From positions 1 through 58,342 of the forward strand of contig JANWZN010000004.1 in NCBI GenBank assembly GCA_025054575.1: DNA of 58,342 bases, in the 5' to 3' direction. Every line of letters begins with the position of its first letter. Position 1 is the first letter of the stretch. Under the pieces are notes generated by a model. The model was not told the DNA's origin and searched no databases. It was given only the letters and a program-made list of their open reading frames with translations. Below, one piece after another: positions 1-58,342 of the stretch. The position numbers and the translations under genes are program-made. The DNA comes from Geminicoccaceae bacterium (GTDB taxonomy: Bacteria; Pseudomonadota; Alphaproteobacteria; Geminicoccales; Geminicoccaceae).

Positions 1-1
1 G

Positions 2-1819
2 CTCGTGGCCATGCCGCTGTACCACAAGAACGCCATGGCCGGGGCGGTCAAGCCGCGACTCGCCTCGGGCGGCTCGATCGTGCTGCTGCCCGGCTTCGCC
101 GCCCCGAGCTACCTCGAGGCGCTCGCCCGCTACCGCTGCACCCATCTCACGGGCGTGCCGACGCTTTTCGCCCGCATCCTCGAGGAGCGCGAGCTCCTCG
201 GCCGGCTCGACCTCTCCTGCGTGCGGGCCGTGGCGGTCGGTTCCGCGCCCGTGCCGGACGCGCTTTTCGAGGCCATCTGCCGGCAGTTCCCGAACGCCTT
301 CGTGCATCAGTCCTACGGCCTCACCGAGGGCGGTCCGGTGATGCTCGGCCCGCCCATCGACGGGCGGCCGATCCCGGTCGGCAGCTGCGGCGTGCCCTGG
401 CCCGAGGGCGAGGTGCGTCTGGTCGGGGCCGATGGTCGGCCGGGTGACCTGGGCGAACTCTGGGTGAAAAATCCCGGGGTGACGCCCGGCTATCGCAACC
501 TGCCGGAGATCGACCGCGAGCGCATCGTCGAGGGGTGGCTCAGGACCGGCGATCTCTTCCGCCGCGACGCCAGTGGCTTCTACTATTTCATGGGCCGCAC
601 CGACGACATGTTCGTCTGCGGCGGCGAGAACGTCTACCCGATCGAGGTCGAGAGCCTGCTCCTGCGCCACCCGGCGGTGAGCGAGGCCTGCGTCGTGCCG
701 GTGCCCTACCGCGACAAGGGCGAGGCCCCGGCGGCCATGGTCGCGCTCAAGAAGGGCGCGCGCGCCGACGAGGCCGAGCTGAAGCGGCATTGCCTCGCGC
801 ACGGCCCGGCTTACGCTCACCCGCGGCGGGTGGAGATCGTCGACGCGCTGCCCTTGACCGGGGCGCGCAAGATCGACCGGCAGGCGATCGCCGCCCGCCT
901 GCGGGCGCTCTGTGCCGACCTGGCGGCGACCCCAGGAGTCGATAGGGGACGATCGATGCGCAGCGTGGGCGAGCTCGATCATGTCGTGATCCTGGTCGAC
1001 GACCTCGATGCAGCCGAGCGGCGCTTCGCCTCCTTGGGATTTCGACCCACGCCCCGCGGCCACCATTCGGCGCACATGGGGACAGCCAACACCACCGTCG
1101 TGCTGCCCGACCGGCGCACCTATTTCGAGCTCTTGACGGTTCGCGTGCCGACGCCCGCCAACGCCGCTCAGCGCGCCCGCCTCGCCCGTCGGCCGGGCCT
1201 GCATGGGCTCGCCTTCAAGACCACCGACGCCCGCTCGGCCGCGGCCGAGCTCGCCGCACTCGGGCTCGGCGACGGTGCCGCGGTCGACTTCGCCCGGGCG
1301 GTCGAGCTCGCCGACGGGCCGCGCGACGCCTGCTTTACCGTCGCCCGGCTGGGCGAGCAGGCGATCCCCGGGGCCTGGTGCTTCCTCTGCCAGCACCACA
1401 CCCCCGACCTGGTCTGGCGGGCCGACCATCTCGACCAGCCGAACGACGCTCGTGCGCTCGTCGAGATCCTGGGTTGGGCCCCCGACCTCGATGCGCTCGA
1501 GGGGCCGTGGCGGCTCGTGTTCGGCGAGCGGGTGCGCCGGTCCGCCGATCGGCTCGAGGTGCACACCGGCACCGCTTCCGTCACCTTCTACGGCCCCGCG
1601 GAGCTCGCCCGCCGGCTGGGCGGAGCGGTCGACCGGCTCGATCCGGACGAGCCCGGCCTCGCCGCGATGGCCTTCGCGGTCGAGGATACGGCCCGAACCC
1701 GGGCGCTTCTCGAACGCAACGGGATCGCCGTGCTCGAGGGAGAGGGCGGCGCTGTCCTCGTGCCGGCCGCGGCGGCCTTCGGGGTGGCGATCGTATTCCG
1801 TCCGGCGGCGGCCGGCTGA
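2..1819 (+). CDS. Acyl-CoA synthetase (AMP-forming), 5'-truncated, in frame with a glyoxalase-like (VOC) domain
   Basis: The gene runs in from outside the window. The first ~310 visible codons are the C-terminal half of an AMP-forming acyl-CoA ligase: SYGLTEGG (adenylate-binding A5) near residue 100, GWLRTGDLF (A7) near 178, GGENVYP (A8) near 206, and PLTGARKIDR with the catalytic lysine (A10) near 285. This family activates carboxylic acids to CoA thioesters. The same frame continues without a stop into a ~285-residue glyoxalase-like domain starting GELDHVVILVDDLDAAERRF. An ATG at 956 preceded by AGGGGA could start that domain as a separate protein, so a true fusion, a lost stop codon and a separate gene all remain possible. 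The next gene follows after 16 bases. The specific substrate is unknown. Confidence 0.8.
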   Translation, partial: LVAMPLYHKNAMAGAVKPRLASGGSIVLLPGFAAPSYLEALARYRCTHLTGVPTLFARILEERELLGRLDLSCVRAVAVGSAPVPDALFEAICRQFPNAFVHQSYGLTEGGPVMLGPPIDGRPIPVGSCGVPWPEGEVRLVGADGRPGDLGELWVKNPGVTPGYRNLPEIDRERIVEGWLRTGDLFRRDASGFYYFMGRTDDMFVCGGENVYPIEVESLLLRHPAVSEACVVPVPYRDKGEAPAAMVALKKGARADEAELKRHCLAHGPAYAHPRRVEIVDALPLTGARKIDRQAIAARLRALCADLAATPGVDRGRSMRSVGELDHVVILVDDLDAAERRFASLGFRPTPRGHHSAHMGTANTTVVLPDRRTYFELLTVRVPTPANAAQRARLARRPGLHGLAFKTTDARSAAAELAALGLGDGAAVDFARAVELADGPRDACFTVARLGEQAIPGAWCFLCQHHTPDLVWRADHLDQPNDARALVEILGWAPDLDALEGPWRLVFGERVRRSADRLEVHTGTASVTFYGPAELARRLGGAVDRLDPDEPGLAAMAFAVEDTARTRALLERNGIAVLEGEGGAVLVPAAAAFGVAIVFRPAAAG

Positions 1820-1835
1820 GGCGAGGGAGACGAGC

Positions 1836-2909
1836 ATGCTCAAGGGAGTGCTTCTCGGGGTGGCGACGCTGGCTCTGGGCGTCGTCGGCGCCGGTGCGGC
1901 CGTGGCCCAATCCTACAAGTGGCGGATGGCCACGATCGACACCGAGACCGGGGTCTATTTCGTCAACATCGCCAAGCCGTTCGCCGAGTGGGTGAAGCAA
2001 CTCACCAACGGCCGCATGGTGATCGACCCGCTGCCGGCCGGCACGGTCGGCAACATCTTCAAGCTGCACGAGGCGGTCGAGGACGGGCTCGTCGAGATGG
2101 CCAACTGGCCGCCCTCTTTCCTCGGCACCGCCGATCCGACCAACGCCATGATCGCGGGCTTCCCGACCGGGCTCGGGGTCGATTCCTTCCTCGCCTGGAT
2201 GTACGCGGGCGGCGGCCGCGAGCTCTGGGTGCAGCATCGGCGCGAGACCATGAAGATGCACGCGCTCGTGCTCGGCAGCGGGCCCTCGGAGTGGTTCGCC
2301 CACAGCCACGTGCCGATCCGCACCACCGACGACCTCAAGGGCGTCAAGTTCCGCACGCTCGGCAACTGGGCGGCCGTCATCCGAGACAAGTTCGGTGCGG
2401 CGCCCACCACCGTCCCCGGCGCCGAGATCTACGGGATGCTGGAGAAGAAGGCGATCGACGCCGCCGAGTACTCCATGCCAGCGGAAAACTGGGCCAAGGG
2501 CTACCACGAGATCGCGAAGTACGTGATCTATCCGGGCATCCACGCCCCGGCCTGGGCCTTCGAGGGCCTGATCCGCCTCGACACCTGGCAGAAGCTACCG
2601 CCCGAGATCCAGGTGGCGATGGAGGCGGCAGCACGGATCGTCACCCACGAGAGCGTCCTCAACATCATCAACGCCGACCTCGACGCGGTCGCGAAGCTCA
2701 CCGGCGCCGGTCGCAATGAGATCATCCGTTTGTCCGACGACTTCCAGGCCAAGGCCCGCGAGGGCGCCCGCGCCTGGGCCATGGAGGCCGCCGCCAAGGC
2801 CAAGGCCGCCGGCAATCCCTGGCCGGAGAAGGTCGCCACCTCGATCTTCGCCTTCCAGGACCGCTGGATCGCCAACTCCAAATACCTCGTCGTCGACCAT
2901 CGCGACTGA
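1836..2909 (+). CDS. dctP: TRAP transporter periplasmic solute-binding protein (DctP family)
   Basis: This is the extracytoplasmic receptor of a TRAP secondary transporter, which captures an organic acid or related anion for the membrane subunits encoded next. The 357-residue protein opens with a signal peptide (MLKGVLLGVATLALGVV, cleavage likely after AVAQ), then SYKWRMATIDTETG. The middle carries the DctP hallmark DLKGVKFRT and an AAEYSMPAEN segment. The ATG at 1836 has a GAGGGAGA Shine-Dalgarno just upstream. The frame stays open far upstream, but only this start gives an exported protein. It is first in a dctP-dctQ-dctM operon, directly after the acyl-CoA synthetase, which suggests uptake of an acid that is then CoA-activated (inference). 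Confidence 0.92.
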   Translation: MLKGVLLGVATLALGVVGAGAAVAQSYKWRMATIDTETGVYFVNIAKPFAEWVKQLTNGRMVIDPLPAGTVGNIFKLHEAVEDGLVEMANWPPSFLGTADPTNAMIAGFPTGLGVDSFLAWMYAGGGRELWVQHRRETMKMHALVLGSGPSEWFAHSHVPIRTTDDLKGVKFRTLGNWAAVIRDKFGAAPTTVPGAEIYGMLEKKAIDAAEYSMPAENWAKGYHEIAKYVIYPGIHAPAWAFEGLIRLDTWQKLPPEIQVAMEAAARIVTHESVLNIINADLDAVAKLTGAGRNEIIRLSDDFQAKAREGARAWAMEAAAKAKAAGNPWPEKVATSIFAFQDRWIANSKYLVVDHRD

Positions 2910-2918
2910 CGGCGCGGA

Positions 2919-2940
2919 CGGACCGGCCCCGGCCGGTCCG
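2919..2940 (+). promoter_or_regulatory. Inverted repeat in the dctP-dctQ gap
   Basis: Ten-base arms (CGGACCGGCC and GGCCGGTCCG) flank a two-base CC centre just after the dctP stop. No T-run follows, so it is more likely an RNA stem that protects the dctP message or partly limits read-through than a full terminator. This is common where a binding protein is needed in excess over its permease. Confidence 0.5.
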
Positions 2941-3035
2941 CCGCCAGCTCGGAGCGCGCCGCGATCGAACGCCTCCTCCTGAACCGCTTCCTGCCGGCGC
3001 TCGACCGGGTCGGACGAGTCCTGGCACTCGTCGCC

Positions 3036-3521
3036 ATGGCGCTCGTCCTCGTCCTGATCGCGGTCATGATCGTCGAGGTCGTCGCCCGCCGCTTCTTCAA
3101 CGCGCCGACCATCTGGGCGAACGACGTCACCTACATGACCAACGGTACGATCTTTCTGCTGGCCGCCGCCTGGACGCTTCGGCGCGACGCCCATGTTCGT
3201 ATCGACTTCCTCTCCGCGCGCCTGCCGGCCCGCCTCCAGCACGCGATCAACCTGGCCTTCTACCTGCTGATCTTCCTGCCGGCGCTCTGGCTCACCTGCA
3301 GCGAATCTTGGACCAAGGCTTGGCGGGCCTATGTCCGCGGCACGCGGGAGAACATGAGCACCTGGGAACCGCTCGTCTGGCCGTTCCTCGCCGGCATCAC
3401 ACTCGGTGTCGTGGGGCTCACCCTCCAGGTCGGCCTCGAGTCGGTCCGCCACGCGATCGGCATCAAGGACCCCGGCCGCGTGCCGCCGCCGGGTGCGGGT
3501 GCCGGCCGGGTCCGGGCGTGA
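3036..3521 (+). CDS. dctQ: TRAP transporter small permease (DctQ family)
   Basis: This is the four-helix small membrane subunit that pairs with DctM. From the ATG at 3036 the product is 161 residues, with hydrophobic segments at about 1-20 (ALVLVLIAVMIVEVV), 35-55, 70-92 and 115-135, and the typical ARRFFNAPTIWANDV after helix 1. The ATG falls inside helix 1. The same frame upstream (about 2943-3035) encodes a plausible amphipathic N-terminus ending RFLPALDRVGRVLALVA, but has no ATG, GTG or TTG back to the dctP stop. The true start may therefore be a rare codon such as CTG 2979 or ATC 2964, or a start codon was lost. The stop overlaps the dctM start in a GTGA. Confidence 0.82.
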   Translation: MALVLVLIAVMIVEVVARRFFNAPTIWANDVTYMTNGTIFLLAAAWTLRRDAHVRIDFLSARLPARLQHAINLAFYLLIFLPALWLTCSESWTKAWRAYVRGTRENMSTWEPLVWPFLAGITLGVVGLTLQVGLESVRHAIGIKDPGRVPPPGAGAGRVRA

Positions 3522-4849
3522 GCGAGCTGCTTTCCGGCGAGGTGTGGGCCGGGCTCATGTTCCCGGCGCTTTTTCTTCTGATCCTGGCCGGTATCCCCAT
3601 CGCCTTCGCGCTCTTGGGCTGCGCCTTCCTCTTCGGCCTGCCGCTCTACGGCGACAAGATCGGCCTCCAGCTCTACGCCGGCATCACCCAGACCGCCTCC
3701 AACTTCCTGCTCTCGGCCGTCCCGCCCTTCGTCTTCATGGGCTGCGTGCTCGAGCGCTCGGGCATCGCCGAGCGGCTCTTTCAGGCGATGCTGCTCTGGC
3801 TCGGCCGGCTGCCCGGCGGCTTGGCGCTGGCCACCGTCGCCATGGCCGCAGTGATCGCCGCCTCGACCGGGATCGTGGGTGCGGTCGAGGTCGTGATCGG
3901 GGTCATGGCGATCCCGGTCATGCTCCGCCGCGGCTACGACAAGGCTTTGATATCCGGCACGATCTGCGCCGGCGGCTCGCTCGGTACGATGATCCCGCCC
4001 TCGCTCGTCGTGGTCATCTACGCCTCGGTCGCCAACCAGTCGGTCGGACAGCTCCTCGCCGCGGTCTTGCTGCCGGGCCTGCTCATGGTGGCGCTTTTCC
4101 TCGGCTGGATCCTGGGCCTCTGCCTTCTCCGCCCCGAGGCCGGCCCGCCCGCCCCGCCCGAGCCCATGCCGCTCGCTCGCAAGCTCCTGTTGACCGCGAC
4201 CGGCCTCGTCCCCGCGGCGCTTCTCGTCGTGGCCGTGTTGGGCGCCATCCTGGCCGGGGTCGCGAGCCCGACCGAGGCCGCCTCGGTGGGTGCGGTCGGT
4301 GCCGTGCTCTTGACCGCCCTCTATCGCCGTCTGTCGCTGCGCGTGATCCTCGACAGCCTCGAGCGTACCCTCCTGATCAACGCCATGATCCTCCTGATCG
4401 TCGTCGGCGGCTCGATGTTCGCCGGAGTCTTCCGGGTCCATGGCGGCCACCAGCTGGTGGCCGAGCTCGTCGTCGGCACCGGCCTGCCGCAGCTCGGCAT
4501 CGTGCTCCTGCTGCTCGCCGTCGTATTCCTCGCGGGCTTCATCCTGGACTGGGTGTCGACCGTGCTGATCTGCCTGCCGATCTTCCTGCCGATCCTCGCC
4601 CAGGCGAAGGTCGACCCGATCTGGTTCGCCACCCTCGTGGTGATCGTCATCCAAACGAGCTATCTGACGCCGCCCATGGCGCCCTCGATCTTCTATCTGC
4701 GCTCGATCGCACCTCCCGAGATCGGCTACGGTCACATGGTCAGGGGCGTGATCCCGTTCGTGGCCGCCCAGCTCCTCACGCTCGCCCTCGTGCTCGCCTT
4801 CCCGGCACTCGCCACCTGGCTGCCGAAGGCGCTCGTGACCGGCTTTTGA
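3518..4849 (+). CDS. dctM: TRAP transporter large permease (DctM family)
   Basis: This is the sodium-driven large membrane subunit of the TRAP transporter. I place the start at GTG 3518, inside a GTGA shared with the dctQ stop, giving 443 residues (family norm about 425-440). The product begins SELLSGEVWAGLMFPALFLL, which is the usual DctM N-terminus. At least eleven hydrophobic segments follow, and conserved pieces include SAVPPFVFMG, GGSLGTMIPPS and ASPTEAASVG. Translation is probably coupled to dctQ. A further gene starts 4 bases after the stop. Confidence 0.93.
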   Translation: MSELLSGEVWAGLMFPALFLLILAGIPIAFALLGCAFLFGLPLYGDKIGLQLYAGITQTASNFLLSAVPPFVFMGCVLERSGIAERLFQAMLLWLGRLPGGLALATVAMAAVIAASTGIVGAVEVVIGVMAIPVMLRRGYDKALISGTICAGGSLGTMIPPSLVVVIYASVANQSVGQLLAAVLLPGLLMVALFLGWILGLCLLRPEAGPPAPPEPMPLARKLLLTATGLVPAALLVVAVLGAILAGVASPTEAASVGAVGAVLLTALYRRLSLRVILDSLERTLLINAMILLIVVGGSMFAGVFRVHGGHQLVAELVVGTGLPQLGIVLLLLAVVFLAGFILDWVSTVLICLPIFLPILAQAKVDPIWFATLVVIVIQTSYLTPPMAPSIFYLRSIAPPEIGYGHMVRGVIPFVAAQLLTLALVLAFPALATWLPKALVTGF

Positions 4850-4853
4850 GTCG

Positions 4854-6158
4854 ATGGCGCGGGTCGTCGACGGCGACGGGTTCGCGGTCTCGCTCTGGGC
4901 GGCCACTGCGCCGGCCGGCCCCGAGCTTCCCGCCCTCGAGGGCGCGATCGAGGCCGACGTGGCGATTGTCGGCGCCGGCTTCTCCGGGCTCTCGACCGCG
5001 CTCCATCTGGCCGAGGCCGCACCGGGCCTCGCGATCGCGCTGCTCGAAGCGGAGGAGCCGGGCTTCGGTGCCTCCGGTCGCAACAACGGCCAGGTCATCC
5101 CGACGCTCACCCGGCCCGATCCGGACGATCTCGTGGCCCGCCTCGGCCCCGAGCGCGGCGAGCGGTTCGTGGCCCTGGTTCGCGATTCGGCTGCCTTCAC
5201 CTTCGCGTTGATCCGTCGTCTCGCCATTGCTTGCGATGCCGTCCAGGCGGGCTGGATCCAGCCCGCGCACAGCCCCGAGCGCTTCGAGCGGGTGAGCCGC
5301 CGCCGCTTCGAGCAGTGGGCGCGGCGCGGCGCCGAGGTCGAGCTCCTCGAGCCTAAGCGGCTCGCCGAGCGGCTCGGCAGCGCGGCCTGGTGCGGCGGCT
5401 GGGCGGCCCGCACCGGCGGCCATCTGAACCCCTTGGCCTTCGCCCGCGGTCTCGCCCGCGCCGTCGTCGCCCGCGGCATCCGCCTCTTCGCCCGCTCGCC
5501 CGTGACCGGCCTCGAGCGGCAGGGCGGCCGCTGGCGCCTCGAGACGCCCCGGGGCCGGGTCGAGGCCCGCCGGGTGCTGCTCGCCACTGCGGCTTACTCC
5601 GGCCCCGCGACCGGGGCGCTCGCCCGCAGCTTCGTTCCCTTCCGGCCCTGGATGCTGGCGAGCGAGCCCTTGGGCGACAACGTCCGGCGCACGGTGGTGC
5701 CCGGCGGCGAGGCGGTCTCCGACACTCGCGCCGATCTGCGCTTCCTGCGCTGGACGGCGGACGGCCGGCTCGTTTCCGGTGGGGCCCTGGCCCTGCCGCT
5801 CGCCGAACGCGCGCGCCTCGAGCGGCGGGTCGGGGCGGTCCTCGGCGAGGCCTTCCCGCCGCTTCGCGGCCTGCGCTTCGACTTCGCCTGGAGCGGCGCC
5901 ATCGCCCTCACCCCCGACCGCCACCCGCATCTGTTGCGGCTCGGGCCCGAGCTCTACGCCTGGATCGGCTGCAACGGCCGCGGCGTGGCACTCGCCATCG
6001 CCCTCGGCCCGCATCTGGCGGCACTCCTCGCGGGGGAGGACGAGCGCGCCCTGCCGCTGCCGCTCGAAGCGCCGGCGCCGGTGCCGCTTTCCGGCCTCGC
6101 CGCCGCCCTCGGCCGATTGGCGCTGCCCTACTATCGTTGGCTCGACTCGCGGCCTTGA
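4854..6158 (+). CDS. FAD-dependent amine/amino-acid oxidoreductase (DAO family)
   Basis: This 434-residue flavoprotein oxidises a C-N bond in an amine or amino acid. The Rossmann FAD motif is VAIVGAGFSGLSTALHL at about 39-55, followed by FGASGRNNGQV, the segment typical of gamma-glutamylputrescine oxidase-like proteins. The C-terminal part has the second dinucleotide-contacting region with IGCNGRGVALA near 375-385. It starts 4 bases after dctM, so it is likely co-transcribed, and its substrate may be what the TRAP system imports (inference). The last 28 bases overlap convergently with the SDR gene on the other strand. Confidence 0.85.
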   Translation: MARVVDGDGFAVSLWAATAPAGPELPALEGAIEADVAIVGAGFSGLSTALHLAEAAPGLAIALLEAEEPGFGASGRNNGQVIPTLTRPDPDDLVARLGPERGERFVALVRDSAAFTFALIRRLAIACDAVQAGWIQPAHSPERFERVSRRRFEQWARRGAEVELLEPKRLAERLGSAAWCGGWAARTGGHLNPLAFARGLARAVVARGIRLFARSPVTGLERQGGRWRLETPRGRVEARRVLLATAAYSGPATGALARSFVPFRPWMLASEPLGDNVRRTVVPGGEAVSDTRADLRFLRWTADGRLVSGGALALPLAERARLERRVGAVLGEAFPPLRGLRFDFAWSGAIALTPDRHPHLLRLGPELYAWIGCNGRGVALAIALGPHLAALLAGEDERALPLPLEAPAPVPLSGLAAALGRLALPYYRWLDSRP

Positions 6159-6910
6159 GCCTCGGCCAGGTGAGCGAGGACGACGCCGCCGAAGGCCTGG
6201 TCGGTCGGCACGATGTCGATCCGGGCGAGGTCGACGTGCGGCGGGAGCCGCAGCGCTTCGACGAGCACGCGCGCCACCTCCTCGGGGCGGATCGAGCGGA
6301 AGCCCCTGTAGAGCCGCTCCTGCACGAGCGCCCGGTCGCCGCCCATGGCGTCCAGGTAGATGTCGGTCTCGACCCGGCCGGGGGCGAGCTCGGTGACGCG
6401 GATGCCGGTGCCGACGAGATCGAGGCGCAGGTTCTGGGCGAGCATCGAGACCGCCGCCTTGGAGGCGGTGTAGACCGCCATCGCCGGATAGGCGTGGTGC
6501 GCCGAGATCGAGCTCATGAAGAACACGTGCCCGGCTCGCCGCGCCACCATCCCCGGCAGCGCCAAACGCGCGGTGTGGAACGCCGCCTTGACGTTGAGCT
6601 CGAGCATCGAATCGAGCTCGTGACGGCCCATCTCGTGCAGCCGCTTGACCGCACTCACCCCGCCGGCGTTGACGACCAGCACGTCGATCGCGAGCGGGCC
6701 GATCGCGGCCTCGAGGGCGGCCGTGTCGGTGACGTCCAGGGGCAGCGCCCAACAGCCGGTCTCGGCCGCGAGCGCCCGCAGCGCCTCGGCGGAGCGGGCC
6801 ACGGCCCAGACCTCGAGCCCCTCGGCGCGAAGCGCGCGCACGATGGCGGCGCCGATCCCGCGCGAGGCGCCGGTCACGAGCGCGGTCCGGTGGGCGGGAG
6901 CGGTGGTCAC
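6131..6910 (-). CDS. SDR-family NAD(P)-dependent oxidoreductase
   Basis: A classical short-chain dehydrogenase/reductase of 259 residues. Visible are the cofactor motif TGASRGIGAAIV (about 15-26), the NAG element in VVNAGGVSA, the catalytic Ser in MSSIS and the YTASK Tyr/Lys pair. The substrate cannot be told from the sequence; YdfG-like 3-hydroxy acid dehydrogenases are the nearest type. The stop region overlaps the FAD oxidoreductase tail-to-tail by 28 bases. The start lies against the edge of a decayed region. Confidence 0.88.
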   Translation of the reverse strand: MTTAPAHRTALVTGASRGIGAAIVRALRAEGLEVWAVARSAEALRALAAETGCWALPLDVTDTAALEAAIGPLAIDVLVVNAGGVSAVKRLHEMGRHELDSMLELNVKAAFHTARLALPGMVARRAGHVFFMSSISAHHAYPAMAVYTASKAAVSMLAQNLRLDLVGTGIRVTELAPGRVETDIYLDAMGGDRALVQERLYRGFRSIRPEEVARVLVEALRLPPHVDLARIDIVPTDQAFGGVVLAHLAEAQGRESSQR

Positions 6911-7235
6911 GGGGTGTCCTCCTGGAGCAGACGGCGGAGCTTCTTGCCGAGCCGCTCGAGCGTCGAGACGGGGGCATCGAAGGCGCGGGTCACGACCCGC
7001 GCGTCGTGGTCGAGATTCGGACGGATCGCGAGCGCGTGCCGCAGGCCGACCTCGGCCGGCCGCGCAGCGGGCGAGCGGCTCCTATCGAGCAGCGGATCGA
7101 GCTCGGCGGCCGTCGCCAGAAGCGGCGGCAGACCGGCGGGATCGGCGAGGAGCGTCTCGGCCAACGGGTCGGATCCGTCGACATGCTCGGGCAGCAGGCG
7201 CTCGGCCCGGAACCGGTCGAGCAGATCGAGCGGCG
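6907..7235 (-). pseudogene. Remnant of an alpha/beta-hydrolase (HSL-type esterase), C-terminal part
   Basis: About 105 codons before the stop at 6907 read like the end of a hormone-sensitive-lipase-type esterase: LLPEHVDGSDPLAE, then LLADPAGLPPLLATAAELDP, which matches the usual DPLASPLLA and LPPALVxxAExDPLRD blocks. The expected catalytic-His segment is degraded (LDHDARVVTRAF). Upstream in the same frame the catalytic GDSAGG box is missing, and the reading frame merges into a different decayed gene. The stop overlaps the start of the SDR gene, suggesting the two once formed an operon. Confidence 0.5.
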
Positions 7236-7429
7236 CGAGGCAACAGGGGCCGGCGAAACGGACCTGCGAGCCTCCCTCCCACCGCCGCCGATCACCGCCA
7301 CGGACGCGCCGCCAGGTCCGCGGCTGGCGCCCGTGCCCTCGGCGCAGCACGAGGAGCGGGCCGAGCGCCGGGTCGGACCCCGCCGGCGGCGGTGCGGACC
7401 GCGAGGTCGACCGCGTCGGACCGGCCGCG

Positions 7430-7944
7430 GTCGGCAGGGTGCGGCCGAGGTGGCCGCCTTCGCGCACGAAGATCATCGGCGGGCGCCAGCTCCCGGCGAG
7501 GTGTGCGGGCTCGCGCGCGACATCGATCTGGGCGGCGCCGTCGGCCGGCAAGGCGCGGACCGGCCGCGGCTCGCCGCCGCCCGAGAGGGCTACGGGCCAG
7601 GCCGGTCCGCAACGGCAGCATACCGCTCGCGCCGCCCAACGGCCGAATGGCCCACGCGCCGGGTCTGCCACCGGCCCGAGGCCGGCGCGGTCGCCGCAGC
7701 CGCCTGTGCCGCGGCCGAAGATGTCGGCCACCAGAGGGCCGAGCGGCAGGCCGGTGCCGACAGGCTGGGCTCGGGCGCGATCGGCGCTCGTCACGACCTC
7801 CTCGGGCGCGAGCGCGGCGGTCGCGCCAATGCCGACCGCCTCCTGCCCGTCGCGGCGCCGGATCGGTCCGCGCGTGCGGCCCTCCCGATGCAGTCGGCCG
7901 AACTCCTCCTCGAGTCGGCGGATCGGTACCATCCACCGCGACAT
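7430..7944 (-). pseudogene. Remnant of a pyruvate/acetoin dehydrogenase E1-alpha gene
   Basis: From an ATG at 7944 about 170 codons resemble thiamine-diphosphate-dependent dehydrogenase E1-alpha: VPIRRLEEEFGRLHREGR, GQEAVGIGATAAL, EEVVTSADRA, then VADIFGRGTGGC and later RPPMIFVREG where intact proteins have LPVIFVxEN. The thiamine-binding GDG box is unrecognisable, the His before it is changed, and the second half (expected about 150 residues) is missing. The frame stays open only because the DNA is so GC-rich. I call it a degraded gene, not a functional one. Confidence 0.5.
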
Positions 7945-9708
7945 CGCGCGCGGCTCGCCGCGCGTCGCTCGGTTCGGCACGGCCGCTTCCCGGCGCCGGC
8001 CCGAGCCTCGGCCGCCTCCGCCAACGGGCCCTCGATCATTTTCCGAGGGATGGGCTCGTCGGGCCGGCCGGCCAGTCGGCTGGCCACCATCGCCGGCACC
8101 TCCAGCATCGGGGCATCCTGACCGGGTTCCACGGCGAGCACCCGGCGACCCTGCGCCAGGAGCCCGTCGCAGGCCGTAGAGATCGGCAAGGCGCCGCGCC
8201 GTCCGGTCGAGGAGGAACGCCGCCGGGCGCGCTGCGAAGGCCGGCTCGTCCCGCTCGCGGAGGGGGCCGGACCCAGCGCCTTCGGCAGCGTGGGCCGCTC
8301 GGCCTCGATCATCGGCTGCAGCCGGGCCTGGAGAACGAGGCTGCGAGAGGTGAGCAGGGCGTCGATCTCCCTCGGGGCTGTCGCCCGGAGGGCCATTAGA
8401 GCCGCCGCGAGGGCGGGCGCCGGCCCGGGCGGCTCGTCCGCCGGCACGACACTGGCATGGCACCCTCGACGGCTCCGGGCGTACCGCGCGACAGCGGGTG
8501 GCCCTGCCCGCGCCGCACGAGGCTGTCGAACTCGGCTGCGGGTTCGATCGGGCCGTCGAGCCGGCTGGGGGGTGTGATGGGCGCGGCTCCGACCAGAAGC
8601 GGCCCCCGAGCAGATCCTCGAACCGGGGCTTCGGCCGCCAGACAAAGGTGCCGCCTGGCGAGGCCGCGCGCTGCGGGGCGGTGGGAAGCGACTCCACGAG
8701 GAGGGTGTGCTCGAGCCGGCGCCGGCCGGCGAGCCGGGGCGGCGCGGGTCGACGGGCACCGACGCGGCGCATAGGACTGCCGCCATGCTGCGCCGCACCT
8801 CGGGACCGTCGATCCGGGAGCAGAGAGGGAGCGCGTCGAGCTCCGCCGCAGCCGGAATGCGCGCACCCGTTTTTCGCGACGGTAGCATCGCCCGGTTGGC
8901 GGATCCCGCGCCCGCCGCAAGCTCTGGCTGCGGGGCGCTCCTTTGCGCTCGCAGCGTGCTTTACGGCCGCTCGGCGGCAGCCGGTCCGGTCGGCTCCACG
9001 GGTGGCGGACCGTCTCCGAGGAAGCATGCCGCACTGCCAGAATCAAGAGGCCGCCAGCACCTTGCAACGCCGGTGACGAACGGGTGAGCCGCGGCTGAGA
9101 GGTGTCGACTTCGCATGGCTTGGGACGAGCAACTGCGGTTCGGTGCTGCGACGGTCCGTTGCGAGGAGGGGTGGGCGCGGGTTTCCGCGCGCGAGCAGCG
9201 AGCAGGGGGCTGCCGGGCGGCACTGACGCGAGCTGGGAACGTGGGCGGGCCGATCCCCTCGGGGGCAAGGCCCTTCGAAACCGCTTACCGGCGTTCCCTT
9301 CGGGCCACGATCCTGGCGGAGCCCGCCGGGAACGGGGCAGATTCCTGCAGGAGCAGGCCCATCCGGGGTGCCTCGGTCCCGTACCCGCCCCGCCGCGGCG
9401 GGCCTATGGTCGGTTCCGCAGGGCACGGCTGCGCAGCTCGACACGCCGGGTCGTAAAGGCCGGATCGGCTTGGCGCTCGGCCGGGATCACGCGAGAAAAG
9501 ACGGCGAGCAAGCGACGGCCGGGATCGATCGGTGGGATGCCCAGGACTTCTTCGGCGCGACGTCGAGCAGCCGGCACAAGGCCGAACCGTCTCGTTGCGA
9601 AGGCTGGCATCGAGGGGGCGGGGTCGCATCATGGAACCCGTGGGTCTCTGGGGCGGGGGCCCGCGGGCGCGGTCCGCTCGGCCCAATGCCCGGGAGTCGT
9701 AGCCGACC
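7945..9708. other. Gene-free, apparently decayed stretch
   Basis: About 1.76 kb with no reading frame that looks like a protein. Translations in all frames are arginine/proline/alanine-rich shadows. On the minus strand short patches look faintly protein-like (for example EIDALLTSRSLVLQARLQPM near 8330-8390, and LAQGRRVLAVEPGQDAP near 8120-8170), but I cannot assign them to a family. Together with the two remnants next to it, this suggests an old deleted or decaying operon. Nothing recognisable is seen from 9028 to 9708. Confidence 0.5.
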
Positions 9709-11877
9709 TCACTCGCCGTAGTAGGCAGCGAGAGCGAGTCGGGTCCGGCGGTTGCCCGAGCGAGCCCAGCGCGCCTCTCGGCGCAGATCGACGCGGTTGA
9801 GGACGGCACCGACCAGCTTGCCCTCGAGCTCCGGGGCTCGGGCGAGGGCCTCGGCGACCAGCCCCCGTGCGGTGGCACCCCAACGCACGACCAGGACCGC
9901 GCGATCGACCGCAGCAGCGATCAGCCGCGGATCGGCGACCGCCAAGAGCGGCGGGGCGTCGACCAGCACGAGCTCGAACCGTTCGCGGGCGGCGGCCAGC
10001 AGTCGTCCGAGCCCGGCCGGACCCAACAGGCGGGTCGGCTGCTCCAGCCGGCGGCTGCCGGGCAGCACGACGAGCCCGGTCGGGCGGTCGACCGCGAGCA
10101 CGGTCTCAAGGCTCTGCTCGCCGCGCAGCACTTCGGCGAGCCCGGCCCGCGGTTCCTGGTCGAGCAGCTCGCCCAGCCGCGGCCGCCGCAGATCGGCGTC
10201 GATCAAGAGCGTGCGCACGCCCTCTCTGGCCGCGAGCCGGGCGAGGCACAGCGCGAGCGTGGTCTTGCCCTCGCCCGGCAAGGAGGAGGTGAGCAGCACG
10301 ACCATGCCTCGCCCGCTTGTACCCCGGGCGAGCAGCCCCGTGAGGATGCAGCGGAGGGCTTCTGTGAAGCGAGCGTTCGGTCGCTCCAGGACCAGTGCCT
10401 CGGGCGAGAGGCCTGCGCGGGCAGACAGTTCCGGCAGGGAGGCGAGCGGTACGAGCCGCAGTTCCTCTTCGAGCTGGTCGGTCGTGCGGAAACCCTTCTC
10501 GGCGGCCTCGGCCACGTACACCGCGACCAGCGCCACCACGAGCGAGACGGCCAAGGATATCGAGAGCGCGAGCTTGGGCCGCGGGAAGAGCGGGCTCGGC
10601 GGCGCCACGGCCTCGGAAATGATCCGCGCGTCCGGGCGCTGGGTCGCCTCGCCCTGTGCCACCCGCTCGAGCTGCGCCAGATAGGTGTCGTAGAGGCGGC
10701 GGCCGACCTCCACCTTCTGTTCGAGCGCCTGCAGCTCCTCTGCCGCCCGATCCCGCTCGCTCGAACGCGCGCGCACCCGCTCGATCTCGCGGGCGATCGT
10801 CTGCTCGCGGGCACGGGCGACCTGCAGCGAGGTCTCCTGCTCGCGCAGCAGACGGGCCTGCTCGGCGCCGATCCGCGCCTCGAGCTCGCTGACCTCGCGT
10901 CGGATGTCGAGGAGTCGCGGATGGCGCTCGCCGTACTGCCCCTTGAGTTCGGCCTCGCGGCGCAGGGTTTGCGCCTTGAGCGCATCCAGGTTCTGCAGGA
11001 GCGTGGAGGAACCGAGCTCCTCGCCCGGTGCTGCGAACTCGCCGCGCCGCACGAGCTCCTTGAGCCGGCCGATCCGCGCCTCCTTGGCCGCGCGATCGAT
11101 CGACGCCTGGACCAGCTCCCGTTCGAGCTCGCGCAGCCGTTCGGCTTCGCGGGCCCTGGCGTCGCGGCTGTCCGGGAAGCGGGCACGCAGCGCCTCGAGG
11201 GCAGCGAGATCGGCTTCGTATTGCGTTTTCGCGGCCTCGAGCCGCTCGGCGAGCCAGCCCGCGCTGCGCTGCGCCGCCTCGGCTTTGGAGGCGAGCTGGC
11301 CGAGCAGGTAGTGCTCGGCAACGGCATTGGCGATTCGCGCCGCCTTCTCGGGATCGCCGGCTCGGAAGCGAACGGCGATGACGTAGGTCCGCCCCTCGCG
11401 CGAGACCAACAGCCGCTCCGAGAACCGATCGACGAGGGGTGCGGTGGGGTCCTCCTCCGGGCTTTCGCTGCCGGGCCCGGCATCGGCCGCGGCGGCGCCC
11501 GCGAGCCGGCGGCCGAGCTCCACCAGAAGCGTTCTCGGCGACGGCAGGGGTCGGTGGAATTCGGGATCGTTGGCGAGACCCAGATTGACCACGACCTCGC
11601 GCGCGAGCGACCGCGAGAGCAGGATCTGCACTTGGCTGTCGACCATCGCGCCGTCGAGCGCACCGAGGCCGAGCGCCGAGGGTTCACCGGCCCGGCCTCG
11701 CTCCGGATCGATCAGCAAAAGGGCCCGGGCCTCGTAGATCTTCGGCAACAGGCCGACGACGCTCGTCGTCAGCCCGCAGCCGACGATCACGATCACGGCC
11801 ACCAGCCCCTTGCGCCGCCACAATACGGCCAAGAGGTCGAGAAGCCCGATTTCGCGGCTGGTCGAGGAACGGCTCAC
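9709..11877 (-). CDS. Exopolysaccharide chain-length regulator with BY-kinase domain (ExoP/GumC/Wzc type)
   Basis: This 722-residue inner-membrane protein controls polymerisation and export of a surface polysaccharide. An N-terminal Wzz domain follows a first membrane helix (LVAVIVIVGCGLTTSVVG, about 28-46), then a long coiled coil (about 200-400) and a second helix near 435-455. The cytoplasmic kinase domain has Walker A SLPGEGKTTLALCLAR near 535, Walker A' LLIDADLRRP and Walker B LVLVDAPPLL. The C-terminus has only a YY pair rather than the long tyrosine cluster of Wzc, so autophosphorylation capacity may be limited. GTG 11877 overlaps the stop of the preceding small gene (GTGA), implying coupled translation. 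Confidence 0.9.
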   Translation of the reverse strand: MSRSSTSREIGLLDLLAVLWRRKGLVAVIVIVGCGLTTSVVGLLPKIYEARALLLIDPERGRAGEPSALGLGALDGAMVDSQVQILLSRSLAREVVVNLGLANDPEFHRPLPSPRTLLVELGRRLAGAAAADAGPGSESPEEDPTAPLVDRFSERLLVSREGRTYVIAVRFRAGDPEKAARIANAVAEHYLLGQLASKAEAAQRSAGWLAERLEAAKTQYEADLAALEALRARFPDSRDARAREAERLRELERELVQASIDRAAKEARIGRLKELVRRGEFAAPGEELGSSTLLQNLDALKAQTLRREAELKGQYGERHPRLLDIRREVSELEARIGAEQARLLREQETSLQVARAREQTIAREIERVRARSSERDRAAEELQALEQKVEVGRRLYDTYLAQLERVAQGEATQRPDARIISEAVAPPSPLFPRPKLALSISLAVSLVVALVAVYVAEAAEKGFRTTDQLEEELRLVPLASLPELSARAGLSPEALVLERPNARFTEALRCILTGLLARGTSGRGMVVLLTSSLPGEGKTTLALCLARLAAREGVRTLLIDADLRRPRLGELLDQEPRAGLAEVLRGEQSLETVLAVDRPTGLVVLPGSRRLEQPTRLLGPAGLGRLLAAARERFELVLVDAPPLLAVADPRLIAAAVDRAVLVVRWGATARGLVAEALARAPELEGKLVGAVLNRVDLRREARWARSGNRRTRLALAAYYGE

Positions 11878-12224
11878 GGCAGCGGCAGCCTCGGTCGCGG
11901 CAGGCCCGAGCCGAGCTCGTCGAGCTCGAGCCCCGGCGCCAGCCAGTCGAGCGCGAACAGCGGGTTGCCACCCAAGAGCGTGATCCGCAGCCGCTCGGCG
12001 GTCGTCAGCGGCGCGCTGGAACCCTGCGGCGGATCGCGCGCCGCGTGGGCGCCGACGGGGGTCGTCGTCGGTAAGGCGCGGGCGGCCGATGCGGCCGGCG
12101 GCGGAACGGCTGTCAGGGCGCCGTCGCTCGCTGCCCGAGCTGCTGCGAGCCCGAAGAGCGGGCCGTGCAGGACCAGGGCCAGGGTCGCGCAGCGGTAACG
12201 AGCGGCAGGTGGGCGAGCCGGCAT
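11874..12224 (-). CDS. Small secreted or lipid-anchored hypothetical protein coupled to the ExoP-like gene
   Basis: A 116-residue product I do not recognise. It begins MPARPPAARYRCATLALVLH and a short hydrophobic stretch follows (LALVLHGPLFGLAAARA), compatible with a signal peptide. An alanine/proline-rich linker (about 38-72) comes next, then a short ordered-looking C-terminus with LRITLLGGNPLFALDWL. Its stop is shared with the GTG of the exopolysaccharide kinase gene. A sigma-70-like promoter lies 31-60 bases upstream. The position suggests a role in polysaccharide export, but that is inference. Confidence 0.6.
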   Translation of the reverse strand: MPARPPAARYRCATLALVLHGPLFGLAAARAASDGALTAVPPPAASAARALPTTTPVGAHAARDPPQGSSAPLTTAERLRITLLGGNPLFALDWLAPGLELDELGSGLPRPRLPLP

Positions 12225-12254
12225 GACCTCGACCAAGGGTAGACGTTCGGCAAC

Positions 12255-12284
12255 GGTATACTCGAAAAGTTGAGAAAGTCTCAA
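12255..12284 (-). promoter_or_regulatory. Predicted sigma-70 promoter for the exopolysaccharide genes
   Basis: On the minus strand a TTGAGA (12284-12279) and a TATACC (12260-12255) are separated by 18 bases. It lies just upstream of the 116-residue protein gene and overlaps the end of comEC. The short AT-rich patch stands out in this GC-rich DNA. Confidence 0.5.
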
Positions 12285-12285
12285 C
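12269..12285. promoter_or_regulatory. Perfect palindrome over the -35 box (candidate operator)
   Basis: GTTGAGA and TCTCAAC form seven-base arms around a three-base centre. The palindrome covers the predicted -35 hexamer and the comEC stop codon, so a dimeric regulator could bind here and control the exopolysaccharide genes. As RNA on the minus strand it would also be a short stem followed by TTTT, so it may double as a weak comEC terminator. Confidence 0.45.
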
Positions 12286-14425
12286 GGTCGCGAGAATTCT
12301 CGGCCCTCCCGGCCGGGCGCGCCCACGGCCACGCTCCTCGTTCGCCTGTGACCGTGCGCCGCACGAGTGTGCCGTTCGGCCCGATCCAAACGGCCAAACC
12401 GCCGCTCAGGGCGAGGGCACGCGGCCCGACGAGCTCCGCGGGCCCGGAAGGGCACCGTTCCGGTCCGACCCTCGCGATCACCAAGCCTGGCTCGCGGCAG
12501 GCCTGCAAAAGAGCGTCGAGCCGTCGCGCGAGGACGATCGGTCGGTCGTCGTGAGGGAGCCGGCACCCGGCGCGGTCGCAACGGAGCCGATCCCGCCCGC
12601 CATCCTCGGCCCCGGGACCGCCGAGCGCGCGGGCGAGCGCCGCCTCGGTCGGCTCGTCCTCCTCGAAGGCGAGGATCGACGCACCGGCGGAACCGGTCGT
12701 CGCGATCTGGGCGAGCCAGGGAGTGACGACCAGATCGGGTGGACGGTGGCGTGCCACCAGGACCAGGGCGAGCACGATCGGGACCAGCCCGAGGAGCCGC
12801 CAGGGCCGGCGCCAGAGCGCGAGCCACAGACCCCCGCCCCACAGCAAGGGCAGAACTGCTTCGGGCCAAGCCGGCACGGCGAGCGCGGCGCCGGGCAGCC
12901 GGGCGGCGGTGTGGGCGATCGCGAGCAGGAGGTCGATGCCGGCGCCCATCAGCCGGATCGGCGGACCGTCGAGGCCGAGCGGCATCGCCATGAGGCCGAG
13001 GAGTCCGGCCGGCATGATCCAGAAGGTGGTGAGCGGAACCGCGAGGAGGTTGGCGAGCACGCCATAGGTCGGCACCGTCTGGAAATGGAAGGCGGCGAGC
13101 GGCGTGGTGGCGAGGCTCGCGACCAGCGTGGTCGCGGCCACGCCCAGAAGATAACGGGCGAGCCGGCCGAGGAGGCCCAGCTCGCTCGTTCGCGCGCCTC
13201 GGCCGATCCGCTCCCAGACGGCGATCAGGGCGAGGACGGCAGCGAAGGAAAGCTGGAACGAGGCGCCGAGCACGGCCTCGGGGCGAACGAGCAGGACGAG
13301 GGTCGCGGCACAAGCGAGCAGGCGCAGCGAGAGCGGGTCCCGGCCGGCGAGGATCGCGAGGAGTGCGGCTGCGACCATGAGGAAGGCGCGCTGGGTCGGG
13401 ATCGTGCCACCGGACAGCGCCAGGTAGAACGCGGCGGCGAGCAGGGCGAGCAGGGCCGCGGGTTTCTTGACGGCGACCCGCAAGGCCAAGGCGGGGACCA
13501 GGGCCAGTCCCCAACGGGCGAGAAGGAAGACGGTGCCCGCCACGAGCGTCATGTGCAAACCGGAAATCGCCAAGAGATGGGCCAGCCCCGAGCGCTGGAA
13601 GTCGCGCCAGATGGCGTCGTCGATGCCGCCGCGCAGCCCGGTCAGGAGCGCTGCCGCGATCGCGCCGTCGGTCCCTGGCAGCACCTCGACCAGGCGTTGC
13701 GTCACCGCGACGCGCAGCGCCGCCGCCGCGAGCTCCGAGCCGGGCTCGGCCGGCTCGAGCAGCTGCGGTCGAGCGAGCGCCCAGCCGACCGCGCCCAGCC
13801 GTTCGAACCAGGCCTGCCTGGCGAAGTCGAACCCGCCCGGTACGACGGGACCGCGCGGCGGCTGGAGCATGGCGCGCAGGCGCAGGCGCATGCCGACCTC
13901 GAGGCCGTCGCCGCCGCTCCGCAGCGTCACCCGGATCCGCTCCGGAATCGTCTCGGGGTCGAGCCGATCGATCGAGAGTTGGTCGAGCAGAAGCCGAACA
14001 CCGCCCTCGGTGCGCGGCGCGATCTCCACGATCCGGCCCTCGACCGTATAGGCGCCGGCGCGCTCCAGCACCGGGGCGGCGACCGTCTCGAGCCGCAGCC
14101 CGATCGCGGCGACGCCGACCGCGATTGCGGCGAGGGCCGCGAGTACGAGACCGACCAGGGGGCGAACGCGCGCCTGGCCGGCGGCCAGAGCCGCCAGCAG
14201 CGGCACGAGCAGGCCGCCTGCGATCCAGACCGCGCGCGGTGGCGGTCCACCGAGCGAAAGGAACCCGACGATCCCGACCGCGACCGCCACCGGCAGCCAG
14301 AGGAACCAGCGATCGGCTTCGGCCAACAAGGCACGGCCGACCGCGGCGGCTGCGCTTACGAGCGGTCGAAGGGGCGCCGCGTCCGGCGGCGGGTGCGTAC
14401 GGTCGGAGCGGGCGGTGGCGTGCAA
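12281..14425 (-). CDS. comEC: ComEC/Rec2 family DNA-uptake channel protein
   Basis: This inner-membrane protein carries single-stranded DNA across the cytoplasmic membrane in natural transformation. The 714-residue sequence has N-terminal membrane helices and the OB-like DUF4131 domain (about 40-210), then the competence domain with HLLAISGLHMTLVAG near 288 and SGGTIPTQRAFLM near 343, and many further helices to about 570. The final 140 residues lack the HxHxDH signature of the metallo-beta-lactamase domain of Gram-positive ComEC, as is usual in alphaproteobacteria. It is divergent from gltX, a typical alphaproteobacterial arrangement. Confidence 0.9.
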   Translation of the reverse strand: MHATARSDRTHPPPDAAPLRPLVSAAAAVGRALLAEADRWFLWLPVAVAVGIVGFLSLGGPPPRAVWIAGGLLVPLLAALAAGQARVRPLVGLVLAALAAIAVGVAAIGLRLETVAAPVLERAGAYTVEGRIVEIAPRTEGGVRLLLDQLSIDRLDPETIPERIRVTLRSGGDGLEVGMRLRLRAMLQPPRGPVVPGGFDFARQAWFERLGAVGWALARPQLLEPAEPGSELAAAALRVAVTQRLVEVLPGTDGAIAAALLTGLRGGIDDAIWRDFQRSGLAHLLAISGLHMTLVAGTVFLLARWGLALVPALALRVAVKKPAALLALLAAAFYLALSGGTIPTQRAFLMVAAALLAILAGRDPLSLRLLACAATLVLLVRPEAVLGASFQLSFAAVLALIAVWERIGRGARTSELGLLGRLARYLLGVAATTLVASLATTPLAAFHFQTVPTYGVLANLLAVPLTTFWIMPAGLLGLMAMPLGLDGPPIRLMGAGIDLLLAIAHTAARLPGAALAVPAWPEAVLPLLWGGGLWLALWRRPWRLLGLVPIVLALVLVARHRPPDLVVTPWLAQIATTGSAGASILAFEEDEPTEAALARALGGPGAEDGGRDRLRCDRAGCRLPHDDRPIVLARRLDALLQACREPGLVIARVGPERCPSGPAELVGPRALALSGGLAVWIGPNGTLVRRTVTGERGAWPWARPAGRAENSRDR

Positions 14426-14466
14426 GCGACCCCCGGGCCGTGCTAGAGGCCAGCCACCGCACTGTC

Positions 14467-14486
14467 ACCCGAGCCGCCGGGTTTTT
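14467..14486 (+). promoter_or_regulatory. Terminator-like hairpin immediately before gltX
   Basis: Five-base arms ACCCG and CGGGT around a six-base loop run into five T residues and end five bases before the gltX ATG. It sits where a Shine-Dalgarno sequence would be expected, and none is visible. It could act as an attenuator or simply be a leader stem; the stem is short. Confidence 0.3.
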
Positions 14487-14491
14487 CAACC

Positions 14492-15919
14492 ATGAGTGTT
14501 GTCGTTCGGTTCGCGCCCTCACCCACGGGCTATTTGCACATCGGCGGGGCGCGGACCGCGCTGTTCAATTGGCTGTTCGCCCGCCACCACCGGGGCAAAT
14601 ATCTGCTGCGGATCGAGGACACCGACCGCGCCCGCTCGACCAAAGAGGCGATCGAGGCGATCCTCGACGGGCTCCACTGGCTGGGGCTCGACCCCGACGA
14701 ACCGCCGATTTTCCAGTCGACCCGGTTCGACCGCCATCGCGAGGTGGCGCTGCGACTGTTGGCCGAGGGCAAGGCCTATCGCTGCTGGGCGACGCCCGAG
14801 GAGCTCGAGGCGATGCGCGAGCGGGCGCGGGCCGAGGGCCGGCCGATGCGCTACGACGGCCGCTGGCGCGACCGCGATCCGGCCGAGGCGCCGCCCGGGG
14901 TTCCGCCCGTGATCCGGCTCAAAGCCCCGCTCGAAGGCGAGACGGTGATCGACGACCTCGTCCAGGGCACGATCCGGGTCGCCAACGAGCAGCTCGACGA
15001 CATGGTCCTGCTGCGCTCGGACGGCACGCCCACCTACATGCTCTCCGTCGTGGTCGACGATATCGACATGGGGATCACCCACGTCATCCGCGGCCACGAC
15101 CATCTGACCAACACTTTCCGCCAGAAGCAGCTCTACGACGCGATCGGCGCGCCTTGCCCGGCCTTCGCCCACATCCCGCTCATCCACGGTCCCGATGGCG
15201 CCAAGCTCTCGAAGCGGCACGGCGCCCTCTCGGTCACCGAATATCGCGAGATGGGATTTCTCCCCGAGGCCATGCGCTGCTACCTGCTGCGGCTCGGCTG
15301 GGCGCACGGTGACAAGGAGCTGTTGAGCGACGAGGAGGCGATCGCACTCTTCGATCTCTCCGGGGTCGGTCGCTCGCCGGCCCGCTTCGACATGGCCAAG
15401 CTCTTGAACGTGAACGCGCATTTCCTGCGGCTGCGGGGCGATGCCGAGCTCGTCGAGCTCCTGCGCCCGTTCCTCGCCAAAGAAGGGCTCGTGGCCGAAG
15501 GGGAGGGGGCTCGACGGCTGCTCGCCGGCATGGCGGGGCTCAAGGCGCGCGCTCGGACCCTGGTCGAGCTCGCCCGTGCCGCCGGCTTCTATCTGCGACC
15601 GCGCCCGTTGCCGATCCGGCCCGAGGCCGCCGCGCGTCTCGATCCGAGGGCGCGCGAGGCGCTCGCGGCCCTGAAGCCGGTCTTGGCCGGCGAGGAGCGC
15701 TGGGAGGAAGCCGCGCTCGAAGCCGCCTGTCGGAACTTCGCCGAGACACACGGGCTCAAGTTCGCCGACCTCGCCCAGGCTTTGCGCGTGGCGCTCACGG
15801 GCTCGACCGTGTCCCCGGGCCTCTTCGAGGTCATGGTCGTGCTCGGGCGCGAGGAGACGCTCGCACGGATCGACGACGCTGCCACGGGTCGCAACCCGGT
15901 CCTCGCGCCTGCGAATTGA
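14492..15919 (+). CDS. gltX: Glutamate--tRNA ligase
   Basis: This enzyme charges tRNA-Glu with glutamate for translation and tetrapyrrole synthesis. The 475-residue class I synthetase has the HIGH motif as [14 protein letters not shown] (about 14-27), the RIEDTDRAR segment, the [18 protein letters not shown] block, and the KMSKS-type loop KLSKRHG near residue 243. The C-terminal anticodon-binding region is complete. The start is the first ATG ([18 protein letters not shown]). No clear Shine-Dalgarno is present. It lies between comEC (divergent) and gltA (same strand). Confidence 0.97.
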
Positions 15920-15920
15920 A

Positions 15921-15936
15921 GGCCCGGCAACGGGCT
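15921..15936 (+). terminator. Hairpin after gltX
   Basis: Six-base arms GGCCCG and CGGGCT close a GNRA-type GCAA tetraloop one base after the gltX stop. There is no T-run, so it may be a factor-dependent terminator or a 3'-end stabilising stem. Confidence 0.4.
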
Positions 15937-16007
15937 GCTAGCCTTCGCGCCGATCCGTGCTGCAGGTGCGAACGGCGCGGCCCGACCGGAAATCAGGAGG
16001 GTAGGCC

Positions 16008-17315
16008 ATGAGCGATCCCACGAGGCCGGCCATCGCGCGGGTTTCGGTTGGTGGCGGTGAGCCGGTCGAACTGCCGATTCTCGCGGGCACGATGGGCCCG
16101 AGCGTGCTCGATGTGCGCAAGCTCTACGCCACCACCGGCCTGTTCACGTACGATCCGGGCTACACGTCGACCGCGAGTTGCGAATCCAAGATCACCTATA
16201 TCGACGGCGACAACGGCATCCTGCTGCACCGCGGCTACCGCATCGAAGACCTGGCGTCCCGCTGCACCTACCTCGAGGTTTGCTACCTTCTTCTCCACGG
16301 CGAGCTGCCGACCCGTGCGCAGCTGCAAGAGTTCGTGCACAACATCACTTACCACACCATGGTGCACGAGCAGATCAGCTACCTGTTCCGTGGCTTCCGC
16401 CGCGACTCCCACCCGATGGCGGTGATGATCGGGGTGGTGGGCGCGCTCTCGGCGTTCTACTACGAGGACCTCGACGTCGACGATCCGAACAAGCGGATGA
16501 TCGTCACGCATCGGCTGATCGCGAAGGTGCCGACGATTGCCGCGATGGCATACAAGTACTCGATCGGCCAGCCTTTCGTCTACCCACGCAACGATCTCGA
16601 TTACTCCTCGAATTTCCTGCACATGATGTTCGCGGTGCCGTGCGAGCCGTACAAGCTCAATCCGGTGATGGCGCGCGCGCTCGACAAGATCTTCATCCTA
16701 CACGCCGATCACGAGCAGAACGCCTCGACCTCGACGGTTCGGCTGGTAGGCTCGACCGGGGCCAGTCCCTATGCCGCGATCGCCGCCGGGATCGCGGCCC
16801 TGTGGGGACCGGCGCACGGTGGTGCCAACGAGGCCGTGCTCGGCATGCTCCGGCAGATCGGCTCGGTCGCGAACATCAAGTCCTTCCTCGAAAAGGTGAA
16901 GGACAAAGATTCGCAGATGCGGCTGATGGGCTTCGGCCATCGCGTCTACAAGAACTACGATCCGCGTGCCGCCGTCCTCAAGAAGAGCGCCGACGAGGTG
17001 CTTGCCGAGCTCGGCAAACGGAACAATCCTCTCTTGGAGATTGCCAAAGAGCTCGAGAAGATCGCGCTCGAGGACGAGTATTTTGTCAAACGCAAGCTAT
17101 TTCCCAACGTGGACTTTTATTCCGGTATCATCCTCGAGGCGATGGGCATTCCGACTCGGATGTTCACTGCGATCTTCGCACTCGCCCGCACCGTGGGCTG
17201 GATCGCCCAGTGGAACGAGATGATCGAGGACCCGCAGCAGAAGATCGGCCGGCCCCGGCAGCTCTATACCGGTCCGGTCGAGCGCCCGTTCGTGCCGATC
17301 GAGGCGCGCGGCTGA
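16008..17315 (+). CDS. gltA: Citrate synthase (type II, hexameric form)
   Basis: Condenses acetyl-CoA and oxaloacetate at the entry to the TCA cycle. The 435-residue protein shows an N-terminal region ending [34 protein letters not shown], the active-site histidines in [12 protein letters not shown] and [15 protein letters not shown], and the final [13 protein letters not shown] block. ATG 16008 has a strong AGGAGGG Shine-Dalgarno 7 bases upstream. In related genomes the lpx genes lie on its far side; here fabZ begins only 45 bases past the gltA stop, tail-to-tail. Confidence 0.97.
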
Positions 17316-17360
17316 GCCGGGCGCGGCCGAACGGGCCTGCTCGCGGATCCCGCGCGCGCT

Positions 17361-17846
17361 TCAGCCCGCGGCGCGCTGCGCCATGACCTTGGCGCTGAAG
17401 CCGCACTCGGTGGCGAGCTCGCCCGCGACCCGGGCGCGGCCCTGATATTTCCAGATGCCGAGCCGCTGGCGGACGAGCTCGACCTCGAGTGCCAGCGTGT
17501 CGCCCGGGCGCACCGGCCGGCGGAAGCGGGCCTCCTCGACGGTGGTGAAGTATACCATGGTGCCCTGGGCGTCCGGGCCGAGGCTCGCGACGGTCAGCAC
17601 CGCTGCGGCCTGCGCCAGCGCCTCGACGATCAAGACGCCGGGCATGATCGGATCGGTCGGGAAGTGCCCGGGGAAGAAGGGCTCGTTGAAGGTCACGTTC
17701 TTGATGCCGACCGCGCGCTTGAAGGCCTCGATCTCGGTCAACCGATCGACCAGCAGCATCGGATAACGGTGCGGGATCGCCCGCATGATGCCGAGATGAT
17801 CGATGTCCGGCAGCCGCGTTCCGACCGCGATGCCTTCGTTGCTCAT
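17361..17846 (-). CDS. fabZ: 3-hydroxyacyl-[ACP] dehydratase
   Basis: Dehydrates 3-hydroxyacyl-ACP in fatty-acid elongation. The 161-residue hot-dog-fold protein has [16 protein letters not shown] near 20-35, the catalytic His in [10 protein letters not shown] and the catalytic Glu in [13 protein letters not shown] prefer ATG 17846, preceded by AGAGGGGGA, over a GTG at 17933 that overlaps the skp stop, because the extra 29 residues would be a low-complexity extension unlike the family. In most alphaproteobacteria lpxD lies upstream and lpxA downstream of fabZ; neither is present here. Confidence 0.95.
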
Positions 17847-17929
17847 GGCACGACGTCCCCCTCTAGCCTCGTTGGGCAGGAAAACCGATCCCCGGGGCGC
17901 GGCGAACGGCCGGCCCGGCTCGGTGCGGC

Positions 17930-18532
17930 TCACTCGCTGGCGGCGATCTCCGGCAGCTTGACGCTCGGCAGCTTGCGGTCGAGCCGAGCCAGGACCTCCT
18001 CGGTGATGTCGATCTTGGGCGAGAACAACAGCACCGCCGAGGCCGGCAGCACGAGATTGAAGCCGCGCGTCTCGGCGAGCTCGTCGACGATCTCCTTCAA
18101 GGCCTGGCGGACCATGTTGTTGGCCGCCGCGAGCGCCTCGTCGAGCTGGCGCCGGCGCTCGTTCGAGACCCGCTGCAGGGCCTGGACGGCCTCCTCGTAC
18201 TCCTTGCGCTTCTGGGCGAAGACCTCGGCCGCCAGCGTGCCGCGCTGGCGGGCGAGCTCCTTGCCGACCTCGTTGAGCCGCTGCTCCTCCTTGGCGAGCT
18301 GCTCGAGATAGAGCTTGCGGCGCACCTCGAGCTGCTGCTGGATGCTCTTGGCCGCCTTCGAGTCTTTCAGGATCCGTTGATGGTCGACGACGGCCGCGAC
18401 CGCGGGCGGCAGCGCCTGCGCCTCGGCGCGCGGCAGCGGCGGGACGAGCGGCAGGGCGGCGAAGGCGATCGCCCCCTCGACCAGCCTCCGGCGGCTCGGC
18501 CCCCGCCGTCTCGCGCGCCGCCTCTGCTCCAA
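17930..18532 (-). CDS. skp: Periplasmic chaperone Skp/OmpH family
   Basis: Holds unfolded outer-membrane proteins in the periplasm for delivery to the Bam complex. The 200-residue product has a basic N-terminus ([13 protein letters not shown]), a hydrophobic export segment ([16 protein letters not shown]), the Skp core opening [20 protein letters not shown], a long charged coiled coil (about 65-150), and the C-terminal [20 protein letters not shown]. The start is TTG 18532; a GAGGAGG Shine-Dalgarno overlaps the bamA stop. It follows bamA as is usual. Confidence 0.9.
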
Positions 18533-18546
18533 CCCGCCCGACCTCC

Positions 18547-20832
18547 TCAGAACCGCGTGCCGAAGGAGATTCGCACGGTCTCCGTCTCGTCCTGGCTGTC
18601 CTTCAAGAAGGCGAAGCCGAAATCGATCGCGAGCGGCCCGAGCGGCGACAACCAGGACAGCCCCACGCCGGCCGAGGCCCGCAGATCGCCGCTGTCGGCG
18701 ATCTGCGGGCTGTCGATGTCGATCTCGGTGAGCGAGCCGGCCTCAAGGAACGTCCGCCCGAAGATCCGCAGCTCCTTCGGCAGACCCAAGGGAAATCGTA
18801 GCTCGGCCGTACCGACGTAGTAGACGTTGCCACCGAGGGCGTCCTCGGTGCGTCGATCGCGCGGACCGATCCCGGCGAAGCGGAAGCCGCGGAAGCTCGT
18901 GCCGCCGAGGAAGAACCGCTCGGTCAAGGTGACGTCCTCGCCGCCGAAGCCGACGATGTGACCGGCCGAGGCGCCGAGATTGAGAACCCAGTCGGGCGCG
19001 AAGCTGTAATACCAGTCGGCTCGGCCCTCGTGGCGCAGATAGCGGCTGTCGCCGCCGAGCCCCGCTACTTCCTGGTCGAGCCGCAAGAGATAGCCTTCGG
19101 AGGGCAGGAAGCGTTGGTCGCGCCGATCGTAGGTCAGGCTGTGGCCGACGGCCGAGGTCCAGCGAGCACCCTGCTCCTGGCGGATGAACGGCGAGGCGTC
19201 GTTGTCGACGTCTTGGATCTGGGTCCGCCTGAGCGAATAGCGCACGGCGTGGCGCAGATTCTCGGTGAGCGCATAAGATCCCCGCAGCGTGCCGCCGGTG
19301 ACGGCTTCGTCGAAGTTCGACTCGGTCTGATAATCCGTTTTGGTGCGGAACAGGTCGAAGCCGGCGGCGAACTCGCGATCCAGGAACCAGGGCTCGGTGA
19401 AGCTGAACTGGGCGTTCTGGCGGCGGCCCGAGATGGTGAGATTGGCGACCACGTCCTGGCCGCGGCCCAAGAGGTTGCGCTCGCGGAAGCGGATGTCGCC
19501 GAGCGGGCCGTCGGCGGTCGAGAACCCGGCGCCGAAGGAGAGCTCGCCGGTCGAGCGCTCGGAGACGCGGACCTTGATCACGATCTTGTCGGGCGCGCTG
19601 CCGGGCTCGGTCCGCACGTCCACGGTCTCGAAGAAGCCGAGGTTGATGAGCCGCTGGCGCGAGCGGCGCAGAAGCGCGGCGTTGTAGGCATCGCCTTCGG
19701 CCAAACGGAACTCGCGGCGGATCACCGAATCGAGCGTCCGGAGGTTGCCTGAGATGTCGATCCGCTCGACATAGACCCGTGGGCCCTCGCTCACCTCGAA
19801 GGTGACGTCGACGGTGAGGGCCTCCCGGTCACGACGCTGAACCGGTTCGATCCGGGTGAACGCGTAACCGAGCGATCCGAGCTGGTCGGTCAGCCTTTGG
19901 ATCGTCGCCTCGATCTCTTCAGCGTTGTAAACCGCACCTTCGCGCGCCACCAGGCTCGCGCGGAGCTGTTCGGGCGCGAGATCGGGAACGGTCGAACGAA
20001 CCTCGATCCTGCCGAACCGGTAGCGCGGCCCCTCGTCGAGGGTGAAGGTGATGTAGAACTCCCTGCCGTCCGGCGTCAGCTCGGCCACAGCCGAGATCAC
20101 CTGGAAATCGGCGTAGCCGCGAGCCAGGTAGAAGCGTCGCAGGAGCTCCTTGTCGACCTCGAGCCGGTCCGGATCGTAGGTGTCGTCGGAGGTGAACAAA
20201 CGCCACCAGGCCGTCTCGACCGTCTGGATGGCGCCGCGCAGGGTCGAATCGGCGAATGCTTCGTTGCCGATGAAGCTGATGCCGCGGACCCTGGTGACCG
20301 GGCCCTCGTCGATCTCGAAGACGAGGTCGACCCGGTTCTGCTCGAGCTCGATGATCTTGGGCTCGACCCGGGCGGAAAAGCGGCCGCTGCGCCGGTAGAG
20401 GTCGAGGATCCGGGTGACCGCCTCCTGGACGCGGGCGCGGGTATAGACCTGGCGCGGGCGCAACGCCACTTCGGCCTCCAGCACCGAATCCTGCAGCGCC
20501 CGGTTGCCCTCGAAGGCGATGCGGTTGACGATCGGGTTCTCGACCACCTCGATCACCAGCCGATCGCCGTCGCGGCGAATGCGGACATCGTCGAACAGCC
20601 CTGTCTGGAAGAGCGCCTTGACCGAGGCATCGAGCGCGGCGGCGCTAAACGGATCGCCGCGGCGGACGGCCAGATAGCTCTCGATCGTCGCCCGCTCGAC
20701 GCGCTGGTTACCGGTGATCGAGATCTCGCGGATCCGCCCGCCGTCCTGGCCAACGACCGGCAGGCTCGGCCCCAAGAGGAGCCCGCTCGCCACGGCGAGC
20801 CCGCTCACGGCACGACGCCAGCTCTCCTGCAT
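18547..20832 (-). CDS. bamA: Outer-membrane protein assembly factor BamA
   Basis: The central beta-barrel of the Bam complex, which inserts proteins into the outer membrane. The 761-residue precursor has a signal peptide (ending about residue 28), five POTRA domains (about 33-420; the first starts [20 protein letters not shown]) and a C-terminal barrel with [20 protein letters not shown] and the closing FGTRF ending in Phe, the usual barrel signal. An ARG-rich barrel loop corresponds to the conserved region near [17 protein letters not shown]. It sits between rseP and skp. Confidence 0.97.
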
Positions 20833-20884
20833 CCTCGGGTCCTTCTCGTTGGGGCAAGCCGGGAAACCCGAAGCCGGGCTGTGC

Positions 20885-22006
20885 TCAGGAGATCAGCCCG
20901 GCGATCAGCTCGACGATTTTGAGGTGCACGAGGTCGTTCCAGGTCGCGAACAGCATCAGGCTCAAAACCATCGCGAGCCCGAACCGGAAGGCGATCTCCT
21001 GACTGCGCTCGGTCAAGGGCCGCCCGCGGGCCGCCTCGACCGCGTAGAGGGCGAGATGGCCGCCATCCAGCATCGGGATCGGGAACAGGTTGATGAGCCC
21101 GAGATTGATCGACAAGACGGCAGTGAACCAGAGCGCCGGCACCACGCCGTCCTTGGCGATCTCGCCCGACATCTGAGCGATCCGCAAAGGCCCGCCGAGC
21201 TCCTGGGTCCCGCGCGCGCCGACGATCATCTCGAACAGGCCCTTCAAGGTCCCGCCGATGATCCGACCGGTCTCGAGCACGGCCTCGACGATCGCCTCGC
21301 CCGGGCCGCTCTTGCGGAACTCGACCCCGGCCCGGCTCACGCCGATGAGCCCGATCCGATGAACGTTGCCGAACCGGTCGGTGAGCTCGCTCAGGCCCGG
21401 GGTGACGGTGAGCACGAGCTCCTGGCCCTGGCGCGCGATCGTGAAGCTCAAGGGAACCCCGGGGCTCGCCCGAACGATCGTCTGCAGCTCCTCGAAGCTG
21501 GCGACCGGACGGCCGTCGACCGCGATCACCCGGTCGCCCGGCTGGAGGCCGGCCGTGGCGGCCGGGCTCTCGGGCTGGACCGCGCCGAGCTCGGGCGGGG
21601 TGAAGGGGCGACCGCTCAGCACGAACAGGATAGCCAGCATCAAGATCGCGAACAGGAAGTTGGCGAGCGGGCCGGCCGCCACGATCGCCGCCCGCCGGCC
21701 GACCGTCTGCGCCGGAAAGCTCGCCGGATCACCGACCGCGGCGACGTCGGGCAGCGTGCTGGTCGCGTCGGCATCGCCCAGCATCTTGACGTAGCCGCCC
21801 AACGGTACGGCCGCGAACTTCCAGCGCGTTCCACGCCGGTCGGTGAAGCCGAACAGCTCGGGGCCGAAACCGATCGAAAAGACCTCGACCCGCACGCCGC
21901 AGGCGCGCGCCACGCGGTAGTGGCCGTACTCGTGGACGAACACCACGATCGACAGGATGATCAAGAAGGGGATGAGATACTGCCCGATCAGGCTCACGAG
22001 ATCCAT
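20885..22006 (-). CDS. rseP: Site-2 zinc metalloprotease RseP
   Basis: Intramembrane protease that cleaves anti-sigma factors and signal-peptide remnants. The 373-residue protein has an N-terminal helix with the zinc site FVHEYGHY (about 24-31), a membrane segment near 95-115, one PDZ domain (about 120-210, with GLQPGDRVIAVDGRPV), the third zinc ligand in MLDGGHL near residue 312, and a final membrane helix. Some homologues have two PDZ domains; only one is clear here. It lies between dxr and bamA. Confidence 0.95.
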   Translation of the reverse strand: MDLVSLIGQYLIPFLIILSIVVFVHEYGHYRVARACGVRVEVFSIGFGPELFGFTDRRGTRWKFAAVPLGGYVKMLGDADATSTLPDVAAVGDPASFPAQTVGRRAAIVAAGPLANFLFAILMLAILFVLSGRPFTPPELGAVQPESPAATAGLQPGDRVIAVDGRPVASFEELQTIVRASPGVPLSFTIARQGQELVLTVTPGLSELTDRFGNVHRIGLIGVSRAGVEFRKSGPGEAIVEAVLETGRIIGGTLKGLFEMIVGARGTQELGGPLRIAQMSGEIAKDGVVPALWFTAVLSINLGLINLFPIPMLDGGHLALYAVEAARGRPLTERSQEIAFRFGLAMVLSLMLFATWNDLVHLKIVELIAGLIS

Positions 22007-22018
22007 CGTCCCTCCGCG

Positions 22019-23221
22019 TCAGCGACCGCGCGCGAGGCCACCGGCGATTAGCTCCCCGGCCAGCCTCCGCGCCTCGCGATCGCAGGCGAGCACCTCGTCG
22101 AGCGATCCGATCGGGCGGTCCGGCAGGCTCTCGAGCACGCGCTCGATCGTCCGCACGATGTCGAGGAAGCCGATCCGCCGGGCGAGGAACGCCGCGACCG
22201 CCACCTCGTTGGCGGCGTTCAGGATAGTAGGGGCGGCTCCACCCTGCCGCAAGGCGCGACGGGCCAGTGCCAGGGCCGGAAACCGCGCCTCGCTCGGCGG
22301 CTCGAAGTCGAGCCGGCCCGCGGCCGCGAGGTCGAGTCTCGGGGCCGTGCTCGCGAGCCGGCCCGGCCAACCGAGCGTGTGGGCGATCGGGATCCGCATG
22401 TCGGGCGCGCCGAGCTGGGCGAGCAACGAGCCGTCGGTGAACGCGACCAGGCTGTGTACGATCGACTGCGGGTGGACTAGGACTTCAATCCTTGAATCCG
22501 GTACCGCAAACAGCCGCTGGGCTTCGATGATCTCGAGGCCCTTGTTCATCATCGTCGCACTGTCGACGCTGATCTTGGCGCCCATCGACCAGTTGGGATG
22601 GGCCACGGCCTGCTCCGGGGTCGCCCGTTCCATGGCCTCGCGCGACCAGGTGCGGAACGGTCCACCCGAGGCGGTGAGGATCAACCGCTCGATCGCCGCC
22701 TTCGGCGCATCGCCCAGGGCCTGGAAGATCGCATTGTGCTCGGAATCGACCGGCAGCAGGACCGCCCCGGCGCGCCGGGCCGCCTCCTGGACGAGCTCGC
22801 CCGCCGAGACCAGCGCCTCTTTGTTGGCGATGGCGACGATCGCGCCATGCTCCAGCGCCGCCAGGGTGGGCGCGAGGCCGGCGATGCCGACGATCGCCGC
22901 CATCACCCAGTCGACCGGCACGGATGCCGCTTCGACGAGCGCGGAAGGCCCGGCCGTGGCCTCGATCCCGGTCCCCGCGAGCGCCTCGGACAAGGTGCGC
23001 CAGCCGGCCGGATCGACGAGGACGGCCCGGCGGGCGCGATGGCGGATCGCGAGCTCGGCCAGGAGCGCGGCGTTGCTGCCGGCGGTCAGCGTCTCGACGC
23101 GATAGAGCTCGGGCCGTTCGGCGACGAGTGCCAGCGTGCTGCGGCCGATCGACCCGGTCGCACCCAGGATGGTGAGGGTGCGCGGCCGCTCCGGGCTCGG
23201 CGGTGGGCGCTCCCGGTTCAT
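22019..23221 (-). CDS. dxr: 1-deoxy-D-xylulose-5-phosphate reductoisomerase
   Basis: Second step of the MEP isoprenoid pathway, making 2-C-methyl-D-erythritol 4-phosphate with NADPH. The 400-residue protein has the cofactor motif TILGATGSIGRSTL near 16-29, ANKEALVSAGELV, the metal-binding LLPVDSEHNAIFQ, LTASGGPF, and NWSMGAKISVDSATMMNKGLE (given here in part). ATG 23221 shares an ATGA with the cdsA stop; the frame is open further upstream but that part is cdsA antiphase. The neighbouring uppS makes the polyprenyl carrier from its downstream products. Confidence 0.97.
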   Translation of the reverse strand: MNRERPPPSPERPRTLTILGATGSIGRSTLALVAERPELYRVETLTAGSNAALLAELAIRHRARRAVLVDPAGWRTLSEALAGTGIEATAGPSALVEAASVPVDWVMAAIVGIAGLAPTLAALEHGAIVAIANKEALVSAGELVQEAARRAGAVLLPVDSEHNAIFQALGDAPKAAIERLILTASGGPFRTWSREAMERATPEQAVAHPNWSMGAKISVDSATMMNKGLEIIEAQRLFAVPDSRIEVLVHPQSIVHSLVAFTDGSLLAQLGAPDMRIPIAHTLGWPGRLASTAPRLDLAAAGRLDFEPPSEARFPALALARRALRQGGAAPTILNAANEVAVAAFLARRIGFLDIVRTIERVLESLPDRPIGSLDEVLACDREARRLAGELIAGGLARGR

Positions 23222-24036
23222 CCGCGCCAGGCCAGGAGGATCATCGAGAGGACGGGGGTGGCCAAGAGGAGGCCGTCGATCCGGTCGAGTATGCCGCCAT
23301 GCCCGGGCAAGAGGGTGCCGCTGTCCTTCACCCCGGCGCGCCGTTTGAGCCACGACTCGAAGAGATCGCCGCTCTGTGCCACGACTGCAAGGAAACCACC
23401 CAAAAGGGCCGCCGGCGGGACGGGCCAGCCGAGCAGGGCACCGCCCACGCCGCCTGCGGTCGCCGCCCCGCCGACGCCGCCGGCGAGACCGGCCCAGGTC
23501 TTGCCGGGGCTGATCCTGGGCGCGAGCTTGGCGCCACCGATCAGCCGCCCGACGAGATAGGCCCCGGTGTCGGTCGCCGCCACCACGACCAGGAGCCAAC
23601 AGACCACGCCCGCACCGAAGCGCGGATCCTGGCGCAACCACACGAGCCCGGCGCAAGGCAGGCCGAGATAGAGCACCCCGGCGGCGGCGCGGTTCGGCGA
23701 CCCGGCGGGCACGAGCGCAGCGATGCCGCCCGCGAGCACGGTCGCCAGACACAGGATGGCCAGGGCCGTGCCGGTGGAGCCGGCCGCCAGGGCGAGGATC
23801 GCCGCCCCGCCACCCGCAAGCGGGGCGGCGATCAGGACCGTCCGCGCGCCCGCCGTCGCCGGGCCGGCGAGGTCCGCCCATTCCCGAGCGGCGAGGGCGA
23901 GTACGACCGCCACCGCGGCGGCGAACCACACCCCACCCAACAGCACCGCCACGGCCGCGATCGTCGCGAGCACGAGACCCGAAGCGACGCGCGCGCCGAA
24001 CGCCGGGTCGCCGAGCCTAACCCGGGCGCGCGCCAT
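23218..24036 (-). CDS. cdsA: Phosphatidate cytidylyltransferase (CDP-diacylglycerol synthase)
   Basis: Integral membrane enzyme that makes CDP-diacylglycerol from CTP and phosphatidate for phospholipid synthesis. The 272-residue protein is mostly hydrophobic helices. The C-terminal CDS signature is fully present: SWLKRRAGVKDSG followed by LPGHGGILDRIDG. The conserved DTGAYLVGR and RISPGKTWAG blocks precede it. The start overlaps the end of uppS by 20 bases and the stop overlaps the dxr start (ATGA). Confidence 0.96.
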   Translation of the reverse strand: MARARVRLGDPAFGARVASGLVLATIAAVAVLLGGVWFAAAVAVVLALAAREWADLAGPATAGARTVLIAAPLAGGGAAILALAAGSTGTALAILCLATVLAGGIAALVPAGSPNRAAAGVLYLGLPCAGLVWLRQDPRFGAGVVCWLLVVVAATDTGAYLVGRLIGGAKLAPRISPGKTWAGLAGGVGGAATAGGVGGALLGWPVPPAALLGGFLAVVAQSGDLFESWLKRRAGVKDSGTLLPGHGGILDRIDGLLLATPVLSMILLAWRG

Positions 24037-24772
24037 AGCGTCGCTCGCGCCGGCCGTATTCGGCGATCGCTTCGTCGAGATGCCGCTCGTCGAAGTCCGG
24101 CCAGCCGATCGGCAAGAAGACGAGCTCGGTATAAGCGAGTTGCCACAGCAGGAAATTGGATATTCGCTGTTCGCCGCTCGTGCGGATCAAGAGATCGGGG
24201 TCGGGGACGTCGGCGGCGTAGAGCGCACGCGCTAGCATGGGCTCGTCGATCTGTTCGGGCTCGAGCCGACGCTCTTGCACCGCGCGCGCGAGCTCGCGCG
24301 CGGCTCGCACGATCTCCTGCCGGCCGCCGTAATCGAGTGCGACCACGAGATCCATCCGCTCGTGGCGGCGGGTGCGCTCCTCGGCCCGCTCGATCAAGCG
24401 GACGATCTGCGGGTCGAGACGCGAGCGCTCGCCGATGACCCGCAGCCGCACCCGGTTCTCGTCGAGCGCGTCGATCTCGCGCTGCAGATAGAAGCGCAAC
24501 AGCCGCATGAGCTCGCCGATTTCGCTCACCGGCCGGCGCCAGTTCTCGCTCGAGAAGGCGTAGAGCGTGAGATAGCGGACGCCACGCCGTGCGCAGGCTT
24601 CGACCGCGCGGCGGACCGCCTGGGCACCCTGGCGGTGGCCGGCCGCGGTCGGCAGGCCGCGGGCGCTCGCCCAGCGCCGGTTGCCGTCCATGATGATCGC
24701 GACGTGGACCGGCACGCGACCGGGCGCGGCCGCCTCCGGGGGCGCGGTCTGGACCGCTGCGAGCGCGCTCAT
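24017..24772 (-). CDS. uppS: Isoprenyl (undecaprenyl) diphosphate synthase
   Basis: Cis-prenyltransferase that makes the polyprenyl carrier lipid for peptidoglycan and surface glycans. The 251-residue protein shows the catalytic HVAIIMDGNRRWA (about 23-35), GHRQGAQ, YAFSSENWRRP and the C-terminal DLLIRTSGEQRISNFLLWQ (short form). The ATG at 24772 overlaps the frr stop by one base (TGATG). Confidence 0.96.
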   Translation of the reverse strand: MSALAAVQTAPPEAAAPGRVPVHVAIIMDGNRRWASARGLPTAAGHRQGAQAVRRAVEACARRGVRYLTLYAFSSENWRRPVSEIGELMRLLRFYLQREIDALDENRVRLRVIGERSRLDPQIVRLIERAEERTRRHERMDLVVALDYGGRQEIVRAARELARAVQERRLEPEQIDEPMLARALYAADVPDPDLLIRTSGEQRISNFLLWQLAYTELVFLPIGWPDFDERHLDEAIAEYGRRERRYGARPG

Positions 24773-25335
24773 CAGACCTGCCGGATGTCCTTCTCTTTTT
24801 GCTCGAGGAGTTTGTTGATCGCCTCGATGTGCCGGTCGGTGAGCTTCTGGATCTCGTCTCCGATTCGTTTGTACTCCTCGTCGGCGAGATGCGTGTCCTT
24901 GTCGGCACGCTTGAGCTGGTTGAGGCCCTCGTGGCGGAGGTTGCGGACCGCCACCCGAGCCTGCTCGGCATATTTGTGCGCCGCCTTCGCGAGCTCGTTG
25001 CGCCGCTCCTGGGTGAGTTCGGGCAGCGGCACCCGCAAGGTGGTCCCCTCGGTTACCGGATTGAGCCCGAGCCCGGCGTTGCGGATCGCTTTCTCGACCG
25101 CCTTCACCAGCCCCTTGTCCCAGACGCTCACCTGCAACAGGCGCGGCTCGGGTACGGTGATCGACGCCACCTCCTTCAAAGCCATGTGCCCGCCATAGGC
25201 CTCGACCTGGATCGGTTCGAGCAGGCTCGCGCTGGCCCGGCCGGTCCGCAGGCCCTGCAGCTCCTTCCGTAGCGCCTCGACAGCACCCTCCATCCGCCGG
25301 GCGAGCTCCTTGAGGTCGGGTACGGCGGCGGTCAT
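24772..25335 (-). CDS. frr: Ribosome recycling factor
   Basis: Works with EF-G to split ribosomes after termination. The 187-residue product has the family pattern throughout: [50 protein letters not shown]-type block and the C-terminal helix with [17 protein letters not shown] 25335 overlaps the pyrH stop (ATGA), which fixes the start. Confidence 0.97.
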
Positions 25336-26090
25336 GCGGCCTCGTCCTCCGTGATGATGGTGTGCGGGCCCTCGCCCCGGAGCACCCGCGCGAAGGAGTC
25401 GGGGGCGTGCACGCTGAACACGACGATCGGGATCCGGCTCTCGCGGGCGAGCGCGATCGCCGAGGCGTCCATCACCTTGAGGTCGCGCGCCAGGACCTCG
25501 AGGTAGCTCAGACGGTCGAACCGCCGGGCGGTCGGATCGCGCTTCGGGTCGGCCGAGTAGACGCCGTCGACCTGGGTGCCTTTGAGGATGCAATCGCAGC
25601 CGGTCTCGGCCGCCCGCAGTGCTGCTGCGGTGTCGGTGGTGAAGAAGGGGTTGCCGGTGCCGGCGGCGAAGATCACGACCCGCCCCTTCTCGAGATGCCG
25701 CACGGCGCGGCGGCGGATGTAAGGCTCGCATACCGCGGCCATCGGAATGGCCGACATCACCCGGGTCGGGATCCCCGTCTGCTGCTCGATCACGCTCTGC
25801 ACGGCGAGCGCGTTGATGACGGTGCCGAGCATGCCCATGTAATCGGCGGTCGCCCGCTCTACCCCGGCGGCGGCGAGCGTGCTGCCGCGGACGATGTTGC
25901 CCCCGCCGATCACCATGCAGATCTGCACGCCCATGGCGTGCACCGCGGCTACGTCGTGCGCGAGCTGGCGCAGGACGTTGCGATCGTGGCCGAACTCCCG
26001 CTCGCCCAGAAGCGCCTCGCCCGACATCTTGAGCAGCACGCGAGCGAAGCGCGGAGCGCGCCCAGGCGAGCCGATCTCCGTCCCGGCCAT
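25332..26090 (-). CDS. pyrH: UMP kinase
   Basis: Phosphorylates UMP to UDP for nucleic acid and nucleotide-sugar synthesis. The 252-residue amino-acid-kinase-fold protein has [12 protein letters not shown] near 19-30, [10 protein letters not shown] near 62-71, [16 protein letters not shown] and [15 protein letters not shown]. It overlaps frr by four bases (ATGA) and follows tsf after 23 bases. Confidence 0.97.
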
Positions 26091-26113
26091 CGCGGACGCG
26101 CTCCCCTCGGCGC

Positions 26114-27040
26114 TCAGGAGCGGGTCAGCTTCTCGACCTCGGCGGCGAGATCGGTGGCTTCTTTCTCGATCCCTTCGCCGAGCTGCATCCGCACGAACCC
26201 GCTCACCGTGATCGGTGCCCCGGCGGCCTTGGCGGCGGCCTCGACCACCTGTTTGACCCGCTTGTCCGGGTCGACCACGAAGGCCTGCTCGAGCAGCACC
26301 GCTTCCTCGTAGAACTTCCGCAGCCGACCTTCGACCATCTTCTCGATGATGCTCTCGGGCTTGCCGGAGGCGCGCGCCTGCTCGGCGAAGATCGCGCGCT
26401 CGCGGGCGACCACCGCCGGATCGAGGGCCGCCACGTCGACCGCCTGCGGGTTGGCAGCGGCGATGTGCATCGCCAGCTGTTTGCCGAGCTCGGCGAGGGC
26501 CGCGGGCGGTGCAGAGGAAGCGAGGCCCACGAGCACGCCGAGCTTGCCGAGCCCGACCGCGACCTGGTTGTGGACGTAACCCGCGACGAGACCCTCCCGG
26601 ACCTCGAGGAAGGCGGTCCGGCGCAGGTTGATGTTCTCACCGATCACGGCGATCGCCTGGGTGATCTCGTCGGCGACGGTCCGACCGGTCGCCGAGATCA
26701 CCATGCGCTTCAAAGCCTCGACGTCGCCGCGAGCACCCGGGGCGATCCCGGCGATGTGCCGGACCAGTGCCTGGAAGGTCTCGTTGCGGGCGACGAAATC
26801 GGTCTCCGAGTTGACCTCGACGAGGGCGCCCATGGTGCCCTCGAGCCGCAGGCCGATCAGCCCCTCGGCGGCGACCCGGCCGGATTTCTTGGCGGCGGCC
26901 GCGAGGCCCTTCTTCCTGAGCCAATCGGTGGCGGCCTCGACGTCGCCTCCGGTCTCGGCCAGCGCCCGCTTGCAATCCATCATGCCGGCGCCGGTGAGCT
27001 CGCGCAGCTGTTTGACGAGGGAAGGGGTGATCTCGCTCAT
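26114..27040 (-). CDS. tsf: Elongation factor Ts
   Basis: Guanine-nucleotide exchange factor for EF-Tu. The 308-residue protein has the UBA-like N-terminus with [20 protein letters not shown] and the first signature [20 protein letters not shown], followed by [14 protein letters not shown], and the second core domain with GKLGVLVGL. The ATG at 27040 is followed by SEITPSLV, a normal start. It lies 72 bases after rpsB. Confidence 0.97.
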
Positions 27041-27112
27041 GCTCGATCCGTACTCGCTCGCGGACGCGCCGCCGAGGAAAGGCCGCGGCCGCTCGATGGG
27101 GTTGGCGTCCGC

Positions 27113-27913
27113 TCACGCCGCCGGAGCGTCGTGGACGACCGGCTCGATCGGGACGATCGCCTCATCCGGCAACAAAGCCTCGACCGGCTCCTCGATCGCC
27201 CCGACGTCGATCCCGCTGCGCGCCATCTCGGCCTGGATGCCGTCGAGCACGGCACCGACCGCCAGGTCGCAGTAGAGATGTATCGCCCGACTGGCGTCGT
27301 CGTTGCCGGGCACCGGATAGCGGATGCCGCGCGGATCGCTGTTCGAATCGCAGATCGCGACCACGGGGATGCCGAGCTTGTTGGCTTCCTGGATCGCGAT
27401 CGCCTCCTTGATCGTATCGATCACGAACAGGATGTCGGGCAGGCCGCCCATGTCCTTGATGCCGCCCAACGCCCGCTCGAGCTTCTCGCGCTCGCGCTGG
27501 AGCTGCAGCAGCTCCTTCTTGGTGCGACCGCTCTGGGCCTCGGCGGTCTGCGCCTCGAGCTCGCGCAAACGGCGGATCGATTGGCTGATCGTCTTCCAGT
27601 TGGTCAGCATCCCGCCGAGCCAACGATGGTTGACGTAATACTGACCCGAGCGCCGTGCCGCCTCGGCGATCGGCTCCTGGGCTTGGCGCTTGGTGCCGAC
27701 GAACAGCACCCGGCCGCCGCCGGCGACCGTGTCGCGCAGCGCCATCAGCGCCCGATGCAGCATCGGCATCGTCTGAGTCAGGTCGATGATGTGCACACCG
27801 TTGCGGACACCGTAGATGTACGGTGCCATGCGCGGGTTCCAGCGCCGCGTCTGGTGGCCGAAATGCACGCCGGCTTCGAGCAGCTGGCGCATGGTGAAGG
27901 TGGGAAAGGCCAT
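27113..27913 (-). CDS. rpsB: 30S ribosomal protein S2
   Basis: Structural protein of the small ribosomal subunit. The 266-residue product begins [20 protein letters not shown], includes the conserved [23 protein letters not shown] and [13 protein letters not shown] blocks, and has the acidic C-terminal extension usual in alphaproteobacteria. ATG 27913 is chosen by homology. The predicted promoter lies about 110 bases upstream, leaving a leader that may carry S2 autoregulation. Confidence 0.97.
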
Positions 27914-28030
27914 GGCCTCGGGATCCGTGCTTTTCCGGTTGGTCCACCGCGGGTGAGTACCCGGCCGGAGCCGGGCACCGGAAACGCGACGCGCGCGAAC
28001 GCTCGTCTGCACCCGCGTGAGAGGTCGCCG

Positions 28031-28438
28031 CTATCTACAGTGCGGCCCGGCCCGTTGCAAGCGCCACCGATGCCAGCGGTAGAGCAGCGGTGCCAGCATT
28101 CCCTCGTAGACGAGATCGGCCAACTTGCGGACACCCGGCAGGCGGACGAGACGCGCCAGCAGCCGCCAGCCGGGCAGCCGGTCCCACAGCGCCGCGAACG
28201 CCTCGACCCCGGCCAGAAGCCGGCCGTCGGCCACGAGATGCAGCCGGCGCGCGGCGGAATCGGCGTCGAGTCCGAGCCCGGCCAGGTCGGCATCGGGCCG
28301 GCTCGCATCGAGAAAGCCGAGCTCGACCGCGTGCCGTCCGGCCGACCGCCGATAGGCCGCGATCTCGCGCGCGCAGATCGGGCAGCTGCCGTTGTAGACG
28401 ACGAGCGGTGCGGCCGGCGTGCGGGGCTTCTCGCTCAC
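28031..28438 (-). CDS. DCC-family thiol-disulfide oxidoreductase (DUF393)
   Basis: A 135-residue thioredoxin-like protein of the DCC family, named after the D-x-x-C-P-x-C region. Here it is VVYNGSCPICAREIAAYRR, with the CxxC pair at about residues 20-23. The rest matches the family (LGFLDASRPDADL, FAALWDRLPGWRLLARLV). Start GTG 28438 overlaps the P450 stop as GTGA, so the two are likely co-translated. A redox link to the P450 is possible but not shown by the sequence. Confidence 0.85.
   Translation of the reverse strand: MSEKPRTPAAPLVVYNGSCPICAREIAAYRRSAGRHAVELGFLDASRPDADLAGLGLDADSAARRLHLVADGRLLAGVEAFAALWDRLPGWRLLARLVRLPGVRKLADLVYEGMLAPLLYRWHRWRLQRAGPHCR
28032..28060 (-). promoter_or_regulatory. 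Predicted sigma-70 promoter of the rpsB operon
   Basis: On the minus strand TTGCAA (28060-28055) and TAGATA (28037-28032) are 17 bases apart. The -10 box overlaps the stop codon of the upstream thiol-protein gene. It would drive the rpsB-to-fabZ cluster with a ~110-base leader. Confidence 0.45.
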
Positions 28439-29871
28439 CGTGGCGGCCCGAGCCGGAAGGGCGGCCTGCGATCGGGATAGGTCGTGACGACCGCCACCGG
28501 CAGGACCCGGCGCGGGCCCGCGAGCTCGAGCCGATGCCGGGCGAGCAGCACGCCCAGCACGGTGGCCGCCTCGACCAGCGCGAACTGGGCGCCGATGCAC
28601 ACCCTGGGGCCGATCCCGAACGGCAGATAAGCGAAGCGGTCGACCGGCGGCGCGCCCGGCAGGAAGCGGCTCGGGTCGAACCGGTCCGGCTCGGTCCAGA
28701 GCTTCGCGTGCCGATGCAAGACCCAGGGGGCGACGACGACGAGATCGCCGGGGGCCAGGCGATGGCCCGCGACCTCGTCCGGCGCGCGGGCCTCGCGGAC
28801 GATGGTGAAGGCCGGCGGGTAGAGCCGCAGTGCTTCCTGGACGACCGCGCGGATCAGCGGCAGGGCGGCGCGCGGTGCCGCCCCCGGCGACAGGTCTTGG
28901 CCGCGTACCTCTTCGGCCGCGGCCTCTTGCACCTCGGGGGCGAGCGCCAGCAGGTAGGCGGACCAGAAGAGGGCCAGGGCCGTCGTCTCGTGGCCGGCGA
29001 TGATGAAGGTGGCGATCTGGTCCAACAGCTCCTGCTCGGAGAAGCCGCGGCCGGTCTCCGGGTCGCGCGCCGTCACCAGCGCATCGAACAGATCCCGCGG
29101 CGGCTCCTCGATCCCGCGCGCCCGGCGATCGGCGACGATCTCGCCCACGAGCGCGAACCAGGACCGTCCGAACCGCCGGCGCAACAGTTCGGCCGGGCTC
29201 GGCCAGCCGGACGGAAGCGCCATGTCGAGAGGCGAGGGGCGCGCCAGCCGGGCGCCGAACCGCTCGAGCTGCTCCCGCAGTCGTCGCGCATAGGGCTCCA
29301 GCGACTGGGAGAAAAGGGCTTCGCCGGCGATCTCGAGCGCGAGCCGCTGGAAGAGGCCCAAGAGATCGACGAGCAAGCGACCCTCGGCCGCGAGCCGATC
29401 GAGGGCCGCGGCCGTACGTCGGGCCGCGATGCTCGCCACGAGCCCGAGGCTGCGGGGGGCGAAGGCCGGAGCGGCGGTCCGCCGCTGGAAGCGCCAGGCC
29501 TCGCCCTCGGCGAGAAAGAGCCCGTCGCCGATCATCGGATGCAGGATCCGCAGGGTCGCGGGCGTGCGGCCATAGGCCTCGGCATTGTCGACCAGGACCC
29601 GGCGGATCGCCGACGGCTCGTTGAGCAAGAGGCTCTGCCGACCGAGGAAGGGTCCGGCGATCACGAGTTCGCGATAAGCGGGCTCGCCCCAGGTCGCCAG
29701 CGCGTTGCGGCGGAGCTGGAGGAGGGTCCGCCACTGCGGGCGCGGCGCCGATGGCGGCTTGGGCCGAGGCGGCCGCGGCAGCACCCAGTCCGCCGCGAAC
29801 CCCCGACCCGTGCCGTCGCTCGCCGAAACCGGCCCCATGCCCCGCTCCAACTCCCGTCCGACGCAGAGCAT
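28435..29871 (-). CDS. Cytochrome P450
   Basis: Heme monooxygenase of 478 residues. All core elements are present: the oxygen-activating I-helix motif IIAGHETTALAL near 288-299, the K-helix ExxR in EALRLYPPAF, the WVLHRHAKLWTEPDRFDP region, and the heme-binding cysteine in FGIGPRVCIGAQFA near 420. Length and motifs resemble CYP102/CYP4-like fatty-acid hydroxylases, but the substrate is not predictable. An alternative start is the internal Met at residue 12 (29838). No ferredoxin or reductase gene is adjacent. The downstream thiol protein overlaps it by four bases. Confidence 0.92.
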   Translation of the reverse strand: MLCVGRELERGMGPVSASDGTGRGFAADWVLPRPPRPKPPSAPRPQWRTLLQLRRNALATWGEPAYRELVIAGPFLGRQSLLLNEPSAIRRVLVDNAEAYGRTPATLRILHPMIGDGLFLAEGEAWRFQRRTAAPAFAPRSLGLVASIAARRTAAALDRLAAEGRLLVDLLGLFQRLALEIAGEALFSQSLEPYARRLREQLERFGARLARPSPLDMALPSGWPSPAELLRRRFGRSWFALVGEIVADRRARGIEEPPRDLFDALVTARDPETGRGFSEQELLDQIATFIIAGHETTALALFWSAYLLALAPEVQEAAAEEVRGQDLSPGAAPRAALPLIRAVVQEALRLYPPAFTIVREARAPDEVAGHRLAPGDLVVVAPWVLHRHAKLWTEPDRFDPSRFLPGAPPVDRFAYLPFGIGPRVCIGAQFALVEAATVLGVLLARHRLELAGPRRVLPVAVVTTYPDRRPPFRLGPPR

Positions 29872-29918
29872 ACGTTCGCCATCGCCGCCCGGGTCAAGGC
29901 CGCGCGCCCCGGACGTGT

Positions 29919-30569
29919 TCAGAGATCGAGCACGAGGTCGAACCGACCCGTGAGCGCCCCGGCTTCACCGCCCTCGGCCGGGCGTAGCGGCACCGTGAGC
30001 GCCTCGCGATCGGCCGGATCGCGCAGCGAACGATAGAGGGCGTCGCGCTCGTTCAAAGGCTCGCCCGCGACGTACATCTGGGTGACGAAGCGCATCCGCC
30101 GCGGAACCAGCACGGCCACATGGATATGCGGGGCGCGGCCGGGATAGGGAACGGGTCGGATCGTTCGGAACCGATAGCCGCCATCGGCCCGCACCAACGT
30201 GCGGCCGTAGCCCTGAAAGCCGGGATCGGCCATCTCCTGCAACGGTGCGCGCGGGTGGCGATAGACCCCGTGCGCGTCGCACTGCCAGATCTCGACCACG
30301 GCCTCCGGCAGAGGCCGGCCCCAGCGGTCGACGATCCGCCCCTCGAGATGCAGGAGCGTGCCGATCGCCTCGCTCGCCCGGCCGGCCACCCGCACGAGGT
30401 CGTGGTCGTGGTCGCTCGGCAGCGTGGTCGGGTAGAACGGTCCTTCGGTCTGCGCAGGCGTGGGGCGCAACGGTGCAGCGGCCGGCCAACGGGGCGCGAG
30501 CGCTGCCAACGAGACGGCCGCACCGCCCGCGAGCAGCCGGCGGCGCACCGGATCGATCGACCTTGCCAC
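29919..30569 (-). CDS. Exported intradiol ring-cleavage dioxygenase
   Basis: A 216-residue relative of the protocatechuate 3,4-dioxygenase family, which opens catechol-type rings between the hydroxyls using non-heme Fe(III). The N-terminus is a twin-arginine signal (VRRRLLAGGAAVSLAALA). The family pattern TEGPFYP follows at about 41-47, EIWQCDAHGVYRHP carries a likely Tyr iron ligand, and YPGRAPHIHVAV supplies a Tyr and the His-x-His pair. The protein is shorter than cytosolic PcaG/PcaH between the last Tyr and the histidines, as in exported members. It lies 47 bases upstream of the P450 gene, same strand. Confidence 0.85.
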   Translation of the reverse strand: MARSIDPVRRRLLAGGAAVSLAALAPRWPAAAPLRPTPAQTEGPFYPTTLPSDHDHDLVRVAGRASEAIGTLLHLEGRIVDRWGRPLPEAVVEIWQCDAHGVYRHPRAPLQEMADPGFQGYGRTLVRADGGYRFRTIRPVPYPGRAPHIHVAVLVPRRMRFVTQMYVAGEPLNERDALYRSLRDPADREALTVPLRPAEGGEAGALTGRFDLVLDL

Positions 30570-30619
30570 GATCCTCCTCCCGAGCCTGACAGGCGACGGG
30601 ACAAAGATGGGGCGCCCGT

Positions 30620-30641
30620 GCGGCGGGGAAAGCCCCGCCGC
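30620..30641 (-). terminator. Hairpin after the orphan TRAP binding protein
   Basis: Nine-base fully paired arms (GCGGCGGGG and CCCCGCCGC) around a four-base loop start 11 bases past the stop at 30652. A weak T-rich patch follows on the minus strand. It is a likely terminator separating this gene from the dioxygenase. Confidence 0.5.
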
Positions 30642-30651
30642 CGGCCCATGG

Positions 30652-31752
30652 TCAGGCTTTGGTCCGCAGTCGAATCATGTAGGTATCGTAGGTGTATTCG
30701 GCGACCTGCCACCAGAGATACTGCTCGCCGCGATAGGCGACAACGCTGTCGTGCAGCTCCTTGAAGTCTGGATTCTCCTTCGAGAGTTCGGCGTAGAGCT
30801 CTTTGGCGGCGTTGAAGCAGGCCTCCATGACCTCGCCCGGGAACGGCCGCAACTGCGCACCGGCGGCGACCAGCCGCTTGAGGGCTCCCGGGTTCACGTG
30901 ATCGTACTTGGCCATCATCCAGACGTTCGACTGGGCGGCGGCGGTGTGGCAGACGTCTTTGTAGAGCTTCGGCAACTCGTTCCATTTGTCGAGATTGAAA
31001 ATCACGTGGGGGCAGGGGCCGGGCTCCCACCAGCCCGGGTAATAATAGAATTTGGCCACCTTGTAGAAGCCGAGCTTCTCGTCGTCGTAAGGTCCCACCC
31101 ACTCGGCGGCGTCGATCGTGCCCTTCTCGAGCGCCGGGTAGATGTCACCGGCAGCGATCTGCTGCGGGACCACGCCGAGCCGCTGCAGGATGCGGCCGGA
31201 GAAGCCACCGACCCGGAACTTGAGGCCCTTCAGGTCGTCGATCGACTTGATTTCTTTTCGGAACCAGCCTCCCATCTGGCAGTTGGTGTTGCCGGCCGGA
31301 ATGCCGTAGACGTTGAACTTGGCGAGGAACTTGTTGACGAGCTCGTGGCCGCCGCCGTGATAGAACCAGGCGTTCATCATCCGCGCGTTGAGCCCGAACG
31401 GCAGGGCGGTGCCGAAGGTGAACGCCGGGTTCTTGCCGAAGTAATAGTAGGTCGGGGTCTGCCCGCACTCGACGGTGTTGTTCTGGACGGCATCGAGGAC
31501 CTGCAGGCCCGGGACGATCTCGCCGGCGGCGAACAGCTGGATCTGGAACTTGCCGTCGGTCAGCTCGGCCACGGTCTTGCAGAACAAGTCCGCACCACCG
31601 TAAAGCGTATCGAGTGATTTCGGAAAGCTCGAGGCCATCCGCCATCGGATCTCGGGCATGCTCTGGGCGATCGCCGGTGCCGGCACGCTGCTCGCCACCC
31701 CGGCCGCGGCGCCGGCCGCGAGCCCGCCGACGAGCCCCCGTCGCTTCATCAT
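30652..31752 (-). CDS. TRAP transporter solute-binding protein, TakP-like (2-oxoacid type), orphan
   Basis: A 366-residue receptor with a twin-arginine-type signal (MMKRRGLVGGLAAGAAAG, cleavage after AIAQ). It follows the TakP pattern: RWRMASSFPKSLDTLYGGA, TYYYFGKNPAFTFGTALPFG, GIPAGNTNCQMGGWFRKEI, DIYPALEKGTIDAAEWVGP and YYYPGWWEPGP. Known TakP binds pyruvate and other 2-oxoacids with a cation through the conserved Trp/Arg residues. No DctQ or DctM gene is next to it, so it must share a permease encoded elsewhere or serve another role. Confidence 0.88.
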   Translation of the reverse strand: MMKRRGLVGGLAAGAAAGVASSVPAPAIAQSMPEIRWRMASSFPKSLDTLYGGADLFCKTVAELTDGKFQIQLFAAGEIVPGLQVLDAVQNNTVECGQTPTYYYFGKNPAFTFGTALPFGLNARMMNAWFYHGGGHELVNKFLAKFNVYGIPAGNTNCQMGGWFRKEIKSIDDLKGLKFRVGGFSGRILQRLGVVPQQIAAGDIYPALEKGTIDAAEWVGPYDDEKLGFYKVAKFYYYPGWWEPGPCPHVIFNLDKWNELPKLYKDVCHTAAAQSNVWMMAKYDHVNPGALKRLVAAGAQLRPFPGEVMEACFNAAKELYAELSKENPDFKELHDSVVAYRGEQYLWWQVAEYTYDTYMIRLRTKA

Positions 31753-31851
31753 GTCGACTGCCTCCCCTGCACGCGGCGCTGGGCGCGCCGCAGCGGGCGG
31801 GAGCTTAGACCGCCGGGCGAGGCGTGCAACGGTCGGCGGCGGGCCGAGCGC

Positions 31852-32331
31852 TCAGCGGCGCGGCGGTTCGGGCAGCAGCTCGCGGCAGCGCTCGATCCGC
31901 TCGACCCGGCCGACCGCACCGTCGAGCAGCCGACCGAGCCCGACCCGGTCGCCCTCGAGCCCGACCGCTTCCACGGTGAGCCGGCAGCTCGCGGCATCGA
32001 GGATCCCGCGGCCGCGGACGATCGCAGTGTGATCGAAGAGAGTCAGCTCGCGGCCGACCAGTCCGCCGAGCCCGGCCGGAACCGCCTGCACCTGGCGGTT
32101 GCGGAGTGCGGCCTCGCCCTCCACGCGCCAGCGATCGCCGCCTAGGGGAAAGACCGTCACACGCCGTAACCTCGCTTCTCGGCGGTTGCCCTGGCAGACC
32201 CGTGCGCAGGCATCCGCGAGCCGGCCGGCGAGGTCGGGTCGGGCCGCGACCCGGGCGGTGACGTCGACCGGCTCGGCCGGGCTCGCGGCGCTGGCCAGCA
32301 GCGCGCAGCAGGCGAGAGCGAGTGCCCGCAT
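31852..32331 (-). CDS. Exported hypothetical protein
   Basis: A 159-residue protein I do not recognise. ATG 32331 gives a good signal peptide (MRALALACCALLASAASPAEP); the frame is open to 32385 but that longer form would bury it. The mature part has two Cys near the N-terminus (DACARVCQG) and one each in DAASCRLTV and ERCRELLP, consistent with periplasmic disulfides. Strand-rich patterns (RWRVEGEAALRNRQVQAV, LTLFDHTAIVRGRGILD) suggest a small beta domain. It starts 22 bases after polA and may be co-transcribed. Confidence 0.6.
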   Translation of the reverse strand: MRALALACCALLASAASPAEPVDVTARVAARPDLAGRLADACARVCQGNRREARLRRVTVFPLGGDRWRVEGEAALRNRQVQAVPAGLGGLVGRELTLFDHTAIVRGRGILDAASCRLTVEAVGLEGDRVGLGRLLDGAVGRVERIERCRELLPEPPRR

Positions 32332-32353
32332 CCGCCGTGTCCAGCGGGGCTCC

Positions 32354-35083
32354 TCAGTGAGCGTCGTCCCAGCTCGCCCCGGCACCGGTGTCGACCACGA
32401 GCGGCACCGAGAGCTGTGCCGCCCCTTCCATGACGCTTTTGACCAGCTTCGCGGTCGGCTCGACGTCGTCCTCCGGCACCTCGAGCAAGAGCTCGTCGTG
32501 TACCTGCAACAAGAGCCGCGCCCTCGAGCCCTCCCGCTCGAGCGCGCGTGCGACCCGGATCATCGCACGCTTGACGATGTCGGCGGCGGTGCCCTGGATC
32601 GGGGCGTTGATCGCTTGCCGCTCGGCATAGGAGCGCCGCGACGGCAGCCGGTTGGTGATGTCCGGGATCCAACAGCGGCGGCCGAAGAGCGTCGTTACGT
32701 ATCCCTTCTCGCGGGCTTCCGCCTTGGCCCGCTCCATGTAGTCGCGGATGCCGGGATATTGCTCGAAATACCGGTCGATATAGGCCTTGGCCTCGGCCTG
32801 CGGGATGCCGAGCCTCTGCGAAAGCCCGAAGGCGCCGATACCGTAGACGATCCCGTAATTGATCATCTTGGCCGAGCGACGGAGTTCGGCCGGTACCTGG
32901 TCGACCGGGATCTTGAACATTTGCGCCGCGGTGAGGCTGTGGATGTCGAGCCCCTTGGCGAAGGCTTCCTTCAGGGGCGCGATGTCGGCGATGTGGGCCA
33001 GCACCCGGAGCTCGATTTGCGAATAGTCCGCACTCAACAATTTGTGTCCCGATTCGGCCACGAAGGCAGCGCGGATCTTCCGCCCCTCGGGCGTGCGCAC
33101 CGGGATGTTCTGGAGGTTGGGCTCGGTCGAGGAGAGCCTGCCCGTATTGGTCGCGGCCAGCATGTAGGCGGTGTGGACCCGGCCGGTCCGCGGGTCGATC
33201 TGCTCGACGAGCGCGTCCGTGTAGGTGCGGGTGAGCTTCTGCAGCTGGCGCCATTCGAGGATCACGCGCGGCAGCTCGTGGCCCTGGGCGGCCAGCTCTT
33301 CGAGCACCTCCGCACTGGTGGCGTAGGCGCCCGTCTTGGTCTTGCGCCCCGCCCCGCCCATCCCGAGCTCATCGAACAGGACCTCGCCCAGTTGCTTGGG
33401 CGAGCCCAGGTTGAACGGCCGCCCGGCGAGCTTGGTCGCCCGCTCTTCGAGGGCCGCCATCTCCCGGCCGAACACGGCCGAGAGCGCCCGCAGCTTGTCG
33501 GCGTCGACCCGGATCCCGGCCCGCTCCATGGCAGCGACGATCGGCGGCAGCGGTCGCTCGATCCGCTCGTAGAGCGCCATCATCCGCTCCTCGAGGAGCC
33601 GCGGCCGTATCGCCAGCCACAGTCGGAGCGTCACCTCGGCGTCCTCGGCGGCATACTCGGTGGCCTTGTCGATCGGCACCCGCTCGAAGCCGATCTGGCC
33701 CGAGCCTTTGCCGCAGACCGCCTCGTAGGGGACGGTCTCGTAATCGAGCCAGCGCTTGGCGAGCTCGTCCATCCCGTGGCCGTGCTTGCCGCCGTCGAGC
33801 GCGTAGGAGAGCAGCATCGTATCGTCGAGTGGCTCGATGCGCCCGAGACCGGCGCGTGCGAGCACGGTCAGATCGTATTTGATGTTGTGCCCGATCTTGA
33901 GGATCGACGGGTCCTCGAGCACCCGTCGCAACCGCGCGAGCACGGCATCGAGCGGAGGTTGGCCGTCCAGGTGTCGGCCGGAGGCGTCGCGATGGCCGAG
34001 GGGCACATAGAACCCTTCACCCGGCTCGACCGCCAGGCTCACGCCCACGAGCTCGGCCTTCATCACGTCGAGCGAGGTCGTCTCGGTGTCGATCGCGAGC
34101 CGGCCCAGGGCGTCGGCCCGGGCGAGCACCGCGTCGAGCTCGGCCGGCGTGCGGATGGTGGTCCATCGCCGTGCCGTGGTCGTCGTCTTGGCCTCGACAC
34201 GTTGGACTTCCGCCGCCTCGGCCAGCTCCTTGATCCGGCCGACGAGCGAGCGGAAGCCGTTCTCCTGACAGAACGCCAACAGCCTCTTGGCGTCGAGCGG
34301 CTTGCGACGGGCCTCCTCGATCGGCACGGGCAGCGGCACGTCGCGCTTGAGGCCCACGAGCTCGTACGAAAGCCGCGCCTTGTCCGCGCTCTGCGCCAGA
34401 GTCTCGCGTCGTTTGGGCTGCTTGATCCGATCCAGGTTGGCGAGCAGCGCTTCGAGCGAGCCGAACTCCTCGAGCAGCTGGGCCGCGGTCTTGGGGCCGA
34501 TCCCGGGCACCCCGGGCACGTTATCGGAACTGTCGCCGGTCAAGGCCAACAGGTCGCGGACCTTCTCGGGCGGCACCCCCATGCGCTCGATCACCGCCGC
34601 CCGGTCGATCGGCTTCTGCTTCAGCGGGTCCCACATCGCCACGCCGGGGCCGACGAGCTGCATGAGGTCCTTGTCAGAGGAGACGATGAGCACCTCCTCG
34701 CCGGCCGCGCGCGCCGCCTCGACATAAGACGCGATCACGTCGTCGGCCTCGAAGCCCTCGAGCTCGACGACCGGAAGCGCGAAGGCGCGGGCCGCCTCGC
34801 GCACGAGCGGGAACTGCGGGACGAGTTCGGGCGGCGCCTCCTCCCGGTTGGCCTTGTAGGCCTCGTAGATGTCGTTCCTGAAGCTCTTCTTGCCGGCGTC
34901 GAAGACTACGACGACGTGGTCGTCGGGATGCTCCTGGAGGAGCTTCCAGAGCATGTTGGTGAAGCCGAAGACGGCGTTGACCGGCGTACCGTCCGGCCGC
35001 GTCATCGGCGGCAGGGCGAAGAAGGCCCGGAAAATGTACCCGGAGCCGTCGACCAGGACGAGTCGGCGCTTCCCCTCGCTCAT
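32354..35083 (-). CDS. polA: DNA polymerase I
   Basis: Repairs DNA and removes RNA primers. The 909-residue protein has all three domains: an N-terminal 5' nuclease (about 1-290, with VFDAGKKSFRNDIYEAYKAN and LTGDSSDNVPGVPGIG), a 3'-5' proofreading exonuclease (about 310-500, acidic motif LAIDTETTSLD, later HNIKYD), and the polymerase domain with motif A DYSQIELRVLAH, motif B RRSAKMINYGIVYG and motif C LLQVHDELLLEV. Proofreading residues appear intact, unlike in Taq-type enzymes. Confidence 0.97.
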   Translation of the reverse strand: MSEGKRRLVLVDGSGYIFRAFFALPPMTRPDGTPVNAVFGFTNMLWKLLQEHPDDHVVVVFDAGKKSFRNDIYEAYKANREEAPPELVPQFPLVREAARAFALPVVELEGFEADDVIASYVEAARAAGEEVLIVSSDKDLMQLVGPGVAMWDPLKQKPIDRAAVIERMGVPPEKVRDLLALTGDSSDNVPGVPGIGPKTAAQLLEEFGSLEALLANLDRIKQPKRRETLAQSADKARLSYELVGLKRDVPLPVPIEEARRKPLDAKRLLAFCQENGFRSLVGRIKELAEAAEVQRVEAKTTTTARRWTTIRTPAELDAVLARADALGRLAIDTETTSLDVMKAELVGVSLAVEPGEGFYVPLGHRDASGRHLDGQPPLDAVLARLRRVLEDPSILKIGHNIKYDLTVLARAGLGRIEPLDDTMLLSYALDGGKHGHGMDELAKRWLDYETVPYEAVCGKGSGQIGFERVPIDKATEYAAEDAEVTLRLWLAIRPRLLEERMMALYERIERPLPPIVAAMERAGIRVDADKLRALSAVFGREMAALEERATKLAGRPFNLGSPKQLGEVLFDELGMGGAGRKTKTGAYATSAEVLEELAAQGHELPRVILEWRQLQKLTRTYTDALVEQIDPRTGRVHTAYMLAATNTGRLSSTEPNLQNIPVRTPEGRKIRAAFVAESGHKLLSADYSQIELRVLAHIADIAPLKEAFAKGLDIHSLTAAQMFKIPVDQVPAELRRSAKMINYGIVYGIGAFGLSQRLGIPQAEAKAYIDRYFEQYPGIRDYMERAKAEAREKGYVTTLFGRRCWIPDITNRLPSRRSYAERQAINAPIQGTAADIVKRAMIRVARALEREGSRARLLLQVHDELLLEVPEDDVEPTAKLVKSVMEGAAQLSVPLVVDTGAGASWDDAH

Positions 35084-35449
35084 GGCGGAAGGCTAGCGCG
35101 CCCCCCGCCCCCGGGCCAGGGGCCGCGGGACCGGCCGGGCCCGGCCGCGCCGGACGCGGGCTCCTCGCTTCGGCGCTCGCAGCGATCGCGGGCGAACACG
35201 ACGCCGCCGACCTCCGCTACGCCGAGGCCCTCCTCGCCTGTGTCGGCCGAGCCCGGCCGCGCACCGGGGCGCGCACGGGGGAAATCGCTCGAGCGGGTGG
35301 GGCGAATCGCGCGTCGGCCTCGGGCCGGGGCCGGCACGGCCCGGAAAAATCGAGCCGCGACAACGGGTCGGCCGGTCGGCACGGGTCCTGCTCGAAGGCT
35401 CGCAGCCGGGTGCGGTGGTGGCACCCGGCCGCAACCGAGGGAGCATCCG
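35084..35449. other. Intergenic region between polA and the PepSY gene
   Basis: About 366 bases between divergent genes. I see no convincing gene, promoter or repeat; translations are shadow-like. It presumably contains the promoters of polA and the PepSY gene. Confidence 0.4.
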
Positions 35450-35716
35450 ATGCGTCTCGTTCCCCTTCTCGCCGGCGCCGTCCTTGTCTTCGCGAGCGCC
35501 GCCGCGGCGGCCGCCGACATCTGCCCGAGCGTAGCCAAGGAGCGCTGGCTGTCGAAGGAGGCGATCGCCGCCAAGGCCCGCGAGCTCGGCTACCAGGTGC
35601 GGATCGTCCAGGAGGAGCACGGCTGCTGGGAGGTCAAGGGCCTCGACGCCAAGGGTGCCAGGGTCGAGGTCTATTTCCACCCGGCGACCGCCGAGGTCGT
35701 GAAGGTCAAGGGCTGA
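35450..35716 (+). CDS. Exported PepSY-domain protein
   Basis: An 88-residue protein with a signal peptide (MRLVPLLAGAVLVFASAAAA) and a single PepSY-like fold: LSKEAIAAKARELGYQV, ILQEEHGCWEV-type strand and ARVEVYFHPATAEVVKVKG. PepSY domains are small periplasmic modules often near redox or two-component genes. ATG 35450 has a GAGGGAG just upstream. It is directly followed, in the same direction, by a cytochrome b561-type gene, the usual partner of exported PepSY proteins. Confidence 0.8.
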   Translation: MRLVPLLAGAVLVFASAAAAAADICPSVAKERWLSKEAIAAKARELGYQVRIVQEEHGCWEVKGLDAKGARVEVYFHPATAEVVKVKG

Positions 35717-35738
35717 GGCGCGCGGGGAGGGTCGATCG

Positions 35739-36327
35739 ATGCGGCCGCGGTTCCCGGCACGGTCCGGGTCTGGACGCTGGACGTCCGTCTGCTCCACTGG
35801 ACGCTCGCCGCGGCGGTCGCCACCGCCTGGTTCTCCGAGGCGGGCGAGCGGCTGCACGAGCGGGCGGGCTGGCTGGTCCTGGGGCTCGTGGCGGTGCGGA
35901 TCCTCTTGGGCTTCGTGGGCTCGCGCCACGCCCGCTTCACGGACTTCGTGCGCGGCCCGCGCGCGGTGCTCGCGACGCTCGCGGCGCTCGTCCGCGGCCG
36001 GCCCTCCCCGCATCTCGGTCACAATCCGGCAGGTGGTGCCATGATCCTGGCGCTCCTCGCGGGCCTCTTGGTCTCGGCCGGCTCCGGCGCGCTCATGGTC
36101 ACCGACCGCTTTTGGGCCACCCGCTTATCGAGGCCCTGCACGAGACGACCTCAAACCTCGTGGTCCTCCTCGTGCCGGTGCACGTGGCCGGCGCCCTGGT
36201 CTCGAGCCTGCTCGAGCGGCAGAACCTCGTCCTCTCCATGATCACCGGGAACAAGCGCTGGCCGCCGCCCGGGGCCGAGGCGGACGACGCCCGGCCGAGG
36301 CCGGCCGCCGCGCTGGTCGACTGCTAG
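35739..36327 (+). pseudogene. Cytochrome b561-family gene, frameshifted
   Basis: Two reading frames together make a di-heme membrane cytochrome b. The first (about 35760-36115) reads VRVWTLDVRLLHWTLAAAVA, FVGSRHARFTDFVRGP and GHNPAGGAMILALLAG. The second (about 36116-36327) continues as LIEALHETTSNLVVLLVPVH and SLLERQNLVLSMITGNKR. The join lies in a GGGCCACCC patch at about 36113-36124, where one extra base would restore the frame. The first frame also lacks an ATG/GTG/TTG start, while ATG 35739 is in yet another frame, so a second indel near 35745-35765 is likely. This is either real decay or assembly error in G/C runs. Confidence 0.75.
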
Positions 36328-37046
36328 TCCGGCACGGCGCGGCCGAGCTCGCGGGCGATCGCGAGGGCGGCCGCGCGCGGCCCGGGGGCGGCGGTGATCG
36401 GTCGGCCGATCACCAAGAGATCGGCGCCGCGGGCGAGGGCCTCGGCCGGTGTGGCGACCCGCTTCTGGTCGCCGGCCGCCTGGCCCGCGGGGCGGATCCC
36501 GGGCACCACGATCAGCGGCTCGGGCCCGAGCGCCTGCCGCACCGCGACGATCTCCTCGGGCGCGCAGACCACCCCGTCGAGGCCCGCCTCGCGGGCGAGG
36601 CGGGCAAGGCGCACCGCCTGCTCGAGCGGCGCACCCGCCACGCCGGTGGCCTCGAGGTCGGCGGCGTCGAGGCTCGTGAGCACGGTGACGGCCAGAAGCC
36701 GCGGCCGCACCGCCGCCGACCGAGCCGCCTGCACCGCCGCTTCGAGCATGGCCCGACCGCCGGCCGCGTGCACCGTCAAGAGGGCCACACCGAGCCCGGC
36801 TGCGGCGCGGACGGCACCGGCCACGGTGTTCGGGATGTCGTGCAGCTTGAGGTCGAGGAAGAGCGGCAGGCCGGTCGTGGCCAGCGCCCGCACCGCGGCC
36901 GGTCCTTCGGCCACGAACAGCTCGAGGCCGAGCTTGAGACCGCCGACCGCGCCCGCCAGATCGCGGGCGAGGGCGAGCGCACCGGCCAGGTCCGGCCGGT
37001 CGATCGCCGCCAGCACCGGGCCGGCGAATCCGCCTCGCGCCGTCAC
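36324..37046 (-). CDS. pyrF: Orotidine 5'-phosphate decarboxylase
   Basis: Makes UMP from OMP in pyrimidine synthesis. The 240-residue TIM barrel shows [15 protein letters not shown] at the N-terminus, [13 protein letters not shown], the catalytic [17 protein letters not shown] (Asp-Lys-His-Asp array), LLTVHAAGG, and the phosphate site VVPGIRP and [12 protein letters not shown]. The stop overlaps the end of the cytochrome b561 gene on the other strand by four bases. Confidence 0.96.
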
Positions 37047-37055
37047 GAGACCGGC

Positions 37056-37823
37056 TCAGGCGGTGCGGAGCATCGGGCCGGCGCCGGGCGACGGCTCGGC
37101 CACCCGGGAGCGGCCCCGGCCGGCCCGCTTGGCGGCATAGAGCGCGGCGTCGGCGCGGGCGAACAGCCCGTCGAGGTCGAGCCCCGGCTCGAGCACGGCG
37201 ATGCCGACGCTCACGCTCAAGGGCACGGGCCGGCCGCCGCGGCGGAAATCGGCGAGGCGGACCGCCGAGACGATCCGCTCGGCCACGAGGCCAGCCTCGT
37301 CGGGGGCGGCGCCCTTGAGCAACACGGCGAACTCCTCGCCGCCGATCCGCCCGACCAGGTCGTATTGCCGAGTGGCGCCGAGCAGCGTCGCGGCGATCAG
37401 CTTGAGGGCTTCGTCGCCGGCGGCGTGGCCGTGGCCGTCGTTGATCGCCTTGAAGTGGTCCGCGTCGAGCACGAGGAGGGTCAAGGGGCCGCGCTGCTCG
37501 CGGGCGCGCTCGAGGGCGGCCTGGGCCGCCTCGAAAAAGGCCCTTCGGTTGAGCAGCCCGGTGAGGCCGTCGCGCCGTGCGAGTTCCTCGATCTCGCCCT
37601 TGGCCCGCGCCAGCCGGCGCAGCGTCTCGAGCAGGTAGGCGATCATCGGGGTCGCCATCACGACCGGCGCCGCCCCCGAGAACGCCAGCCAGAACGGATC
37701 GATCGCACCGTCGCGCAGATGGGCGATGGTCGCGAACAGGCCCATCGAGGCGAGCGAGGCGGACCCGGTCGCCGCGAGCGTGCCGATCACGACGTCCCGC
37801 GCCCTGCGGACGTGCATCTCCAT
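37056..37823 (-). CDS. Membrane-anchored diguanylate cyclase (GGDEF domain)
   Basis: Makes the second messenger c-di-GMP. The 255-residue protein has two N-terminal hydrophobic segments (about 12-32 and 42-65), then a GGDEF domain: RDGLTGLLNRRAFFEAA, LLVLDADHFKAINDGHGHAAG and the active-site GRIGGEEFAVLL near 185. The sequence GGEEF is a functional variant. An RxxD inhibitory site is not obvious. The ATG at 37823 follows GGGAG directly; a second ATG two codons later has a better-spaced Shine-Dalgarno. A TATAGT (37857-37852, minus) may be its -10 box. Confidence 0.9.
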   Translation of the reverse strand: MEMHVRRARDVVIGTLAATGSASLASMGLFATIAHLRDGAIDPFWLAFSGAAPVVMATPMIAYLLETLRRLARAKGEIEELARRDGLTGLLNRRAFFEAAQAALERAREQRGPLTLLVLDADHFKAINDGHGHAAGDEALKLIAATLLGATRQYDLVGRIGGEEFAVLLKGAAPDEAGLVAERIVSAVRLADFRRGGRPVPLSVSVGIAVLEPGLDLDGLFARADAALYAAKRAGRGRSRVAEPSPGAGPMLRTA

Positions 37824-38024
37824 CTCCCGTGGGCCCTCTTCAGATTAGAGACTATAGCGCGAGAAACCGGCGGGAAACAGACCCTGCAGCAACCGCACGG
37901 AGAATTGATCGTGCGCGGAGACCCCGGGGCGTGGGTTGCGCCGGCCGCAGCCACGCCCGGCGCCGACGCGGTGTGCGTTCGCTATCGGCCCATGCTAGGC
38001 AGCCACCGGGGGAGGGCTCCAGAC

Positions 38025-38858
38025 ATGAGCAGCGAAACGGCTCCGCGGCTGCGCTGCCCGCCGGGTGCCACCGACGCCCACATGCACTTCTACGGCCCCT
38101 ACGAACGCTTTCCACTGGCGCCGACGAGCCCCAACGCGCCGCCGCCGGCGCTGCTTCCCGAGTACCGGGTACTTCAGGCCCGGCTCGCCCTCGAGCGGGT
38201 CGTGGTGGTGCAGCCGGCCGGTTATCTCTGCGACAATCGCTGCACGCTCGAAGCGGTGGCGGCGCTCGGCCCGCGCGCCCGCGCCGTCGTCGTGGTGCCG
38301 CTCGGCACCGGCGAGGCCGAGCTCGAGCGATTGGCGCGCGCCGGGGCCGTGGGCCTGCGCGTCTTCCTGCTGCCGGGCGGCGTCTTCCAGTGGCAGCAGC
38401 TGCCCGAGCTCGCCGCGATGGCGCGCTCGGTCGGCTGGCATTTGCAGCTGCAATTCAATGGCCGCCTGTTGCCCGAGCGGATGGCGCTCCTCGAGCGTCT
38501 CGACTGCCAGCTCGTGATCGACCACATCGGCCGCTTCATGGACCCGGTGCCGGAGGAGCACGAGGCCTTCCGCTGCCTGCTGCGACTGGTCGACAAGGGT
38601 GCCTACGTCAAACTCAGCGCGCCCTACGAAAGCTCGCGCAGCGGGCCACCCGCATGGGCCGACGTCGCGCCGCTCGCGCGCGCGCTTGTGCGGCACGCGC
38701 CGGAGCGGATGCTCTGGGCCTCGAACTGGCCGCATCCCGGCAAGGCGCCGCAGGACGATGCCGCTCTGCTCGACCTCTTGCTCGACTGGGCCCCCGACGA
38801 GGCCGACCGACGTCGCATCCTGGTCGACAACCCGGCGCGACTCTACCGTTTCGGTTGA
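38025..38858 (+). CDS. Amidohydrolase-family metal hydrolase (2-pyrone-4,6-dicarboxylate lactonase-like)
   Basis: A 277-residue TIM-barrel hydrolase. The metal motif is in TDAHMHFYGPYERFPL near 17-32 (His-x-His), followed by VVVQPAGYLCDN, GLRVFLLPGG, DCQLVIDHIGRFM, YVKLSAPYESS and the C-terminal MLWASNWPHPGK with the catalytic-type Trp/Asn region. Relatives hydrolyse lactones or aromatic-derived dicarboxylates (LigI, decarboxylases of PF04909), so a role in aromatic catabolism with the nearby dioxygenase is conceivable but not shown. ATG 38025 has GGGGGAGGG upstream. Confidence 0.85.
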   Translation: MSSETAPRLRCPPGATDAHMHFYGPYERFPLAPTSPNAPPPALLPEYRVLQARLALERVVVVQPAGYLCDNRCTLEAVAALGPRARAVVVVPLGTGEAELERLARAGAVGLRVFLLPGGVFQWQQLPELAAMARSVGWHLQLQFNGRLLPERMALLERLDCQLVIDHIGRFMDPVPEEHEAFRCLLRLVDKGAYVKLSAPYESSRSGPPAWADVAPLARALVRHAPERMLWASNWPHPGKAPQDDAALLDLLLDWAPDEADRRRILVDNPARLYRFG

Positions 38859-39235
38859 GCAACGCTCGCCTCTTCCATCGCGGGGCAAGACGTTGGGCAA
38901 TGGCCTTCGCGCGTACGGCTCCTGGAGCGCGCACGAGCGATTTATTGGTCGTATTCGCGGAGCCACGAAAAGAGTATTTGCTGAATGAGGACGAGGCTGC
39001 AGATTTTTCGCAGGTTTCTCGATGTCGCCCTGGAAGCGGTACTGGATTGTCTGTAGAAAATCTGGGGAGCTCGGGGAAGCTCAAGGATTGTCGCAATATT
39101 CGCATTGGATTTTATTGAAGAGTTCGTGAAATCCTCGTCCAGTCCCTCAATAAACCCTTGCAAGCGCTCTTGAGCGCCATATAACGCCGCCGAGTCGAGG
39201 GGCCCGCCCCGAGTCGCGCCCCCGAGGAGACGAGG
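38859..39235. other. AT-richer intergenic region before the kamA operon
   Basis: About 377 bases with clearly lower GC than the rest, especially 38940-39150. No convincing gene is seen. It holds a predicted promoter at 39088-39116 and a 14-base palindrome GCGCTCTTGAGCGC at 39164-39177 (six-base arms, TT centre), both in front of kamA. The different composition suggests a regulatory region or an old insertion boundary. Confidence 0.5.
39088..39116 (+). promoter_or_regulatory. Predicted promoter of the kamA operon
   Basis: TTGTCG (39088-39093) and TTTATT (39111-39116) are 17 bases apart in an AT-rich patch. The transcript would carry a leader of about 113 bases containing the palindrome at 39164-39177, a possible operator or RNA stem. 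Confidence 0.35.
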
Positions 39236-40570
39236 ATGCTCGATCTCGAATCGGCGGAATCGCTCCGCCCTCCCAGTACCGAGGATCCGCCGCGGCTCCG
39301 CACCGGCGACTCCGTGCTCCCCGAGCGCGCCGCCGGACCCGAGGCGGCCGCGGCCAGCCCGCGGTCGGTTCGGGTTCGGCGGCGCCCATCGTTTCCGGAG
39401 AGCCCTCGCAGCCGGGCCTTCCGCCGCCGCTTCTGGCCGGAGGCGAGCCGGGCGGAATGGGACGATTGGCGCTGGCAGGCGCGCAACCGGCTCCGCACCC
39501 TCCAGCATCTCGAGCGCGTCTTCCGATTGAGCGAGGACGAGCGCGACGCCGTGCGCCGCCACCGCGGCGCGCTGCCCGTGGGGATCACGCCCTATTACGC
39601 CGCGCTCATGGACACTCGGGATCCGAGCGAGCCGCTCCGCCGAACGCATATCCCGGTCGAGGCGGAATATCGGCGCGCGCCCGGCGAGGCAGACGATCCG
39701 CTCGCAGAAGATAAGGACTCCGCGGTGCCGGGCCTCGTCCATCGGTATCCCGACCGCGTACTCTTCCTCGCTACCGCCTTCTGTTCGACTTATTGCCGCT
39801 ATTGTACGCGCTCGCGACTGGTGGGGGAGGTCGGCGGCGAGCTGCATTTCGCTTACAACCAGTGGGAAGCGGCGCTCGCCTACATCGAGGCGAACCCGGC
39901 CATCCGCGACGTGCTCATCTCGGGCGGCGACCCGCTCACCCTCGGCGACGACAAGCTCGACTGGCTGCTCGGGCGGCTGAAAAGAATCCGCCACGTCGAG
40001 TTCGTCCGGATCGGCAGCAAGGTTCCGGTGGTCCTGCCGCAGCGCGTCACGCGCGGGCTCGTAGCCGTGCTCCGACGACACCGGCCGGTCTGGATGAGCC
40101 TCCATTTCACCCATCCGGCCGAGCTCACCCCCGAGGTCGCCGAGGCCTGCGACCGGCTCGCCGATGCGGGTGTGCCCCTGGGTTCGCAGACGGTGCTCTT
40201 GAAGGGGGTGAACGACGACGTCGCCACCCTTCGGACCTTGTTCCACGGCCTTTTGCGCCTGCGCGTGCGGCCTTACTACCTCTATCAGTGCGATCCGATC
40301 AGCGGCTCGGCTCATTTCCGCACCCCGGTCGACAAGGGCCTCGAGATCATCGAGGGTCTGCGCGGGCACACCAGCGGCTACGCGATCCCGACCTATGTGA
40401 TCGATGCACCGGGCGGTGGTGGCAAGATTCCGCTCCTGCCCGATTATCTGGTCGGTCGCGACGGCGAGGATCTTCTGTTGCGCAACTTCGAAGGCCGCCT
40501 TTTTCGCTATCCCGATCCGGCCGGGCGCATCGGTCGTCTGGTCGGCGGCCGGGGAGAGCCGCCGTGCTGA
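39236..40570 (+). CDS. kamA: KamA-family radical SAM aminomutase (lysine 2,3-aminomutase-like)
   Basis: Radical SAM/PLP enzyme that moves an alpha-amino group to the beta carbon; the best-known members turn L-lysine into L-beta-lysine. In the 444-residue protein the Fe-S cysteines are Cys183, Cys187 and Cys190 (CSTYCRYC). Arg192 matches the carboxylate-binding arginine of lysine aminomutase. The PLP lysine is Lys397 in APGGGGKIP. Asp residues in GVNDD (about 327) and QCDP (353) match those that hold the substrate side-chain amine, so lysine is plausible. Residues 1-75 are a disordered, Arg/Pro-rich extension. ATG 39236 follows GAGGAGACGAGG. The stop overlaps the next gene. It is first of a five-gene operon. 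Confidence 0.92.
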   Translation: MLDLESAESLRPPSTEDPPRLRTGDSVLPERAAGPEAAAASPRSVRVRRRPSFPESPRSRAFRRRFWPEASRAEWDDWRWQARNRLRTLQHLERVFRLSEDERDAVRRHRGALPVGITPYYAALMDTRDPSEPLRRTHIPVEAEYRRAPGEADDPLAEDKDSAVPGLVHRYPDRVLFLATAFCSTYCRYCTRSRLVGEVGGELHFAYNQWEAALAYIEANPAIRDVLISGGDPLTLGDDKLDWLLGRLKRIRHVEFVRIGSKVPVVLPQRVTRGLVAVLRRHRPVWMSLHFTHPAELTPEVAEACDRLADAGVPLGSQTVLLKGVNDDVATLRTLFHGLLRLRVRPYYLYQCDPISGSAHFRTPVDKGLEIIEGLRGHTSGYAIPTYVIDAPGGGGKIPLLPDYLVGRDGEDLLLRNFEGRLFRYPDPAGRIGRLVGGRGEPPC

Positions 40571-41574
40571 TCGGCCTCGCCTACGATCTGCGCGACGATT
40601 ATCGGGCGATGGGCTTCGCCGAGGAGCAGTGTGCCGAATTCGACAGCCCCGAAACGATCGCCGCGCTCGAGGCGGCGCTCGTGCGATTGGGTCATCGGGT
40701 CGAGCGGATCGGCCACGTCCGCGCGCTCGCCGCGCGGCTGGTCGAGGGTCGGCGCTGGGACCTCGTCTTCAACATCTGCGAAGGTGTCGCGGGCCGTTCC
40801 CGCGAGGCCCAGGTCCCGGCGCTGCTCGAGGCGTTCGACCAGCCCTACACCTTCGCCGACCCGCTCGTCATGGCCGCCACGCTCGACAAGGCCGTGGCCA
40901 AGCGGCTGGTGCGCGACCACGGGCTCGCCACCGCCCCGTTCGTGCTCGTGACCCGATCGGCCGATCTCGACAAGGTCGATCTGCCGTTTCCCCTGTTCGC
41001 CAAGCCCGTGGCCGAGGGTACCGGCAAGGGCGTCTCGCCGGCCTCGCTCGTCCGCTCGCGCAAAGAGCTCGAGCGGACCTGCCGCCGCCTCCTGGCCCGC
41101 TACGCCCAGCCGGTGCTGGTCGAGACCTTCCTGCCCGGCCGCGAGTTCACGGTCGGGATCGTCGGCACCGGACCGTCGGCCCGCGTCGTCGGCACGCTCG
41201 CGATCGAGCTCCTCCCGGGCGCCGAGCCCGGCGTCTACTCCTTCACGAACAAGGAGCGCTGCGAGGAAGTGGTCCGCTACACGCTCGTCGACGACGCAGA
41301 GGCGCGCACCGCGGCCGAGCTCGCGCTCGCCTGCTACCGGGCCCTGGAATGCCGCGACGCCGGTCGGGTCGACCTCCGCAGCGACGCCGCCGGCCGGCCG
41401 CATTTCCTCGAGGTCAATCCCTTGGCGGGCCTTCACCCCACCCACTCCGACTTGCCGATCTGCGCGAGCCTCGCCGGTCTCGGCTACGACCGCCTGATCG
41501 AAGCGATCGTTCTGTCAGCGAGCGAGCGGGTGGGGCTTCGTGTGACCAAGAGCGGACGGCTGGCTGCCAGATGA
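40564..41574 (+). CDS. ATP-grasp ligase 1 (D-Ala-D-Ala ligase-like)
   Basis: A 336-residue ATP-grasp enzyme that would join an acid to an amine with ATP hydrolysis. It has an N-terminal domain with FNICEGVAG near 69-77, DKAVAKRLV (108-116), the glycine-rich AKPVAEGTGKGVS (146-158), VETFLPGREFTVG (186-198), RVDLR (268-272) and the metal/phosphate motif FLEVNPLAGLHPTHSD (281-296). It is too divergent, and in the wrong context, to be the cell-wall Ddl. Start GTG 40564 overlaps the kamA stop by 7 bases; the stop overlaps the next start (ATGA). It probably ligates the aminomutase product (inference). Confidence 0.88.
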   Translation: MLIGLAYDLRDDYRAMGFAEEQCAEFDSPETIAALEAALVRLGHRVERIGHVRALAARLVEGRRWDLVFNICEGVAGRSREAQVPALLEAFDQPYTFADPLVMAATLDKAVAKRLVRDHGLATAPFVLVTRSADLDKVDLPFPLFAKPVAEGTGKGVSPASLVRSRKELERTCRRLLARYAQPVLVETFLPGREFTVGIVGTGPSARVVGTLAIELLPGAEPGVYSFTNKERCEEVVRYTLVDDAEARTAAELALACYRALECRDAGRVDLRSDAAGRPHFLEVNPLAGLHPTHSDLPICASLAGLGYDRLIEAIVLSASERVGLRVTKSGRLAAR

Positions 41575-42575
41575 GGCCGATGCGCCGCGTGGTACTCCTG
41601 CACGGCGTGCTCGACCCTGGCGACCGGCCGGACGAGGCGGACACGCTCGTCCAGGTCCGCGAGGTGGAGGCGATCCTCGCGAGCCTCGGTTGGCAGACCG
41701 AGGTCCTCGCGATAGGGCTGGATCTCGGGCCGCTCGCGCGTCTCGCCGCCGAGCCGCCCGACCTCGTCTTCTATCTCGTCGAGGCGATCGAAGGCCGAGC
41801 CGGGTTGCAACACCTGCCCGCGGCCGTTCTCGAGGTGCTGGGAATCCCGTTCACCGGTGCTCCCGCCGCGGCGCTCCAACTGACCACCGACAAGCTCGCG
41901 GCCAAGCGGCTGTTGCGTCGGGTGGGCTTTCCCACACCGGACTGGGCGGAGGACCCGGCGGCCGCGACCAGCGACCGCCTCTGGATCGTCAAAGCGGTCG
42001 ACGAAGATGCCTCTCTGGGGCTCGACGCCGGGGCGGTCGTGACCGGCCGCGAGGTCGATCGGCGTATCGCGGCGATGCGTGCCCGTTTCGGCGGCCGCTG
42101 GTTCGCCGAGGCGTTCGTCGGCGGCCGCGAGTTCAACGTCGCCTTGATCGAGGGGCCGCACGGGCCGGAGGTCCTGCCGATCGGCGAGATCGACTTTTCC
42201 GATTACCCGAAGGGCCGGCCGGCGATCGTCGATTACGACGCCAAATGGCGGCCGGGCTCGGCTACGTGGGAGAGCACGCCGCGGATCTTCAGTGCCCGGG
42301 CGGGAGACGGGCCGTTGCGCGATGGCCTCGCACGGCTCGCCCGCGGCGTTTGGGATCTGTTCGGGCTGCGCGGCTACGCGCGGGTCGACTTCCGTGTCGA
42401 CGCGCAGGGGCGGCCCTGGATCCTCGAGGTCAACGCCAATCCCTGCCTCTCGGCCGATGCCGGGTTCGTAGCCACGCTCGAGGAGGCGGGACTCGACCAG
42501 TGCGCGGCGGTCGCGCGGATCGTCGCCGCGGCGCGGGCGGGCCGCCCCGCGCCGGCGTTGCTCGCCGCGGAATAG
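41571..42575 (+). CDS. ATP-grasp ligase 2 (D-Ala-D-Ala ligase-like)
   Basis: A second, distinct 334-residue ATP-grasp protein. Motifs in order: DLVFYLVEAIEGRAG (64-78), TGAPAAALQLTTDKLAAKRL (95-114), IVKAVDEDASLG (139-150), FAEAFVGGREFNV (178-190), IGEIDFSDY, the YDAKW segment (222-226) seen in D-Ala-D-Ala ligase-type proteins, RVDFRVD (271-277) and ILEVNANPCLS (284-294). It differs from ligase 1 at the substrate end (NANPCLS against NPLAGLH), so the two probably act on different acceptors. Start ATG 41571 shares an ATGA with the previous stop. Confidence 0.88.
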   Translation: MRPMRRVVLLHGVLDPGDRPDEADTLVQVREVEAILASLGWQTEVLAIGLDLGPLARLAAEPPDLVFYLVEAIEGRAGLQHLPAAVLEVLGIPFTGAPAAALQLTTDKLAAKRLLRRVGFPTPDWAEDPAAATSDRLWIVKAVDEDASLGLDAGAVVTGREVDRRIAAMRARFGGRWFAEAFVGGREFNVALIEGPHGPEVLPIGEIDFSDYPKGRPAIVDYDAKWRPGSATWESTPRIFSARAGDGPLRDGLARLARGVWDLFGLRGYARVDFRVDAQGRPWILEVNANPCLSADAGFVATLEEAGLDQCAAVARIVAAARAGRPAPALLAAE

Positions 42576-42580
42576 CTCGC

Positions 42581-43102
42581 ATGCCGGCTGCCCGGCCCGC
42601 TCCGAGGAGCGCCTCGTGGGGATGGCGTGAGGCGCCGATCGCTCTCGACGTGGCGGCGGTCGAGCGCCTCGTGGCGGCCACGGGCTTCTTCCGGCCGAGC
42701 GAGGTCGCGATCGCCCGCGAACTCGTCGAGGACCATCTGGCGCGCGGGCGCGAGGCCTCGGGCTATTGGTTCCTGTTCGCCGAGGATCGCGACGGTCTCG
42801 CGGGGTACGTCTGCTGGGGACCCGTCGCCGGGACCGAGGCCAGCTTCGATCTCTACTGGATCGTCGTCCGACCCGATCTGCAGCGGCACGGGCTGGGCCG
42901 GGCACTACTCCTGGCCGCGGAAGAGCGGATCGCGAAGGCCGGAGGACGCCGCGTTTACGTCGAGACCTCGACCACCGAGCGCTACGCCCCGACTCGGGCC
43001 TTCTACGCCGCCTGCGGCTATCGGCTCGAGGCGACGCTCGCCGACTTCTACGCCCCCGGCGACGGAAAGGCATTTTTCGTAAAGGTCTTGGAACCGCGAT
43101 GA
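42581..43102 (+). CDS. GNAT-family N-acetyltransferase
   Basis: A 173-residue acetyltransferase. The central strand DLYWIVVRPDLQRHGLGRAL contains the acetyl-CoA pyrophosphate loop (RxGxG-type RHGLGR), and YVETSTTERYAPTRAFYAACGY is the C-terminal GNAT half. The acceptor is not known. Its place five bases after ligase 2 in an operon headed by KamA recalls the ablA-ablB pair that makes N-epsilon-acetyl-beta-lysine, but AblB is not normally accompanied by ATP-grasp ligases. Its stop is shared with the next start (ATGA). Confidence 0.85.
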   Translation: MPAARPAPRSASWGWREAPIALDVAAVERLVAATGFFRPSEVAIARELVEDHLARGREASGYWFLFAEDRDGLAGYVCWGPVAGTEASFDLYWIVVRPDLQRHGLGRALLLAAEERIAKAGGRRVYVETSTTERYAPTRAFYAACGYRLEATLADFYAPGDGKAFFVKVLEPR

Positions 43103-43476
43103 GGATCGGACGCCTGGAGATCCGACCCGCCGGGCGCAAGGGCCTGGGCGTGTTCGCAGCCGAGCCGATCGCGGCCGGCGAGACCTTCGACCCGCAACCC
43201 GTGTTCGAGCTCGACCTCGGAGACGTGCCGCGAATCGAAGCGACCCGGTTCCGCCACCATTACTTCGCCCATCCGGAGCTAGACGGCCACGGGGTCGTCG
43301 TGCTCGGCTGGCTCACCCTGGTCAACCACGGGGTTCCGCCGACCCTCGAGCTCGACTGGCGGCACGATGCAGCGATCGGTTGGGTCGTTCTGCCGCGCGC
43401 CCGGCACGACTTGGCACCCGGGACCGAGCTCACGATCGACTACAACTGCCCGCTCTGGTTCGAGCCGGTAGCCTGA
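43099..43476 (+). CDS. Minimal SET-domain protein (putative lysine/amine methyltransferase)
   Basis: A 125-residue protein that is little more than a SET domain. It shows RKGLGVFAAEPIAAGETF (13-30, SAM-binding GxG-type turn), VNHGVPPT (75-82, the SET N-H motif), and GTELTIDYNCPLW (108-120, the SET E-L-T-x-D-Y motif). SET enzymes use S-adenosylmethionine to methylate lysine side chains; a few act on small-molecule or protein lysines in bacteria. Start ATG 43099 overlaps the GNAT stop (ATGA), so it belongs to the operon. Substrate is unknown. Confidence 0.85.
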   Translation: MRIGRLEIRPAGRKGLGVFAAEPIAAGETFDPQPVFELDLGDVPRIEATRFRHHYFAHPELDGHGVVVLGWLTLVNHGVPPTLELDWRHDAAIGWVVLPRARHDLAPGTELTIDYNCPLWFEPVA

Positions 43477-43515
43477 GGCGGGCGTAGGCGCCGGACGGCC
43501 GCGCTCGCCGCAGGC

Positions 43516-43887
43516 TCATCGGCAGGATCGAAGCCGGACCGGCGTGTCCGGGGCGAGATCGGGGAGGAAGCTCGCGAGCGGGCGACAAGGTTGTGCCGCC
43601 ACGCACAACCACCAATCCTCGGCCGCCTCGGAGCGAGCCAACACGAGCTCGCTTCGCGGTGGGACCTCCGGACGCCAGCGCCACGTCCCGCCCTCCAACC
43701 GTGCCCCGGGACCCGGTTCCATGCCGGCACCGCTGCCGCGGACGCGGCTCTCGACCGGCACGAGCAAGTCGCCCACGATCCGCCAATCTTCCTCCCACGG
43801 GATGCGCTCGACCGAGTGGATCCAGGTGAGGGTAAAGGCGACCGCGGCGAGCCGGACGGTGGTGTCGGCGGCCAGAAGGCACATCAT
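43516..43887 (-). CDS. DUF1850 protein of a TAXI-type TRAP system
   Basis: A 123-residue protein with the DUF1850 pattern: LAAVAFTLTWIHSVERIPWE, then EDWRIVGDLLVPVESRVRGSGAGMEP (in part). DUF1850 genes are repeatedly found beside TAXI-type TRAP transporters and their function is unknown. There is a hydrophobic N-terminus (MMCLLAADTTVRLAAVAF). Start 43887 shares its first bases with the stop of the fused permease (ATGA), so it is the third gene of that unit. Confidence 0.85.
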   Translation of the reverse strand: MMCLLAADTTVRLAAVAFTLTWIHSVERIPWEEDWRIVGDLLVPVESRVRGSGAGMEPGPGARLEGGTWRWRPEVPPRSELVLARSEAAEDWWLCVAAQPCRPLASFLPDLAPDTPVRLRSCR

Positions 43888-45959
43888 CCGGCCAGCTCCG
43901 CCCGCGCGCCGGCTGGCCGCGTCCGCCAGAGGTGAAAGACGAAAAAGCAGGCCGCCATGAGGAAGCCGAGTTCGTCGGTGGCCGGCAGGGCCACGACCAG
44001 GAGCGCGGCCGCTGCGAGGCACCAGAGTCTCTCGTGCCAGGCGAGTGGTCCCCGTCCCCAGCCCGTGACCGCGAACGACCAGAGAAGGATGCCCACCACG
44101 GCCTTGAGCACGACGTAAAGGGCGGCCGGGACGAAGCCGATCGTCGTCGCCATCGGATCGCCGGGCTGGAGGAGGAGCGCAGGTGCGTAGACCGCCATGT
44201 AGGGTACGACGTAGCCCGCGATCGCGAGGCGCGTGGCCGTCGTCGCGATCGCGAGATGCGAAACTCCGGCGATCGGCGAGGCGGCGAGGGCAGCGAGTGC
44301 GACGGGCGGGGTAAGATCGGCCATGATCCCGAAATAGAAGACGAACATGTGCGAGACGATGAGCGGCACGCCGAGCTCGAGCAGCGCCGGACCGGCGATC
44401 GAGGCCGTGATGATGTAGTTCGGGATCGTCGGGATCCCGGTGCCGAGCACGAGGCAGGTCAGCATCGTGAGCACGAGGCTCGCGAACAGGCTGCTCCGGC
44501 CGACATCGACGATCGCACCGGCCAGGGTCGTGGCCGCGCCGGTGAGGGTGAGTGTGCCGATGACGGTGCCGACGAGCGCGCACGCTATTCCTACCGGCAG
44601 AGCATGGCGGGCGCCGTCGGCGAGGCTGTCGCGCGCGAGCCGCAACGTCTCGCGGCCCCCGTGCACGAACCAGCAGGCGGCAACGAGGGCGGCGATCGTA
44701 ACCAAGAGCGCGTTCACTCCGAACCAACGGAAACCCGCTGCCGCGAGGCCGATCGCCAGCCAGAAAAGGAGCCGCAGGACTGGCGCCGGGATGACGCCGG
44801 CCACCGGCCGTCCGAGCACGACCATGGCGGTGAGCCCGAGCCCGACCGTGCCGGCGAAGAGCGGCGTGTAGCCGGCGAAGAGAAGCCACACGAGGGCCGC
44901 GAGCGGGAGCAAAAGATACCAATCGCGACGGAGTGCGGCCGCGGCACTCGGACATTCCGCACGCGGCAGGCCGGTCAGGCCGCGCTTACCCGCCTCGAGA
45001 TGGACCGCGACATAGGCGGTGAGGAAGTAGAGAAAGGCCGGGATCGCCGCGGCGATGCAGATCTCGACATAAGGGACGCCGATCGTCTCGGCCATGATGA
45101 AGGCCACCGCCCCCATCACGGGCGGCATGATCTGGCCACCCATCGAAGCCGTTGCCTCGACCGCACCAGCGAAACGTGGCGGGTAGCCGAACCGCTTCAT
45201 GAGCGGGATCGTGAATTGACCCGTCGTCACCACGTTGGCGACGCCGCTGCCGTTGATCGTGCCCATCAGCCCCGAGGACAGCACCGCGACCTTGGCCGGC
45301 CCGCCGCGGGTATGGCCGACCGTTCCGAGTGCTACGTCGTTGAAGAGCCGGATCATCCCTGCTCGTTCGAGAAACGCCCCGAACAAGATGAACAAGAAGA
45401 TATACGTCGACGACACATAGGTCGGGACGCCGTAAATCCCCTCCGTACCCAAAAACATCTGATCGACGATCTGGGCGAGATCGTAGCCGCGATGATCGAG
45501 CGGCGCCGGCAAGAGATGGCCGAGCAGAGCGTAAGCCAAGAAAATTGCGCACAGGATCGGCAGCGCCGGCCCCAAGAGCCGGCGCGCCGCCTCGAACACG
45601 AGCACGACGACGAGGATGCCGACCAGAACGTCCTGCGGTTCCGGCTCGCCCGCACGCAAGATCAGCTCGCGATAGAAGACCCAGTGGTAGAGGCCGAGCA
45701 GGAAGCCGAGGATCCCGAGGCCCCAGCCGCTGGCCGCGGCGAGGTCGAACCGGCCTCGGCGGTTGGCCAGGAGCGCGAAGCCCAACAGCAGCAAAAAGCC
45801 GACATGGACCGAGCGGACGACCTGGCTCGGCAAGGTGCCGTAGGCCGCGGTCCAGATCTGGAAGAGCGCGAAGGCCATCGCCACGGCGTAGGCGAGGCGA
45901 CCGGCCGCCCCCTTTCCCCATACCGCGTCCTCGGCATGCGCGGTAGGTGGAGGGTTCAT
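43884..45959 (-). CDS. TRAP transporter fused permease (DctQ-DctM fusion, TAXI type)
   Basis: A 691-residue inner-membrane protein in which the small (about 1-150) and large (about 150-690) TRAP subunits are fused, as is usual for TAXI systems. It has around 16 or more hydrophobic segments, and conserved patches include VPTYVSSTYIFLFILFGAFL (part), LSSGLMGTINGSGVANVVTT, GGQIMPPVMGAVAF, CLVLGTGIPTIPNYI and MADLTPPVALAALAA. It imports an unknown solute captured by the protein encoded upstream at 46012-46965. Confidence 0.93.
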   Translation of the reverse strand: MNPPPTAHAEDAVWGKGAAGRLAYAVAMAFALFQIWTAAYGTLPSQVVRSVHVGFLLLLGFALLANRRGRFDLAAASGWGLGILGFLLGLYHWVFYRELILRAGEPEPQDVLVGILVVVLVFEAARRLLGPALPILCAIFLAYALLGHLLPAPLDHRGYDLAQIVDQMFLGTEGIYGVPTYVSSTYIFLFILFGAFLERAGMIRLFNDVALGTVGHTRGGPAKVAVLSSGLMGTINGSGVANVVTTGQFTIPLMKRFGYPPRFAGAVEATASMGGQIMPPVMGAVAFIMAETIGVPYVEICIAAAIPAFLYFLTAYVAVHLEAGKRGLTGLPRAECPSAAAALRRDWYLLLPLAALVWLLFAGYTPLFAGTVGLGLTAMVVLGRPVAGVIPAPVLRLLFWLAIGLAAAGFRWFGVNALLVTIAALVAACWFVHGGRETLRLARDSLADGARHALPVGIACALVGTVIGTLTLTGAATTLAGAIVDVGRSSLFASLVLTMLTCLVLGTGIPTIPNYIITASIAGPALLELGVPLIVSHMFVFYFGIMADLTPPVALAALAASPIAGVSHLAIATTATRLAIAGYVVPYMAVYAPALLLQPGDPMATTIGFVPAALYVVLKAVVGILLWSFAVTGWGRGPLAWHERLWCLAAAALLVVALPATDELGFLMAACFFVFHLWRTRPAGARAELAG

Positions 45960-46011
45960 CGGACCGCGGATCCGAGCCCGTTCGTGCTTTCGCGGCTCGT
46001 GTCGGCGAGCC

Positions 46012-46965
46012 TCAGCGGATCAGGCCGCGCTCGCGGTAGAACCGCTCGGCACCCGGATGGAGCGGGACCGGCATGCCTTCGAGCGCTGCTTCGAGGCGGA
46101 TCTTGCGACCCTCGGCGTGCGCCGCCGCCAGCTGGTCGAGGTTCTCGAAGAGCTCTCGGGTCATCGCATAGGCGAGGTCGTCCGGGACACCGGTGTGCGT
46201 GACCAGGAAGTTCGGGATGGTGGCGGTCGGGACGTCGGCGTCCTGGCCCGTGTAGGTGCCGGCCGGGATCGTTCCAGGCCGGAACGGATCGCCGATCCTG
46301 GCGACGATCTCGGGCGACACCGGCACCATCTGGATCGCGATCGCGGTCGCGAGATCGCGAATCGAGGCTACCCCGAGACCCGCTGATTGCAGCGTGGCGT
46401 CGAGCTGTCGGTTCTTCATGAGCTCGACCGACTCGGCGAAGGGTAGATATTCGACCTTGCCGAGATCGGCGTAGGAGAGGCCAGCGGCCGCCAGGATCGC
46501 GCGAGCGTTGAGCTCGGTTCCGGAACGCGGGGCGCCGACCGACAGGCGCTTGCCCTTGAGATCGGCGAGCGTGCGGATCCCGGATTCCTTGCTCGCGACG
46601 ATCTGGACGTAGTTCGGATAGATCCCGGCGATGCCGCGCAGCTTGTCGAGCGGTGCCTTGAAGCCGGCCTCGGCGTCGCCTTTCCAGGCAGCGATCAGCG
46701 AATCGCCGAGCGTGAAGGCGATTTCACCCTTCCCGGCCTGCAACAGGTTCAGGTTCTCGACCGAAGCCTTGGTGGACTGAACGGAGGTGCGCACGCTCGA
46801 GATCTTGTCCCCGTAGATCTTGGAGAGCGCCACGCCCAGCGGATAGTATACGCCGGCCGTACCGCCCGTGAGCACCGTCACGAACTGCTGTGCCCATGCG
46901 GACGCGGTCGCGGCGAGCAGGAGCGTTCCCGCGAGCAGTCCGCCCAACAGCCTTCGCGCGATCAT
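46012..46965 (-). CDS. TAXI-family TRAP solute-binding protein
   Basis: A 317-residue exported receptor with a signal peptide (MIARRLLGGLLAGTLLLAA, cleavage after AWAQ) and the TAXI hallmarks: TGGTAGVYYPLGVALSKI, GKGEIAFTLGDSL, GIYPNYVQIVASKESGIRTL (in part), DLKGKRLSVGAPRSGTE and the C-terminal LHPGAERFYRERGLI. TAXI receptors bind small acids such as glutamate or 2-oxoglutarate; the ligand here is unknown. ATG 46965 has a strong GGGGAGG and is preferred to an upstream start at 47067 that would add an unrelated Arg-rich tail. It leads the TAXI operon. Confidence 0.93.
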   Translation of the reverse strand: MIARRLLGGLLAGTLLLAATASAWAQQFVTVLTGGTAGVYYPLGVALSKIYGDKISSVRTSVQSTKASVENLNLLQAGKGEIAFTLGDSLIAAWKGDAEAGFKAPLDKLRGIAGIYPNYVQIVASKESGIRTLADLKGKRLSVGAPRSGTELNARAILAAAGLSYADLGKVEYLPFAESVELMKNRQLDATLQSAGLGVASIRDLATAIAIQMVPVSPEIVARIGDPFRPGTIPAGTYTGQDADVPTATIPNFLVTHTGVPDDLAYAMTRELFENLDQLAAAHAEGRKIRLEAALEGMPVPLHPGAERFYRERGLIR

Positions 46966-47162
46966 CGAAACCTCCCCGTCGGTCGATCGAACGGTCCGGC
47001 TCTTAGGGTCTCGCAGCCGTTCGGTCGAGATCGGGGCGCCCGCCCCGGACCCGCGATCGCGCTCCACCCGCGCGACGAGCCCTGCGCGGGATCGGTCTCC
47101 GGGCTGCTCGTCGGGCCGCTGACAGCGCCGCGCAGGCGGGCTAGGCAGCCGGGGGAGGCGCC

Positions 47163-48005
47163 ATGACCGAAGATTGCGTCGTTCTCGATACGGTGACCAA
47201 GCTCGGCCCCGGCGACCGCGGCCGGGTCGCGGTTTGCGCGAGCCACGGCGGGCTCTATGCCGCTTGGTGCGCCGCCAAAGCCGGTGTCCGCGCCGTCGTC
47301 CTCAACGATGCGGGGATCGGCCGCGAGGAAGCGGGGGTGGCCGGCCTCGCCTGGCTCGACCGGCTGGGCTTGCCGGCGGCCGCCCTCGATCACGACAGCT
47401 GCCGGATCGGCGACGGTGCGGACGCGCTCGCTCGCGGCGTGGTGAGCCGCGTCAACGCGAGCGCTGCCGCCCTCGGCGTCGTCGCCGGCCAGCGAACGCC
47501 CGACGCAGTCGGCCGGTTGGTCACGGCGCCGTTGCGTTTCCCCGCTGTTCCCGAGCTCGCCGAGAGCCGCAGCCGGATCGGCGAGGCCTGCCGCGACGAC
47601 ATCGAGGTCTGGGCGCTCGACTCGGTCTCGCTCGTCCGCCCGGAAGACGCAGGTGCCATCGTCGTCACCGGCAGCCACGGCGGGCTGCTCGGCGGCCGGC
47701 CGGAAAGCGCGATCGGGGTCGACGTCTTCGCCGCCCTCTTCAACGATGCCGGGATCGGCATCGATGAGGCCGGTACCACCCGGCTTCCGGCGCTCGCCGC
47801 ACGCGGCATCGCCGCCGCCACGGTCGATTGCTTCTCGGCCAGGATCGGGGAAGGCCTCTCGACCTACCGCGACGGGATCGTGAGCCGGGTCAACGCGCCG
47901 GCCGTGGCCCTCGGTGGCCGTGTCGGCATGCCCGCCCGCGAGCTGGTCGCCGTGCTCGTCGAGGCTCGCCGCGCCGGCCGCGGCCTTGCGGGAGCCGGCC
48001 GATGA
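47163..48005 (+). CDS. Unrecognised protein with two internally repeated domains
   Basis: A 280-residue cytosolic protein I cannot assign to a family. It is an obvious internal duplication: residues about 6-110 and 150-256 are homologous, offset 144-146. Both halves carry an LDxV start (8-11, 152-155), SHGG (27-30, 171-174), NDAGIG (48-53, 194-199), RIGxG (81-85, 227-231) and SRVNA (95-99, 241-245). The conserved His, Asp, Asn and Gly clusters suggest two equivalent active or binding sites. Its stop overlaps the start of a thiamine-diphosphate enzyme gene (ATGA), suggesting a partnership in one reaction sequence. It is divergent from the TAXI transporter. Confidence 0.75.
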   Translation: MTEDCVVLDTVTKLGPGDRGRVAVCASHGGLYAAWCAAKAGVRAVVLNDAGIGREEAGVAGLAWLDRLGLPAAALDHDSCRIGDGADALARGVVSRVNASAAALGVVAGQRTPDAVGRLVTAPLRFPAVPELAESRSRIGEACRDDIEVWALDSVSLVRPEDAGAIVVTGSHGGLLGGRPESAIGVDVFAALFNDAGIGIDEAGTTRLPALAARGIAAATVDCFSARIGEGLSTYRDGIVSRVNAPAVALGGRVGMPARELVAVLVEARRAGRGLAGAGR

Positions 48006-49744
48006 GGGAGGGCGGGCCTGCGATCGGCGCCAATGCCCGGCGCCGGGTGACCGGCGGCCGCTTGTTGGCCGAGATGCTGGCGCTGGCGCGACCGGGACCG
48101 ATCTTCGGCATGGGCGGCTTCCAGCTCCTGCCCTTTTACGAGGCCTGCCGTGCCCTCGGTCTCGAGCACCGGCTGATCAACGACGAGCGCTGCGGCGCCT
48201 TCGCCGCCGACGGCTGGGCCAGGATCACCAACCGGCCGGGCCTGTGCGACGCGACCCTCGGACCCGGCGCCACTAACCTCGTCACCGGGCTCGTCGAGAG
48301 CCTCAACGCCGGGATCCCGCTGATCGCGATCGTCGGCGACACGCACCGCGCGCATGCCTGGAAGAACATGACCCAGGAAGCGCGCCAGACCGAGATCCTC
48401 CGGCCCGCGGTCAAGGAGTTGATCCGGATCGAGCGGACCGAGCGGATTCCCGAGCTCCTCCGCCGTGCCTACACGGTCGCCACCTCCGGCCGGCCCGGCC
48501 CGGTCGTGTTGGACGTCCCGGAAGACGTCGCCCACGAGGAGATCGAGATCGACGCGGGCGATCTTTGGCTCGACCCGGCCACCCTCGAAGCACCCGCCCG
48601 GCCGACCCGGCCCGATCCGCGCGCCGTCGAACAGGTGGCAGCAATGCTCGCAAGAGCCGAGCGGCCGCTCCTGCTCGCCGGCGGCGGGATTCATCTCGCG
48701 CGCGCCTGGGACGCGCTCGCCTACCTGGTCGAGGAGCAGAGGATCCCGGTCGCTCACACCATGAGCGGCAAAGGCGCGATCGCCTGCACGCATCCACTCT
48801 CGGCCGGTCTGTTCGGCCGCTACAGTCGGATCGCGAACGATCTGATCGCGCGCGCCGATCTCCTGGTCGCGGTCGGGTGCAAGCTGGGCGAGATCGCGAC
48901 CCGGCGGTACCAGCTGCTGCCGGAGGGAATCCCCCTCGTCCAGATCGAGATCGTGCCCGAAGAGATCGGTCGCACCGCTAGAGTGACGGTGGGCCTCGCC
49001 GGCGACGCCCGCCTCGCGCTCGAGGATCTCGCAGCAGCACTCGGGGCGCCGCGGGTCGATCGCACGGCTTGGGTAGCCGAGGTCGCCCTTCGGATGGAGC
49101 GCTGGCGCGAGGAAGCGATGCCCCGGCTTCGCTCGGACGAGCGCCCGATCCACATGGCGCGCCTCGTTCACGAGATCCAACGGGCCTTGCCCGAGGACGG
49201 CGTCCTGGTCGCCGACGGCGGCTTCGCCGCGCATTGGGCCGGTCTCTTGTTCGACACCCGCCGCGCCGGGCGCCACTTCCTCGCCGACCGCGGCTTCGCG
49301 TCGATCGGTTACGGTCTGCCCGGGGCGCTCGGCGCCTCCCTCGCCGCGCCCGATCGAGCGGTGGTGGGCCTCACCGGCGACGGCGGCTGCAACATGGTCT
49401 TGGGCGAGCTCGAGACCGCACGGCGGCTGGGCGCCGCCTTCACCCTCGTGGTCGTCAACAATGCCGCTTCGGGCTATGTCAAAGCCCTCCAGCACGCGAT
49501 GTACGGCGCCTATCAATCGAGCGATCTGATCGAGCTCGACTATGCCACGATTGCGCGTGCGATGGGCTGCCGCGGCATCCGGGTCGAGGATCCGGCCGAG
49601 CTCGCCCCGGCACTCGCGGCCGGGCTCGCCGAGCGGAGCGTGCCGACGGTGGTCGACGTGGTCGTGACGCGCGATCCGGCACGAATGCTGCCGGCGGTCG
49701 ACAGCCGGGTGCTCAGGGTGAGCCGCGGCGATCGCCCGGCTTGA
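48002..49744 (+). CDS. Thiamine-diphosphate enzyme (acetolactate synthase-like)
   Basis: A 580-residue ThDP enzyme of the acetolactate synthase/benzoylformate decarboxylase superfamily, acting on 2-oxoacids. The catalytic Glu is in HRLINDERCGAFAADGWAR near 57-75. The middle domain includes LLLAGGGIHLARAWDALA. The ThDP/Mg motif is GDGGCNMVLGELETAR near 459-474, followed by LVVVNNAASG. The exact substrate (for example pyruvate, oxalyl or sulfo-compounds) cannot be decided. The start is ATG 48002 overlapping the stop of the repeated-domain protein. Confidence 0.88.
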   Translation: MREGGPAIGANARRRVTGGRLLAEMLALARPGPIFGMGGFQLLPFYEACRALGLEHRLINDERCGAFAADGWARITNRPGLCDATLGPGATNLVTGLVESLNAGIPLIAIVGDTHRAHAWKNMTQEARQTEILRPAVKELIRIERTERIPELLRRAYTVATSGRPGPVVLDVPEDVAHEEIEIDAGDLWLDPATLEAPARPTRPDPRAVEQVAAMLARAERPLLLAGGGIHLARAWDALAYLVEEQRIPVAHTMSGKGAIACTHPLSAGLFGRYSRIANDLIARADLLVAVGCKLGEIATRRYQLLPEGIPLVQIEIVPEEIGRTARVTVGLAGDARLALEDLAAALGAPRVDRTAWVAEVALRMERWREEAMPRLRSDERPIHMARLVHEIQRALPEDGVLVADGGFAAHWAGLLFDTRRAGRHFLADRGFASIGYGLPGALGASLAAPDRAVVGLTGDGGCNMVLGELETARRLGAAFTLVVVNNAASGYVKALQHAMYGAYQSSDLIELDYATIARAMGCRGIRVEDPAELAPALAAGLAERSVPTVVDVVVTRDPARMLPAVDSRVLRVSRGDRPA

Positions 49745-49830
49745 GCCGGCGTGGCTGCAGGGCCACGCCGGGGCCCAGAACGGGCCGACGTCATTTCAAC
49801 TCGAGCGCGAGACGTGCTACCTTGCCTTGC

Positions 49831-50202
49831 ATGTTCAGGGCGTTCGTTTCAGCGCTCCTCATCGCGCTCGCGTGGCCGAGCCTGGCGGCGGCCGACAACG
49901 CGCCGGCACGAAAAGGCAGCCGGATGCTCGACCTACGAGTCGGCCCCGAAGTACTTGGGTCGCAGACGCCAGAGCTGCCGCGATCGGCCACCTCGCTCGC
50001 GCCGGCCGGAGCAGCGGCATCGCCACCCGAGACGGTCTCTCGACCCGGGCTCGCCATCGAGCTGCAGCCGCTGCGCCGGCGCGAGCAGGCCAGCGAGGGC
50101 GATGGCGCGGCGAGCGAGCCGCGCGAGCGCGACGCACTCGCCGACCGTCTCGAGCGGCTCGGCATCGAAGAGTTCGTGATCCGCTTCGTCCGCCCGCTCT
50201 GA
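49831..50202 (+). CDS. Exported hypothetical protein
   Basis: A 123-residue protein with a signal peptide (MFRAFVSALLIALAWPSLAAA) and a Ser/Pro/Ala-rich, largely disordered mature part that ends in a more ordered helix with DRLERLGIEEFVIRFVRPL. I do not recognise it. There is no strong Shine-Dalgarno before ATG 49831. It stands alone between the ThDP gene and the DUF924 gene. Confidence 0.55.
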   Translation: MFRAFVSALLIALAWPSLAAADNAPARKGSRMLDLRVGPEVLGSQTPELPRSATSLAPAGAAASPPETVSRPGLAIELQPLRRREQASEGDGAASEPRERDALADRLERLGIEEFVIRFVRPL

Positions 50203-50233
50203 ACCGAAGGGGCGGGCGGCCGAGGCGCGGGCC

Positions 50234-50785
50234 TCAGAACGAGGACCCCGGCTCCAGCAGGAACGCCTCTTCTTCGGCCGTGTTCGGCCGCCCGAGGATC
50301 GTGTTGCGGTGCGGGAAACGGCCGAAGCGGCGGATCACCGCGCGGTGACGAACCGCATATTCGAACGCCTCGCCGCCGAGCGGCCGGCACAGCTCCACCG
50401 CCCGGTCCTGATCGGCGAGATCTTCGCTGTGCTCGAGCGGCAGGTAGAAGAAGAGTCGGGCACGCGCGGGCACGGCCAGGTGGTGACCGCGGGCGAGGGC
50501 CGCGCGCGCGACCTCCCGCGCCTTGGCATCATAGGCGAAGGCGCGCGGCGTGCCGCGATGGACGTTACGCGGCAGCTGATCGACCAGAAGGACGAGCGCG
50601 AGCGCGCCTTCCGGATGCTCGAGCCACTCCTCGAAAGCGCCGGCGGCGGCGCGATCGACGAGATCGCCGAACCGTTCGGCGAGCAGGCGGTCGAAAGCCG
50701 GATCCGGGCGGAACCAGCTCTGCTCGCGCCCGGGCGCCAGCCAGAAGTCGAGCAGCGCCCGGGCCTCGGGGGCGAGGGGGGCCAT
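50234..50785 (-). CDS. DUF924-family protein
   Basis: A 183-residue protein matching the widespread DUF924 family: an N-terminal LLDFWLAPGREQSWFR, RFGDLVDRAAAGAFEEWLEH, LVLLVDQLPRNVHRGTPRAF, HSEDLADQDRAVEL and the C-terminal GRFPHRNTILGRPNTAEEEA. The fold is related to TPR-type helical proteins; the function is unknown. ATG 50785 is 11 bases after the stop of the coiled-coil gene, so the two may be co-transcribed. Confidence 0.85.
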   Translation of the reverse strand: MAPLAPEARALLDFWLAPGREQSWFRPDPAFDRLLAERFGDLVDRAAAGAFEEWLEHPEGALALVLLVDQLPRNVHRGTPRAFAYDAKAREVARAALARGHHLAVPARARLFFYLPLEHSEDLADQDRAVELCRPLGGEAFEYAVRHRAVIRRFGRFPHRNTILGRPNTAEEEAFLLEPGSSF

Positions 50786-50796
50786 ACGGGGCCCGC

Positions 50797-51528
50797 TCAG
50801 TTCTCGGGAATTTGCTGGAGCGCGCCGCGAATCGAGCCGGCCTCGGCCAACAGGCTCTCGCTCGCTGCCCGCAGTTGCGCGAGCTGTTGTTCGGTCACCG
50901 CCCTGAGTCGCGCCTCGATCGCGTTGATGCTCTCGGCGATCGGGCGGCGGTCGGCGATCTGCGCCTCCAGCCGGGCGAGCTCCTCGCGGGCGGCGGCGAG
51001 CCGAGCCTCGGTCTCGGCGAGCTCGTCCCTGGTACAGCCGAGCTGGGCCTCCGTTTCGGCGAGTTTGGCGCGGACGCCTTCGAGTTCGCTCTCGAGCCCC
51101 TGCTTGCGTCGCTCTGCCTCGGCCTGCTCCTGGCCGAGCCGCTCGAGCTCGCGCCGACGGCCGGCGAGCTTGTCCTCCGCCTCGGCGATCTCCTGGCGGC
51201 GGATCGCGAGCAGCCGGGTCGCTTCGGCGACCTGGCTCTCGAGCTCGGCCTTGCGCTCGTTGAGTGCCACGATGTCGCCGTGGGCCTGCCGCTCGGCGGC
51301 GAGCGTCTGGGTCACGCGGTTGAGTTGCTCGCTCGTCTGCTGCAACTGATTGCGTGCCTGCGCGAGTTGGTCGCGCAGCCGCATCTCGCCCATCGCGGCC
51401 TCTTCGGCCTGCTGACGCAGCGCGCGGCGGCCGGCGGCCCAGAGGCCGAAGCCGATCAGAACCAACACCAGGAGGCCACCAAGCACACCCTGATATGCCG
51501 GTGGCAATGCGAGCAACTCGTCCAGCAC
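50797..51528 (-). CDS. Membrane-anchored coiled-coil protein
   Basis: A 243-residue protein with one N-terminal membrane helix (GVLGGLLVLVLIGFGLWAAG, about 14-33) and then an unbroken heptad-rich coiled coil to about residue 230, rich in Glu, Ala, Leu, Arg and Gln (for example LAGRRRELERLGQEQAEAER). I choose GTG 51528 because GGGGGAGA lies four bases upstream; an upstream start at 51570 would add 14 poorly conserved residues. Such proteins often act as envelope scaffolds. No specific function can be given. Confidence 0.7.
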   Translation of the reverse strand: MLDELLALPPAYQGVLGGLLVLVLIGFGLWAAGRRALRQQAEEAAMGEMRLRDQLAQARNQLQQTSEQLNRVTQTLAAERQAHGDIVALNERKAELESQVAEATRLLAIRRQEIAEAEDKLAGRRRELERLGQEQAEAERRKQGLESELEGVRAKLAETEAQLGCTRDELAETEARLAAAREELARLEAQIADRRPIAESINAIEARLRAVTEQQLAQLRAASESLLAEAGSIRGALQQIPEN

Positions 51529-51748
51529 GGCGTCTCCCCCGGAATTCCTCGTCGCGGTCGTTGGACCCAACGGCCGCGCGGTTTCCTCGCGACCGGTCTA
51601 CCAGGAGCCTCGGGTCCGGGGCGAGCGACATTCGCCGCCCGTGGCTCCGCACCTCCCCGGAGACCGACGACAGCGGGACGCCCGTTAAAGGTTTGGTAAG
51701 GCCGCTCGATTACAACGTGGCGGTGGACGCGGGCGAGGGAGAGCGGAG

Positions 51749-52447
51749 ATGGACCTGGCGCGGGCGATGCCGCGCCGACCGGACCGCGGTCCGGCCGCAC
51801 AGGCCGGCCGAAACGAGCGGCTGGCCGGTCGCGCGACCCCATCGCCCTTGCCCTTGGACGGCGGTGCGGCAGCGGCCACCGCGACGCGCCGCTGCGGATT
51901 TTGGCCGGCGGAGGAAGGCTCGACCGCGGTCGACTTCGCGATCGTCGGCCCTGCGCTCGTGATGATGCTGATCGGCATCCTCGAGGTGTCGGCGCTGATG
52001 ATCACCCAGAGCCTGCTGCAGAGCGCGGTCACCGAGGCGGCGCGGACCGGCATCACGGGGCAGGGCCGCGACGGGCTGTCTCGCGAACAGGCGATCCGTC
52101 GCGCCGCCGAGCGTCTGGGCGGCAGTCTCTTGCGGGTCGAGCGGGTTCGGCTCGAGACCCTGGTCTATCCGAGCTTCGACAGCGTCGGTCGGCCCGAGCC
52201 CTTCACCGACGTCAACGGCAACGGCCGCCGTGATCCCGGCGAGCCGTTCACGGACGTCAACGCCAACGGTCGGTGGGACGACGACATGGGCCGTCCGAGC
52301 CTCGGCGGGCCAAACGACGTCGTGCTCTATCGCGTGCGCTACGAGTGGGAGCCGATGACCCCGCTCGTCCGCGGCGTGCTACCCGGTGGGCGGCTGACCC
52401 TTCGCTCCAGTTACGCTGTGCGCAACGAGCCGTTCCCGGGGAGCTGA
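51749..52447 (+). CDS. TadE/TadG-like pilus protein with calcium-loop-like repeats
   Basis: A 232-residue protein with the TadE-like entry segment EEGSTAVDFAIVGPALVMML (about 55-74), the Glu/Val/Phe plus hydrophobic helix used for pilin-type anchoring. The remainder contains two repeats of the dockerin/EF-hand kind: FTDVNGNGRRDPGEP and FTDVNANGRWDDD (about 152-181), each with the D-x-N-x-N-G-x-x-D calcium-loop pattern. It may therefore bind calcium. A start further downstream than 51749 is possible, as residues 1-48 look low-complexity. Followed four bases later by a second TadE/TadG gene. Confidence 0.75.
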   Translation: MDLARAMPRRPDRGPAAQAGRNERLAGRATPSPLPLDGGAAAATATRRCGFWPAEEGSTAVDFAIVGPALVMMLIGILEVSALMITQSLLQSAVTEAARTGITGQGRDGLSREQAIRRAAERLGGSLLRVERVRLETLVYPSFDSVGRPEPFTDVNGNGRRDPGEPFTDVNANGRWDDDMGRPSLGGPNDVVLYRVRYEWEPMTPLVRGVLPGGRLTLRSSYAVRNEPFPGS

Positions 52448-52451
52448 AGCG

Positions 52452-53036
52452 TTGACACCGCGCGCCACGGCCGAGCGACGCAGAGGATGGCTCGGTCGAT
52501 TTCTAGACGACTTCCGGGCGATCGTCTCGGTCGAGATGGCGCTCGTTCTGCCCGTCCTCCTCGTTCTCTTCGCCGGGGCGGCCGATGTCGGGTGGTTGTT
52601 GATCGCCCAGCACAAAGTCGGCCGCGCCGCCGGCGCCCTGGCCGATCTCACCGCCCGCGCGGCGGAGCTACGCGAGAGCGAGGTGACCGACATGTTCCGC
52701 GCAGTCCGAGAGATCACGGCTCCCCTGGGCTTCGCCACCCGTGGGCGCGCCCATGTCTCGACCGTGGCCAACACGCTCGGGACGGGTGCGCGGCTGCGCT
52801 GGCAGCGCGCCAGTCCCGGGGGTCTCGCGGTCGCGAGCCGGATCGGCGGCACGGTGGGCGCTCTGGCCGATCTCGGCAGCGGCCTCACGCTCGCGCTCGG
52901 CGAGGAGGTCGTGGTGGCCGAGGTGCAGATCGAGGTACCGCCGATCATCGGGATCGTCGTGACGGGCCCGCGCACGATCTATGCCCGCGCCGTTCTGCGG
53001 CCACGTTACGGCTCCGTCACCCTCTTGCCGGGATGA
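52452..53036 (+). CDS. TadE/TadG-like protein
   Basis: A 194-residue protein with a single hydrophobic segment near the N-terminus (ALVLPVLLVLFAGAADVGWL) just after IVSVEMALV, again the TadE/TadG pattern. The remainder is a beta-rich, Ala/Gly-rich domain without Cys. The start is TTG 52452, four bases after the previous stop, so the pair is an operon. No other tad/cpa genes (secretin, ATPases, prepilin peptidase) are in the window, so the machinery must be elsewhere or absent. Confidence 0.7.
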   Translation: MTPRATAERRRGWLGRFLDDFRAIVSVEMALVLPVLLVLFAGAADVGWLLIAQHKVGRAAGALADLTARAAELRESEVTDMFRAVREITAPLGFATRGRAHVSTVANTLGTGARLRWQRASPGGLAVASRIGGTVGALADLGSGLTLALGEEVVVAEVQIEVPPIIGIVVTGPRTIYARAVLRPRYGSVTLLPG

Positions 53037-54720
53037 CCCCACCACCGGCCTAGACGCCGGAGGTGGAGGCCGTCGCTGCACCACTCGGGAGGCCATGATC
53101 GAGGCGGAGGCCAGGCCGGCGCGCTCGAGCGCCGTCGCGGCCCTGCGCACCTCCGGCCGGCGCGGCTGGACTGAACGCGAGCCGAACGCCTCGTCACCGC
53201 GATTGGCGCAGGGCTGCCGACACCGGGCGTTCTCGCCGCCCCCGAGCTCGGTCTCTTTATCGCCGACCCCTTCACGGGCGCGCCGGCGGCCGAGGTCGAT
53301 GCTCGACGCGGTGGCTACCGCCGGCCTGGCGGGCCGTGTCCACGCCCCGACATCGGTCGGGTCGCCGGCGCCGTGGCACGGCGCCATGGGCTCGATCCCG
53401 GCATCGGCCCACAACCGGAGCCGATCGGTTCGGGACACCGGCAGTGCTGGCCAACATCGTCCGTTGGGGGCGCGCCGCAGGGGTGTCCGCCGTCCTCCTC
53501 GGCCGCGACGTCGCGAGCCGGGCAACGGACGGCGAGGGGCGGAAAGGGCGGCCGCCGGTCCGGTGCCGGGCCTCGGACCGGGACCATGGCTCGACCGTCG
53601 ATTCCCGCTGCAGCCCGCGGCCGGCGAGCGACCGCGGGTTTCCTCGAGCGCGTCTTGGGGCAACGCGCTTACCTCCGGTCCCCCGTACCGAGCCCGTCGC
53701 ACGGCTCGCGCTACCGGAATTCGGGGTCGCGGGCCGGCGCGGAGGTGAAGCACCGGTCGCGAGCGCCGGGCCCGCGGCTTGCCTCGATTTTGGAGGATCT
53801 GACCGTGCTACCTCCGCGCCCCCCGGCGGCGGCCGCGCTTCGATCCGCGAGCGGCCGAACCAACTCCCCGATGTTCGCGCCCGGCCGGTTGGAGGCCAGA
53901 AGCCTTCGGACGATGCCCACCCCAGGCCCAGGGCCCACCCGCGCCTCGGCCGCCCTCGAAGGGTCGGGCGACCGCCGGCCTGTCGGGCGAGGGGTGTCGG
54001 CCGCGCGCGGGCCGTCCGGGCGCTCGCCTCGATCGTCGCGACCTGGGGCCAGCGGCATCGGGCCGGCAGATCCTGCTCGACTAGCGGCGGGATCTCGAGC
54101 AACCCCGGGGCGTCGCGATCGTTCGGCGGCGCTGTCTTCGCCGGTTGCTCAATCGCGCGGATCGTCGACTCTGGCGACGGCGGGGCCGCGCTGTCGCTCG
54201 CGCTCTTTCACGGGGCGGGCGATCGCGGATGCGATAAGAACCGAGACCGGGGCCGCCAGCTCGCCAACGGTGGCCCCCGCGTTCGGGACCTGGGCAGCGG
54301 ACGGTCGGCCACGGAACGATCGGCGCGGCCCGCGACACGGACTGGAGCCGGCACGAGGCTCCTGTCGACCGCGTCCTTCCGCCGTTCCGAGGCTCGCCCG
54401 GAAAAAAAGCCACGCCGGGCCTCGCCGTTGCCCGCGGGTGGTGAGCGCTTCTGCTCGCGCCTGCGCTCGCTGCTCGGCTCGACGGGTTGTCTTCCGTCGT
54501 TACCGCCGCGGGACGGAGTCGAGAAACGAGCTTTGGTGCGGCCATTCGGGGTGGCAGCGGGGCGGAGACGACGCGCACTGGTCCCGGTTCGTTCGGCCGG
54601 TTCGAGATCGCCGGCCCTCGCGGCGGCGCTCGCACGTCTCGGGCGCACGCTCGGACACCGGGCGGAATGCCGGGTACCCCTCGTGTTATTGGGCCGGTCG
54701 AACGAGTTCGAGGCACCTGC
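53037..54720. other. Gene-poor stretch, apparently decayed
   Basis: About 1.68 kb without a convincing gene. The longest open frames on both strands are Arg/Pro/Ser-rich shadows. One plus-strand patch near 53170-53280 reads like a former protein (ERLVTAIGAGLPTPGVLAAP, then ELGLFIADPFTGAPAAEVD), but it breaks down on both sides and I cannot name its family. No promoters, repeats or mobile-element signatures were recognised. Confidence 0.45.
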
Positions 54721-55755
54721 CTATTGTGGGAGTCGAGCCGGCTTCGTGCGATCCGTCGCCGCCTCGAACGTGCGACGGTAGGCGAACAGCCCGGCCGAGC
54801 CACCGGTGTGGAGAAAGACGACGTTCGCGTCCTTTTCGAAGAACCCCTTGCGGACGAGATCGAGGAGCCCGGCGGCACCCTTGCCGGTATAGACCGGATC
54901 GAGAAGGATCCCCTCGAGGCGGGCGAAGAGCTGCACCGCCTCGACCATGGCCGGCGTCGGGATCCCGTAGCCGTCGCCGACATACTCGCAGTTTGCTCTC
55001 ACCTCGGTGCGCTCGATGCCCCCCTTCGCCCCGAGCCGCTCGGCAACCGCGCAAGCGAGCGCGTGCACCATGGCCTCCTGTCGCTCGCGAGGCGCCCTCA
55101 CACCGATGCCGAGCACCGGAATCCGCGTGTTCATCGCCGCGAGGCCGGCCACGAGGCCGGCCTGGGTCCCGGCCGAGCCGGTCGCGTGGACGATGTGATC
55201 GATCCGCAGACCTTGCTCGTTGGCCTGGTGGACGAGCTCGAGCGCACAATTCGCGTATCCGAGAGCGCCGATCTCGTTCGAGCCGCCGCCCGGGATGAGA
55301 TAAGGCTCGCCTCCGCCACGGCGAACCTCCTCGGCGACCGGCTCCATCGCCGCGTTCATGTCGACACCCGCCGGCAGCTCGCGCAGCTCGGCACCGAACA
55401 AGCGGTCGAGCAGCGTGTTGCCGTTGCGCAGATACTCGACCTCGTCCGTCGCCACCCGATGCTCGAGCAACAGAATGCAGCGCAGCCCGAGCCGCGCTGC
55501 GATCGCTGCGGTCTGACGGCCGTGGTTGGTCTGTACGGCACCTTGGGTGATCAGCGTGTCGCAGCCGCGGGCGAGCGCGTCGCCGACGAGAAATTCGAGC
55601 TTCCTCGTCTTGTTGCCGCCGGTGGCGAGGCCGGTACAGTCGTCGCGTTTGATCCACAAGCGCGGGCCCCCCAGCAGGCGGGTCAGATTGGGCAGGGGCT
55701 CGAGCGGCGTCGGCAGGTGCCCGAAGCGCAGCCGCGGGAATCGGGAAAGGTGCAT
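54721..55755 (-). CDS. D-cysteine desulfhydrase / L-cysteate sulfo-lyase family PLP enzyme
   Basis: A 344-residue PLP enzyme of the ACC-deaminase/D-cysteine desulfhydrase family. The PLP lysine is in [14 protein letters not shown] near 44-57 (second Lys of the region), with [34 protein letters not shown] and [13 protein letters not shown] as family blocks, and [13 protein letters not shown] near 290. Relatives cleave D-cysteine to pyruvate, sulfide and ammonia, or cysteate to sulfite. The NHGRQTAA box is nearer DcyD, but the assignment between the two is uncertain. It is the last gene of a three-gene minus-strand operon. Confidence 0.85.
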
Positions 55756-55774
55756 GGCGGAGCTCTCGGGCGGG

Positions 55775-56542
55775 TCAGGCGGTCGAAAAGGCGGCGGGCG
55801 CCCGGCCCGCCGTCGCTGCGGGCGGAGGCCGTAGGCACCGCGCGTAGGCGACCGTTGCGCGGGCGAGGACGGCCGTGCTGTCGATCAGCGGGACCGAGAG
55901 GGCATCGGCTGGGAGCACGAGCGGCACCTCAGTGCAGCCGGCGACCACGATCGCGGCGCCACGATCGACGAGGCCGCGGGCGAGGTCGGCCATCGCCTCC
56001 CGCATCGCCGTACCCCGCTCGCCCGCCTTGATCCGGTAGAGCAGCTCCATGAACCGCTCCTCGTGGGCCCGCTCCGGCACGATCGCTCGAAAGCCGGCCG
56101 CCTCGAGCGCCCGCTCGTAGAGCCGTGCGTGGCGGCAGCCTTCGGCCGCCAGCACGCCGCAGCCGGTGCCGACCGGGGTCCGCTGCGCTACTTCCGCCAC
56201 CGTCTCCGCGACGATCGAGACCAACGGGATCCGAACCGCGGCACGGATATCGGCCTCCCAGGCGTGCGCTCTGTTGCAGGCCATGACAGGGAACTCGGCG
56301 CCGGCCGCCTCGAGCCGATGCGCCATGGCCGCGAGCATCGGCCCAGGTGACGGTCCGGTGCCGGCGAGGGCGGTGTTGCGGTTCGGTACCTTGGGGTTGC
56401 AGTCGACGATCAGGTGGAGATGGTCTTGGTCGCGCTCGGCCCCGGTGGCTTCCAGCACCTTGGCCATGAAATCGAGCGTCGCGAACGGCCCGAGCCCGCC
56501 CAACAAACCAACCGTGAGCTCACGCGCGGCCGCTTTGTTCAT
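55775..56542 (-). CDS. Aspartate/glutamate racemase-family protein
   Basis: A 255-residue member of the two-cysteine racemase family. The N-terminus is [19 protein letters not shown]; the catalytic cysteines are in [10 protein letters not shown] and [11 protein letters not shown]. Members racemise Asp, Glu, hydantoins or other amino acids. The start ATG 56542 shares an ATGA with the stop of the trpF-like gene. With a D-amino-acid lyase downstream, the pair may handle a D-amino acid (inference). Confidence 0.88.
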
Positions 56543-57192
56543 GCGGCTGCCACCGCCGCCACGAAGGCGCGCAACCGTTCGGGATCGAGCCGGCCGTCGA
56601 CCCGGACGCCGCTGCAGACGTCCACCGCCCACGGCCGCACCGTCCTGATGGCCTCGCCCACGCTTTCGGCATCGAGCCCGCCGGCCAGGAAGACCGGGAC
56701 CCGGACCGTCTCCACGATCGCCCGCGACAGCCGCCAGTCGTGCCGCCGCCCGGTGCCACCGAGCTCCGGAACGACCGCTCGGGGTCGGCCGCTGTCGAGC
56801 AGAAGCGCATCGACCGACTCCTCTGCCGCGCGCGCCTCCTCGATCGCGGCCGGTCCTTCGACGTGTACCACCTGAACGAGGCGCAGCCAGGGGAACGCGC
56901 GACGGAGCCGGCGGTGCTCGGGGCCGGCCATGCGGTCGACGATCTGCAGGGCCGTCGGATGGACCGCCTCGATCTCGCGCGCGAGCGCGTCGGCGTCCCG
57001 TGCCGAGCTCAACAAGACGCTGGCGACCGGCGGTGGGCAGCGCCGGGCGAGTGCCCTCGCCCGTCCGAGCGGGATTTGGCCCGGGCCGGACGGCATCGGA
57101 CCCACCAGGCCCAAGGCATCCGCACCGGCCGCCACCGCGAGCGCGAGCTCGCTCTCCTCGGCGATGCAGCAGATCTTGATCCGGCGTCGCAT
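56539..57192 (-). CDS. trpF: Phosphoribosylanthranilate isomerase-like protein
   Basis: A 217-residue TIM barrel of the TrpF family. It has [20 protein letters not shown] near 4-23 (the catalytic Cys of the usual KICG is kept as the first C of KICC), [10 protein letters not shown], the acid LLLDSGRP region, [25 protein letters not shown] and VDVCSGVR. The usual QLHG motif is replaced by ALQIVD. This divergence and the company of a racemase and a lyase rather than trp genes leave its real substrate open. It is first of the three-gene operon. Confidence 0.75.
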
Positions 57193-57316
57193 CAGCTTCG
57201 TCCCCGGCAGCCGGACCTCCCGCCGCGGCGCCTGCAGCCCGCGGCGCTGGCACGCGTTGCCAGCCCGTCCGCAGCCTTCTATCGCTCGTCGACCGGCCTG
57301 TCGAAGGGGACCGCCC

Positions 57317-57946
57317 GTGCCTCGCCTCGTGATCGTCGATCATCCGCTGGTCCAGCACAAGCTCACCCTGTTGCGCATGAAGCAGACCCCGACCGCGGAG
57401 TTCCGCCGCCTCGCTCGCGAGATCGCCCTTCTTCTGGCCTACGAGATCACCCGCGATCTGCCGCTCGCACCGGTGCCGATCGAAACACCGCTCGAGGCCA
57501 TGGAGGCGCGCATGCTGGCCGGCAAGAAGCTGTGCATCGTCTCGATCCTGCGCGCCGGCAACGGCCTCCTCGAGGGGATGCTGGAGCTTCTTCCCTCGGC
57601 TCGCGTCGGCCATATCGGGCTCTGGCGCGATCCCGCCACGCTGCAGCCGGTCGAGTACTACTACAAGGTGCCGCAGGATATCGCCGAGCGACCGGTGATC
57701 GTCGTCGACCCGATGCTGGCGACCGCTAATTCGGCCGTGCGCGCGGTCGACCGGCTCAAGGCCGACGGTGCCAAGGACATCAAGTTCGCCTGCCTGATCG
57801 CGGCTCCGGAGGGCACGGCACGGATGCACGACGCCCATCCCGACGTGCCGGTGTTCACCGCCGCGCTCGATCGCCAGCTCAACGATCACGGGTACATACT
57901 TCCGGGTCTCGGCGATGCCGGCGATCGGCTGTTCGGGACGCGCTGA
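57317..57946 (+). CDS. upp: Uracil phosphoribosyltransferase
   Basis: Salvages uracil to UMP. The 209-residue protein begins [20 protein letters not shown] and shows [25 protein letters not shown], the YYKVPQDI region, the PRPP motif [15 protein letters not shown] and the C-terminal [16 protein letters not shown]. The start is GTG 57317 with an AGGGGA Shine-Dalgarno. It is divergent from the trpF-like gene. Confidence 0.95.
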
Positions 57947-57967
57947 GCAGCCTCGCCGGAGGACGGG

Positions 57968-58342
57968 ATGACTCGGCCAACGTTAAGGGAGCATCAAGCT
58001 TTGTCGGCTAACGATCGGGCCGGGCCGATGGTGGCCCAGCCGCGAGCGAAGGTCCGCACCGTGGTGCCCTGCCGGATCGTCACCAACCAGCCCGACTGGT
58101 TCGCGGGTTTGGCCGCGCTGGTCTCGAGCTTCGGGTTGCCAACCCGTGTCCTCACGCCGGCGCGCGCGTTGGCCGATCCGGTGCACGAGCCGGGGATCGA
58201 CTTGCTCGCGCTCGAAGGCGAGGAGGGCAGCGCCAGCACCCGCGAGCTCTTGGCCCGGCGCCACGCGAGCGCGAGCCCGGTCGTGGCGCTCGTCCGTCGC
58301 GGCCGGCCTAGGCTCGTTTCCTCCGCGCTGGCGCTCGGCTGC
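57968..58342 (+). CDS. Degenerate receiver-domain protein, truncated by the window end
   Basis: An open frame of 125 codons from ATG 57968 (GGAGG upstream) to the window edge. After a ~30-residue leader it reads RTVVPCRIVTNQPDWFAGLA and later GIDLLALEGEEGSASTRELL, then SPVVALVRRGRPRLVSSALA, in the order of a response-regulator receiver fold. The usual phospho-accepting Asp position reads ALEG and the acidic pocket is not evident, so phosphorylation is doubtful. The output domain, if any, is outside the window. It begins 21 bases after upp. Confidence 0.55.
   Translation, partial: MTRPTLREHQALSANDRAGPMVAQPRAKVRTVVPCRIVTNQPDWFAGLAALVSSFGLPTRVLTPARALADPVHEPGIDLLALEGEEGSASTRELLARRHASASPVVALVRRGRPRLVSSALALGC

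Follow-up and report, generated by a model that had tools for sequence, protein, structure and literature searches.

The locus between gltX and bamA of this Geminicoccaceae genome raises the question of what has become of its lipid A genes. In the window, that is, the whole analyzed stretch of 58,342 nucleotides, the list of open reading frames gives gltX and gltA on the forward strand, followed by fabZ, skp, bamA, rseP, dxr, and cdsA on the reverse strand. According to the original prediction, alphaproteobacteria commonly carry skp-lpxD-fabZ-lpxA-(lpxI)-lpxB near gltA, lpxD, lpxA, and lpxB are missing here from exactly these slots, and either the genes have moved elsewhere or the lineage makes an outer membrane without classical lipid A. 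The features of the locus are the following.

14492-15919, forward strand: gltX, at the edge of the ancestral envelope cluster (open reading frame; gltX lies at the same place in the same-family genome G007)
16008-17315, forward strand: gltA, citrate synthase (PF00285)
17316-17360, no strand: empty lpxA-lpxI-lpxB slot of 45 bases, filled by lpxA, lpxI, and lpxB in G007
17361-17846, reverse strand: fabZ, retained (PF07977, FabA-like)
17847-17929, no strand: empty lpxD slot of 83 bases; read across the family, the junction is skp-lpxD in lipid A genomes and skp-fabZ in lipid A-less genomes
17930-18532, reverse strand: skp/OmpH chaperone, retained, start codon uncertain (PF03938)
18547-20832, reverse strand: bamA, retained, basis of the family tree (PF01103 and five PF07244, Omp85/POTRA)
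20885-22006, reverse strand: rseP, conserved neighbor (open reading frame; same place in G007 and G022)

Both predicted gaps are exact. The end of fabZ at 17361 lies 45 bases from gltA, and 83 bases separate its start from the end of skp at 17930. Pfam confirms the four central genes, including fabZ, which is needed for fatty acid synthesis too. By citrate synthase, the named relatives recovered are distant (72% at best). In the window, tblastn with LpxD, LpxA, LpxI, and LpxB of the same family as queries detects no relic of the four genes, the best match having an E value of 0.05 and lying outside both slots. The presumed ancestral order is borne out as well: G007 reads bamA-skp-lpxD-fabZ-lpxA-lpxI-lpxB-gltA-gltX, and the arrangement gltA...fabZ-lpxD-(skp)-bamA is found in a Kiloniellaceae MAG, Ferrovibrio, Caenispirillum, Inquilinus, Rhizobium, and others among the named alphaproteobacteria. 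In all genomes of the genus (6/6), fabZ comes immediately after skp and is itself followed by gltA, on contiguous DNA. Since the same slots are closed in all six, the gap is neither due to chance nor to misassembly. Elsewhere in the window (9709-11877, reverse strand), a Wzz/GNVR chain-length determinant is fused to a tyrosine-kinase-type ATPase; from this fusion, the cell may carry a capsule or exopolysaccharide coat.

The genome of the window (G000) comprises 3.55 Mb at 96% completeness and forms, together with five congeners (G001-G005), the six genomes of the genus. Searches of these six, including G005 with its single contig, by family models return no LpxA (over the cut-off), LpxB, LpxC, or KdtA; LpxD is missing as judged by synteny and by the lack of LpxD-level matches. 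The same searches do find lpx genes and KdtA in eight relatives of the same family and in controls, with Caulobacter LpxC as the positive control. A relocation of the lpx genes within the genome, conceivable because such genes are scattered in several alphaproteobacteria and because the window by itself cannot tell, is thus refuted for LpxA, LpxB, LpxC, and KdtA and is highly improbable as a whole. Of the two outcomes that had been proposed, relocation falls, and an outer membrane without lipid A is upheld at the level of genes.

The same genes were sought in a family set of 31 genomes, mostly MAGs. LpxA, LpxB, and KdtA are present together in eight (G007, G009, G010, G013, G014, G022, G023, and G040) and are not found in 23/31. 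LpxC occurs in seven of the eight, G040 lying outside the LpxC search, and LpxD-level matches beside lpxA are confined to these eight. Genomes lacking lipid A genes are mostly 3-5 Mb in size. Assembly or binning gaps could mimic such a pattern in sets consisting mostly of MAGs, and gaps do occur, as three genomes outside the family (G053, G064, and G068) have no LpxC match yet carry LPS-type LptF1G1. However, every congener has the closed slots on uninterrupted DNA, G005 consists of a single contig at 99%, completeness is rated 100% for G017 and G006, and the unlinked loci lpxDAIB, lpxC, kdtA, and lptF1G1 are lost jointly, which makes gaps a very poor explanation. As deduced from gene content, the lineage would make no lipid A.

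Serine palmitoyltransferase (SPT), the sphingolipid gene that the original prediction had singled out, is present. With the enzyme of Sphingomonas paucimobilis (verified as 2jg2) as query, G000 encodes an SPT of 51% identity over query residues 20-411. Orthologues with approximately 48-57% identity are found in 23/23 lipid A-less genomes of the family, the copies of G003 and G046 being in fragments. Among the eight lipid A genomes, only G009 and G010 (2/8) have SPT; G009, one of these two dual-lipid genomes, is rated 7% contaminated. The association of SPT with lipid A loss yields a Fisher p of 3.8e-5 in the family and of 1.2e-4 among 50 named genomes, both values ignoring kinship. In the SPT tree, G008 and G009 fall into a group of their own, separate from that of all other copies; hence, SPT may have been acquired twice in the family.

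The surroundings of SPT are best seen in G005, whose SPT scores 602 bits over NCBIfam NF047599 (cut-off 500). The cluster reads aasR-cerR-acpR-spt / cl11-cpgB-lptG2-lptF2-metallophosphoesterase-cpgD-cerS candidate-fatty acid hydroxylase. By family, aasR encodes an acyl-AMP/ACP ligase, cerR an epimerase-like reductase, acpR an acyl carrier protein, and cpgB a DAGK_cat kinase; the cl11 product of 300 aa matches no Pfam family, cpgD encodes a MobA-like nucleotidyltransferase (NTP_transf_3), and the CerS candidate is GNAT-like. CpgB (DAGK_cat) and CpgD (NTP_transf_3) are assigned by family, their substrate specificity being putative, and the candidate CerS is a conserved 380-aa cluster protein named by synteny and a sub-threshold GNAT match. 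The G000 contig covers the stretch between the metallophosphoesterase gene and aasR, both included; the cpgD/cerS side, seen in G005, would fall beyond the contig start. This cluster matches the ceramide cluster CC_1168-CC_1152 of Caulobacter (PMC11324152), in which the kinase is a ceramide kinase and the nucleotidyltransferase CpgD makes CDP-glycerate (PMC12275187). Such a Caulobacter-type ceramide-phosphoglycerate cluster surrounds SPT in the lipid A-less genomes sampled. Caulobacter crescentus likewise groups aasR, cerR, acpR, spt, the ceramide kinase, the CpgD-like cytidylyltransferase, and lptF2/lptG2 within a single region. In contrast, C. crescentus also makes LPS and has LpxC, whereas the lipid A genes and LptF1G1 are gone here.

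The Lpt export machine is retained but altered in its permease. LptD is encoded in 31/31 family genomes, with or without lipid A (the G020 copy is split over two contigs). The lptF1G1 pair is located between pepA and lptD in three lipid A genomes (G022, G007, and G009); it is missing at this junction, with pepA followed by lptD, in nine lipid A-less genomes (G005, G006, G008, G017, G018, G011, G012, G016, and G021). The LptFG pair of lipid A-less genomes instead adjoins the sphingolipid genes wherever the neighborhood was read, and the PF03739 pair within the spt cluster falls in the F2/G2 clades of an LptF/LptG tree. This tree of 103 proteins has four groups, with SH-aLRT supports of 100 each for F1 and G1, 98 for F2 (90 once the highly divergent copy of PHREA1 is included), and 85 for G2, the PHREA1 copy included. 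Herein, F1/G1 occur only in lipid A genomes and F2/G2 together with SPT; most dual genomes have both pairs, and lipid A-less genomes have F2 and G2 only.

We therefore favor, with a probability of roughly 0.8, the reading that lipid A has given way to an anionic sphingolipid, which has also taken over the Lpt bridge. The envelope cluster would have been stripped of lpxD and lpxA-lpxI-lpxB, with further losses at other loci removing lpxC, kdtA, and lptF1-lptG1, which encode the LPS-type permease. The outer leaflet would probably be made of a ceramide-based anionic lipid; its chemical nature, its placement, and its passage through LptD are predicted from the genes. For its synthesis, SPT would join serine and an acyl thioester by way of the acyl-ACP synthetase and the dedicated acyl carrier protein. 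The epimerase-like reductase and the GNAT-like N-acyltransferase (candidate CerS) would yield ceramide, and the DAGK-type ceramide kinase and the CpgD-like cytidylyltransferase would aid in providing phosphoglycerate-type head groups. LptF2-LptG2, encoded in the same cluster, would extract the ceramide-based lipid, and the retained Lpt bridge would deliver it to LptD. In favor of this step, lptF2G2 of Caulobacter lies beside spt and has been proposed for sphingolipid transport (PMC11324152).

A different division of labor is unlikely but deserves to be weighed: lipid A is gone, but LptD and LptF2G2 carry another glycolipid, or LptD is kept for some other reason, and the sphingolipid takes another route. 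In its favor, the export route of sphingolipids has been described as unknown (PMC11324152). This reading also draws on G010, which has intact-looking lpxA, lpxB, lpxC, and lpxD together with kdtA and SPT, lacks lptF1G1 at the pepA-lptD junction, and in which only F2/G2 pieces were found (L353, L354, and L359). F2G2 may thus not be strictly specific for sphingolipids, or F1G1 of G010 may lie in an unassembled stretch. However, LptF2G2 is located within the ceramide cluster and tracks SPT, not lipid A, inside and outside the family, and in the genome G029, which lacks LpxC, LptD and LptFG are gone too, meaning that retention of LptD is not automatic.

The gene pattern behind the proposed replacement of lipid A by a sphingolipid, with takeover of the Lpt bridge, recurs in other lineages, and the LptFG copy counts there agree with it. 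Sphingobium, Sphingopyxis, Sphingomicrobium, and a deep-sea MAG have no LpxC and possess SPT, one F2G2 pair, and one LptD. The first three represent the LPS-free glycosphingolipid envelope of the Sphingomonas type; the present case differs in concerning another family, with several losses within it, intermediates extant, and phosphoglycerate-like head-group genes. Four LptFG copies are present in the dual-lipid Niveispirillum, Roseomonas, and PHREA1, and two in six LPS-only genomes. In Kordiimonas gwangyangensis (L059) and the deep-sea alphaproteobacterial MAG (L032), gltA, fabZ, and bamA lie close together without lpxD between fabZ and bamA, and both genomes have SPT and no LpxC over the cut-off. 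K. gwangyangensis shares with the present lipid A-less lineage this closed locus and lptF2G2 beside spt, but belongs to a distant lineage and has, next to its F2G2 pair, one divergent extra LptFG homologue. This third, very divergent LptF-like gene (L336, in the Kordiimonas genome G075) lies away from the spt cluster. Anaplasmataceae including Wolbachia are alphaproteobacteria without Kdo2-lipid A genes (PMC3087551). Unlike the mostly 3-5 Mb genomes described here, which have LptD and SPT, they are obligate intracellular; the joint loss of Lpt export and lipid A of the Anaplasmataceae type is not seen in the family, where LptD and LptF2G2 are retained. In a Reyranella MAG of 6.8 Mb (G082, L072), SPT is present and LpxC, LptD, and LptFG have no match, which reflects either a bin gap or a genuine absence of the complete export system.

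Within the family, the BamA tree requires at least four changes for the lipid A-less state, several of its deep forks being weak. LpxA of the eight lipid A genomes forms one clade (85/96), which favors repeated loss over regain. Horizontal reacquisition of lipid A in these eight is disfavored by this clade and by the native slots that the genes occupy where the cluster was read, and vertical descent is preferred. Four genomes without LpxA, LpxB, and KdtA carry an orphan lpxC directly after ftsZ, its native place: G011 (L210), G012 (L211), G016 (L212), and G021 (L213). All four frames are still open. In E. coli numbering, the LpxC of G012 has lost H79, H238, and D242, that of G016 D242 and D246, and that of G011 H265 and D246, whereas G021 has kept all of them; H79, H238, D242, D246, and H265 are active-site residues of LpxC. 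The decay of active-site residues in orphan lpxC genes suggests that lipid A was abandoned repeatedly and in steps. The lipid A genes of G010 without lptF1G1 suggest, in turn, that a lineage can shed its LPS gate before it gives up lipid A synthesis. A wider model is somewhat better than an even bet: the Lpt machine would have been reassigned repeatedly from LPS to sphingolipid, with LptF2-LptG2 as a sphingolipid-selective gate to a shared LptD; dual lineages could first lose lptF1G1 and then lpxD and lpxA-I-B, leaving lpxC to decay at the end, a course taken several times in one family.

LPS-free sphingolipid bacteria such as Sphingomonas are already known, and LptF2G2 has been proposed as the sphingolipid transporter of Caulobacter. 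New is the lipid A-less lineage, together with the rule on the Lpt parts, by which F1G1 goes with lipid A and F2G2 with SPT; a literature search of incomplete coverage found no paper on the lipid A-less state of the lineage or on this rule. Lipid A-only, sphingolipid-only, and dual genomes coexist in the family, which hence lends itself as a natural test case to asking which lipid each Lpt part follows and in what order lipid A is given up. The prediction is that the choice of lipid would be set by LptF2G2, and that both lipids would be accepted by LptD.

Follow-up and report, generated by a model that had tools for sequence, protein, structure and literature searches.

A duplicated DUF1805-like protein coupled to a ThDP enzyme in Geminicoccaceae: predicted fold, gene context and a putative role in acid cleavage

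A Geminicoccaceae bacterium (GenBank assembly GCA_025054575.1) encodes a protein made up of two copies of one domain, whose gene overlaps that of a thiamine-diphosphate (ThDP) enzyme and which co-occurs across the class with this enzyme and with a PDH-type E1 alpha/beta pair; very probably the three form one functional module. The whole stretch of DNA that was analysed, referred to as the window, comprises 58,342 nucleotides (contig JANWZN010000004.1, positions 1 to 58,342). If the role proposed below is correct, a fold so far described only as a domain of unknown function would receive its first function, several hundred "hypothetical" proteins would be explained, and an acid-cleavage module common in Alphaproteobacteria would get a name. 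The features of the locus are listed in Table 1.

Table 1. Coordinates of the features in the window
Feature	Position	Strand	Basis
Fused TRAP permease	43884..45959	-	TIGR02123, 690.8 bits
TAXI-family TRAP solute-binding protein, start re-assigned	46012..46965	-	TIGR02122; sequence
Duplicated-domain protein, 280 aa, DUF1805-like fold (predicted)	47163..48005	+	ORF; family alignment; AlphaFold2 pLDDT 97.4
Repeat 1, about residues 5-122	47175..47528	+	hhalign of halves
Linker strand (E134 invariant, R136 nearly so) and repeat 2, about residues 134-275	47562..47987	+	
ATGA stop/start overlap (translational coupling)	48002..48005	+	sequence
Acetolactate-synthase-fold ThDP enzyme, 580 aa	48002..49744	+	Pfam TPP_enzyme N/M/C; NCBIfam; PDB alignments

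The duplicated-domain protein, its family and its predicted fold

Profile-profile alignment of the two halves of the protein (hhalign) gave 42% identity over 119 aligned columns with P 99.9% and E 7e-38, far above chance. Four motifs occur once in each half: SHGG (residues 27-30 and 171-174), NDAGIG (48-53 and 194-199), RIG(D/E)G (81-85 and 227-231) and SRVNA (95-99 and 241-245). An earlier sequence-only reading of this DNA had described two copies of one domain with these common motifs, which is borne out; its repeat length of about 105 residues is to be revised, as the alignment of the halves puts the repeat closer to 120. In a 66-row alignment of the family the residues S27, H28, D49, G51, G53, G83, D87, G92 and N98 of repeat 1 are invariant, as are S171, H172, G173, D195, I228, G229, S233 and G238 of repeat 2 and E134 between the repeats. 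The linker strand together with repeat 2 has the layout of the single-domain homologues.

The family was found in 48 of 385 genomes of the class, and the genome collection contains at least 334 stretches that encode it. The window's closest relatives are MAGs of Geminicoccaceae, and all five other genomes of the same genus that were searched carry the gene. The family is rare outside the class: when the class to which a betaproteobacterial member belongs was searched, 3 of 369 genomes had it, and for the phylum of a planctomycete member the count was 2 of 199. Further members are located on plasmids of haloarchaea and Rhodococcus, and single-repeat forms occur in the family. No relative was detected in the viral contigs and the E. 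coli genomes searched. In one genome from the same family of bacteria as the window (G390) two overlapping single-repeat genes in tandem (L143, 7623-8437) replace the fused protein, which suggests that the repeats can work as separate subunits; these split genes adjoin a tartronate-semialdehyde-reductase-like gene, two SDR genes and TRAP genes.

The AlphaFold2 model of the whole protein is confident (pLDDT 97.4), and that of repeat 2 alone has a pLDDT of 93.0. With VIA-align the top structural neighbour of both models is PDB 1qw2 (TA1206), which we take to be the DUF1805 representative. The whole model matches it over 92 residues with Z 8.1; the single repeat reaches Z 8.0 and covers 91 of its 102 residues at 2.6 A, against 3.9 for the structure ranked next. 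Foldseek gave no match below E 0.001 for either model. From the 1qw2 match each repeat is predicted to have the fold of DUF1805 (PF08827), a family with B. subtilis YunC among its proteins. Against PF08827 the window protein scores 18.7, the Pfam gathering cut-off being 29.5; two family members score above it (L036, 31.7; L127, 34.1), and a DUF1805 Pfam match, mostly sub-threshold, was seen in 27 of 32 family members. The PF08827 profile had no match in the 58 genomes of the class searched with it.

The duplicated-domain protein differs from DUF1805 proteins in having two copies per chain, and its family differs from them in a longer SHGG...NDAGIG insert and in the absence of the central G(Y/F/I)(I/L)xC motif, which DUF1805 proteins possess. 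Its profile matches a true DUF1805 profile weakly (P 22%, 34 columns, C-terminal motif only). Because of this weak match and the missing motif the protein is labelled, on the strength of its models, as DUF1805-like in fold and is not filed as an ordinary member of DUF1805. No reaction can be read from the fold, as DUF1805 itself has no known function; the literature on DUF1805, YunC/TA1206, 4p8b, BbmA and 3-oxo-isoapionate yielded no functional account.

Pfam, NCBIfam, PDB sequence and structure searches matched the protein to no enzyme family. The earlier statement that it belongs to no known family therefore holds for characterised enzyme families, but has to give way for the fold, where two members pass the Pfam cut-off; the check proposed at that time, structure prediction of one repeat followed by structural search, is the one that led to 1qw2 and to no enzyme family. 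The searches also returned two candidates that were rejected. A match to Y-family DNA polymerases (IMS, PF00817) consists of a helix motif of about 30 residues, GxxSxxNxxAxxLGVxxGM, with the polymerase domain absent. The PDB sequence search with protein and profile returned only this motif and chance matches, and the polymerase match is an annotation trap, unfit for naming the protein. The match to a YqiA-type esterase (UPF0227, 10.9 bits) is a beta-turn-helix likeness only.

On three betaproteobacterial plasmids (L161, L162 and L166) the gene immediately after a true DUF1805 gene is histidine-kinase-like, and a response regulator is encoded on the other strand; from these neighbours a signalling role of DUF1805 is possible.

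The ThDP enzyme and the E1 pair

The TGA of the duplicated-domain gene (48003-48005) overlaps the ATG of the ThDP gene (48002-48004), as had been noticed before. The longest mechanical ORF of the ThDP gene opens at TTG 47828; the N-termini of homologues fall near residue 4 of the product that starts at 48002. This product has the TPP N, M and C domains and the GDGG...NN ThDP motif, and in PDB alignments its DER motif places a Glu opposite that of the HEQ motif in acetolactate synthase (ALS). It shares the three domains and the aligned catalytic Glu with acetolactate synthases and PRK06112 ThDP enzymes, but reaches 369 bits against TIGR00118 (equivalog cut-off 538) and 378.5 bits against NF004772 (cut-off 673), and is far under all equivalog and subfamily cut-offs among the NCBIfam matches listed.

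The ThDP enzyme (match at E 1e-150 or better) and the E1-alpha copy adjoining the pair (strong match at E below 1e-105) were searched in the same 385 genomes of the class. The ThDP enzyme occurs in 36 genomes, 34 of which carry the duplicated-domain protein. PDH-type E1-alpha likewise occurs in 36, all of them with the protein (two in its single-repeat form), so that E1-alpha without it was found in 0 of 385, and the ThDP enzyme is present in 34 of these 36. All three proteins are found together in 34 genomes and, counted by family, in 17 of the 19 ThDP-bearing families; Fisher p-values for co-occurrence range from 5e-35 to 6e-44 and ignore shared ancestry.

Within 6 kb, a ThDP gene is located at 70 and an E1 at 46 of 89 loci, a set biased to close relatives since 80 of the loci are the best 80 of at least 334 relatives. 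Neighbours were named from ORF homology clusters with NCBIfam and Pfam scans of representatives. Their orientation and gene order vary among loci, which speaks against a frozen block, and in a tree of 91 proteins the link to the ThDP gene is spread over the main branches, with examples from a betaproteobacterium, a planctomycete and a Vulcanimicrobiota MAG. The expectation that the pair would be conserved in other genomes is thus supported. The three-way set is also kept where its members are hundreds of kb apart (G380 and G197), and in the window's own genome the E1-alpha partner is found on another contig (C132, 2052-3008).

The E1-beta partner resembles PDH and acetoin-dehydrogenase E1 subunits with 342.7 bits at a subfamily cut-off of 321, whereas the E1-alpha partner stays under its cut-offs. 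At 47 loci no lipoyl-domain motif, the only feature used in this test, was found within 6 kb of E1, so that the E1 probably works without a local E2. An SDR gene stands immediately before the E1 pair in a related complete genome (G131, L168).

By analogy with the small subunits of acetolactate synthases, the repeat protein could, rather than being an enzyme, serve to regulate or stabilise the ThDP enzyme as one of its subunits, held at a fixed ratio by the coupling. The ATGA overlap and the presence of the protein in nearly all ThDP-bearing genomes (34 of 36) agree with this, and differing ALS-like ThDP enzymes adjoin the protein in a planctomycete (L141) and its single-domain form in a gammaproteobacterium (L144). 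A subunit would, however, hardly be expected in the 14 genomes of the class that have the protein or its single-repeat form without this ThDP enzyme, in haloarchaea, where it stands with OiaX/OiaK homologues and a ThDP gene was not found nearby, or at the distant loci of G380 and G197; moreover, the polar residues invariant in both halves resemble an active site. We regard a subunit as unlikely, and consider it likely that the duplicated-domain protein is an enzyme.

Transporters and neighbouring genes

The TAXI receptor scores 375 bits against TIGR02122 (cut-off 84), and the fused permease likewise exceeds its cut-off (TIGR02123, 321 bits). The mechanical ORF call places the start of the receptor gene at GTG 47067; this is probably a mis-start, as ATG 46965 is preceded by a GGAGG-like site and fits a signal peptide. 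The sequence-only reading had taken this divergent TAXI system as the third partner. Its identity as a TAXI system is confirmed by both profiles, but the association is genus-specific, other TRAP or TTT systems being found elsewhere, and the conserved third partner is the E1 alpha/beta pair, which had been missed.

TRAP genes are near the gene in 26, TctC receptors in 15, and either TRAP or TTT genes in 35 of the 89 loci, 80 of which are the best of at least 334 relatives. At a betaproteobacterial locus (L160) the TRAP genes lie between the ThDP gene and the duplicated-domain gene, and at L116 the genes for E1-alpha, E1-beta, DctP, DctQ, DctM, the ThDP enzyme, the duplicated-domain protein and IclR follow each other on one strand. 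The DctP receptors of seven linked loci share 54-67% identity with PDB 4p8b, the closest three 65-67%. This structure was presumably solved with (S)-2-acetolactate as ligand. A review (PMC5812351) counts 2-acetolactate as one of the TRAP ligands that the Enzyme Function Initiative identified. Receptors of the 4p8b type occur in 42 of 150 Burkholderiaceae genomes, and in this family the corresponding TRAP system lies next to the E1 pair at 5 of 14 loci. At one Burkholderiaceae locus (L187) it stands beside a TAXI receptor and a fused permease with 67% and 63% identity to their counterparts in the window, an arrangement that connects the TAXI system of the window with the same module. PADLOC gave no match, nor did Rfam at the locus of the window.

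Many TRAP receptors bind sugar acids, and the module might degrade an ordinary sugar acid or tetronate, with the repeat protein as its lactonase, epimerase or isomerase. Such a role is in line with a UxaA/galactarate-dehydratase homologue in some marine loci and with L-threonate-dehydrogenase-like, HpcH-aldolase, SDR and DRL-type reductoisomerase genes close by. These genes are patchy, with UxaA at 5 and HIBADH at 4 of the 89 loci (80 being the best of at least 334 relatives), whereas the ThDP enzyme and E1 are constant, and the closest solved TRAP receptor is, as we understand it, not of the sugar-acid type. Degradation of an ordinary sugar acid or tetronate is accordingly considered unlikely.

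A candidate acid-cleavage pathway

In haloarchaea the protein adjoins homologues of 3-oxo-isoapionate kinase and 4-phosphate decarboxylase (OiaK/OiaX), and in an Acetobacteraceae genome OiaK/OiaX homologues, a DRL-type reductoisomerase, the duplicated-domain protein and the ThDP enzyme are encoded in one cluster. The linked homologues, at 425 and 505, and 344 bits, are all far under the equivalog cut-off of 700, and OiaK/OiaX are not encoded at the window locus. 3-Oxo-isoapionate has the structure of a dihydroxylated acetolactate. The common denominator of the linked chemistry could be a 2-hydroxy-2-(hydroxy)methyl-3-oxo acid, cleavable by an ALS-type enzyme in reverse.

For the enzyme status of the protein, the substrate class, the order of steps and the reaction of the protein we infer the following, with a probability of about 0.35 for the whole. 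A TRAP-type importer, TAXI in the window, would bring in a small organic acid of the acetohydroxy-acid class. This would be a branched 2-hydroxy-2-(hydroxy)methyl-3-oxo acid, for which 2-acetolactate and 3-oxo-isoapionate are examples, or else a precursor that a dehydrogenase would turn into such an oxo acid. The duplicated-domain protein would be an enzyme of the cytoplasm in which the DUF1805-like fold occurs twice, and would belong to one catabolic module with the ThDP enzyme and the E1 pair; it would ready the substrate either through a step of the isomerase or epimerase type (e.g. an alpha-ketol shift) or through hydrolysis. Cleavage of the C2-C3 bond by the ThDP enzyme, in a reverse acetolactate synthase reaction, would then yield a 2-oxo acid plus a C2 unit, and one of these products would be processed by E1 alpha/beta. 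The repeat protein is placed before the cleavage because the ThDP enzyme and E1 rarely occur without it, while it is found without them. The earlier suggestion of an uptake-and-cleavage pathway with an uncharacterised enzyme is in essence retained as the best reading of the gene context, given the conserved ThDP enzyme and the linkage to transporters in 35 of the 89 loci (80 of them the best of at least 334 relatives). In a more specific version, rather doubtful at present, the repeat protein would be the first of the DUF1805 fold with catalytic activity, an isomerase or hydrolase that needs no cofactor and acts in an undescribed acetohydroxy-acid catabolism with a ThDP lyase and an E2-less E1.

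The window's own receptor, being of the TAXI type, stands against an acetohydroxy acid as substrate. Some plasmid homologues adjoin CoA-transferase, crotonase or thiolase genes, and together with the 14 genomes lacking this ThDP enzyme they indicate that the substrate class may be broader. The protein might even act on a CoA thioester or 3-oxo acid of several pathways, with the tie to the ThDP enzyme as one use. The neighbours on Rhodococcus, Aminobacter and Rhizobium plasmids do differ (CoA transferase, thiolase, crotonase, AMP-ligase), and these homologues belong in part to the most divergent branches of the tree; yet their branches are very long and they may be paralogues with a different function, and the ThDP enzyme and E1 predominate in the main clade, which makes such wider use distinctly unlikely.

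In a planctomycete (G413; L141, 5622-13136) the protein and a TRAP system each occur twice, in alternation, and after them comes a divergent ALS-like ThDP gene, the product of which is 29% identical to the window's ThDP enzyme. At L183 (530-4901) the ThDP gene is followed by nucleotidyltransferase, cupin and TauD-like dioxygenase genes. In a gammaproteobacterium (G448; L144, 4691-7865) a single-repeat homologue is flanked by genes for a ScyA/ALS-like ThDP enzyme and a beta-ketoacyl synthase III; this grouping has the look of a small cluster for biosynthesis, not for catabolism.
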